From Candidatus Aenigmatarchaeota archaeon (GTDB lineage Archaea > Aenigmatarchaeota > Aenigmatarchaeia > QMZP01 > JAFGSV01), in NCBI GenBank assembly GCA_016934325.1, contig JAFGSV010000010.1:1-44029 (forward strand): DNA of 44,029 bases. The letters are read 5' to 3'. Position 1 is the first letter of the stretch; every line of letters begins with the position of its first letter. Under the pieces are notes generated by a model. It searched no databases and was not told the DNA's origin. It was given only the letters and a program-made list of their open reading frames with translations. Positions 1 through 44,029 of this stretch are shown here, piece by piece. Both the position numbers and the translations under genes were made by a program.

Positions 1-288
1 AGCATAATAAGCCTTTTGAAAAGGAAGGGGCCGAAGAATGTCAGGCAGATATGTCTTGAATTGGGATTTGAACAGAGCAGGGTTTCGCACAATCTGAAGA
101 GCCTGGTCGCCTGCGGGTTCGTGCATTCGGAGTGGCGAGGAAAGAACAAGGTCTATGCGCTGGATGCTGAACACATATTGCCGATTCTTGACGAAATCGA
201 CAAGCACATCAGCAGGTACAGCGAGAGACTTGAGAGATGCGGGATACTGAAGGGAAAGAAATCATGCCAATACGTGAAGGAGGTTTGA
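1..288 (+). CDS. ArsR-like winged-helix transcriptional regulator (5' end probably outside the window)
   Basis: Frame 1 is open from base 1 (SIISLLKRKGPKNVRQICLELGFEQSRVSHNLKSLVACGFV...); 'QSRVSHNLKSL' is a typical ArsR recognition-helix motif. Confidence 0.8.
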   Translation, partial: SIISLLKRKGPKNVRQICLELGFEQSRVSHNLKSLVACGFVHSEWRGKNKVYALDAEHILPILDEIDKHISRYSERLERCGILKGKKSCQYVKEV

Positions 289-289
289 C

Positions 290-1132
290 ATGGTCAAAAG
301 GAAGATAATCGAGATAGATGAGAAGAAATGCAACGGATGCGGACAGTGCATCCCGGGCTGCCCGGAGGGAGCGCTGCAGATAATCGAAGGGAAGGCGAGG
401 CTCGTCAGCGACCTCTTCTGCGACGGGCTGGGGGCATGCATAGGCACCTGCCCTAGTGGCGCCATCAAGGTCATCGAAAGGCAAGCCGAGCCTTATGATG
501 AGAGGAAGGTTATGGAGAAGATCGTCAAGCAGGGAAAGAACGTCATCAAGGCACATCTGCGGCATCTGAAAGAGCACGGGCAGCATGAATATCTGATGGA
601 GGCTGTCGGTTTCCTGCATGAGAAGGGCATCGACAATCCAATCGGGTGGACGAAGAAGACGCGAAAGCCCTCCATGCCTTGCGGATGCCCGGGGTCAATG
701 GTGATGGATTTCGGGAACAGGGACGTTGCTGAAGGCAAACCAGATGATTCACCGAAACACGGGCAGAAGTCCGAGCTCAGGCAATGGCCCGTCCAGCTCA
801 TGCTGGTACCGCCGCATTCGCCTTATCTGGAGGATTCCCATCTTCTGATATCTGCTGACTGCGTGCCTTTCGCTTTGCCGAATTTCCATCAGGACTACCT
901 GCGGGGGAGGAGGCTCCTCGTGGGTTGCCCTAAATTGGATGATATCGATTTATATCGGGAGAAGCTTGCCGAGATCTTCAGATCGAACAATATCAGAAGC
1001 GCCACTGTGCTTCATATGGAAGTCCCTTGCTGCTTCGGGCTCAGGCACCTGGTTGAGGAGGCCGTCAGGGATTCGGGCAGGAAGATCGGCGTTGACGTCA
1101 AGATAATCCCGGTCCTGGTGAAGGGTGGATGA
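290..1132 (+). CDS. 4Fe-4S dicluster ferredoxin-like protein
   Basis: CNGCGQCIPGCPEGA and CDGLGACIGTCPSGA [4Fe-4S] motifs; starts 2 nt after the upstream regulator. Confidence 0.85.
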   Translation: MVKRKIIEIDEKKCNGCGQCIPGCPEGALQIIEGKARLVSDLFCDGLGACIGTCPSGAIKVIERQAEPYDERKVMEKIVKQGKNVIKAHLRHLKEHGQHEYLMEAVGFLHEKGIDNPIGWTKKTRKPSMPCGCPGSMVMDFGNRDVAEGKPDDSPKHGQKSELRQWPVQLMLVPPHSPYLEDSHLLISADCVPFALPNFHQDYLRGRRLLVGCPKLDDIDLYREKLAEIFRSNNIRSATVLHMEVPCCFGLRHLVEEAVRDSGRKIGVDVKIIPVLVKGG

Positions 1133-1133
1133 C

Positions 1134-1505
1134 ATGGAAAGGAACAGCGTTATCGCAATCATCGTAGTGCTTGGTATCGTCCTCATGTCCTCAGTCTACG
1201 TTTCCAACACAAGCCCACCGGATGTCCCTCCGGGGAAATATGATGGCTTCGCTCAATGCCTGACGGAGCAGGGAGCCGTGATGTACGGGACGGACTGGTG
1301 CTCGAATTGCAAAGAGCAGAAGGCGTTGTTCGGGACATCCTTCGATTACGTAGATTATTTCAACTGCGATTATAACAAAGATGCGTGCAGGGAAATCGGT
1401 GTCAGTGGTTATCCCACATGGGGGATTGGCGGGAAGATGTACCCAGGGAAGCAAACCCTCGAGGAACTTACTGCTCTCAGCGGATGCGAAATGTGGGAAG
1501 CGTGA
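1134..1505 (+). CDS. Membrane-anchored thioredoxin-like protein
   Basis: N-terminal TM segment followed by YGTDWCSNCKEQKALF (CxxC) and a cis-Pro region 'SGYPTW'. Confidence 0.8.
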   Translation: MERNSVIAIIVVLGIVLMSSVYVSNTSPPDVPPGKYDGFAQCLTEQGAVMYGTDWCSNCKEQKALFGTSFDYVDYFNCDYNKDACREIGVSGYPTWGIGGKMYPGKQTLEELTALSGCEMWEA

Positions 1506-1521
1506 GGGGAGGTCATGACCC

Positions 1522-3729
1522 ATGCAAAGGAAGACAATTCCGATAACAGGTATGCATTGCGCATCCTGTGCCCAGAGGATCGAGGGAGCGCTTAAGGATA
1601 CCAAGGGCGTCAAGAAGGCCAACGTCAATTTCGCGACTGAAAGGGCGACCGTCGAGTACGACGATTCGGTCCTGGGCGAGGAAGACGTTCTCGGAGTGAT
1701 TGAGAAGCTCGGCTACAGGCCCATAGTTGATGTTGGTAGAAGCCAGGACAGGGAAAGGCTCGAAAGGGAGAAGGAGACGAGGTCTCTGAAGTCGCTCTTC
1801 CTTATATCACTAGCCTTATCGGTACCGGTCTTCATCATCTCCATGGTCCTTGAGATGTGGATGGGGCTCACGGTGCCTTACGGGACTTACATTCAGCTGC
1901 TGCTGGCCACCCCCGTCCAGTTCATCGTCGGATTCAGGTTCTATAAGGGGGCCTACTCCGCGCTCAGGGCGAGGACGGCATCGATGGACACGCTCGTCGC
2001 CATCGGGACTTCCGCCTCCTATCTCTACAGCGTGCTGGTGCTGGCATTCCCCGCCTTTCTCGGCGATGCCGTCTATTTCGAGACCAGCGCAGTACTCATA
2101 ACCTTCATCATATTCGGCAGGTGGCTGGAATCGATCGCGAAGGGGAAGACCTCGGAAGCCATAAAGAGGCTCATGGGGCTGCAGCCGAAGACAGCGATCG
2201 TGGTCAGGAAAGGGAAGGAGCTCGAGATACCGATCGATGAGGTTTTGGTAGGCGACATAGTTTTGGTGAAGCCCGGGCAGAAGATACCCGTCGACGGCAT
2301 CATAGTCGACGGGTTCTCGAGCGTCGACGAATCCATGATAACTGGCGAGAGCATACCCATGGAGAAGAAGCCGGGGGATACGGTGATAGGAGCGACGATC
2401 AATAAGCACGGTTCCTTCAGGTTCAGGGCAACCAAAGTCGGGAAGGAAATGGCCCTGCACCAGATAATAAAGCTGGTCGAGGATGCGCAGACGAGCAAGG
2501 CCCCCATACAGAGGCTTGCGGACAAGGTGAGCGGATATTTCGTGCCGGCCGTCATATTGATCGCCATCGCATCCTTTTCCTTATGGTACCTTTTCCTGGG
2601 GCAGACTTTCGTCTTCTCGCTGGTGATATTCGTGGCCGTACTAATCATCGCATGCCCATGCGCCCTCGGGCTTGCGACCCCGACGGCCATAATGGTGGGC
2701 ACCGGAAAGGGGGCGGAGAACGGTATACTGATAAAAGGAGCGGAGGCGCTGGAGAACGCCCATAAGATCACGACTGTCGTCTTTGACAAGACAGGGACCC
2801 TCACCAAGGGTGAACCAAGCGTCACCGACGTGATCGGGACCGACAAAGCGGGCAGGAAAGACGTGCTTAAATACGCCGCTATCGCAGAGAAGAAATCGGA
2901 GCACCCACTCGCCGATGCCATAATTAAGAGGGCCAGGGAAAAAAGGATCAGGGTGCCGGACCCGGGCTCTTTCGAGGCGGTTCTTGGCCATGGGATCAAG
3001 GCCAGGCACGGCAGGAAGTCCATGCTCTTCGGGAACAGGAAACTCATGGAGAGGAACAGAGTGGCGATCGGAGACCTGGATGGCAGGATAATGGAGATCG
3101 AGAAAGAGGGAAAGACCGTCATGATATTATCGATAAACGGGAAGGCAGCTGGCCTGGTCGCCGTGGCCGATACACTCAAGGCCACATCGAAGGAAGCCGT
3201 CAGGACGCTGCGGGAGATGGGAAAGCAAGTCATAATGATGACCGGCGACAACGAGAGGACCGCCAAGGCAATAGCCGGGCAACTCGGAATCGACGAAGTG
3301 CTGGCACAGGTCCTTCCCGAGGACAAGGAGAAGGAAATAGCAAGGCTGCAGAGAGAAGGCAAGGTGGTCGCGATGGTTGGAGACGGCATTAACGACGCTC
3401 CCGCTCTGGCGAGGTCGGACATAGGCATAGCGTTGGGGGCGGGTTCGGACGTTGCGCTCGAGACGGGCCAGATAGTCCTCGTCAAGGACGACCCCATGGA
3501 CGTGGCCACTGCCATCGACCTGAGCAACTTCACCATAAAGAAGATAAGGCAGAACCTGTTCTGGGCCTTCTTTTACAATTCCATCGGGATACCAGTCGCA
3601 GCCGGGGTGCTGTACCCGTTCACGGGATTCCTGCTCAATCCGATGGTAGCTGGCGCTGCGATGGCATTCAGCTCCGTCTCCGTCGTATCGAATTCGCTGC
3701 TGATGAAGAGGTACAGAAAGCGCCCGTAA
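1522..3729 (+). CDS. copA: Copper-translocating P1B-type ATPase
   Basis: HMA motif GMHCASC, CPC motif ([13 protein letters not shown]), DKTGTLT phosphorylation site, [12 protein letters not shown]. Confidence 0.95.
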
Positions 3730-3760
3730 ACATTTATTTTGAATCGGCATTTTTATAATT

Positions 3761-4096
3761 ATGGAAGAAAATACATACCTCCAATCGCTGAAGCATTCCC
3801 TGTGGAATGCCATAGCCGGGACGAGGGGAGGTATTACCAGGATAGAGATATTGCAGTTGCTGAGGGAGAGGCCGTACAACACGAACCAGCTTCATGAGAA
3901 GCTCAAGCTGGATTACAAGACCATACAGCACCATATCAGGGTGCTTACAAATGGCAATATCATAGTCACCGAGGATGAGAAGAAATACGGATCGATGTAT
4001 TTTCTTGCCCCGAGATTGGAAGAGAATATAGGCATTTTTGATGAAATCTTGGATAAAATTGGGAAAAAGAAGATAAACGTGGAGGGCAGAAAATAA
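3761..4096 (+). CDS. Winged-helix transcriptional regulator
   Basis: ILQLLRERPYNTNQLHEKLKLDYKTIQHHIRVLTNGNIIV is a canonical archaeal wHTH. Confidence 0.8.
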   Translation: MEENTYLQSLKHSLWNAIAGTRGGITRIEILQLLRERPYNTNQLHEKLKLDYKTIQHHIRVLTNGNIIVTEDEKKYGSMYFLAPRLEENIGIFDEILDKIGKKKINVEGRK

Positions 4097-4106
4097 AGGT
4101 GGTCAG

Positions 4107-4394
4107 ATGCATCTATTTTACATTATGACGCCCGGAATCAACGCGATCAACGCGATCATCCTAGTCGCACTGCTGTACATATTCGTAAAAAACTACAGGA
4201 ACATCAAATCCAATTATAATTTTGGCCTTTTGCTGTTCTCTTCCCTCTTTCTCGCGCAGAACCTGCTCATGCTCCATCTGGGAATCTTCATGTGGCCATC
4301 CGGCATAACCGAGGATATCATGCTTCATATTTTGGTTGTAAACGTCATTCAATTGCTGGGCTTGATTCCGCTTCTCTATATCACTTGGAAATGA
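4107..4394 (+). CDS. Small membrane protein (about 3 TM), paired with the upstream HTH
   Basis: Three hydrophobic segments; 10 nt after the HTH stop; same strand. Confidence 0.7.
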   Translation: MHLFYIMTPGINAINAIILVALLYIFVKNYRNIKSNYNFGLLLFSSLFLAQNLLMLHLGIFMWPSGITEDIMLHILVVNVIQLLGLIPLLYITWK

Positions 4395-4443
4395 ATTGGG
4401 ACAAATCCGTAATTTATTGGAAGTAATCTCGGAATATCGTTTT

Positions 4444-4700
4444 AAATAGGGTTTTCAAGCCCTATTTGGGGTGAAAAATGTTCGAGGTTCGCTGGGCTTA
4501 AATGGGGATGATTCTGCCAAGATGACCCTAGAAAGATGGGCGCGTGCATTTCAATTCCAAGGCTGGGAGAAGAGCGTCCCAAGTCATAGGAACGTAATCC
4601 TGAAGTGCTCTTGCCTCCGTGGCATTCCCACGGAGCTTCCGGCGAGCAATTCGCATGCGGGGCTTGACTCTCCCCGGCCTTGGAGTAATAATTATGCCAG
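4444..4700 (+). ncRNA. Candidate structured RNA or cis element
   Basis: TATA-like 'gttttaaata' at about 4438-4447; perfect 8-bp inverted repeat AAATAGGG/CCCTATTT (4444-4451/4460-4467); CCAAGGCTGGGAG / CTCCCCGGCCTTGG long-range pairing (about 4557-4569/4669-4682) enclosing CTCCGTGG-cattc-CCACGGAG. No RNase P or SRP RNA signature recognised. Confidence 0.35.
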
Positions 4701-4764
4701 ATCCTTAAATAATTGTTGTTCAAGGTGGTCGAGGGAATCGCTCGATGAATTGGGAGGTGACGAA

Positions 4765-5025
4765 ATGAGTAAAATAGCAGTGGCGGCGGCTTTGTTGCTG
4801 CTTGCAATATTCTTTGCGGGTATCGCATCAGCGCACCAAGCTTATTCTTATGCCAGCATGATGGGGCGGTATGACGAGCATTACATGAATATGTCAGAAT
4901 TGCACAGGCAGTACATGGACGGAGAGTTGACGTTCCAGGAATTCCACGCCGATGGAATGCACTGCGGGGACGGATATGGTATGATGGGATTCCCCTTATT
5001 CTGGATGATGCGGCAGCCCGATTAA
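4765..5025 (+). CDS. Small exported Met/His-rich protein
   Basis: GGAGGTGA upstream of ATG 4765; hydrophobic N-terminus ending ...AGIASAHQA; MMGRYDEHYMNMSELHRQYMDGEL..FHADGMHCGDGYGMMG. Confidence 0.7.
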   Translation: MSKIAVAAALLLLAIFFAGIASAHQAYSYASMMGRYDEHYMNMSELHRQYMDGELTFQEFHADGMHCGDGYGMMGFPLFWMMRQPD

Positions 5026-5037
5026 AGCAATAAGATA

Positions 5038-5058
5038 GGGTGCGGGTCGCCCGCACCC
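5038..5058. terminator. Bidirectional hairpin between convergent genes
   Basis: GGGTGCGGG-tcg-CCCGCACCC, perfect 9-bp stem with 3-nt loop, followed by atttaatt. Confidence 0.6.
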
Positions 5059-5117
5059 ATTTAATTGCATGTGTCCCACTCTGAAATACGGAGGTACATG
5101 CCTTTTCTATCAACCGA

Positions 5118-5492
5118 TCAGGACTTCCACAATCCATGCACGTTGCAATGCTCCCTGGCGGTCACGTTATCGGCATGGATGCAGAATTCCGTTTCCGGAG
5201 CCTCGCCGGGTTTTAGGAAGTGTCTGTATGCCTGGCCGTCCGCGATTATCTCGATCCACTCTATGAAGTGTTCCTTTACCATGGGATGTGGAACCGAACC
5301 GACCTTGACCTTTATCCCTTTGTCCGTCTTCTCCATCACGGGAACGTGCTTCTCCTGGCCAGCATCTTGAGTCTTCCCGGGCAGCAATTCCATGGGCTGG
5401 CCGCAGCACACAAGCTCTCCCACTCCCGTATGGAGCACTTCGACTATGTTGCCGCATATGTTGCATCTGTAAATCTCTAAAATCTTCGTCAT
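5118..5492 (-). CDS. Desulfoferrodoxin / superoxide reductase
   Basis: [27 protein letters not shown] (desulforedoxin domain), EKHVPV...VGSVPHPM...HIEWIEI-like region and CNVHGLW C-terminus. Confidence 0.92.
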
Positions 5493-5507
5493 GATTTCAC
5501 CTCCCGT

Positions 5508-5789
5508 TCATTCCGTCAACTCATCAACTTCCTTCTTCCCTTCTTCCAGTTCCTTCACCTGCTCGGCGTCTTCTTTAAGCAGCAGAGCCTGGAATTCGCC
5601 CATGTGGGTCTTCTCTTCCTTCGCTATGTCCAGGAGCATCTTCCTGATGTTCCCGTTGCCGGTCATCGCAGCCATCTGTTCATAGAAATTAACCGCGTCC
5701 AGCTCGGCGATTATTCCCGCTCTCAGTATTTCCTTGTCCAAATCGGCCTTCTTCACTTTTTCAAGATTCACTGGCAGTTGCGATAGCAT
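5508..5789 (-). CDS. Ferritin-like protein of the encapsulated-ferritin (EncFtn) type
   Basis: AELDAVNFYEQMA...IRKMLLDIAKEEKTHMGEFQALLLKEDAEQ resembles the N-terminal EncFtn region of Pyrococcus encapsulin-type proteins; start reset to ATG 5789 behind GGAGGTGA. Confidence 0.75.
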   Translation of the reverse strand: MLSQLPVNLEKVKKADLDKEILRAGIIAELDAVNFYEQMAAMTGNGNIRKMLLDIAKEEKTHMGEFQALLLKEDAEQVKELEEGKKEVDELTE

Positions 5790-5816
5790 ATTTTCACCTC
5801 CTATTTTGTAATGCAC

Positions 5817-6728
5817 CTATGATTTCAGGTTGGCAAGATACTTCGCGGCCTTGATCAGCGCCATGCATCCCTGGCCAGCAGAGATTACGTATTGATACTC
5901 GTGACCTGAAGCGCAGTCTCCGGCTGCGAATATCCCCGGGACGCTGGTGTGGCACTGGCAGTCGATCTTTATGTGGCCGTCCTCATCCAGCTCCACCAGA
6001 CCCTTGAAAGGTTCGGTGTTGGGGATCCTACCAATCTCGATGATCACTCCCCCGACATCGAGCTTCTTTTCCTCGCCGTTCTGCTTGTATTTGTGTCCTG
6101 ACACGAGGCCGTCTCCGAGTATCTCCGTTGTCTGCGCATTGAACAAGATTTCGACCTTGGGATTCTCCTTCAGCCTTTCCTGCAGGTATTCATGGCCTTT
6201 CAGCCTGTCGCCCCTGATAACCAGGTAGATCTTCGACGCGATGTCCTTGAGGAAGTCGACCGCCTCCAGGGCGGCATTGCCGCTCCCGACCACCGCGACA
6301 TCCATTCCTGCGAAAAGCGGGCCGTCGCAGATGGAGCAATAGGTGACGCCCTTCTTGTCCAGCCTTTCTTCCCCGGGCACGTTTAGCTTCCTGGGCAAGG
6401 ACCCCGTAGCGATGATTACGGATTTCGTGTCGTATTCGCTCTTGTCCGTCATCACCTTGAAGTCCGCGCCCCGCCTCCTGACTTCCCTGACGGTCTCGAT
6501 AAGGACGTTCACCTTGTTGAATTCCATCTGCTTCTGCATGATGGACCGGAACTCGATCCCGCTGGCCTTGACCAGGCCCGGGTAATTGAGGACCTCGCCG
6601 CTCACCATGAACTGCCCCCCGAAGTCCGTCGAGACTATCTCGAAACGCATCCTCTTCCTGGCGGCATACATCGCCGCGGTTAGGCCCGCGATCCCGGCCC
6701 CGATTATTATCGTATCGTATTCCTTCAT
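5817..6728 (-). CDS. trxB: Thioredoxin reductase (FAD/NAD(P)-disulfide oxidoreductase)
   Basis: GAGIAGLTAAMYAARK FAD motif, YCSICDGP active site, GSGNAALEAV, FAAGDCAS. Confidence 0.92.
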   Translation of the reverse strand: MKEYDTIIIGAGIAGLTAAMYAARKRMRFEIVSTDFGGQFMVSGEVLNYPGLVKASGIEFRSIMQKQMEFNKVNVLIETVREVRRRGADFKVMTDKSEYDTKSVIIATGSLPRKLNVPGEERLDKKGVTYCSICDGPLFAGMDVAVVGSGNAALEAVDFLKDIASKIYLVIRGDRLKGHEYLQERLKENPKVEILFNAQTTEILGDGLVSGHKYKQNGEEKKLDVGGVIIEIGRIPNTEPFKGLVELDEDGHIKIDCQCHTSVPGIFAAGDCASGHEYQYVISAGQGCMALIKAAKYLANLKS

Positions 6729-6749
6729 GACCAACACCATTGCATGGGC

Positions 6750-7019
6750 TCATCCTCGTCTAACGAACAGTCCGCACCAGCACCTTCCCTCTTTCTTCCA
6801 GGTATCATGCGTCTTGAAGTTGCACGGGCACAGCAGCTCCAGGTCCCTCTTCCGGCTGCCGTCCCGGAGCCTGCACGGGCAGAGCTTGAGGCCGAAATCC
6901 CGCTCATTCGCAAGCAGGCCGTCCATGATCATGCCTACGTGTCCGCTGTCCGGGTTCAGCATGAAGTCGTTCTTCTCTGCGAAACTCTCCCAGGCATGCC
7001 TGAGCTCATCTTTGTTCAT
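6750..7019 (-). CDS. Ferredoxin:thioredoxin reductase catalytic (beta) chain
   Basis: CPCR...CPC...C-W-C arrangement (KLCPCRLRDG...LLCPCNFKTH...GRCWCGLFVRRG). Confidence 0.85.
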   Translation of the reverse strand: MNKDELRHAWESFAEKNDFMLNPDSGHVGMIMDGLLANERDFGLKLCPCRLRDGSRKRDLELLCPCNFKTHDTWKKEGRCWCGLFVRRG

Positions 7020-7162
7020 AGACCCATCACTTTCTTAGCCTCGCCCCCGTCTATCTCGACGTATGCGTTCTTTGCGTTGCACGTGGGGCATATCTCTGGC
7101 CCGGATGCCCCGTAGTGTATGTCGTTGCACACGTTGCACCTGAAGAACTTCTTTCCAGGCAT
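7016..7162 (-). CDS. Rubredoxin-like zinc/iron ribbon protein, 48 aa
   Basis: Manually translated: MPGKKFFRCNVCNDIHYGASGPEICPTCNAKNAYVEIDGGEAKKVMGL; CxxC...CxxC; stop overlaps FTR start; absent from the supplied ORF track. Confidence 0.8.
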   Translation of the reverse strand: MPGKKFFRCNVCNDIHYGASGPEICPTCNAKNAYVEIDGGEAKKVMGL

Positions 7163-7213
7163 ATATCACCTTGGGTTCCCCGATGTTTGCTGCCGGGAAC
7201 CTTGTCTTGGCAG

Positions 7214-7450
7214 TCAGAGGTTTTCCAGCTCTTTCTCTATCGCTGGCTTGTCGAAGCCGACGATTATCTTGCCGTTTATCTCGATCTGCGGCACTCCCAT
7301 CTGCCCCGACTTGCCTATCATCTCCCTTGCCGCGTCATGGTCCGCCGCGACGTCTATGTCGTCGAACTCGACATGCTTCTGGTGCAGGAACTCCTTTACC
7401 AGGTGGCAGTACGGGCACGTGGGGGTCGAATATACTTTAACCTTGCTCAC
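7214..7450 (-). CDS. Glutaredoxin family protein
   Basis: VYSTPTCPYCHLVKEFL...GQMGVPQIEINGKIIVGFD. Confidence 0.9.
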   Translation of the reverse strand: MSKVKVYSTPTCPYCHLVKEFLHQKHVEFDDIDVAADHDAAREMIGKSGQMGVPQIEINGKIIVGFDKPAIEKELENL

Positions 7451-7964
7451 CCAATCTCACTCCTGATAGCTCTAAGTGGTCCGTCTCGACCTCTACGAAA
7501 GCCTCGAAAATCTCCTTCACTCTCTCGTTCTCCGCCTCGGCTGCCGCCTGCTTGTAGAACCCGATGGCCCTCGTCTCCCTGGCGTGCGAATCCTGCAGGT
7601 TCTCCCTGTTCGGCACGTGGCACGTGTCGTTTGCGGCCGGCGCCTTGTCCAGCTTTAGTATCTTCCTCCATACGCTGGCATGCTCCGCCTCGACCTTGCC
7701 CAGCGCCTTGAAGAGCAGCTTGCCTTCCGCATCGTCCGTCTTCCCGGCGGCGCAGAAGTAGAAGGCGGCGTTGCTGACCTCCACCTGCAGCGCCCTCTCG
7801 GCATTGGCCCTGTCTTGCTCATTGAGCTCGACGTCGAAGTTCACCTGCGCTTCTCTGGCTTCCTTGATGTATCTCCTGTGGGCCCCGCAAAAGGGGCAGT
7901 TGTCGGGCGGGCTCTCCCCTATGTAAGGGTCCCCGCAAATCTCGCATCTCCATAGCTTGACCAT
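7437..7964 (-). CDS. Reverse rubrerythrin (N-terminal rubredoxin-like domain plus ferritin-like domain)
   Basis: MVKLWRCEICGDPYIGESPPDNCPFCGAH then ferritin-like helices with ExxH (EAEH, ETRAIGFY, VETDHLEL); start reset to ATG 7964 behind GGAGGTTT. Confidence 0.85.
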   Translation of the reverse strand: MVKLWRCEICGDPYIGESPPDNCPFCGAHRRYIKEAREAQVNFDVELNEQDRANAERALQVEVSNAAFYFCAAGKTDDAEGKLLFKALGKVEAEHASVWRKILKLDKAPAANDTCHVPNRENLQDSHARETRAIGFYKQAAAEAENERVKEIFEAFVEVETDHLELSGVRLGEQG

Positions 7965-8010
7965 AATAAACCTCCTTTGATCGAATCGATACCCTACGCT
8001 CCTGTTCGAA

Positions 8011-8169
8011 TCACTTGATTTCCCCACTCCTGATCTTCTTGACGAGCATGTCCCATTCGGTCCTGTCGAGAGCAACCGAGTTCCCCTCTTCGCCAATCCT
8101 GACCCCGCTCTCTCCGATGTCCACGACGGGACAGCAGCTGTTCCTGCTGCACAGCGAGTGGGTCGTCAT
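8011..8169 (-). CDS. Small conserved-looking Cys protein, 52 aa
   Basis: Manually translated: MTTHSLCSRNSCCPVVDIGESGVRIGEEGNSVALDRTEWDMLVKKIRSGEIK; GGAGGTGTTTTGG upstream. Confidence 0.65.
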   Translation of the reverse strand: MTTHSLCSRNSCCPVVDIGESGVRIGEEGNSVALDRTEWDMLVKKIRSGEIK

Positions 8170-8201
8170 CCAAAACACCTCCTGAGTATTTTATGACAGT
8201 A

Positions 8202-8378
8202 TTATTTATTTCTGTTTGCCTTTCTTTGATCATTTGAAGCGGGATTGCGGCCGCACGAGTGGATCTCGCAATCGTCGCAGGTGTCGGAGTGATCCTCGCA
8301 AAGCGAAATCGCCATGTCCCTCTTGACGCATTCGAACACCGGTCTCGCATCCTTCCCGCATACTATGCATTTGCTCAC
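8202..8378 (-). CDS. Small Cys-rich zinc-ribbon-like protein, 58 aa (GTG start)
   Basis: Manually translated: VSKCIVCGKDARPVFECVKRDMAISLCEDHSDTCDDCEIHSCGRNPASNDQRKANRNK; AGAGGTGAATT before GTG. Confidence 0.55.
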   Translation of the reverse strand: MSKCIVCGKDARPVFECVKRDMAISLCEDHSDTCDDCEIHSCGRNPASNDQRKANRNK

Positions 8379-8433
8379 AATTCACCTCTGATTTACTGCA
8401 AACCATGCAGATAAAGGCGTGATGCTCTTTCAC

Positions 8434-8580
8434 CTATTTCTTCTTCGGGGAGCTCTTCTTCGCATGCTTCATGGGCTTCCCGCAGCAGAACAGATCGCAA
8501 ACACCGCATCCGCAATCGCTGGAGCATACCACCTCTATTCCGCAGCTCTCGCACTCGAACGTATCTCCTTTCTTCGTCAT
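8434..8580 (-). CDS. Desulforedoxin-like protein, 48 aa
   Basis: FECESCGIEVVCSSDCGCGVCDLFCCGKPM matches desulforedoxin-type Cys spacing; GGAGGTGATT upstream of ATG 8580. Confidence 0.75.
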   Translation of the reverse strand: MTKKGDTFECESCGIEVVCSSDCGCGVCDLFCCGKPMKHAKKSSPKKK

Positions 8581-8597
8581 CCTAATCACCTCCTGAA

Positions 8598-9185
8598 TCA
8601 GAACTCTTCGCACTTCAGCATGAAGTAACCCTTGGGATGGCTGCAGGACGGGCATTGCTCGGGAGGCTCCCTGCCTTCGTGGACATAGCCGCATTTCCTG
8701 CAAACCCAGGCGACCGGCTCATCCTTCCTGAAGGCACGCTTGCCCTCGAGGTTGGCGAGCAGCTTCTTGTACCTCTCCTCGTGGTGCTCCTCGGCCTTGG
8801 CGATGGCCCTCAGCCTCTTGGCGATCTCAGGGAAGCCCTCCCTCTCCGCGACGCCGGCGAATCCCGGATACATGATCGCGTTCTCGTAGTTCTCCCCCGC
8901 GATCGCCGCCTTGATGTTCTCTGCGGTGGTGCCTAACGTGGTCGGGGCCGACGCCTCTACCTTGATCTCGTCCAGGCTCTCGCCGCTCCTCTTCTTGAGG
9001 TCGTTGATCAGCCTGAAGAGCCACTTCGCGTGCTCCCTCTCGTTGTCCGCCGTGACCAGGAATATCTCCGATACCTGCTCGAATCCCTCGTTCTGGGCGA
9101 TCCTGGCGTAGAAGCTGTACCTGTTCCTCGCCTGGCTCTCCCCTATGAACGCCTTTGTCAGGTTCTGTATAGTCCCCTTCATCAT
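8598..9185 (-). CDS. Rubrerythrin (ferritin-like plus C-terminal rubredoxin domain)
   Basis: [27 protein letters not shown]...EREHAKWLF...EEHHEERY...[28 protein letters not shown]. Confidence 0.95.
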
Positions 9186-9253
9186 GATCCTCCCATTATC
9201 TCATGAACATGAATGATTCATCATATTTTTGAATCAGTTACTTTTATAACTAT

Positions 9254-9285
9254 GTTCGAATATATAAATGTTATGGTTCGAATAT
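9254..9285 (+). promoter_or_regulatory. Two direct repeats GTTCGAATAT, 22 bp apart, overlapping the Lrp start
   Basis: GTTCGAATAT at 9254-9263 and 9276-9285; TATA-like cttttataac at 9241-9250; ATG at 9273. Confidence 0.5.
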
Positions 9286-9695
9286 CAAACTTAGAATTGC
9301 TGCTCGCCCTGAGGGAGAACTCGCGGACCCCCTTTGTCGGGCTGGCGAAGAGGTTCGGCGTCAGCGAGACCGCCATCAGGAAGAGGGTCAGGAAGCTGGA
9401 GCAGGACGGCGTGATCAAGAAATATACGATAGAAGTTGACACAAGGAAGATAGGATACGACATCGACGCCTTGATCGGGGTCGACACCAGGCCGGAGGAC
9501 TATATGGATGCGCTCGAGAAGATGAGGAAGATGAAGGACGTCAAGTGCATGTGCTCCAGCAGCGGCGATCACATGATCCTGCTCGAGTGCTGGTTCCATG
9601 GCTCAGCGGAGCTGACCATGTTCCTGAAGAAGCTGAAGGGCGTGGATGGGGTGACGAAGATATGCCCGGCCATAAAGACCGAGACGATTAAGTGA
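9273..9695 (+). CDS. Lrp/AsnC family transcriptional regulator
   Basis: HTH 'TPFVGLAKRFGVSETAIRKRVRKLEQDGVIKKYTIEVD' plus RAM-type domain. Confidence 0.9.
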   Translation: MVRISNLELLLALRENSRTPFVGLAKRFGVSETAIRKRVRKLEQDGVIKKYTIEVDTRKIGYDIDALIGVDTRPEDYMDALEKMRKMKDVKCMCSSSGDHMILLECWFHGSAELTMFLKKLKGVDGVTKICPAIKTETIK

Positions 9696-9711
9696 CACTC
9701 ACTGGCCGATA

Positions 9712-10707
9712 TCAATCGCCGCTATTTTCTTTTTCTAGCAGGAACCGGGGGAAGTAGTTCTTCTTGTAGTTTCGGTAAATCGGTATGCTTTCCGTCTTCT
9801 GTATGAGATTCGCGAAGCGCTGGCGTATGTCCATCTCTATGTTCCTCAGTTCCATCTCGTCCCTCGCATGGATGGATACCTCTATGTCCCATTCGCCAAT
9901 GGTCTTGGCTATCCAAGTGATGTTCGGGTGGTTCCTCAGGTAAAGGGTCATTTCGGGATCCAGCTCCGGCGTTATGTTGTGGTACTTGATTATCAGCAAC
10001 GCCGGGATATAGCCCATCCTCCGCGGATCCACCAGCTGGTCGAACCCCAGCAGTATCTTCCTCTCTGTCAGCTTCTTCATCCTGTCTATGACGGTCTTGG
10101 GGGTCAGTGACAGCTTCTCGCCTATCTCGACCGAGCTCTTCCTCCCGTCCATGGACAGCTCGTCCAGTATGGACAGGTCTGTAATATCGACCTCTTCCGG
10201 CTCCCTGTCACCGCCGAAGATCATCTCCGGCTTCGGTCTTGACATGAGGTATTTCATGCCGAATTTCCTGTTTACTATCGTTGTCAGCACCGTGTAGTTC
10301 TCCAGCTGCCTGGGGAAGCTCGCCATAACCCTGCGGAGGTTCTTGTTGAACTGGGAGGGGTTCCTGGCGAAGAACGTGCAGATAAGGTCGTAGGAACCCC
10401 CGCACGCCGCCACCCAGCTGGTGAAGGGGTCCGACACGAGGTAATTCATCAGCTCCTCGTATTTATCCTTGCTGATATAGCTCAGCTTGAAATATACCCT
10501 GAAGTCCAGGACGTTGAGCTTGGAATAGTCGACGATGGCATAGAACCCGTTTATCACCCCCTTCCCGATCAGCGCATTCGCAGTATAGCTCACCTGCTGC
10601 TGGCTCTTCCGTATCCTCCTCCCAAGCTTCGAGAAGGGGACCCTCGCATCAAGCTCGAGGCCGCTCAGGACCCTGTTCTCCACATTTCTAAGCTTTGTCA
10701 GCTCCAT
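9712..10707 (-). CDS. Tandem Lrp/AsnC-type regulator (two HTH-RAM units)
   Basis: First HTH 'VPFSKLGRRIRKSQQQVSYTANALIGKGVI', second 'KSSVEIGEKLSLTPKTVIDRMKKLTERKILLG', each followed by a RAM-like region. Confidence 0.85.
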   Translation of the reverse strand: MELTKLRNVENRVLSGLELDARVPFSKLGRRIRKSQQQVSYTANALIGKGVINGFYAIVDYSKLNVLDFRVYFKLSYISKDKYEELMNYLVSDPFTSWVAACGGSYDLICTFFARNPSQFNKNLRRVMASFPRQLENYTVLTTIVNRKFGMKYLMSRPKPEMIFGGDREPEEVDITDLSILDELSMDGRKSSVEIGEKLSLTPKTVIDRMKKLTERKILLGFDQLVDPRRMGYIPALLIIKYHNITPELDPEMTLYLRNHPNITWIAKTIGEWDIEVSIHARDEMELRNIEMDIRQRFANLIQKTESIPIYRNYKKNYFPRFLLEKENSGD

Positions 10708-10842
10708 ATTTTGTTATATTGTATCATATATATATAAAAATTATAATTATACAAATTTTACAAATAGCACCCTTAATAGCGATAACCAATATTTCTTATA
10801 TATCAGTAAAAACCACAAAATTGATGCTGCGGGTTATCTTAT

Positions 10843-12411
10843 ATGGAATATCGCACTGGAATCAAGGAGCCGTGGAAGAGGTTCGGGGCAACCGAGGAGG
10901 ATTGGCATAACTGGCGATGGCAGGCGAGGAACTCGTTCACGGACCCCGATCAGCTGTCGGAATTCCTGGGCCTGACCGACCTGCAGGCGAAAATGGTTAG
11001 CGATTCCGTCGACCGCGGGAAGAGGATGAGGATACCGCCCTATGATGCCGCGCTGATGGGGCCAAACCCGACCGGAGTCGACAAGCGGGGCAACTCCATC
11101 TCGAACAGGATCAACGGCGTATTCCTCCAGGGAGTTCCCACCCCCGCGCACCACCTTTTCAAGGCGGGACAGCGCGATCCCATGGCGGAGGGATCCAGAT
11201 CCTATGGAGCCGTCTATCAGAGATATCCCGACAGGGTCGCCCTGTTTGTCAGCAAGAGCGGGGATTGCCATTTCTATTGCATGCACTGCCAGAGGGATAA
11301 GGACATAGTATCAAGCGGACAAGGCCCAAAGGAAATGAATATTGGCCTGGATTACATCAGGGCTAATGAGAACATCAGGGAGGTGCTGGCGACGGGTGGA
11401 GACGCGCTTGTTGGATGCTCCGAGAAGCTTGAGTATGTCCTGAAATCGCTGAGCGAGATAGGCCACATCGAGGCCATCAGGATAGCGACCAGGCTCCCGG
11501 TCACGAACCCTTTTGCGGTCACCGATGAGAAGCTGGGTATCATCGAGAGATACTCCAAGCATACCGGGGGCAGATATGATCTCCCTGAGATAACGATGGT
11601 GACGCATTCGAACTCCCCGGACGAGCACACCCTCGACATGCAGGAAGCCGTCAGCGGGGCAAGGCGCCACGGGCTGACTGTCAGGAACCAGTCGGTCCTG
11701 CTGAAAGGGGTAAACGACGACCTTCCGACGCTGAGCGAGCTTTGCACGAACCTGTATCACATGGGAGCTCAGCCATACTATATATTCCAGTGCCATAAGG
11801 TCGACGGACTGGCTTCGATGATAGTCCCCATCAACGTTGGCCAGTACCTCGTCAATCACTTGCGAGGACAGGAAGGGCTGAGCATACCGAATTACGCCGT
11901 CAACATGACGGGCGGCGGGGGCAAGGTCGTTCTGACGCCGGAGGGTGACAAAGGGGTGCCTGACTTTGGCTATCCGTTGGAAAGGGAGATGTGGACGTGG
12001 GATAGCGACTTGCAGCTGTACGACGAGCTGCTGCACGTCAGGCAAAGAGACTTCGAGATGGCCATGGATGCCATGTCCGCATTCTATGGCGATCCTAAAA
12101 TAAAGGAATATTCATCCTCAGGCGATATACAAGGCATTCAGCTGAGGGAGACGCTTTCTAAGAAATTCAGGCCATCGGTGGTGGTCGTCGAGGATAGCGA
12201 ACCCCGATGCGCCAAGTACGTGACGAACGTTGCGCCTCCAAAGATCCTGACAAAGGAAGAAAAATGCCAGAGTTTTGGCCTGGTCCCGAACGGCAAAGAA
12301 TTCGGGCTGGAGGTGGAATACGTGACAAACCCGTACGCCATTCAGCTGGGCGCCGGACTGTCCGGCACCGATAAACCCGGCCGTTTCCAGCAGGCCTGCT
12401 ACCCCTATTAG
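10843..12411 (+). CDS. KamA-family radical SAM / PLP aminomutase-like protein
   Basis: Radical SAM motif CHFYCMHC; NQSVLLKGVND; YYIFQCHKVDGL; PLP-lysine motif GGGGK. Confidence 0.85.
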   Translation: MEYRTGIKEPWKRFGATEEDWHNWRWQARNSFTDPDQLSEFLGLTDLQAKMVSDSVDRGKRMRIPPYDAALMGPNPTGVDKRGNSISNRINGVFLQGVPTPAHHLFKAGQRDPMAEGSRSYGAVYQRYPDRVALFVSKSGDCHFYCMHCQRDKDIVSSGQGPKEMNIGLDYIRANENIREVLATGGDALVGCSEKLEYVLKSLSEIGHIEAIRIATRLPVTNPFAVTDEKLGIIERYSKHTGGRYDLPEITMVTHSNSPDEHTLDMQEAVSGARRHGLTVRNQSVLLKGVNDDLPTLSELCTNLYHMGAQPYYIFQCHKVDGLASMIVPINVGQYLVNHLRGQEGLSIPNYAVNMTGGGGKVVLTPEGDKGVPDFGYPLEREMWTWDSDLQLYDELLHVRQRDFEMAMDAMSAFYGDPKIKEYSSSGDIQGIQLRETLSKKFRPSVVVVEDSEPRCAKYVTNVAPPKILTKEEKCQSFGLVPNGKEFGLEVEYVTNPYAIQLGAGLSGTDKPGRFQQACYPY

Positions 12412-12427
12412 CCGGCTAAGCGTTTTT
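12408..12427 (+). terminator. Palindrome plus T-run after the KamA-like gene
   Basis: TTAGCCGGCTAA perfect palindrome overlapping the stop codon, then gcgTTTTT. Confidence 0.5.
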
Positions 12428-12598
12428 AACACCGAACACGTCCCCGACATTAAGATAACCCGTTGTTTGGTTTTCACCCGGGTATGTGATAGCGGTATCG
12501 AGCCGCTCATCTATTCTGAATGGCCGCATTTGCGGCTCCCTTGGCTCCGGCCTGCGCTTTGAACAACCTTTAAAAAGGTGAACGTCATATTATTATTC

Positions 12599-12646
12599 AT
12601 GAGAACCTCCAGCATGCACAAGACCAAGAAGACAATGGGCTATTGA
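12599..12646 (+). CDS. Putative leader peptide MRTSSMHKTKKTMGY upstream of aspartokinase
   Basis: TATA-like cctttaaaaa (about 12567-12576) places the TSS near the ATG; 15 codons rich in Thr, Lys and Met. Confidence 0.4.
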   Translation: MRTSSMHKTKKTMGY

Positions 12647-12663
12647 TAGCCATCGGTCTGTGC

Positions 12664-12730
12664 GCTGGGGATGAACGCCTCCTTCTTTCGTTCTTTTGGT
12701 TTTCCTCCCCAGCCACGGCTGCGGTTCATC
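12664..12730 (+). promoter_or_regulatory. Mutually exclusive hairpins with U-rich tract in the lysC leader
   Basis: GCTGGGGA (12664-12671)/TCCCCAGC (12706-12713); GATGAAC (12670-12676)/GTTCATC (12724-12730); T-rich stretch 12679-12708. Confidence 0.4.
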
Positions 12731-12746
12731 TCTGCAGGGTGAGGAC

Positions 12747-14120
12747 ATGACGCTGGTGATGAAGTTCGGGGGCACGAGCCTCGGGGACGGGAGGAAGATC
12801 AAGGCAGCCTCGGCCCTCGTCAAGGCCGCCGCGAAAGATGACCGGGTCGTGGTCGTGGTCTCGGCGATGGCCGGGATTACGGATTCGCTGCTCGGCGCGG
12901 CCGGGTCCGCATACGTGTCTAGCGAGAGGGATATAGAATCATTCGTGGAATCGATAAGTAAGAGGCACAAGGAAGCCATTGCCATCGCGATCAGGAAGGA
13001 AAGGAAGAAAGTTCGGCGGGCTATAGATGCCAGGGCGGATGAGCTGAGGGAGGCCCTGCTTGGCGTGCACACGAGCGGTCTGACAGAGCAGGGGAGGGAC
13101 AGGATTTCGGCTTTCGGCGAGAAGATGTCTGCGGCCGTCATGTCCGGAGCCATCTCGGAATTCTCTAAATCGGAATGGCATCACGGGGATGACGGGCTCA
13201 TCCTGACGGACGAGAACTTCGTCAATGCGGAGCCCGACATGCAAAAGACCTGCGCGCAAGTCAGGAAGAGGATATCGCCCCAGCTCCGGCATGGTATTAT
13301 CCCGGTCGTAACCGGCTTCATGGGTTGCACCCCCGACGGACACACGACGACCCTCGGCAGGGGGAGCTCTGACCACATAGCTTCCATACTTGGGGCGTGC
13401 CTCGGTGCCAGGGAGGTCCAGATATGGACCGATGTCGACGGGCTGCTGACGGCCGATCCTAGGATCGTCGGGGGCAGCCGGCTCATAGGGACGGTCTCTT
13501 TCAGGGAGGCAGGAGAGCTGGCATACTTCGGGGCGAAGGTAGTACATCCAAAGACCATGCTGCCGGCCGTCAGGAAGGGAATCCCCATAAGGATACTTAA
13601 CACATTCAACCCTGGCAGCATGGGGACCGAGATTAAAGGCAGGGGCGAGAGGCATGACGGGGTGGTCAAGGCGATCACCAGCAAGAAAGGCATCACGCTG
13701 ATCGATATAGTATCGACCAGGATGCTGGCTGCCCACGGATTCCTGGCCGAGCTCTTCGGCATATTCGGCAGGCACGGAATGAGCATAGACCTGATCTCGA
13801 CGACGGAGGTGTCCGTTTCCGTGACGATAGACGAGAATGTGAACGGCAGGTTGAAGCCGGTCGTCGAGGACCTTGAGAGGATAGCCAGCGTGAAGGTCTG
13901 CAAGGACAGGGCCATGGTCTGCGTCGTCGGGGAGGGGATGAGAGAAGCCCCAGGCACCGCGGGCAGGGTCTTCTCCAGGCTTGGCAGGGACAGGGTGAAC
14001 GTAGAATGCATATCGCAGGGAGCGAGCGAGATAAGCATATGCATGGTGGTGAAAGAGGGGGAAGCGGACCATGCGGTCAGGATACTGCATGACGAGTTCT
14101 TCCCGGGGGATGGCGGATGA
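12747..14120 (+). CDS. lysC: Aspartate kinase
   Basis: VMKFGGTSLGDG; GRGSSDHIAS; TDVDGLLTADPRIV; C-terminal ACT-like regions; start reset from 12696 to ATG 12747 behind GGGTGAGG. Confidence 0.92.
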   Translation: MTLVMKFGGTSLGDGRKIKAASALVKAAAKDDRVVVVVSAMAGITDSLLGAAGSAYVSSERDIESFVESISKRHKEAIAIAIRKERKKVRRAIDARADELREALLGVHTSGLTEQGRDRISAFGEKMSAAVMSGAISEFSKSEWHHGDDGLILTDENFVNAEPDMQKTCAQVRKRISPQLRHGIIPVVTGFMGCTPDGHTTTLGRGSSDHIASILGACLGAREVQIWTDVDGLLTADPRIVGGSRLIGTVSFREAGELAYFGAKVVHPKTMLPAVRKGIPIRILNTFNPGSMGTEIKGRGERHDGVVKAITSKKGITLIDIVSTRMLAAHGFLAELFGIFGRHGMSIDLISTTEVSVSVTIDENVNGRLKPVVEDLERIASVKVCKDRAMVCVVGEGMREAPGTAGRVFSRLGRDRVNVECISQGASEISICMVVKEGEADHAVRILHDEFFPGDGG

Positions 14121-14668
14121 GCGGGGCAATGAGGATATTCATGACGGCCGAGACTATGGTCTTCTTCGCAGGGGGGTTGCTGGGCCCTCTTTATGCGGTT
14201 TTCGTCGAGGATATCGGAGGGGATGTGCTCACCGTCGGGGCATCCTGGTCCCTTTTCATGCTCCTTTCGGGCATCGGACTGCTGATTAGCGGCAGATTAG
14301 TGGACAGGATGAGGAGCGAGAAGCCAGTTATAATGGCTGCCCATCTGCTGCATGCCTTAGGATTTCTCGGGTACCTGCTGGTCTCTTCCCCCGTGCACCT
14401 TTTCGCCGTGCAGGTTCTGCTGGGCATCGCAACCGCAATAAGCTACCCTTCGAGGGAGTCATGGTTCACGCGTTTCATTGACAATGATAAGATAGCTTTC
14501 CAGTGGGCCACTTGGGAGGCGACATACTCCATAACGGTCGCCGCGGCTTCGATAATAGGGGCGCTAGTAGTTAGCGTGCTCGGCTTCTCCGCGCTCTTCG
14601 TCTCGATGTCCGCATTGGCCTTCGCCGGACTCATCGTTTCCGCTTTCATACCGGAGGGAAGGAGATGA
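14117..14668 (+). CDS. Half-size MFS-like membrane protein (about 6 TM)
   Basis: MFS motif A-like 'GRLVDRMRSEKPV'; ATGA overlap with lysC and ATGA overlap with asd. Confidence 0.75.
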   Translation: MSGAMRIFMTAETMVFFAGGLLGPLYAVFVEDIGGDVLTVGASWSLFMLLSGIGLLISGRLVDRMRSEKPVIMAAHLLHALGFLGYLLVSSPVHLFAVQVLLGIATAISYPSRESWFTRFIDNDKIAFQWATWEATYSITVAAASIIGALVVSVLGFSALFVSMSALAFAGLIVSAFIPEGRR

Positions 14669-15723
14669 GGAAGGTAAAGGTAGGCGTCTTGGGCGCGACC
14701 GGCATGGTCGGGCAGAGGTTCATGCAGCTGCTTGCCGGGCACCCCTGGTTCGAGGTGACGGAGCTTGCCGCTTCCGAGAGGAGCGCCGGGAAGCCCTATG
14801 AGGAGGCGGTCGGCGACAGGTGGAAGATAGGAGGCGAGATACCGGATTTCGCCAGGGGGAAGATCGTAAAGGAATGCAAGCCAGGGCTGGACTGCGACCT
14901 CGTGTTCTCGGCGCTCGATTCCAGCGTCGCGGGCCTCATCGAGGAGGAGCTGGCCATGGCAGGCTATCCGGTATGCTCCAACAGCAGGAACCACAGGATG
15001 GACCCCGACGTCCCCCTGCTCGTTCCGGAGATTAACCACGACCACCTCGAGGCCATAAAGGGACAGAAGTTAGGAGACGGGTTCATCGTGACGAACCCCA
15101 ACTGCTCGACAATAGGCCTCGTCATACCGCTCAAGCCGCTGCTTGACAGCTTCGGCTTGAAGAGGGTATTCGTGACCACGATGCAGGCCCTCAGCGGAGC
15201 GGGCTTCAAGGGATTCGACCTGGACATCCAGGACAACGTCCTGCCTTACATCGGCGGCGAGGAGGAGAAGATGGAGATGGAGCCTTTGAAGATATTGGGC
15301 AGGTTCGAGAAGGGCAGGTTCTTGGATGCGGGATTGGGCATCAGCGCCCAGTGCAACAGGGTGAACGTGCAAAACGGCCACCTCGAGACAGTGAACGTGG
15401 AGCTGGGGAGCAAGGCCGGCCTCGACGACGTTATCAGCTCGTTAAAGGGATTCAATCCATTGGAGGGTTTCGGTTTGCCGAGCGCCCCGAACCCACCGAT
15501 AATCGTGAAGGAAGAGGATGACAGGCCCCAGCCCAAGTACGACAGGGATGCCGGGGAAGGAATCTCGGAGCTTGCGCGCGGGATGGCCGTGACGGTTGGC
15601 AGGGTCAGGGAATGCCGCATCCTTGATTACAAGTTCGTGCTCCTGAGTCACAACACCATAAGGGGAGCGGCGGGAGCGAGCATCCTGAACGCTGAGCTGA
15701 TGCTGAAAAAGGGCATGATATAA
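14665..15723 (+). CDS. asd: Aspartate-semialdehyde dehydrogenase
   Basis: VGVLGATGMVGQRFMQLL; IVTNPNCSTIGLV; QALSGAGF. Confidence 0.93.
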   Translation: MRKVKVGVLGATGMVGQRFMQLLAGHPWFEVTELAASERSAGKPYEEAVGDRWKIGGEIPDFARGKIVKECKPGLDCDLVFSALDSSVAGLIEEELAMAGYPVCSNSRNHRMDPDVPLLVPEINHDHLEAIKGQKLGDGFIVTNPNCSTIGLVIPLKPLLDSFGLKRVFVTTMQALSGAGFKGFDLDIQDNVLPYIGGEEEKMEMEPLKILGRFEKGRFLDAGLGISAQCNRVNVQNGHLETVNVELGSKAGLDDVISSLKGFNPLEGFGLPSAPNPPIIVKEEDDRPQPKYDRDAGEGISELARGMAVTVGRVRECRILDYKFVLLSHNTIRGAAGASILNAELMLKKGMI

Positions 15724-15756
15724 ATAATAGGGCAAGGCAAAGCACCTCAACGTGCA

Positions 15757-17034
15757 TCAGACTATCTGCCCTCTGAGCAGGTCACCGTAGCACTCCCTCT
15801 TCCTTATCAGCATGTCCCGGCCTTTGAACACCAATGCCTCGGCGGGCAGGGCCCTCGAGTTATACCTAGATGACATGGAGAACCCATACGCTCCAGCGTC
15901 CAGGATTGCGAGTATGTCACCCTCCTGAGGGGTCGGCAAGGGCCTGAGGCTGCTCTTGCTCTCGTTGAAGACATCACCCGACTCGCACAGGTTGCCGGCC
16001 ACCAGCCATTCCTTGTCGGGCCTCTTGTCGGCCTTGTTGCACACGACCATGTGGTGGTAGGCCCCGTACAAGGCTGGCCTCAGGAGCGAACAGAAGCCCG
16101 AATCCACCCCGATCACGGGGACGCCCTTCTCCTCCACGGTGTTTATTCTGGTCAGCAGGATCCCCGCATCCCCGACTATGTACCTCCCGGGCTCTACGGC
16201 TATGGCCTTGAACCTCAATCCGGAATCCTTGACCTGCCTGCAGATGCCGTGAGCGTACCTGTCCAGAGGGAACTCTGCCTCATCCGGCCTGTACGGTATG
16301 CCGGGGCCTCCCCCGAAATCGACGAACTCAAGCTCGCGGCCGAGTACGTCCGTGACCTTCCTTGCGATGCTCAGGGTCCTGCCGACGGTGGCCAAGAAGG
16401 TGTCCACGTCCTTGCCAAGCCATCCCGACCCGATGTGCTGGTGCAGGCCGACGGGATCGAGCCCGAGCTTCCTGGCCTCCCTGAACGCTTCCAGTATCTT
16501 CCCCTCGGGTATGCCGAACTTGACGAACCTGCCGGCGGTTATGGTGTGCTCATGCCCCCCCGCCCCTTCGCCGGGGTTCCACCGTATGGACACCCTGAAC
16601 CTTCCCAGCTTGGCCAGCTTCCTCATCTGCGAGAAGGAGTCTATGTTTATCATGACGCCGAGGCCGGCGACCTCGCGCAGGTCCGGCTCGCTCACGGATG
16701 TCCCCGTGAACATTATCCTCTCCCTTTTGAACCCCGCGTCCAGGGCCAGCCTCGCCTCGTTCGGCGACACCACGTCCGCGTAAGCCCCGCTGATGGCCAG
16801 TATCTTCATAACAGCCAGGCTGGAGTTGGCCTTGGCCGAGTAATATACCCTCACCTCCCTGTCGCTGTGGTTGTCCAGCAGGGCCTTGACCCTCTTGTAG
16901 TTGTCGATGACCCTGTCGCCGTTGTACACGTAGAGGGGGGTGCCGTACCTGACGGCGAGCTTCTCCGCCTGCTCGCCGCCGATGAGCAGCTTCCCGTCAT
17001 GGACCTCGAGATGGCCCTTGATTTCGAAAGGCAT
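15757..17034 (-). CDS. lysA: Diaminopimelate decarboxylase
   Basis: YYSAKANSSLAVMKI PLP-lysine region; GLHQHIGSGW; FVDFGGGPGIPY; NLCESGDVF. Confidence 0.92.
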   Translation of the reverse strand: MPFEIKGHLEVHDGKLLIGGEQAEKLAVRYGTPLYVYNGDRVIDNYKRVKALLDNHSDREVRVYYSAKANSSLAVMKILAISGAYADVVSPNEARLALDAGFKRERIMFTGTSVSEPDLREVAGLGVMINIDSFSQMRKLAKLGRFRVSIRWNPGEGAGGHEHTITAGRFVKFGIPEGKILEAFREARKLGLDPVGLHQHIGSGWLGKDVDTFLATVGRTLSIARKVTDVLGRELEFVDFGGGPGIPYRPDEAEFPLDRYAHGICRQVKDSGLRFKAIAVEPGRYIVGDAGILLTRINTVEEKGVPVIGVDSGFCSLLRPALYGAYHHMVVCNKADKRPDKEWLVAGNLCESGDVFNESKSSLRPLPTPQEGDILAILDAGAYGFSMSSRYNSRALPAEALVFKGRDMLIRKRECYGDLLRGQIV

Positions 17035-17144
17035 ACCAATACCATATGCTGCTTGGTTTATATTTTTTCATCCCATCCTTTTCAGTAACATGTTTTCAGT
17101 AATATGAAATGAAACAATAAAAGATTTCCCTGATAAATAATACT

Positions 17145-19619
17145 ATGGTCAGAATCGAGAAGATAGTCTGCGAGGGTTTCAAATCGTTCAAGAGGAAGGT
17201 GTCGGTCCCCTTCACCTACGGCTTCTCCGTCGTCACAGGCCCCAACGGTTCCGGGAAGACGAACATCGCGGACGCGATATACTTCGTGATAGGCAGCGGC
17301 ACCCGGAGGTCGCTCAGGGCCAAGAAGTCCCACGAGCTCATCTTCCAGGGGAACGACAAGAAGCAGGCCTCGGACTACGCGAAGGTCATCATGCATCTGG
17401 ACAACTCGAGCAAGACCCTGCCAATAAAGGACGAGAAGGTCACGGTCAGCAGGAGGGTGAACAAGGCGGGGGTGAGCACCTACAGGCTCGGAGGCCGGAT
17501 CGCGACGAAGCAGGAGGTCATGGACCTGCTGGCCCAGGCGGGCATAACCGCGGACGGCCACAACCTCATACAGCAGGGGGACGTCACCCGGATAGTCGAG
17601 ATGGGCCCCGTCGAGCGGAGGAGGATAATCGACGAGATCGCCGGCATCACAGAGTACGACGAGAAGAAGGACAAGGCCCTGAAGGAGCTGGGGAAGGTCG
17701 AGGAGAAGGTCAGGGAAGCGGAGATACTGCTAGAGCAGAAGGACGAGCTGCTTAAGAAGATCAAGGCCGAGAGGGACACTGCCCTGGACTACAAGAGGAT
17801 GCAGAACTCGCTCAGGCTGATCGTCGCGACCAACGCTTACAAGAATCTCAACAACCTCGTCAAGAAGCTCGAATCCGCCGAGAAGGGGTCCGGAGAGAAG
17901 GAGGGCGAGATAGGGGCGCTCAGCAAGCAGATCAAGGACACCGAGAAGAAGATATCGGGAATGGAGGCGGAGATGGAGGCCATCACGGGCAAGGTCCTCA
18001 AGGTGTCGAGCAGGATGGAGGAGGCGAACAGGCTGAACGAGCTGCAAACGAGGCTGGGCATGAAGCGCGAGAGGATAAAGATGAACCAGAGGGAGATAGA
18101 GAGGATCAGCGAGCTGATCGAGAGGCTGTCCACCTTGGACAAGAGGGAGGGCCCCGCCGTGAAGGCGGTGCTCGGCAGGAACGGCGTGAGCGGCACCTTC
18201 TCGGAGCTGGTGATGGTCCCTCCCCAGTACAAGACAGCCGTGGAGGTCGCCGCCGGGGGCCACCTGGGCGATGTCGTGGTGGACAGGCACACGAACGCGG
18301 TGGAATGCATCAATTACCTCAAGGCCAACAAGATAGGCAGGGTGAGGTTCCTGCCACTGGACAAGATCGCCCCCAGGCCCAAGCAGGACCTGCCGAGGGG
18401 CGCGATAGGATGGCTTTCCGACCTCGTGCACCACGACCCGAAGTACTCGGGCATAGTCAACTACGTCCTGGGCTCGACCATGTGCGTCAACGACATAGAG
18501 AAGGCCAGGGACCTGATGAAGGGAGAGGCAAGGCACAGGATGGTCACCCTCGACGGGGACCTGGTCGAGAAGAGCGGCGCGATGACGGGGGGATTCTACC
18601 GCAAGGGCGGCAGCGGCGGCACGAACATCAAGCAGTTCCTCGACAGCAGGAAAGGCCTCGAGGACGAGAACGAGACGCTGAACCTCGACATACAGCAGCT
18701 CAACAATGAGCTTGAGGCCATCAAAGGAAGGGGGGAGGAACTGGAGAGCGTGACGAAGCTCGAGGAGAAGAGGGTGCTGATATCCAAGGAGGTCGAGCGG
18801 CTGAGGGAGGAGAGGGACGCCCTGTACGACAGCAGGGGCTCACTGCAGGAGGAGTCCGGCAGGCTCAGCGTGAGGCAGGCCAAGTACGAGGCGAACCTTG
18901 ACACCGCCAAGCTCGACTGGCAGAAGTACCAGGACATGGAGAAGGAGATCAAGGCCAGCGAGTTCATGGAGCAGCCGGTCACCGTGCTGGAGGAGAGGAA
19001 GCAGCAGCTGCTGCGGATGATGGACGAGATAGGCCCGGTGAACATGAAGGCGATACAGGAGTTCGACTCGTTCAAGGACGAGTTCGAGACCTTCAAGACC
19101 AAGGTGGACAAGATAATCGAGGAGAAGACCAGCATCGAGAACACGATCACCGGCATAGAGAAGAAGAAGAGGGACGTCTTCAACATATGCCTGGAGAAGA
19201 TTTCGAAGCACTTCAAGAGCATCTACAACGAGCTTACGCAAGGCGATGCGGACCTCAGGCTGGACAGCATCGGGGACATGGATTCGGGCCTGCAGATATA
19301 CGCGAGCCCGCCGGGCAAGCATCTGCTGAACATAGACTCCATGTCAACCGGGGAGAAGACCCTGACGGCGTTCGCTTTCCTGTTCGCCATACAGAACCAC
19401 AAGCCGGCGCCCTTCTACATACTGGACGAGGCGGATGCCGCCCTGGACAAGGCGAACACGAAGAGGGTGGCAGAGCTGGTGAAGAAGCACAGCAAGATCG
19501 CCCAGTTCATCATAATCTCGCACAACGACCAGCTCATAAAGGAAGCTGACCAGGTATATGGCGTCAGCATGGAGGACGGCGAATCGAAGGTCATAGGCAT
19601 ACAGCTGCCCAACAACTGA
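17145..19619 (+). CDS. smc: SMC-family chromosome segregation ATPase, unusually short (824 aa)
   Basis: Walker A GPNGSGKTN; hinge-like SGTFSELVMVPPQYKTAVEVAAGGHLGDVVV; signature MSTGEKTLTAFAFLFA; Walker B PFYILDEADAALD. Confidence 0.92.
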   Translation: MVRIEKIVCEGFKSFKRKVSVPFTYGFSVVTGPNGSGKTNIADAIYFVIGSGTRRSLRAKKSHELIFQGNDKKQASDYAKVIMHLDNSSKTLPIKDEKVTVSRRVNKAGVSTYRLGGRIATKQEVMDLLAQAGITADGHNLIQQGDVTRIVEMGPVERRRIIDEIAGITEYDEKKDKALKELGKVEEKVREAEILLEQKDELLKKIKAERDTALDYKRMQNSLRLIVATNAYKNLNNLVKKLESAEKGSGEKEGEIGALSKQIKDTEKKISGMEAEMEAITGKVLKVSSRMEEANRLNELQTRLGMKRERIKMNQREIERISELIERLSTLDKREGPAVKAVLGRNGVSGTFSELVMVPPQYKTAVEVAAGGHLGDVVVDRHTNAVECINYLKANKIGRVRFLPLDKIAPRPKQDLPRGAIGWLSDLVHHDPKYSGIVNYVLGSTMCVNDIEKARDLMKGEARHRMVTLDGDLVEKSGAMTGGFYRKGGSGGTNIKQFLDSRKGLEDENETLNLDIQQLNNELEAIKGRGEELESVTKLEEKRVLISKEVERLREERDALYDSRGSLQEESGRLSVRQAKYEANLDTAKLDWQKYQDMEKEIKASEFMEQPVTVLEERKQQLLRMMDEIGPVNMKAIQEFDSFKDEFETFKTKVDKIIEEKTSIENTITGIEKKKRDVFNICLEKISKHFKSIYNELTQGDADLRLDSIGDMDSGLQIYASPPGKHLLNIDSMSTGEKTLTAFAFLFAIQNHKPAPFYILDEADAALDKANTKRVAELVKKHSKIAQFIIISHNDQLIKEADQVYGVSMEDGESKVIGIQLPNN

Positions 19620-19700
19620 TGCAAGTTCGGAATCCCGCACCCTTTCTTAAGCAACCGGGGATGGCAATAAGCCTGCATGGAACGCTTTCTCAGGGCAGCT

Positions 19701-19961
19701 TCATTTCTTCGACATTACGTACAGGCTGCCGAAGAAGGTGATCATCCCCACGAGTATTTCGGCCGTCATGAATGCAATCTGCGATTGCGCACCGGCCTGT
19801 ATCATCCTGCCGGTCATGCCGCTTGCCGGGGCACCGGTCCCGGCGCTCTCGGCGAGCACGAAATTGAATGCCATGGACATGACGGACGAGACGAGGATGG
19901 CAGTGATGCCCGCTATCATCAACCTGAAGAGCATCCCGGGGCCCCCGATTATAGCCCGCAT
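19701..19961 (-). CDS. Small membrane protein (about 2 TM), unknown
   Basis: Two hydrophobic segments; intergenic to smc and adk. Confidence 0.55.
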   Translation of the reverse strand: MRAIIGGPGMLFRLMIAGITAILVSSVMSMAFNFVLAESAGTGAPASGMTGRMIQAGAQSQIAFMTAEILVGMITFFGSLYVMSKK

Positions 19962-20034
19962 ATGTAATTGTTATGCTAAACGTTTTTATAAATCTGCGAA
20001 CAATTAAAATCCTAAAATGAATTAATGGACATTG

Positions 20035-20709
20035 ATGCACATGAAGTTCGTGTTTTTGGGCCCGCCGGGAGTTGGGAAGGGGACTTACGCCAGCAGGCTG
20101 GCCCCCAAGCTGGGTATAGCCCACATATCGACCGGGGACATCTTCAGGGAGGAGGCCGCCGAGGGCACCGAGCTCGGCAACAGGATCAGCGCGATAATGA
20201 AGAGGGGCGACCTGGTTCCCGACGGCATCGTCATCGAGGCGATCAGGGAGAGGGTCAAGAAGGACGACTGCAGGCGCGGTTTCATCCTCGACGGCTTCCC
20301 CAGGACGATCCAGCAGGCAAAGGCCCTTGACAGGATGTTCAGGATCGACATGGTCCTTAACATCCACATGCCCCACGACATACTCATCGAGAAGATATCC
20401 GCCAGGAGGGTCTGCAGGGAATGCGGCGACATATACAACGTGGCCGACATCCAGCGCGACGGCATAGACATGCCGCCCATGCTCCCCAAGGTTCAGGGGA
20501 AATGCGACAAGTGCGGAGGGGAGCTCTACCAGCGGCCGGACGACAAGCCCGAGGTCATAAAGGAGAGGCTCGACAACTACAACGAGCTGACGAAGCCGCT
20601 GATCGAATACTACAGGAAGAAGGGCCTGCTGCACGAATTCCAGGCGAGGACGGGCCCGGAGAAGGTCATACCGCAGCTGTTGGAGCTGCTTGGGAAGTAC
20701 AAGAGATGA
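20035..20709 (+). CDS. adk: Adenylate kinase with Cys4-type LID
   Basis: FLGPPGVGKGTYASRLA; STGDIFREE; LDGFPRT; CRECGD...CDKCGG. Confidence 0.95.
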   Translation: MHMKFVFLGPPGVGKGTYASRLAPKLGIAHISTGDIFREEAAEGTELGNRISAIMKRGDLVPDGIVIEAIRERVKKDDCRRGFILDGFPRTIQQAKALDRMFRIDMVLNIHMPHDILIEKISARRVCRECGDIYNVADIQRDGIDMPPMLPKVQGKCDKCGGELYQRPDDKPEVIKERLDNYNELTKPLIEYYRKKGLLHEFQARTGPEKVIPQLLELLGKYKR

Positions 20710-21326
20710 AGGGGAAGCTGATAGTCTTCGAGGGAATAGACGGCGCTGGCACCGAGACCCAGAGCAAGCTGCTTCTGTCGCATCTCAAGAGGAACGGCGT
20801 TCCCGCCGAGAGGATATTCTACCCGGATTATGACGGCGAGCTGGGCAAGCTCATCCGGCAGTTCCTGCACAAGAAGAGGGAGCTGTCCCCCGAGATGCAG
20901 TTCGTCCTGTACGCCGGGGACATGGTCAAGGACAATGAGAAGATCAATGCCTGGCTCGAAGAGGGCAAGACGGTCGTCGCGGACAGGTACTTCAACTCCA
21001 CCATAGTCTATCAGGGGATAAGAGGATTCGGAATGAAGAAGGCGCTGCATTTCGCCGAGGATTTCGGCATCCCGAAACCCGACGTCGTTATGCTTCTGCA
21101 GATAGGCCCAGCGGAGTCGGCCAAGCGAAAGATGGGGGAGAACGGGAAGCTGGACAGGAACGAGGAGGACATGCGCTTCCTCGAGAGGGTGAGCCACGAA
21201 TACAAGCGTATGGCTCTCGACAACGTCTTCGGAAGATGGTTCATCGTCGACGGGGAGAAGCCGAAGCAACAGGTTTTCAGCGAGGTCATGAACGTCCTCA
21301 AGGGCGCCGGATTATCCCCCCGTTGA
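20706..21326 (+). CDS. tmk: Thymidylate kinase
   Basis: LIVFEGIDGAGTETQSKLL; VVADRYFNST; 4-nt overlap with adk. Confidence 0.92.
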   Translation: MKGKLIVFEGIDGAGTETQSKLLLSHLKRNGVPAERIFYPDYDGELGKLIRQFLHKKRELSPEMQFVLYAGDMVKDNEKINAWLEEGKTVVADRYFNSTIVYQGIRGFGMKKALHFAEDFGIPKPDVVMLLQIGPAESAKRKMGENGKLDRNEEDMRFLERVSHEYKRMALDNVFGRWFIVDGEKPKQQVFSEVMNVLKGAGLSPR

Positions 21327-21334
21327 ATCGCTAT

Positions 21335-21886
21335 TCACCAGGGCTCTTTCTTCACCTTGAGAACATATCCGATGGCGCTCGCCGTCCAGTGGATGATGGG
21401 CGTCATGACGATCAGGATGACGAACCATTCGAGCTTCACAGTGATCGCCAGCGATGCTATCAGAAGGGAGCCGATCAGGAAATCGAGCTGGTCGAGCAGG
21501 GGAGCCGGCCTTCCCCTCTTCAGCCCGAGCCTGCGCTTCATGAACGAGCCCACGGAGTCTCCGGCCATGGCGCCGAAACCCAGCAGCAATCCAAGGGCCG
21601 GCGACATCGCTATTATCGTGAGGGGAACCTCGGACAGGGCCCACGGAAGGTATGGGAAGGCCAGCTGCTCGACGACCGCGATGAGCATCCCGAAGAAGCA
21701 CCCGGCCAGGAAGCCCTCGATGGTCTTTCCGGGGCCGAGAATCCTTCTCCCATCCCCCATGCTCTTGCCTAGATCGAGAGGCCTCTTCCCCTTGATCAGT
21801 GGGACCAGCCCGTTGGCGGCGTAGATCGGGAGGACGAGCCAAACCGCCTCGACGAGGACGTATATGTTGAAGATATCAGTGAGCAT
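21335..21886 (-). CDS. carS: CDP-archaeol synthase
   Basis: Archaeal DUF46-type sequence: YAANGLVPLIKGKRPLDLGKSMGDGRRILGPGKTIEGFLAG...GDSVGSFMKRRLGLKRGRPAPLLDQLDFLIGS. Confidence 0.92.
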   Translation of the reverse strand: MLTDIFNIYVLVEAVWLVLPIYAANGLVPLIKGKRPLDLGKSMGDGRRILGPGKTIEGFLAGCFFGMLIAVVEQLAFPYLPWALSEVPLTIIAMSPALGLLLGFGAMAGDSVGSFMKRRLGLKRGRPAPLLDQLDFLIGSLLIASLAITVKLEWFVILIVMTPIIHWTASAIGYVLKVKKEPW

Positions 21887-21934
21887 AATCTAATTATGTC
21901 CCGATTCCGATAAAAAGGCATGAAGGCAATCACG

Positions 21935-22897
21935 TCAGAGCCGCTTGGCTTGCTTCAGCCAGCGGGGACCGATCAGCTTGTTCTTGACGGCGTTATGAAG
22001 GACATCGACCATGCTTCGCTTGTCGAACCTCTTCCACCTCTTCCACTTGGTCGGGCCGTTCAGCTCGTAGCCTTCGAGAACCTTCGGCCTCTTCCCGAGA
22101 TGCTCCGCTACCGTGGTCAGCCTGACGCCGGCTTTCTCCGCCGCCGCGAAGCATTCGCAAAGCAGGTCAGGATACCTGTAATCCCTGAGCGAGTGGTGGT
22201 CGAGGAAGAACAGGCCCGGCTTCGCCTTCTCGATAATCCTGCATATGTTCAGGACGCACCTGGCGAGGTTGTAGTAGGACATGATGTAGCCAAGCAGGTA
22301 GGTCGGCGGGCCGTCGAGGATAAGGATGTCCGGATTCTGCTTGATGATCATGTCGGCCTGGGACTCGTCGTACACTCCGTTCAGGTCGCTGGAATATGTG
22401 ATGCTCTTGCCATTGCCGGCCTTTTCCCTGGCGGTAAGCATTATCACGTGCCCGAGGCTGGTGCCTGCAGGGCCGTGCCAGACCGGCTCGCTGAAGGATA
22501 GCCTGGTCTCTCCGAACCTGAAAGATTTGCCGTCGGCTATCCGGACGTCAGCTTCGAGCCCGGCCAGTAGATCCTCTGCCCTCGCCCTCTGCGACCTGTT
22601 TGTCGCCTGCTCCGGGTCCTTGACGAGCAGGGTCTTGCCTGCGTACAGTCTCTTGTCGGGTATGTGATGGTCGTAATGGTAATGGGTTATCGCTATCACG
22701 TCGGCCTCTTCGCACGCCTTTCTGATACTTTTCTCATACGTTCGCACCAGGGCCGCCCTGGCGGGGCCCGGCAGGGGGAAGGAGTCGACCTCCCCTGCGA
22801 TGCCTGGATCCACGAGTATCTTGTGCCCCGGGGCATCGATCATGAAGCAGCTGGATTTCACGCCAAAGGAATCAAAGGCAATATATTTAAGCTCCAT
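21935..22897 (-). CDS. MBL-fold metallohydrolase, UPF0282-like
   Basis: ITHYHYDHHIP; SLGHVIMLTA; FFLDHHSLRDYRY. Confidence 0.85.
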   Translation of the reverse strand: MELKYIAFDSFGVKSSCFMIDAPGHKILVDPGIAGEVDSFPLPGPARAALVRTYEKSIRKACEEADVIAITHYHYDHHIPDKRLYAGKTLLVKDPEQATNRSQRARAEDLLAGLEADVRIADGKSFRFGETRLSFSEPVWHGPAGTSLGHVIMLTAREKAGNGKSITYSSDLNGVYDESQADMIIKQNPDILILDGPPTYLLGYIMSYYNLARCVLNICRIIEKAKPGLFFLDHHSLRDYRYPDLLCECFAAAEKAGVRLTTVAEHLGKRPKVLEGYELNGPTKWKRWKRFDKRSMVDVLHNAVKNKLIGPRWLKQAKRL

Positions 22898-22930
22898 TTT
22901 TATTTATTAGCAGTAAACGGGTTATAATAG

Positions 22931-23020
22931 GGGCCGGTAGATCAATGGCAGATCGCCGCCCTCGCAACAATTAATTTGCGAGAACGGCGGAGGCTGAGGG
23001 TTCAAATCCCTCCCGGTCCA
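22931..23020 (+). tRNA. tRNA-Ala(CGC) with an 18-nt intron at 37/38 (intron 22967-22984)
   Basis: Acceptor GGGCCGG/CCGGTCC with G3:U70; D-stem GATC/GATC; anticodon stem CCGCC/GGCGG; T-arm GAGGG-TTCAAAT-CCCTC; removing ACAATTAATTTGCGAGAA leaves loop CTCGCAC. Confidence 0.93.
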
Positions 23021-23045
23021 TAATAACTTATTTCCATTACCCGGC

Positions 23046-23975
23046 CTAACCAGCAGCTTTTCGGAGCACCCCTTCCGCCGCCTTGTACGCATCGGATACA
23101 CCATCCGGGAGCCTGCCTTCGAAAGCCTTGCTGACGAATCCTGCCTGCGTTATCCTCTTGGGCAGCCGCTCGTCCTTGAAGCACTTGATGTGCTCCGTGC
23201 CAATTTCGATGACCTGGACCATCTCCGCTTCCATGGGTTTCTCCTGGCCTTGGAACTGCAGCTCACCCGCCCTTTCCTCCTCGGGGGCGTTGTGGCAGTA
23301 TAGGGCGGGGCAATAGAAGAGCGTCCAGGCCTCCGCAAGGGTCGGGTCATACTGCGGCTCGGCCGAGAAGAAAAGCTCCTGCACCGCCTTGGTGGTCATC
23401 CAGTATGCCACGGGCCTTATCCCGGCGACGTCGTCCCTGAGGGCCTTGGCAACGTCGCGAAGCGCTATCCCCTTGTGCTCATCCAGGTAAACGCTCTGCG
23501 TTTCCTGATCTTCTGACAGCTGGATGAGCCCACCATAAGCCATCCTTTGCACTGCCTTGTAGAAGCCATGCTGTTGGGTAGTCTTGGAGGCGAGGAAGCG
23601 GCCGAAGCCCCCAACGTCGCCGAGGAGGTCCAATATCATGTGGGGGCTTGACCTGTTGGCCGAGATGGAACCGAGCTTGCGGTTCTTGTCGGCGCTGTCC
23701 AGGAAATCGTCGATGAAATGCGCCCCGTATGTAAGCATGGATTTCATTATGATCTCGTTACTGCCATCATTCGGGATCGACAGGGCGAAGGCCTGCACTT
23801 CCACGTCTCCATAGGGGTGCACGCTGCTCGAATGCGCAGGGCCGATCCCCCTTTTAGTGACCTCGTCCTCGAAGTATCCCCTGCCCACCCTAACGCCATC
23901 GAGGATCGCCTCGTACCCGGGCACGGTGGAATAGAGCTTCTGCAGTTTCCGGTTCGATTTTTCTTGCGGTACCAT
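23046..23975 (-). CDS. Hypothetical protein, 309 aa, with Asp-rich 'HFIDDFLDSAD' motif
   Basis: Long intact ORF, coding-like composition; no family recognised with confidence. Confidence 0.65.
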   Translation of the reverse strand: MVPQEKSNRKLQKLYSTVPGYEAILDGVRVGRGYFEDEVTKRGIGPAHSSSVHPYGDVEVQAFALSIPNDGSNEIIMKSMLTYGAHFIDDFLDSADKNRKLGSISANRSSPHMILDLLGDVGGFGRFLASKTTQQHGFYKAVQRMAYGGLIQLSEDQETQSVYLDEHKGIALRDVAKALRDDVAGIRPVAYWMTTKAVQELFFSAEPQYDPTLAEAWTLFYCPALYCHNAPEEERAGELQFQGQEKPMEAEMVQVIEIGTEHIKCFKDERLPKRITQAGFVSKAFEGRLPDGVSDAYKAAEGVLRKAAG

Positions 23976-24110
23976 GATAAGAAAGGAATGTGCAATCAGA
24001 AATTTAAGTCATGAGCCCGGTTCCATGACAACTAGGCCAGTCGTGCACCTGGGGAAACGCGACCTACCGGTCAATCTCGGCCGGCGAATGCCCCCTCCCT
24101 TGCCGTATGC

Positions 24111-27100
24111 TCAGCCGTCGGACAGCTTCGTCTTCCTGCCGACTTCGTAGTCCTTTATCACGTTGATGCTGGCATGCGGGGCTATGGCGGCGACCTTCTT
24201 GATCTCCTCCGGCGAAAGGATCTTGCCCTCGATCTTGAGTATGTCCTTCACGCCGTGCTTCCTGCTGGGCACGTTCGTCACCATGCTCACGATGGAGTTC
24301 GGATACTCCTGCCTGACCCGCAGAATCTCCAGCACCTCGTAGGCCTTGTTCGACGGAAGGTGGTCTATCACCGTCCCGCTCTCGATCTTCCCTATCTTGA
24401 CCTTCATGTCCATTCCTGACAACCTCCAGTATTCATGCATCTCCCTCGCCTCTAGCTCGGGCTTCCTGAGCAGCGCGCCTATGAAGGCGTCCACGAGGGA
24501 GAGCTGTGTGAAGACCGGGACTCCGAGCGAGGCGAGCTCCATCCTCGTCCGCCCGTCCTCGCCCAGGTCAAACAGCATGTCGGGGACCCCGTCATCCATG
24601 CCCCTGACTATCTCGAAGCCGGCCTGCATTATCTTCGCCTCCCGTTCGCCGTCCAGGCCGATTGCCATGATCTTCCCCCCGAAGGTTATGCCCGACTCTG
24701 TCCCGAGCATGGCCTTGAGCAGGGCCTCGTCGAGTGTGGATCCCATGCAGGCGATCTCCCCGGTCGACACCATCTCGACCCCCAGGACCGGGTCGACCCC
24801 CTTGAGCCTCGACCAGCTGAACATCGGGAACTTGACGGAGCACGTCTTGACGTTGTTGCTCAGCAGTCCCTTGGGGAGGGGCTCGCCCAGCATGCACCTG
24901 GTGGCAAGCTTGATCAGGTTCATGTTTATGGTCTTGCTCGTGTATGGCATGGAGCGAGACGCCCTGAGGTTGCACTCTATTACGTATATCCTGTCCCCCT
25001 TGACGATGTACTGGATGTTGAAGGGGCCCTTTATCCCGAGCTCCCTCGATATCCTCTTCGTGTATTCAGAGATCCGGCTCTTTATGTCATCGCTGATCGT
25101 GAACGGGGGAATCACCATGCTCGCGTCCCCGCTGTGGACCCCAGCAGGCTCAATGTGCTCGATGATGGCCCCGATGAAGGCGTCCCTGCCGTCCCCCACA
25201 CCGTCCACCTCAACCTCCCTGGCGCCCTTGATGAACTTTGAAACGACGACGGGATAGTCCCTTGAGAGGCGCACCGCCTCGCCCATGTAGTTGCGCAGGT
25301 CATCGTCGCTCCACGCGACCTTCATCGCCGAGCCCGAAAGCACGTACGACGGCCTGATGATGACGGGGTAGCCCATCTTCCTGGCGAAGTTCCTGACCCC
25401 CTGCATGGTGGAAAAGCTGTCCCACCTTGGCTGGGCTATCCCCAGCCTGTCGAGCATGGAAGAGAACTTCTCCCTGTCCTCGGCGGAGTCAATGTCCCTG
25501 CCGAACGTTCCGAAGAGCTGTATGCCCCTCTTGCTCAGGGAGTATGCCAGGTTGTTCGATGTCTGGCCGCCCACGCTGACAACGACTCCCAGGGGATTCT
25601 CCTTGTCGGTTATGTCGAGCACCCTCTCCAGGCTGAGCTCCTCGAAGTACAGCTTGTCTGACATGTCGTAGTCCGTGCTCACCGTCTCTGGGTTGCAGTT
25701 CACCGCTATGGTCGTGTAGCCCTTGTCATGCAGCTCCCATATGCAGTTCATCGTGCACCAGTCGAACTCGACCGACGAGCCTATACGGATGGGGCCCGCG
25801 CCGAGCACGACCACCTCCCCCTTCTCCTTGAAGTCGATGTCATCCGCCGACCCGTTGTACGTCATGTACAGGTAGTTCGTCTTCGCCGGATACTCGGCCG
25901 CGAGGGTGTCGATCTGCTTGACCACCGGCACGATCCCGTAATGCTTTCTGAGCGCCCTGACCTTCTCGGGAGAGACGCCCATGAGGTCTGATATCTGCTT
26001 GTCCGAGAATCCCATACGCTTGGCCGACCTCAGCATGCCGGGGAATCCGGGATCGCTGAACCTGGCCTTCTTCACCTTGGCGTGCATTTCCACGATGTTC
26101 ATGATCTTGTGCAGGAACCACCTGTCTATGCCGCTGAGCCCGTATACCTCATCCACGCCCAGCCCGGCCTTCAGCGCATCGGCGACCGCGAACAGGCGCT
26201 GGTCCGTGGGCGCCCGCAGCTCTTCCCGCATCTTCTCCAGGTCCCCGTGTACTGGGACGTCCTCCACCAGCTCCCGGCCTATGCCGAGCATCCTGACGGC
26301 CTTCTGGATTATCTCCTCGAATGTCCTGCCGATCGCCATGACCTCCCCGATCGCCTTCATCTGCGACCCGAGCTTCGCGTCCATGTTCTCGAACTTCCTG
26401 GCCTCCCATCGGGGCACCTTGACGACCAGGTAGTCCAGCGAGGGCTCGAAGCACGTCGAGGTGACCTGGGTGATCTTGTTCGTCAGCTCGGGCAGGGTGT
26501 AGCCCAGCGCGAGCTTGGCGGCGACGTATGCCAGGGGGTAGCCGGTGGCCTTCGAAGCGAGGGCGGAAGACCTCGACAGCCTGGCGTTTATCTCTATGAC
26601 TGCGCACTCCATCTTCTGCGGGTTGAGCGCGAACTGGATGTTGCATTCGCCGACGATGCCCAGGGATCGCACGACGTTTATGGATATCTCCCTGAGCCAG
26701 TGGTATTCGGTGTTGCTGAGGGTCTGGCTCGGTGCGACGACTATGCTGTCACCCGTGTGCACCCCCATGGGGTCGAAGTTCTCCATGTTGCACACGGTGA
26801 TGCAGTTGTCGTTGCAGTCCCTCATGACCTCGTATTCCACCTCCTTCCAGTTATGCAGGTATTTCTCTATCAGGACCTGGCCGATCATGGAATGCCTGAG
26901 CCCCCTCCTGACGGTCCTTGCCAGCCCCTCCTCGTCCCAGGCCACGCCCGACCCGAGACCTCCGAGTATGTACGCCGGCCTCACCATTATGGGATACCCT
27001 ATCTCCCTTGCAGCCTTCATTGAGCTCTCGAGGTCGGAGCAGGAGACGCTGGGAGCGACCGAGGCCCCGGCTTCCCTGACGGCCCTCTTGAACTGCTCCC

Positions 27101-27491
27101 TGTCCTCGGTCCTGACGATTGCCTTGACGGAAGTGCCGAGCACCCTCACCCCGTGCTTCTTCAGGATTCCGAGTTCCGACAGCCTGACGCCCGTGTTGAG
27201 CGCCGTCTGCCCCCCGAAGCCCAGGATTATGCCGTCGGGCTTCTCCTTGATGATGACCTTCTCCATGAACTCGGGGGTGACCGGCTCCAGGTATACCTTG
27301 TCCGCCAGGTCGTGCGACGTCTGTATGGTCGCGACGTTTGGATTCACGAGGACGGTCTCTATCCCCTCTTCCCTGAAAGCCTTCAGGGCCTGGGAGCCGC
27401 TGTAGTCGAACTCCGCAGCCTGGCCGATCCTGATGCCGCCGCTCCCTATCATGACCACTTTCCTGATGGAATCATCCTTTGGCATGCCCAT
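24111..27491 (-). CDS. carB: Carbamoyl-phosphate synthase large subunit
   Basis: VVMIGSGGIRIGQAAEFDYSGSQALKA; duplicated ATP-grasp halves (VVLGAGPIRIGSSVEFDWC); C-terminal MGS-like domain. Confidence 0.97.
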   Translation of the reverse strand: MGMPKDDSIRKVVMIGSGGIRIGQAAEFDYSGSQALKAFREEGIETVLVNPNVATIQTSHDLADKVYLEPVTPEFMEKVIIKEKPDGIILGFGGQTALNTGVRLSELGILKKHGVRVLGTSVKAIVRTEDREQFKRAVREAGASVAPSVSCSDLESSMKAAREIGYPIMVRPAYILGGLGSGVAWDEEGLARTVRRGLRHSMIGQVLIEKYLHNWKEVEYEVMRDCNDNCITVCNMENFDPMGVHTGDSIVVAPSQTLSNTEYHWLREISINVVRSLGIVGECNIQFALNPQKMECAVIEINARLSRSSALASKATGYPLAYVAAKLALGYTLPELTNKITQVTSTCFEPSLDYLVVKVPRWEARKFENMDAKLGSQMKAIGEVMAIGRTFEEIIQKAVRMLGIGRELVEDVPVHGDLEKMREELRAPTDQRLFAVADALKAGLGVDEVYGLSGIDRWFLHKIMNIVEMHAKVKKARFSDPGFPGMLRSAKRMGFSDKQISDLMGVSPEKVRALRKHYGIVPVVKQIDTLAAEYPAKTNYLYMTYNGSADDIDFKEKGEVVVLGAGPIRIGSSVEFDWCTMNCIWELHDKGYTTIAVNCNPETVSTDYDMSDKLYFEELSLERVLDITDKENPLGVVVSVGGQTSNNLAYSLSKRGIQLFGTFGRDIDSAEDREKFSSMLDRLGIAQPRWDSFSTMQGVRNFARKMGYPVIIRPSYVLSGSAMKVAWSDDDLRNYMGEAVRLSRDYPVVVSKFIKGAREVEVDGVGDGRDAFIGAIIEHIEPAGVHSGDASMVIPPFTISDDIKSRISEYTKRISRELGIKGPFNIQYIVKGDRIYVIECNLRASRSMPYTSKTINMNLIKLATRCMLGEPLPKGLLSNNVKTCSVKFPMFSWSRLKGVDPVLGVEMVSTGEIACMGSTLDEALLKAMLGTESGITFGGKIMAIGLDGEREAKIMQAGFEIVRGMDDGVPDMLFDLGEDGRTRMELASLGVPVFTQLSLVDAFIGALLRKPELEAREMHEYWRLSGMDMKVKIGKIESGTVIDHLPSNKAYEVLEILRVRQEYPNSIVSMVTNVPSRKHGVKDILKIEGKILSPEEIKKVAAIAPHASINVIKDYEVGRKTKLSDG

Positions 27492-28557
27492 CCCCCATGG
27501 CCTTCAAGAACTTGTCGAACAGGAAATTCGTCTCGACGGGGCCCGGCCTCGCCTCCGGATGGAACTGGACCCCGAATATCGGCAGCCTCTCGTGCCGGAT
27601 GCCCTCGACCGTCCCGTCGTTCACGTTTACGAAGGTTATCTTGATGCCCTTGCCCCTGACCGAATCGGGGTTTATCGTGTAGCCGTGGTTCTGGCTCGTT
27701 ATGTAGCAGCGGTTGGAGGACGACCTGTCCATCACCGGATGGTTCTGCCCCCTGTGGCCGAACTTCATCTTGTAGGTGTCGCACCCGAGGGCCAGGCCGA
27801 GGATCTGGTTGCCGAGGCATATCCCGAACAGGGGGACCTTGTGCTCTATGAGCCCCCTGACAGATTCCACGACGTACGGCGCCTTCTTCGGGTCGCCGGG
27901 CCCGTTCGTGAGCAGGACGCCGTCGGGTTCATGGCCCATTATCTTGTCCGCGCCATAGCTTGCCGGGACCCTGATGACATGCGCGCCCCTCTCCGTCAGG
28001 GACCTGATTATGCCGAGCTTAGCCCCGCAGTCGATGACGACGACCCTCTTCCCTTTGCCGGGGTACACGACCGGCTTCTTTATGGTCACCTCGCCGACGA
28101 GGTCCCTCTCGTTCGGGTCCCCGGCGCTCTTGGCCTCATGGACCAGCTCCGGGACGTCCGGCTCGCTCTCGCTCACGGACAGCACCCCGAGCATCGTCCC
28201 TTCCATCCGCAGCCTCTTGGTCAGTTCCCGGGTGTCTATGCCTTGTATCCCCGGAACCCCGCTGCGCCTGAGCCACTCGTCCAGCCCAATTTCGAGCGTG
28301 TGATGGGACGGCTGCCGACAGGCTTCGTAAGCCGCATAGCCTTGTATCTGGGGGCCCGTCGATTCGAACTCTTCCCTGCTTATGCCATAGTTGCCGATGA
28401 GCGGATATGTCTGGCAAAGTATCTGCCCCTTGTATGAGCAGTCGGTGACGGATTGGGTGTAGCCGACCATGCCGGTGTTGAACACGACCTCTCCGGTCAC
28501 CTTGGAGGGGGCCCCGAAGCCGTTCCCCCTCCAGGCTGAACCGTCCCTGAGGACCAG
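27472..28557 (-). CDS. carA: Carbamoyl-phosphate synthase small subunit (start uncertain; see findings)
   Basis: GEVVFNTGMVGYTQSVTD; glutaminase FGICLGNQILGLA; SQNHGY; FHPEARPGP. Homology-like residues LVLRDGSAWRGNGFGAPSK precede the GTG at 28500 with no in-frame ATG/GTG/TTG. Confidence 0.9.
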   Translation of the reverse strand: MVLRDGSAWRGNGFGAPSKVTGEVVFNTGMVGYTQSVTDCSYKGQILCQTYPLIGNYGISREEFESTGPQIQGYAAYEACRQPSHHTLEIGLDEWLRRSGVPGIQGIDTRELTKRLRMEGTMLGVLSVSESEPDVPELVHEAKSAGDPNERDLVGEVTIKKPVVYPGKGKRVVVIDCGAKLGIIRSLTERGAHVIRVPASYGADKIMGHEPDGVLLTNGPGDPKKAPYVVESVRGLIEHKVPLFGICLGNQILGLALGCDTYKMKFGHRGQNHPVMDRSSSNRCYITSQNHGYTINPDSVRGKGIKITFVNVNDGTVEGIRHERLPIFGVQFHPEARPGPVETNFLFDKFLKAMGDGHAKG

Positions 28558-28761
28558 CGCGGCATGGAGAGCGTCACGGATATCATGGCTTGCTGAAGAA
28601 CCCGGATTCGCGAAATTCGCAGATTTCAGGTAAATTGAAACCCTGCACTAATATGGTAAAAAATGATATATAAAGATTTGCCGGGTTTCCCGGAAGTTGG
28701 GAAATATTTAAGAGGAAGCCAAGGCAAGAATCATAATGTAGACAATCGTGTCGGGAATGCC

Positions 28762-29052
28762 ATGGAGAAGGTCAGGGTAATACGCATCTTCGGGACCGAC
28801 TGGAAGCTGTGGGCGGTCTTCGCGGCATGCCTTGTCGTCTCCCAGATGATCAACCTCTGGGGCGCCTTCCCGAATTACGAGGGCAGGAGCGTCTTCGGGT
28901 TCCCGCTGGTCTATTACTCGTACCGGGAAGGGACGGAGCTGGTGTACTTCAACGTCATCTTCTTCCTGCTTGACCTGCTGGTGTGGTACCTTGTGGCGAA
29001 GGGCATTATGTACGGGGCCCGCCAGCTCACGAAGTACAAGATACTCAAATGA
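28762..29052 (+). CDS. Small membrane protein, unknown
   Basis: MEKVRVIRIFGTDWKLWAVFAACLVVSQ...; TATA-like atatttaag at about 28706. Confidence 0.6.
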   Translation: MEKVRVIRIFGTDWKLWAVFAACLVVSQMINLWGAFPNYEGRSVFGFPLVYYSYREGTELVYFNVIFFLLDLLVWYLVAKGIMYGARQLTKYKILK

Positions 29053-29070
29053 CGCTCTGGGGATCATGCA

Positions 29071-29403
29071 ATGTTCAAGGGGCTTCACCATTTCCACAAG
29101 AGGAAGAGGATCTACCAATACCACGAGCCTTACCCTCACCCGAACAAGCTCAAGAACGCGATGGACAAGTTGATTTACGTCGTCGGCATAGCCGGGCCGG
29201 TGATGGCGATACCCCAATTGCTCAAGATATGGGTCGAGAAAAACGTCTCCGGCGTCTCCGGGATAACGTGGTTCGCGTTCCTGATAATAGCGATATTCTG
29301 GATGATGTACGGAATCCTGCACAGGGAGAAGCCCATCATCTTGACCTACGCCGCGTGGCTGATAATGGACATTCTCATCATCACCGGCCTGATGGCACAT
29401 TGA
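29071..29403 (+). CDS. SemiSWEET/PQ-loop (MtN3-like) membrane protein
   Basis: AGPVMAIPQLLKIWVEKNVSGVSGITWFAFLIIAIFWMMYGI. Confidence 0.8.
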   Translation: MFKGLHHFHKRKRIYQYHEPYPHPNKLKNAMDKLIYVVGIAGPVMAIPQLLKIWVEKNVSGVSGITWFAFLIIAIFWMMYGILHREKPIILTYAAWLIMDILIITGLMAH

Positions 29404-29451
29404 TGGCCCGTCGATGAGATATCCCCTGATCCAGCGGCAGAATGAAACCTT

Positions 29452-30717
29452 TCACTTCCTGATCTTGCCCCTTCTCTTGACGATCTTGATCCTCTTTATC
29501 TTCTCGGGATCGTTCCTGTCCACGTCGACCACCGTGAGCGTGAAGTTATGCAGCTCTATGCCCATCCCCTTCTTCGGCTTCCCCTCGAAGCGCGCGGACA
29601 GCAGCTCCGAGATCGTCGCGGACTTCCCCTGCAGGGGTATGCCTATCTTGTCCTGCAGGTCCTTGACCAGCATGTCCCCGTTCACTATGGCGGTCTTCCT
29701 GTCCATGAAATGCACCCTGACCCTCTTCCTGTCGGACTCGTCGTATATCTCCCCGACGATCTCCTCGAGCAGGTCCTCCATCGTGACTATCCCCGTCACC
29801 CTCCTCTTCCTGTCGCGCACCACCGCCATGTGCGCGCTGTGCTCCCTCAGCTTGTCGAAGGCGTCATCCATCATGTCGTTCTCCTTCAGGGATATGACCG
29901 GTTCCATGATGTCCTTGACGAGGACGTCGAAGTTCTTGTTCTTGATGTGCGGCAGGATGCCCCTGAGGTTGACGACGCCGACAACGTTCTTGCTGGCTTT
30001 CTCGTAGACCGGCACCCTGCTGAATTTCGTCTTCAGCATGGTCCCTATCACATCCATAAGCCTGTCATTCGGCCTGACAGATACCATCCTCTTGAGCGGG
30101 GTCATGGCCTCGTCCACCTTGCTGTCCCCGAAGTCGATCACGTTCTGCATCATCTCCGACTCGTCCCTCTCGATGACCCCGGCCTCCGTTCCGAGGGACA
30201 GGGCCGCGATTATCTCCTCCTCGGTTATCTCGTCCTTCGCGGTCCTTGCCCCGCCGAGCCTGAGCACGCCCTTGCTGATGAACTCTACCAGCACTATCAC
30301 CGGATAGAGGATGTAGGAGAGTATGTATACGGGCTGCGCTATGATGAGAGACATCCTCTCCGCGTTCTGGTGGAAGAACGACTTCGGCACGATCTCCCCG
30401 AATATCAGGATAAGAAAGGTCATTATGCCGGTGGCGATTCCGATGCCGACCGAGCCGAAGGACTCCGTGAACACCATCGTGGCCAGGGCGGCTGCCCCGA
30501 TGTTGACTATGTTGTTCCCTATCAGGATGGTGACCAGCATCCTGTGCGGGTTCGCCTTGAGCTTACGCAGGGTCTTGGCCCCCCTCCTCCTGGCCTTGAC
30601 GAGCTTCCGCACCTTGATCTTGCTGAGCGAGAAGAGCGCGATCTCCGCCCCCGAGAAGAATGCCGACAGGGCGATGAGGGCCATCAGGACGAATACTTCC
30701 AGCAACACGTGAACCAA
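29452..30717 (-). CDS. CNNM/CorC-type transporter with CBS domains
   Basis: DUF21-like N-terminus (FFSGAEIALFSLSKIKVRKLV), CBS pair (VFEKASKNVVGVVNLRGIL-type, VTGIVTMEDLLEEIVGEIYDE), CorC_HlyC C-terminus. Confidence 0.92.
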   Translation of the reverse strand: MVHVLLEVFVLMALIALSAFFSGAEIALFSLSKIKVRKLVKARRRGAKTLRKLKANPHRMLVTILIGNNIVNIGAAALATMVFTESFGSVGIGIATGIMTFLILIFGEIVPKSFFHQNAERMSLIIAQPVYILSYILYPVIVLVEFISKGVLRLGGARTAKDEITEEEIIAALSLGTEAGVIERDESEMMQNVIDFGDSKVDEAMTPLKRMVSVRPNDRLMDVIGTMLKTKFSRVPVYEKASKNVVGVVNLRGILPHIKNKNFDVLVKDIMEPVISLKENDMMDDAFDKLREHSAHMAVVRDRKRRVTGIVTMEDLLEEIVGEIYDESDRKRVRVHFMDRKTAIVNGDMLVKDLQDKIGIPLQGKSATISELLSARFEGKPKKGMGIELHNFTLTVVDVDRNDPEKIKRIKIVKRRGKIRK

Positions 30718-30778
30718 CTATGAAATATTATTATATTATATATAATGTTTTCATACAGGGTTATAATATCATATTGCC

Positions 30779-30806
30779 CCTTCCCCGTCTTTAATGCCGG
30801 GGAAGG
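30779..30806 (-). terminator. Hairpin downstream of thiL
   Basis: CCTTCCCCG-tctttaatgc-CGGGGAAGG, 9-bp perfect stem, six bases beyond the thiL stop. Confidence 0.55.
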
Positions 30807-30811
30807 ACGAA

Positions 30812-31738
30812 TCAGTTGCTCTTGAAATGCTCGTAGCCCCTTTGCTCTAGCTTCTCCCTTTTGCCTTCCTTAAGCAGGTAGACGCCGCTTCCTTCCCTGA
30901 CCTCCCCGATGACGATGCCATCCGACTTCTTCGGCGTCGTGTACGCTATCTGATAATCCTCCCCGTGATGGAGCACGATGTCCCTGATGTCCAGGTCGTT
31001 CTTCATGCAGAAATCCCGCATCTTGGGATGGACGGGCAGCTTCTCCCATGAAACCTCGATTAGCTTGCCGCTCAGCCTCGCTATCTCGTTGAGCTCGAAG
31101 GCAAGCCCGTCGGATATATCGATTCCGCAATTCGCCGATTCGATGATCTTCCTGCAGAGGCCGATATCGATCTCGGGCTCAAGCTGGGCATCGATGAAAT
31201 CCGGCTCGGCTTCAATCTTCCTCTTCAGCGCGATGTAGCCGGCCGCGGAATTCCCTATCTGCCCCGTCAGGACGACGAGGTCCCCCGCCTTCGCCCCGTT
31301 CCTCGGAAGCGGCCTCATGACCTTGCCGATCATCGTGACCGAATAGACGAAGCCCCCGGACTTGTTCGTGTCGCCGCCGATGATGTGGGCCCCGTATTTC
31401 TTCAGCTCACTGTCCATCGCTTCATAGAGCTTCTCAACGAACCCCAGCGGGTAGCTCTCAGGCATCCCTATCGATATAAGCATGTATTTCGGGACGGCGC
31501 CCTTCGCGAGAAGGTCGGTCGCGTTGCTTGTGACAATCTTCTTCCCGATCTTAGCCGGGTCGTCCGTCAGGAAGTGGGTTTCTGCGTGCCCCATGTCTGT
31601 GGTCACCGCATACTTGCCCGCATCCAGCTCGAAGATCGCTGCATCGTCCTCCAGGTCCGCCAGCATCCCCGGGTCCCGCCTGACGATGCCCCGTATCTTT
31701 TCGATGATCTTCCTTTCCCCGGCCTGGGAGAGATTCAT
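30812..31738 (-). CDS. thiL: Thiamine-monophosphate kinase
   Basis: LEDDAAIFEL; TTDMGHAETHF; NATDLLAKGAVPKYMLISIGMP; GGDTNKS; DISDGLAFEL. Confidence 0.92.
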   Translation of the reverse strand: MNLSQAGERKIIEKIRGIVRRDPGMLADLEDDAAIFELDAGKYAVTTDMGHAETHFLTDDPAKIGKKIVTSNATDLLAKGAVPKYMLISIGMPESYPLGFVEKLYEAMDSELKKYGAHIIGGDTNKSGGFVYSVTMIGKVMRPLPRNGAKAGDLVVLTGQIGNSAAGYIALKRKIEAEPDFIDAQLEPEIDIGLCRKIIESANCGIDISDGLAFELNEIARLSGKLIEVSWEKLPVHPKMRDFCMKNDLDIRDIVLHHGEDYQIAYTTPKKSDGIVIGEVREGSGVYLLKEGKREKLEQRGYEHFKSN

Positions 31739-31776
31739 GAATTATAAATGCAGGCGTTAAATTAATACGTGATATC

Positions 31777-32346
31777 ATGGCGCCGAATGATTTGATGGGC
31801 AACGAAAGGGTCTCGGTCCTGCTTGGGATCGAGCGCCAGCTGGAGATGCTGAGAAGGACGGATTTCGCCAGGCTCATACCAGAGGTCGGTTCGAATCTCG
31901 CCTATGCCATCAGTGAGCCCCGCGACGCGGGCGATGTCGCAGCCGTCCCGGGCAGGATCAGGAACGCCATGGGGAGGCCGGTCTTCCTCAAGCCAATGTT
32001 CGGGGCCTCGAGCCATGTGGCCTCTATCTTACTGGAATCGATTAAACATGACCCCAGCAAGAGATGCGCCATGAACCTTAGATATTCCGATGAGATTATC
32101 GCCGCCTGCAGGTCGCTCGGGCTGAAGACTGTCTTCATCGACAGGATGCTCGAGCCTGCGGAAGTCGTGAGCGAGGAAGGGGCCAGCGTCCCCTGGGTCC
32201 TGAGAAAGGCCGTCGAGGAATGCGGCTGCGTCCCCGACGTCATCTATCACAAGGGCGCGGTCGGGAAGGAGGCCATGACGCTGGTGCTAGGAGAGAACCC
32301 CGTTCAGGTCACAGGCATAGCCCTGGAGCTGCTGAAAAGGATATGA
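31777..32346 (+). CDS. Stand-alone ThiN-like thiamine-phosphate synthase domain
   Basis: GSNLAYAISEPRDAGDVAAVPGRI...FGASSHVASILLESIKHDPSKRCAMNLRYSDEI...PDVIYHKGAVGKEAMTLVLGENP; divergent from thiL. Confidence 0.82.
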   Translation: MAPNDLMGNERVSVLLGIERQLEMLRRTDFARLIPEVGSNLAYAISEPRDAGDVAAVPGRIRNAMGRPVFLKPMFGASSHVASILLESIKHDPSKRCAMNLRYSDEIIAACRSLGLKTVFIDRMLEPAEVVSEEGASVPWVLRKAVEECGCVPDVIYHKGAVGKEAMTLVLGENPVQVTGIALELLKRI

Positions 32347-32416
32347 ACGGATCGTTTGGTTTCCCTTCATGATCCGGATGCGACTTTTTTATATCGAACC
32401 TGCTCCAATATTTTCT

Positions 32417-33133
32417 ATGGTATCGAAAGAAGCGAGAAAGGGCATCCATCTCGGGATAATCCCGGACGGGAGCAGGAGATGGTCCAGGAAGAACAACATC
32501 GCTCTGGGGGACTGGCGGAAATCCGGCCAGACGGTTGACGATATCATCACGCACGTATTCACGAAGCACCCGGAAGTGGCGGAATTTTCCATCTGGGCCA
32601 TGTCGACGGAGAACGTCGACAGGGACGACTATAGCAGGAACCTCGTGTACAGCCTGCTCGAGGGCAAGATGAAGGACCTCCTCGTGAACCCGCTGGTAGA
32701 CGAAAAGAAACTGAAGGTCAATATTGTAGGCTCCAGGCTGGGCGATGCCCCCAGAGCGGTAAGGGACCTTGCCGCCGAGCTCGTCGATAAGACCAGGAAC
32801 AATAATGGGGGAAGGACGCTCAACATATGCATTGGCTATGGCGGGAGGGCGGAGATACTGAACGCCGTGATGGAGTCGAGCAAATGGATGAGGAAGAACC
32901 CGCTCATCGCGAAGCTGCATCAAAACGTCTTCGAGAGGCACCTGATGATACCTAGGCCGCTGGACATCCTGATAAGGACGGGCGGGGAGAAGAGGCTGTC
33001 GGGATTCATGCTGTACCAGGTCGAGTACGCGGAGCTGTTCTTCACCGATACCCTGTGGCCGGACTTCAGCACAGAGGAGCTGGACTCCATACTCAAGGAG
33101 TTCAAGGAGAGGGAAAGAAGGTTCGGGAAATGA
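32417..33133 (+). CDS. uppS: cis-Prenyltransferase (UPP synthase family)
   Basis: IHLGIIPDGSRRWSRKN; FSIWAMSTENVDRD; DILIRTGGEKRLSGFMLYQVEYAELFFTDTLWPDF. Confidence 0.92.
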   Translation: MVSKEARKGIHLGIIPDGSRRWSRKNNIALGDWRKSGQTVDDIITHVFTKHPEVAEFSIWAMSTENVDRDDYSRNLVYSLLEGKMKDLLVNPLVDEKKLKVNIVGSRLGDAPRAVRDLAAELVDKTRNNNGGRTLNICIGYGGRAEILNAVMESSKWMRKNPLIAKLHQNVFERHLMIPRPLDILIRTGGEKRLSGFMLYQVEYAELFFTDTLWPDFSTEELDSILKEFKERERRFGK

Positions 33134-33176
33134 AAAGGATTAATTCGATATTTAAAATTGTTCTCCAATTATCTTC

Positions 33177-34427
33177 ATGAAGGATTCTCCCAAGGTTTTA
33201 AGTTACGATGCCAATATTCCAAAAGCTTTCTCGGATTTTGACGCAGATGAATTCGTCACAGGTGTCAGGAATTGGGCCGATTCCATCGTCGGGAAAAATG
33301 ACAGGGTTGCCCTTTCGGTCTCTGGCGGGGTTGACAGTACCTTGGTGGCTCACCTGCTTCATCCCGTGCTTGGAGATAGGCTCTGTCTGTACTTCGTCAA
33401 CGATGGGCTGAGAAGATTGATCAAAGGAAGGCAAGAGTATGCGGTCGTTCGGGACATGTTCACTGATTTCAACAATTTCGAGGTGCTCTATACTGCTGAC
33501 CAGCTGCTGCCAGCTCTCTGTTGCGTGTCAGACGGTAGAAGGAAAAGAGAAATAATGATCGATCACTATCTGAAGGTTTCCAACAAATTCATAGATTCCG
33601 TAGGTGCGAAGTACGTTGCCGACGGGACCATAAGGCCCGATATCGTGACCACCGCGAGCAAACAGCAGAGGCAGCACAATGTTGATATAGCATACAGGTG
33701 TACCAAGCTCCAGCCGGTGGCTTCCCTGTTCAAGCCCCAGGTTCGAAGGGCCTCGATGCAGGTAGGGATTCCCGCCGAGTTCGCGCACAAGATACCATGC
33801 CCCGGGCCCGCAATGCTGCTCAGGGTCGGTGGGGTATTCACTGAGAATAAGCTCGAGCTGGCGAAGTTAGCGACAGACGAGGTCGAACAGGCTGTTGATA
33901 ATCATTTCTCAGAAACGTGGGGCAAGCCCTATAAGTACAACGAAGAAACGGGAACAAGGACGCCTTTTCAGCACTTCGCTTATGCTATCGATCAGGGGAT
34001 GTTCGACGACAGACAGTTGAGCATGGGACTCAGCGGTGTGGCTGGCAAGAAAGTCAAATGCTATATAACCGACACGGATGCGATGGTAATCGATCCTGCA
34101 GTTGAGAGGCAGACGGGAGAGCTTTATAAGAAGATTGCCTGGATTGAATCAGTCGATTTGCTCGATTTCGAAGCTATGAACGCGGTACAGGGTTCTCTTG
34201 AAAAATCCGGCTATCCAAGGGCGGTATTCCAGATAGCCAGCGGTAAAAGTGGCGGATTTCCCGTCGGGATGAAGGTAGTTGAAAGCGATGACGCCATGAC
34301 TGCCAGGACGATGGGATTGCCTATTGAATATATCAGCGAAGTCGGTGGAAGGATTGCAGGATACGGGGCGGGCAGAGTCGGATATGAGATAAGCTGTAAG
34401 CCTCCGGCCACCATAGAGCTCTTCTGA
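33177..34427 (+). CDS. GMP synthase (GuaA ATP-PPase)-like protein, divergent and long
   Basis: VSGGVDSTLVAHLL; YVADGTIRPDIVTT; KIPCPGPAMLLRVGG; C-terminal YEISCKPPATIELF. Confidence 0.8.
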   Translation: MKDSPKVLSYDANIPKAFSDFDADEFVTGVRNWADSIVGKNDRVALSVSGGVDSTLVAHLLHPVLGDRLCLYFVNDGLRRLIKGRQEYAVVRDMFTDFNNFEVLYTADQLLPALCCVSDGRRKREIMIDHYLKVSNKFIDSVGAKYVADGTIRPDIVTTASKQQRQHNVDIAYRCTKLQPVASLFKPQVRRASMQVGIPAEFAHKIPCPGPAMLLRVGGVFTENKLELAKLATDEVEQAVDNHFSETWGKPYKYNEETGTRTPFQHFAYAIDQGMFDDRQLSMGLSGVAGKKVKCYITDTDAMVIDPAVERQTGELYKKIAWIESVDLLDFEAMNAVQGSLEKSGYPRAVFQIASGKSGGFPVGMKVVESDDAMTARTMGLPIEYISEVGGRIAGYGAGRVGYEISCKPPATIELF

Positions 34428-34452
34428 TTTTTTAGAATGGCGCTTACACACT

Positions 34453-35388
34453 TCAGCTTATCTCTTTCCTCTGGAACCTGTATATCCCGAGTCCCAGCAA
34501 AGCGAGGGCCAGGAAAGTCCATATCGCCAGGGAAGCGGCCGGGGTGTTGTAGCTCTTCGGCTCGAGCGCCGGGGGCAGTGCTCCTATGTCCCTGTCAAAG
34601 AGCTTGTTGATATCGGCGGCATCGTAAGTTCCGGTGAACTGGCCCATGATCCCCTGATAGATGGGTATGAGCTTGAGCCCGCCGGACTCGACGAAGAACA
34701 GGTAGGAATTGCCCAGGTGGTAGTTGACGTCCATGTAATTGATGTAATAGCCCTCGTAGGCCGACCCGAGCCATCCCCTTATCATCATGAACCCGAAGAA
34801 TATCAGTATCGTTATGCCCACCAGCGTCATAATGGTCTTAATCCTGCTCTTGAAAAGGGATGACAGCGCGGTGGCGATGGTGCCGAATATGAACGACACG
34901 AATACCGAGTACATGATGAGGGAGGGGATGAGGGAAAGCATGTTGTTGAAGACGTACACATCGAGATGCATGGTGGAGGCCATCAGGAGGCTGGACATGA
35001 GCAGGACAATCATCTGCAGCAGGATCGCGCTGACCATGAAGGCAAGGAACTTGCCTATGATTATCTCGCTCCTTGCGACGGGCTTGCTGACCAGCAGGAG
35101 AAGCGTCCCCTCGCCGTCCTCCTTGGATATGAAGTCGCCGCACGTGACGGAGGCGAGTAGCACGAGGGGTATCCCCGCCATCCACATGAAGGTCAGGATG
35201 ATGAACAGGCCGAGGACCATCTGGTTCTGCATCGCGAGGGTCATGTCGCCGAGAGCGGCCCCATCGCCTCCGGAGAACATGCCCCCAGCTACCAGAGGGA
35301 CGATCATGACGCCGATTATGAAAAGCAGGCTCCTCCTGATGCTGAAGAGGTCCTTCAGCGTCTTGAACATGATGACCTGGAATCTCAT
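34453..35388 (-). CDS. ABC-2 type transporter permease
   Basis: Multiple TM segments; 'CGDFISKEDGEGTLLLLVSKPVARSEIIIGKFLA' typical of ABC-2 permeases. Confidence 0.88.
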   Translation of the reverse strand: MRFQVIMFKTLKDLFSIRRSLLFIIGVMIVPLVAGGMFSGGDGAALGDMTLAMQNQMVLGLFIILTFMWMAGIPLVLLASVTCGDFISKEDGEGTLLLLVSKPVARSEIIIGKFLAFMVSAILLQMIVLLMSSLLMASTMHLDVYVFNNMLSLIPSLIMYSVFVSFIFGTIATALSSLFKSRIKTIMTLVGITILIFFGFMMIRGWLGSAYEGYYINYMDVNYHLGNSYLFFVESGGLKLIPIYQGIMGQFTGTYDAADINKLFDRDIGALPPALEPKSYNTPAASLAIWTFLALALLGLGIYRFQRKEIS

Positions 35389-36392
35389 TTCTTCTCACTC
35401 CTCTTCCTGGACAGGAAAGGCAGCCTGAAGCTGAACCTGCGCTTGACCCTCTCCATCTTCTGGTCGCTCTCGCCCACGAGCTTCATGAAGACCTGCTCGA
35501 GGTCCCCCGTCGCTATTCCGAAAGCCTCCAGGGCCACGTCGTTAGATGCGATGGCCTTCGCTATGTCCTTCCTGAAAACCGTCTCGTCGCCAGCGGCTAC
35601 GACGCGGATCGCCCCGCTCTCGTCGATCCATGCCTTGTGGACGAAGCTCCTCTTCTGCAGGCTCTTCAGCATCTTCGCCGAGTCCGATGTCTTGAGCAGG
35701 TACTCGTTCCCCGCCACCCTGGCTTCAAGATCCTTAACCCCGCTCTCCGTCACGATCTTGCCGTGGCTGATGATCGTCACCTCGTCCACCATCTTCTCCA
35801 GCTCCGACAGTATGTGGCTGGAAATGAAGACCGTTATCTTCTTCTCCTTGGCGAGCTCCCTGAGCTTCTTTATTATCCCTAGCCTGCCCGCCGGGTCGAG
35901 GTTCGCGGTCGGCTCGTCGAGTATGAGCAGCTCCGGCTCGTGGATCATCGCCTGTGCAAGGCTCAGCTTCTGCCTCATGCCGGCGCTGAACCCCCCCACC
36001 TTCTTGCCGGCGAATTCATCGAGCTCCAGCCAGCGAAGCATCTCGACGGCCCTTTCCCCGGCCCTGCTTCCGGATAGCCCGCTGACCTTCCCCATATAGA
36101 CGAGATAGTCCCTTGCGTTCATGTTTTCGTAGAACCGGGGATGCTCTGGGGAGAATCCGAAGACCTTCCTGGCCGTCAGTGACCCTATATTGCTGCCCTT
36201 GATGGCCCCGCCCCCCGCTGAAGGCCGCAAAGCGCCGATGAGCATCTTCATGGTGGTCGTCTTCCCGGCACCGTTGGGGCCAATGAACCCGTGTATCGTG
36301 CCCTGCTTCACCTTTATGCTTATGCCGTTGACTGCCACGAGGTCCCCGAACTTCTTCGTCAGCCCCTGCGTCTCGATCATGTATTCGCTCAT
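35385..36392 (-). CDS. ABC transporter ATP-binding protein
   Basis: GFIGPNGAGKTTTMKML; FSAGMRQKLSLAQAMIHEPELLILDEPTANLDP; start reset to ATG 36392. Confidence 0.95.
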   Translation of the reverse strand: MSEYMIETQGLTKKFGDLVAVNGISIKVKQGTIHGFIGPNGAGKTTTMKMLIGALRPSAGGGAIKGSNIGSLTARKVFGFSPEHPRFYENMNARDYLVYMGKVSGLSGSRAGERAVEMLRWLELDEFAGKKVGGFSAGMRQKLSLAQAMIHEPELLILDEPTANLDPAGRLGIIKKLRELAKEKKITVFISSHILSELEKMVDEVTIISHGKIVTESGVKDLEARVAGNEYLLKTSDSAKMLKSLQKRSFVHKAWIDESGAIRVVAAGDETVFRKDIAKAIASNDVALEAFGIATGDLEQVFMKLVGESDQKMERVKRRFSFRLPFLSRKRSEKK

Positions 36393-39300
36393 CTTTTCAC
36401 CCTGGATATCATTCCCAGCAGCTTTGGCATGAAGAGGAACGCCAGCAAAACGAGCACGATGCCTGCTACCAAGGCGAAGCTCGCCGAGCCCTTCTCCACC
36501 GTGACCGTCACGCTGTCGTACAGGCCCTTCCCGAACCTGTCGAACGCGTATATCGTTATCTTGTGCTCGCCGCTGAGGATCTCGAACTCGGCTTCGTCCC
36601 CATCCGTTATGAGGGTCCTCTTGTCGTCGACCATGAGCATCGACATCGCTCCTGCTCCGGTCTCCCATTCAACCGAGATGGGAGACCCGGTCACGCTGCC
36701 TGAAGCCGGGCTTGTTATGGACATGTCCTTGCTGGTGTCGAGGAAGAATATGTTACCCGAGCTGCCGACCATGCCCACGGTCGTCCCCCCGAGATTTATT
36801 ATCTCGCTGCCTATTGAGGTGAAATCGCTTATCACCTCAAGATTCGCGATGTCGACCACGAACATCTTTATCCGCTTCTCGTACTCCTCACCGACGGCCA
36901 TGATCACGCCCAGTTCCCGCCTGCCGTCCCCGTTCATGTCGGCGATTAGCTCGGCGTTTATCGCCGGTATCCATCGCGTGTCGCCTCTTGTCTCGTCGAT
37001 GTCCTCGACGGTGACCTTGGCCAGCAGCTCGTTCCCCCTTGAGCTGTATATGAGCACCTCCGCGCCCGGCGACCAGGCTTGGGACCTTCCAACGGCAATG
37101 TCCGTTATGCCGTCGCCGTCGAAGTCCCCCGCGGGCGCGGCTGGCATTATGTTCGTGTAACCGTATATGTCCCTCAGCATCCATGTCTCATCGATGCCGG
37201 AATAGCTCCACACGGTGTCCCTGGTCCTGCCGTCGACTATCTCGAGCTTGGGTTCGCCCGAATCGCTCCATGACTGGAAGATTATAGTATCCTTGAACCC
37301 GTTGCCGTCGAAATCATCTATCCCGAGCGCGGCGCTGGTTCCTCCCCGTTCGGCCTCCATGATGATGAAGCCGTTCCTGCCGTCGGCGAACGTGTACATG
37401 GACGGGGCGTCCTCGACATAGGCCTCGAAGACGATATCCTTGACGCCGTTGCCGTTCAGGTCGTCTATCACCGACACCTTCTCCTTGTCTATCCCCCTCT
37501 CCGCAACATACTGGGCGGCCATGGAGTAGTCCAGTCCGGCCCGCGTCATGTTCGAATGAAGGAAAGAGATGCGGTCATAGTCGACCACGATCAGGTCATC
37601 CATGCCGTCATCGTTGGCGTCCCCGACCGACAGGAACCTGCTCCTGTCGTTGCCGGTCCAGTTCTGGAAGAGCTCCGCCGGCTGTTCGTGGGTGAACGGG
37701 TTCTCGTAGTTGTTCGTGTTCATCGTCCTGTTCCATATTATCTTGCCGCTTATGCTGTCCATTATGAAGACGTCGTTCCAGCAGCCTATGATGAAATCCG
37801 GGACCCCGTCGCCGCTGTAATCGTTGATGACGTCCAGCGACTCGATCCTCTTCTTTATCCTCACCTCTCTTTCCCTTCTGAGGATCTCCTGGACCTTCTC
37901 CTCGTACTGCCGGTAGAATTGCTCCCTCGCATCCAGGTCCATCTTCTGGATATGGCTCTCCTCGAGCCCCATCTGCTTCAGGAGCATCTCCCTCACCGTC
38001 TGGTTCAGCATAATCTTGTCCCTCAAGAGCCCATCGTAGATACCGTAGTACATGCTGTCCGTGACGGACTTGTTCATTATCACCCTGCCGTCAGACCCGC
38101 TGAAGATCAGCACCCTGGTCTTCTCCCCGTACATGTCGCCCTTGTCCCAGTCCCCCGGATACTGTACATATGCGATTACCTCGGATTTGCCGTCCCTTGT
38201 TATGTCGGGGGCGACCTGGACGGCGTAGAGGCCTCCCGTTTCCGAGAAGGCGTCATGCGGCATCGTGTACGACCATGCCACTTCCCGCGTGGAGCCGTCT
38301 ATGACGAACACGATCCTGGATTGCCCCATGGTGAAGGGGTTCTCGTTGTCCCCGCTCCTCGATCTGACGAGCATGTCGCTCGCGGAGTCGCCGGTGAGCT
38401 CGTCGTTTGTTATCGAGATGCTGTTTATCCTCAGATAGCTCCAGGCCACTTTCGAAGGATACTCTATCAGCGACAGGTCCCCGAAGCTCGAAACCATGAA
38501 GAACCTGTCCTTGGACTGGCTCGCGAAGTGGTAGATGTTGCTCCTTCCCGAGGCGGCAGATGAGTTCAAGGTCAGGGTCCCGTGCGTGGAGCCGGTGGCC
38601 GGGTCGATGAGCCTCACCTTGCCCTTCCCGCCCGAGATGCCGATATGGACGGCCACGTAGGGCTTTTCGAGCTCTATGATCCCGGGCCTGTCCATGTAGC
38701 TGAGCACCATGTTCTCGTTCACCCATTTCTTCTCACCGCTTCCCGAGTCCAGCATGTAAAGGCCCCTTTCCCCCTTGTACTCCTTCCCCGTCCTGTAGCC
38801 GGGGAAAGCGGACGCGATGATGTCGCCGTTCCCGTCGCCCGTCGCATCGTCGATGGCGGCTATCCTCAGGTTGAAGAAGTTGTAATCGGCGATCCCCGTC
38901 GGGATTGGGGAATTGCCGTAGTAGTTGTAAAGCAGGGTGTCCACATATTCTATCACCTCCTGCTTCCAGGCGGTTTCGCCATCCGCGACCCTTATGAGAT
39001 GCACGAACCCGTCCTCGGCGCTAACGGCAGCATGGAGCCTACCGTCCACCTGCAGCGGCACGATGTCCCATACCGACCTCTTCACCGAGCCGGACGGGGA
39101 GTTCGTGCTCGGGTCGATTACCGTGTACAAATGCGCCAGATCCTTCTTCCATATCTCCTTGCCTGTCAGGCCGTTGATCAGGTACAGGTAGCCGTTCTGG
39201 TCCCCGGCAAGGATGTCGCGCAGCCCGTCGCCGTCCTGGTCGTCGACGGCCAGCAGGTCCCAGACGTTGTCGGTGTCCTCATAGACCCAAACGCTCTCGC

Positions 39301-39835
39301 CGGTCTTCCCGTCCAGCGCATAGATGAAGTATCCGCTGCTGAGCACGATGTCGTCGTAGCCGTTGGAATTGATGTCTCCCACCGCTGTCATGTCGAAGAC
39401 CCTGGTCTGCTTCATGGTCCACAGTATGTATGGGTCGTACACCTCGGTCTTCGGGGAGAATGACCACAGGCTCGTCTTGGACTCGATGTCATAGCAATAG
39501 ACGTTCGGGAAGTAAAAGTCCGATGTGCTGATCGCGACCTCCTTGACCCCGTCGCCGGTGATGTCCCCAATGACCGCGACGTTCGTGACTGCGCTCGATG
39601 TCTGGATGAACCTGTGCAGCTGCCCATCGCCCGTCAAGACGAACAGCCCCGTTGACGTGCCGACGAGCACGTGCTCCTTACCGCCTCCCGTAAGGTCGGA
39701 CAGAAGCATGCCCGGGGTGGTTATGGACCCCGAGATGCCCACCTGCGCCATCGCCATCGATTCCGCTCCGCTGGCTATCTGCGGAATCATCAAGAGAAGG
39801 ATGAGAAATGGGAAACTCAGCCATGATCTGCCCAT
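36389..39835 (-). CDS. Exported FG-GAP/VCBS beta-propeller protein, 1148 aa, C-terminal TM anchor
   Basis: Signal peptide; about 11-12 DxDGDG-type motifs (DITGDGVKEV, DQDGDGLRDI, DYSGDGVPDF, DFDGDGITDI, DMNGDGRREL); PQQ-like blocks; C-terminal LVAGIVLVLLAFLFMPKLLG. Confidence 0.9.
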   Translation of the reverse strand: MGRSWLSFPFLILLLMIPQIASGAESMAMAQVGISGSITTPGMLLSDLTGGGKEHVLVGTSTGLFVLTGDGQLHRFIQTSSAVTNVAVIGDITGDGVKEVAISTSDFYFPNVYCYDIESKTSLWSFSPKTEVYDPYILWTMKQTRVFDMTAVGDINSNGYDDIVLSSGYFIYALDGKTGESVWVYEDTDNVWDLLAVDDQDGDGLRDILAGDQNGYLYLINGLTGKEIWKKDLAHLYTVIDPSTNSPSGSVKRSVWDIVPLQVDGRLHAAVSAEDGFVHLIRVADGETAWKQEVIEYVDTLLYNYYGNSPIPTGIADYNFFNLRIAAIDDATGDGNGDIIASAFPGYRTGKEYKGERGLYMLDSGSGEKKWVNENMVLSYMDRPGIIELEKPYVAVHIGISGGKGKVRLIDPATGSTHGTLTLNSSAASGRSNIYHFASQSKDRFFMVSSFGDLSLIEYPSKVAWSYLRINSISITNDELTGDSASDMLVRSRSGDNENPFTMGQSRIVFVIDGSTREVAWSYTMPHDAFSETGGLYAVQVAPDITRDGKSEVIAYVQYPGDWDKGDMYGEKTRVLIFSGSDGRVIMNKSVTDSMYYGIYDGLLRDKIMLNQTVREMLLKQMGLEESHIQKMDLDAREQFYRQYEEKVQEILRREREVRIKKRIESLDVINDYSGDGVPDFIIGCWNDVFIMDSISGKIIWNRTMNTNNYENPFTHEQPAELFQNWTGNDRSRFLSVGDANDDGMDDLIVVDYDRISFLHSNMTRAGLDYSMAAQYVAERGIDKEKVSVIDDLNGNGVKDIVFEAYVEDAPSMYTFADGRNGFIIMEAERGGTSAALGIDDFDGNGFKDTIIFQSWSDSGEPKLEIVDGRTRDTVWSYSGIDETWMLRDIYGYTNIMPAAPAGDFDGDGITDIAVGRSQAWSPGAEVLIYSSRGNELLAKVTVEDIDETRGDTRWIPAINAELIADMNGDGRRELGVIMAVGEEYEKRIKMFVVDIANLEVISDFTSIGSEIINLGGTTVGMVGSSGNIFFLDTSKDMSITSPASGSVTGSPISVEWETGAGAMSMLMVDDKRTLITDGDEAEFEILSGEHKITIYAFDRFGKGLYDSVTVTVEKGSASFALVAGIVLVLLAFLFMPKLLGMISRVKR

Positions 39836-39911
39836 ACATATAATTGGTGCGACCCCTTATATACGGTTTTCTGCCAGCTCCGATATCCAGCGCCAGCTTC
39901 GCTCTGATCCG

Positions 39912-40253
39912 CTAAAAGAAGAGGCCGAAGACGTACATGAAGGCGGTCCACAGGACGTACATGCCAATGACGTACATGAAAAGGACGATGCCGGCTATGG
40001 CAGTCTTTGTCCTGTCCTGGGTCTTCAACCTGTTGAATATCCACGAAAGCCAGAACGCGACGCTCATGCTAAGGGTTATGGTCCAGCCGGCGAGAGTGTA
40101 CACCACGGTCACGAAGACGTTGCCCGTGAGCGACCACGTGGCGTTGAAAACCAGAAAGGCCGTCACAAGGTTAAACACCCAGGAAAGCAGAATCGCCTCT
40201 ATGTCTGGCCTCTTCTCCGTCCGATGGATGTATTTGACGAGCTTGTTGGCCAT
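39912..40253 (-). CDS. Membrane protein, unknown (about 3 TM)
   Basis: Hydrophobic ORF, same direction as neighbours. Confidence 0.55.
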   Translation of the reverse strand: MANKLVKYIHRTEKRPDIEAILLSWVFNLVTAFLVFNATWSLTGNVFVTVVYTLAGWTITLSMSVAFWLSWIFNRLKTQDRTKTAIAGIVLFMYVIGMYVLWTAFMYVFGLFF

Positions 40254-40278
40254 ATTATGTTCTTGGTCTGCTTGCTAA

Positions 40279-40653
40279 TTAATATTCGGTCAGCATGCCC
40301 AGCGCCCTTTCTCCCCGCTTGGACAGGAACGCGATGATGAGGCATGATCCAGCCAGGTTCAGGATCATGTCAAGAAAGGAGAACGTGCGGGCATGGAACA
40401 TGGGCTGCACGGACTCCATGAGCATGCCGTACGAGGCGGAGGCGATTATCGCCAGCGGGAATCTGCGCCTCACGCCCTCTTTCAGGAAGAGCCTGAGGAA
40501 GAGCGTCGCCAGAACGAAATAGGCAGGCACGTGCAGATACGATATGTCCGTTCCCGCCGGCACCGGCACCTGGGCGACCGAGGAGAAATGTAATATGACG
40601 GCCATCCATGCCGCCAGCGGCAGCCACAAGAGAACGGAACTTCTCACTCCCAT
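40279..40653 (-). CDS. VanZ-like membrane protein
   Basis: AVILHFSSVAQVPVP...HVPAYFVLATLFLRLFL...GMLMESVQPMFHARTFSFLDMILNLAGSCL. Confidence 0.7.
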   Translation of the reverse strand: MGVRSSVLLWLPLAAWMAVILHFSSVAQVPVPAGTDISYLHVPAYFVLATLFLRLFLKEGVRRRFPLAIIASASYGMLMESVQPMFHARTFSFLDMILNLAGSCLIIAFLSKRGERALGMLTEY

Positions 40654-40700
40654 CATATATATTGAATGTCGGCTTGTAAAATCATTTCGTATCCCGGGGC

Positions 40701-41240
40701 TCATTCGGGCTTCGGCTTCGCATGCCCCGCGCCGGCCCCTTCCCCTTCCTGGGCTTTCTCTGCCTGCGGCCCCTCCGCTTCAGCCTTGCCGGCCTGCTCA
40801 TGCGGCTTCCCGGCGGGCGCCGGCTCTGACTTCTTCTCTCCGGCCTTCTCTTCCTTCGGCTTCTCCACCTTCTTGCTCCCGAAGACCTGGTCCAGCGCCT
40901 TATTGCCGTGCTTGATGACCTTGGAGTTGATCTGCACGATGTCGTCCGATATCGTGTTCCCCCTGACGGACTTCCTCTTCCTGACGCCTGGGGCTCCGGG
41001 ATGGAAGCCGGGTGGGTCGGAAATCAGTATCTTCTTCCTCGCCGTACCGTCGACGTCCTTCCGCATGGGGAACCCGTCCTTGTCGCTTCCTCCCGTTAGC
41101 TCCAGCTCGTAGCCCTCGAGGCCGAACAGCGAGCCTGAGACATGCTCCCCGATCTTCTTGCCGATGAGGCCCTCCTCGCCTACCTCCTTCTGGTAGGACT
41201 TCCTCGTCTTGGGGTCGGATACCACGATCTTGAATGCCAT
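40701..41240 (-). CDS. rps6e: Ribosomal protein S6e with a long low-complexity C-terminal tail
   Basis: MAFKIVVSDPKTRKSYQKEV...LEGYELELTGGSDKDGFPMRKDVDGTARKKILIS...GVRKRKSVRGNTISDDIVQIN. Confidence 0.92.
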   Translation of the reverse strand: MAFKIVVSDPKTRKSYQKEVGEEGLIGKKIGEHVSGSLFGLEGYELELTGGSDKDGFPMRKDVDGTARKKILISDPPGFHPGAPGVRKRKSVRGNTISDDIVQINSKVIKHGNKALDQVFGSKKVEKPKEEKAGEKKSEPAPAGKPHEQAGKAEAEGPQAEKAQEGEGAGAGHAKPKPE

Positions 41241-41372
41241 GCGATCACCTTATCCCCAGATAGCTGCCCTTCCAGGGGTGGGCATGCCCATCTCCGGGTC
41301 GATATCTACATTTATTGAAGGGCAGTGTTTAAATAAGTTGACACCGGACGGCGGCAGGCTCGGCCCATGTGC

Positions 41373-42200
41373 CTAGATGAAGTCGATCTTGAGGACCTTG
41401 TAGACAAGCTTGTGCGGCTTCATGAAATAGAACTTGAAGAGGCATCTCAGCTCGTCCCTCTTCTGGGGCTCCTTCTTGTCTATGTTCAGGTGGAACTGCG
41501 CCTTCTCGCCTGCCTCCAGCTCCTTTATGTCCATCCCATAGGCAGGGTCCCGGCCCAGGAAGAAGTTGCTGTAGATCAGGTAGTTCGCGTCATCGAGCTT
41601 GTTTATCTTGAGCTCGATCTCGTCGGACACGTTATCGGGCTCCGAGTCGATGCTGTCCAGGTCGCTGTTCTTGCTGGAGTTGCACTCGAAGGTGTACCTG
41701 ATGTTCTCCATCTTCTCGTTCCCGGGGGCCGTAATGTTCAGCTTGAAGAGCCTGAAATCGTATTCCGCTGTCGCCGTGTGTATGAAGACGAATATGTCGT
41801 CGTCCATGTAGTCGGGCGTCCCTGCGAACTGGAAATCGGTTATGTCCAGCACCGTGCAGTCCTCGGGGCATATGTTGTTCACGTCCTCGTTCTTCTCGCA
41901 CACCCCGTTGCCGCAGCACGGATATATGGTCGTGTAGACGCATTTGAAATCGGTGGCCCCGGAGCACGACTCGTTCGTGCAAGCGTTCAGGTCATCGCAC
42001 GACTCGGGGCAGCCGGCCTCATCCATGTCGCACACGTTGTTGCTGTTCTCGTCGTAGCAGCAGACATCCCCGATTATCTTCTTCGGCGACTGGCATTTGA
42101 CGGTCGTGTCGGGAGGGGCAGTCTCCTCCTCCAGTATGCATCCGCTCACGAAAACGACCAACAGAAGCATGCCCAGCAGCAAAGTGGATTTTCCGCCCAT
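41373..42200 (-). CDS. Cys-rich lipoprotein
   Basis: Lipobox VVFVSGC; CCYDENSNNVCDMDE, CPESCDDLNACTNESC, CCGNGVCEKNED..CPEDC. Confidence 0.75.
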   Translation of the reverse strand: MGGKSTLLLGMLLLVVFVSGCILEEETAPPDTTVKCQSPKKIIGDVCCYDENSNNVCDMDEAGCPESCDDLNACTNESCSGATDFKCVYTTIYPCCGNGVCEKNEDVNNICPEDCTVLDITDFQFAGTPDYMDDDIFVFIHTATAEYDFRLFKLNITAPGNEKMENIRYTFECNSSKNSDLDSIDSEPDNVSDEIELKINKLDDANYLIYSNFFLGRDPAYGMDIKELEAGEKAQFHLNIDKKEPQKRDELRCLFKFYFMKPHKLVYKVLKIDFI

Positions 42201-42265
42201 TAATATATGTTTGGCATTAGCTACAATATAAAATTTAATAGTTCATAATTTAATTCTTGCTGCCC

Positions 42266-42490
42266 ATGATATTACCAATGAAGAGGCAGATTTTCTGGCT
42301 TTCAATCGCATTCGTCAGCGTCGGCATGCTCCTTTCCGGCCTGCAGTCGATAACGGGCTATTACGCCGACCCTTCGGGGTACGGGTTCCATCATATCCAG
42401 GGCGGCTACTTCTTCTTATCAGTGGCGGTGACATTGCTGGGCACGATGGCAATGATGCCCATCATCAAGAGGCTGGGACGCCTCATCTGA
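42266..42490 (+). CDS. Small membrane protein (2 TM)
   Basis: Two TM segments; TATA-rich upstream region. Confidence 0.6.
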   Translation: MILPMKRQIFWLSIAFVSVGMLLSGLQSITGYYADPSGYGFHHIQGGYFFLSVAVTLLGTMAMMPIIKRLGRLI

Positions 42491-42504
42491 AAGGCCTTGG
42501 CCAT

Positions 42505-44029
42505 TCACATGCGCTCGGGAGACCATATCCCCAGCAGGCGCAGGGCGTTGCCAAGCGTTATCCGGACGGCCCCCACCAGGGCGAGCCTCGCGCGCTTCGC
42601 CCCCTCATCCGCCTTCAGCACGGGAACGAACTGGTAGAAATGGTTGAAGGCGTCGCACAGGCCGTATGCGTACGTGGCTATGTAATGGGGCCTCATGTCC
42701 TCGGCCGACTTCCCGACCACGGACGGGAATTCCGACACGAGCCTTATCACCGCGACCTCGAGGGGGTCCCTGAGCCTGGCCGGGTCGAACTTGCCGCTTC
42801 CACCGGTCTTCGACTTCCTCAGGATCGAGCAGCACCTAGCGTGCGTGTACTGCAGGTAGGGGGCGTTGTTCCCCTCGAAGCTGAGCGCCCTTTCCCAGTC
42901 GAACGTTATGGTCTTCTCGGGCGAGACCTTTATCATGTCGTACTTGAGGGCGCCCATGGCGACGGCCCTGGCGACTTCCTCCAGGCCCTTCTTCCCAAGC
43001 TTGGGGTTCTTCTTCCTCGTTACCTTCCTGGCGTTCTCCAGCAGCCTGTCCCTGAGCTCCTCGTACAGGATCACCTTCCCCTCCCTCGACTTCATCTTCC
43101 CCGACTGCAGGTTCACGAGACCGTATGAAAGATGGCGCTCGAGCTTAGCCAGCCCGGGATTCGTCAGCTCGAGGCTCTTGATCAGCTGCCTGAAGTGCAG
43201 GTCCTGCTCGGACCCGACGACGTGCACTATCTTCTCGGGCCTGTGCTCCTTCGCCTGCATCTCCGCGAGTATGAAGTCCTTGATGGAATACAGCGGAGTC
43301 CCGTCCCGTGTCAGCAGTATGTATATCCCGAGCTTGTATTTCTCGAGGTCCATGACGATGGCCCCGTCGCTGAGCTTTGCGACGCCAAGCTCATGCAGCC
43401 TCTTCGCAAGCTTTATCCCCGGGCCCTCTACCTCGCTCTCGAAGTACAGCCGGTCGAACTTCGCTCCGAATTCCCTGTATATGCCCGCTAAGTACTCGAG
43501 GCTCCATCGCCTTGTCCTCTTCCACAGCTGCACCAGCGCCGGTTTGCCCGCGTACAGGTCCTTGTTTATCTGCTTGATCTCGCCCTCGACGGCGCGGCTG
43601 CCGGCCCTCAGGCTCGCCTTCGCATAGACGTCCCCCAGCCACCTTCCCTTGTCCTTCCTCGGCTCCCTCACCCCGAGATTCATGACCCCCCACAGGCACC
43701 TCGCGACGTGGGGACCTATGTCGCCCTGGTAGTTCGCCCTGATGACATCATGGCCGGCGAACCCGAGCACCCTGGACAGCGATTCTCCCAGGGTTATGTT
43801 CCTTGCATGGCCTATGTGGAACGCCTTGTGGGTGTTCGGATGAGCGAACTCCACCAGGACCTTCCCCCTTTTCCTTGACGAGGAGCCGTACCTATCTTTC
43901 TGCTTCAGTGCGTTGCCGATGACCGCGCCGCCGACCTTGTCCCAGTCGGCGAAGAAATTCACGTAAGGGCCCAGCGCCTCGATCCTCTTGACGGCCCCCA
44001 GCGGCTTCATCCTGCGCGAAAGCTCGGAC
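42505..44029 (-). CDS. argS: Arginyl-tRNA synthetase (N-terminus beyond the window edge)
   Basis: VEFAHPNTHKAFHIGHARNITLGESLSRVLGFAGHDVIRANYQGDIGPHVA; SGKMKSREG; frame open to the window end. Confidence 0.93.
   Translation of the reverse strand, partial: SELSRRMKPLGAVKRIEALGPYVNFFADWDKVGGAVIGNALKQKDRYGSSSRKRGKVLVEFAHPNTHKAFHIGHARNITLGESLSRVLGFAGHDVIRANYQGDIGPHVARCLWGVMNLGVREPRKDKGRWLGDVYAKASLRAGSRAVEGEIKQINKDLYAGKPALVQLWKRTRRWSLEYLAGIYREFGAKFDRLYFESEVEGPGIKLAKRLHELGVAKLSDGAIVMDLEKYKLGIYILLTRDGTPLYSIKDFILAEMQAKEHRPEKIVHVVGSEQDLHFRQLIKSLELTNPGLAKLERHLSYGLVNLQSGKMKSREGKVILYEELRDRLLENARKVTRKKNPKLGKKGLEEVARAVAMGALKYDMIKVSPEKTITFDWERALSFEGNNAPYLQYTHARCCSILRKSKTGGSGKFDPARLRDPLEVAVIRLVSEFPSVVGKSAEDMRPHYIATYAYGLCDAFNHFYQFVPVLKADEGAKRARLALVGAVRITLGNALRLLGIWSPERM

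Follow-up and report, generated by a model that had tools for sequence, protein, structure and literature searches.

The aspartokinase gene lysC, in the 44,029-nucleotide stretch of archaeal DNA analysed here (the window), is preceded at 12599-12746 by a leader ORF and associated RNA elements, which are real and form one member of a family. As judged from sequence comparison, this region probably acts as a ribosome-mediated attenuator sensing charged threonyl- and lysyl-tRNA. In total, 15 leaders were found in 14 genomes, six before lysC or asd (aspartate-semialdehyde dehydrogenase) and nine before thrS (threonyl-tRNA synthetase), and the genome of the window (G000) has both kinds. No leader was found before any other gene (15/15), and each locus combines the ORF, a leaderless promoter, a residue bias matched to the gene behind it and two RNA pairings.

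The promoter and the coding elements of the window's leader are the following:

12569..12576, forward strand: TATA element of the promoter driving the leader (TTTAAAAA), 30 nt 5' of the leader ATG, fitting the genome's TATA peak
12599..12646, forward strand: leader ORF MRTSSMHKTKKTMGY with its stop codon, probably leaderless, as judged from its own sequence and its homologues
12620..12637, forward strand: candidate sensor codons AAG ACC AAG AAG ACA ATG (Lys-Thr-Lys-Lys-Thr-Met)

The initial annotation had proposed that a TATA-like element sets a leaderless start at this ATG, and the motif TTTAAA, 30 nt upstream, agrees with this. When counted over the whole genome (1.23 of the 1.24 Mb of G000, with genes called by a home-made hexamer model), TATA-like motifs peaked at -31..-27 from start codons. 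This peak indicates that leaderless mRNAs are common in G000 and that the leader ATG is placed where a leaderless transcript would begin. A TATA element occupied the same interval, -31..-27, in 15/15 leaders.

Lys, Thr and Met are end products of the aspartate pathway. The earlier count of nine such residues among the 15 of MRTSSMHKTKKTMGY was correct, the start Met being included (8/14 without it), and {K,M,T} was the most over-represented of 1140 amino-acid triples when the lysC leader peptides of G000 and its relative G004 were taken jointly (10^-8.8, against 10^-6.5 for the runner-up). Since a few other T/K/M-rich chance ORFs are present in G000, composition alone is weak evidence. A T/M-rich ORF upstream of C4:4641 was rejected as a leader, as it has no TATA element and its neighbour is an unrelated membrane gene. 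Many of the lysC/asd leaders have a Met triplet around codon 6, and Lys and Met may perhaps not all be sensed by them.

Only one close LysC was found (63% identity), in G004, which belongs to the same family and another genus. Its upstream region has the layout of the window: TATA, ATG, MSMPTVMMTKKTKLML with its stop codon, GCTGGGG...CCCCAGC and lysC. A covariance model built from the G000 and G004 leaders (R1) was run over 156 genomes of the class, which are mostly below 1.3 Mb. The matches were weak yet stood directly before relevant genes in other families of the order:

G040: MSSCAMTATKKK with stop codon, before asd-lysC
G013: MHSATMTTKKTGKSY with stop codon, before lysC
G006: MMSQGMTTKKTKTFY with stop codon, before asd
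G008: MNSGFTTTTTTKLA with stop codon, before thrS

In G040, G013 and G006, thrS lies downstream of the leader on the same strand. A second model (R2) was made from six sequences, which themselves scored 1e-12 to 1e-16, and it matched two further leaders:

G026: MHYSGKTMVLKTKTLC with stop codon, before asd
G024: MNSGFTTTTTTSR with stop codon, before thrS

The thrS upstream regions of the order yielded the leaders MNSGRTTTTTTFC, MNSVTTATTGSKTTTTGTTTSL, MFTSTTTTGTTGSC, MYSGKTTTTTITTTTTC and MNYPITTTR. Two thrS leaders lie at some distance from their gene:

G018: MFISTTTTGTQTTSC, 539 nt upstream of thrS
G000, C19:51723 to about 51560, minus strand (locus L220): MSPFDATTRNTQTITTA with stop codon, 273 nt upstream of thrS

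At L220, GCGGGGA and TTCCCGC are separated by long T runs. A broader sequence-only model (R3) gave no additional members, L349 being coding. The remaining R1 and R2 matches that were inspected, among them L168, L169, L172-L175, L177-L179, L185-L196, L199-L201, L203 and L204, were rejected because they look coding or due to chance and none places a leader ahead of a gene of interest.

Within the order, seven genomes have asd or an operon of this kind that includes LysC, and six of them carry a leader, as do 9 of about 36 thrS regions. No leader was found in 56 thrS upstream regions of two other orders, at the other LysC loci of the class, at 56 bacterial (mainly Chloroflexi) LysC loci, or before lysC on the dapA-dapB-lysC-asd contig of G039. 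Conservation upstream of related lysC genes, which the initial annotation had put forward as the check to make, was observed: a Thr/Lys-rich leaderless ORF and a helix of the GCTGGGG/CCCCAGC type are kept, with compensating changes, and in the relatives they stand before lysC, asd or thrS.

The residue content of the peptides differed between the two kinds of locus. At least three Lys plus Thr were present in 6/6 lysC/asd leaders, whereas 9/9 thrS leaders had at most one Lys, with Thr either in runs (such as MNSGFTTTTTTKLA) or in clusters. Lys content thus separates the six from the nine with zero exceptions, for which the chance is 1/5005 if the loci are independent. The peptide sequence is not conserved among the leaders, only its Thr/Lys content. 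On this comparison, the leader residues match what the gene behind them does. Furthermore, in an unbiased scan of G000, the thrS leader ranked first of 280 leaderless short ORFs for single-residue enrichment; a scan of the same genome for leaders of other amino acids gave none that was convincing.

The RNA elements of the window's leader region are listed below:

12607..12613, forward strand: segment 1a (CTCCAGC), running from the end of codon 3 through codon 5, partner of segment 3 in the early transcript
12616..12625, forward strand: segment 1b (GCACAAGACC), partner of segment 2, with covarying pairs
12655..12663, forward strand: segment 2 (GGTCTGTGC), partner of segment 1b
12664..12671, forward strand: segment 3 (GCTGGGGA; core GCTGGGG), common to two exclusive helices
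12679..12705, forward strand: U-rich tract within the loop that separates segment 3 from segment 4, a candidate site of termination
12706..12713, forward strand: segment 4 (TCCCCAGC; core CCCCAGC), partner of segment 3
12724..12730, forward strand: GTTCATC, 3' arm of a non-conserved helix, partner of GATGAAC at 12670-12676
12737..12745, forward strand: lysC Shine-Dalgarno region GGGTGAGGA, GGTGAGG-like, before the lysC ATG at 12747

Two crossing helices had been described here, of which GCTGGGG/CCCCAGC was kept, while GATGAAC/GTTCATC is present in the window but not conserved in the relatives. The latter was rejected as the competitor helix: it is absent from G004, and the conserved competitor is the helix that GCTGGGG forms with codons 3-5 of the leader. 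Its GTTCATC arm is also able to pair with early lysC codons in G000 and G004, so that GATGAAC/GTTCATC is probably incidental. The order of a U-rich tract followed by the lysC ribosome-binding site was recovered as described, with the tract at 12679-12705 and GGTGAGG before the ATG at 12747.

In the early transcript of both G000 and G004, one long hairpin is formed in which leader codons are paired with the region after the stop codon (z = -3.5 in the window and -3.6 in G004). In 15/15 loci, segment 3 pairs with the first leader codons (1a) in the early RNA, and masking the leader leaves it paired with segment 4 in 15/15. With shuffled arms the means were 7.5/15 for 1a:3 and 9.1/15 for 3:4, with maxima of 12 and 13 in 100 rounds, the segment-3 cores of this test having been chosen with the model in mind. 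Segment 3 itself varies, being GCTGGGG in the window and GCCGGGGA, ACTGGGGT, TGGCCGG, GCGGGGA and others elsewhere. Pairings within a locus exceeded those between loci (1a:3, P=0.003; 3:4, P=0.00035), and a shuffle test of one segment with both partners gave a combined P=2e-7; these P values are optimistic, since the loci share ancestry and are less independent than the tests assume. In a sequence-based alignment of six leaders, 5/16 hairpin pairs showed two-sided changes. The covariation score of this six-leader hairpin was reached by 0/500 shuffles, and its consensus had 82% paired cells versus 23-48% for slid partners. Among the candidates listed in the leaderless-ORF scan of G000, the lysC leader had the strongest 3:4 helix. 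Two mutually exclusive folds, one of which uses bases of the ORF, characterize ribosome-mediated attenuators, and such a pair of folds is present here. A T-rich loop separates segments 3 and 4 in all 15 loci (33-89% T), and the U-rich tracts are short or broken in several of them. Minimum-energy folds of the full-length RNA favoured 3:4 in most loci, so that the off state would have to be kinetic.

Behind the leader, three genes with overlapping ends follow:

12747..14120, forward strand: lysC, aspartokinase (PF00696 and ACT domains)
14117..14668, forward strand: half-size MFS protein, operon gene 2 (PF07690)
14665..15723, forward strand: asd, aspartate-semialdehyde dehydrogenase, operon gene 3 (PF01118, PF02774)

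The half-size MFS protein (183 aa in the window) is encoded between lysC and asd in both genomes, at 14117-14668 of the window and at 2870-3424 of L002 in G004; it is possibly an amino-acid exporter or importer. Outside its own family, the closest relatives of this LysC are from Chloroflexi, at about 40% identity (GTDB scan), and lysC may be a transferred gene behind an archaeal leader. A full-length aCPSF1/FttA, above the NCBIfam cut-off, is encoded in G000, which argues that the genome is archaeal.

We infer that the leader is translated, that the ribosome stalls on it and that the switch works in the direction described here. Transcription would begin at the leader ATG or immediately beside it, and ribosomes would translate the leaderless ORF at once. 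When Thr and Lys are ample, the ribosome would complete the leader and depart, and the long hairpin would form with 1a:3 as its outer and 1b:2 as its inner part. The 1a:3 hairpin would leave the U-rich tract behind it exposed, and expression would be cut short; this stop state is most likely termination at or after the tract, either intrinsic or assisted by FttA/aCPSF1. That 1a:3 with an exposed tract would be the stop state is suggested by the T-rich stretch that always lies shortly after the 1a:3 hairpin. When Thr or Lys is short, the ribosome would stall at codons 8-12 and cover 1a and/or 1b; 1a would be covered because it is part of the opening codons, which precede most of the Thr and Lys codons. 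Segment 3 would thereby be freed to pair with segment 4, the U-rich tract would be enclosed in the loop, and RNA polymerase would continue into lysC-MFS-asd. The initial annotation had suggested that the position of the ribosome decides between termination and lysC readthrough: a leader-peptide switch is supported by the relatives, and the competitor helix had to be corrected to 1a:3.

That the leaders are functional leader-peptide switches we regard as probable. We lean, with less assurance, towards transcription termination as the output, the U-rich tract being the likelier site of control. The same sensor might instead act on translation, a rather unlikely reading in which segment 4 and the bases preceding it would mask the lysC ribosome-binding site unless segment 3 captures segment 4. 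Such masking would be feasible in the window, where TCCTCCCC at 12703-12710 is able to pair with the Shine-Dalgarno sequence GGG-T-GAGGA at 12737-12745 in a state only 2 kcal/mol over the minimum, and also in G004, where CTTCTCCC can pair with GG-T-GAGAAG with one compensated pair. However, the thrS members show no evident pairing of segment 4 with the ribosome site, and masking leaves the conserved T-rich loop unexplained. In addition, the two thrS leaders that begin 273 and 539 nt from their gene are too far away for simple masking of its ribosome site, which supports a transcriptional effect. The short T runs of some members, and an arrangement of parts unlike a bacterial terminator, count against termination. 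The pairing of segment 4 with the ribosome site is a possible second, translational layer at the lysC of G000 and G004. Translational attenuators of the ermC/cat type likewise rely on a stalled ribosome, which melts a hairpin and so releases the gene behind it; in the archaeal leaders, ribosome-site masking is possible at lysC (G000, G004) and is absent or too distant at thrS.

A peptide acting in trans, or an RNA that binds a ligand or tRNA directly (riboswitch, T-box-like) with an incidental ORF, is very improbable. Some conservation at the RNA level outside coding would fit it, namely TAG/TTAG even off the stop codon, and GGTCT. On the other hand, only the Thr/Lys content of the peptide is conserved, and it tracks the regulated gene. 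An Rfam search of the window gave tRNA only, with no match to the leader, lysine riboswitch and T-box included. T-box and lysine (L-box) riboswitches resemble the proposed switch in sensing tRNA charging or lysine before bacterial thrS or lysC, but those RNAs are independent of a translated leader. A chance ORF with chance hairpins is scarcely credible: similar T/K/M chance ORFs do occur in the genome (such as the C4 example, which lacks a TATA element and precedes an unrelated gene), but 15 loci in 14 genomes share promoter position, matched residues and covarying helices, against 0/56 thrS regions of other orders and 0/56 mainly Chloroflexi lysC loci.

Leader-peptide attenuation is a textbook bacterial mechanism. 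The bacterial thr, his, trp, ilv and pheST attenuators share with the ribosome-mediated switch proposed here a short ORF in which codons for the regulated amino acid abound, mutually exclusive helices of which one arm falls within that ORF, and a site before biosynthetic or aminoacyl-tRNA synthetase genes. The proposed switch differs from them in several respects: the host is archaeal, with a TATA promoter and leaderless start in place of the bacterial start signals and ribosome-binding site; the U-rich tract lies inside the 3-4 loop, several nt past the 1a:3 hairpin; and the archaeal family places Thr+Lys leaders before lysC/asd and Thr-run leaders before thrS. No terminator hairpin with a U run immediately behind it was found before the first gene, nor in general was a U run found after segment 4. 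By mechanism the leaders resemble bacterial leader-peptide attenuation, and by anatomy they are a variant of it (leaderless start, U-rich tract in the 3-4 loop).

Control by aCPSF1/FttA in Saccharolobus is also archaeal, post-initiation and promoter-proximal, but it is global and works without a leader peptide or U-stretch bias (PMC8448881). The same 2021 paper stated that no transcription attenuation was known in archaea (PMC8448881), and a 2021 review of archaeal coupling left attenuation unmentioned and treated competition between the ribosome and aCPSF1 as a hypothesis (PMC8116511). A search of the open-access literature gave no case of archaeal leader-peptide attenuation. The sequence comparisons point to a bacterial-style amino-acid sensor not previously known from archaea. 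We tentatively favour an archaeal family of leader-peptide transcription attenuators at aspartate-pathway genes and thrS, possibly acting via FttA/aCPSF1. If such a family is conserved across an archaeal order, archaea too would be shown to sense amino acids through coupled translation, and a separately built switch would be at hand for comparison with the bacterial one. With the leaders, nature would also provide an assay for the response of archaeal RNA polymerase and FttA/aCPSF1 to ribosome stalling. Such elements can moreover be located in unannotated archaeal genomes from residue bias together with a leaderless start.

Several minor observations were made in the window and the relatives. 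Every aligned leader retains a TAG triplet, nearly always as TTAG (alignments A4 and A6; window 12644-12650), including those in which another triplet is the stop (TGATAG in G000; G040); this hints at a role of the RNA itself around the end of the leader. The 522-aa protein at 10843-12411 resembles radical SAM enzymes of the lysine 2,3-aminomutase family, but had no Pfam match at 1e-3. Divergently placed AsnC/Lrp-type regulators are encoded at 9252-9695 and 9712-10707. A 90-nt tRNA at 22931-23020, matched by Rfam and missed by ARAGORN with the bacterial code, perhaps contains an intron. Finally, the thrS leaders of family f4 (L216, L223, L230, L244) have the box CCAGCCGTGAGTTTAATTAA, or one close to it, after segment 4. 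In G014 (L229) a box of the CCAGCCGTGAGTTTAATTAA type is kept and the leader is lost, a natural deletion; the box may serve as an additional promoter or mark a site of processing.
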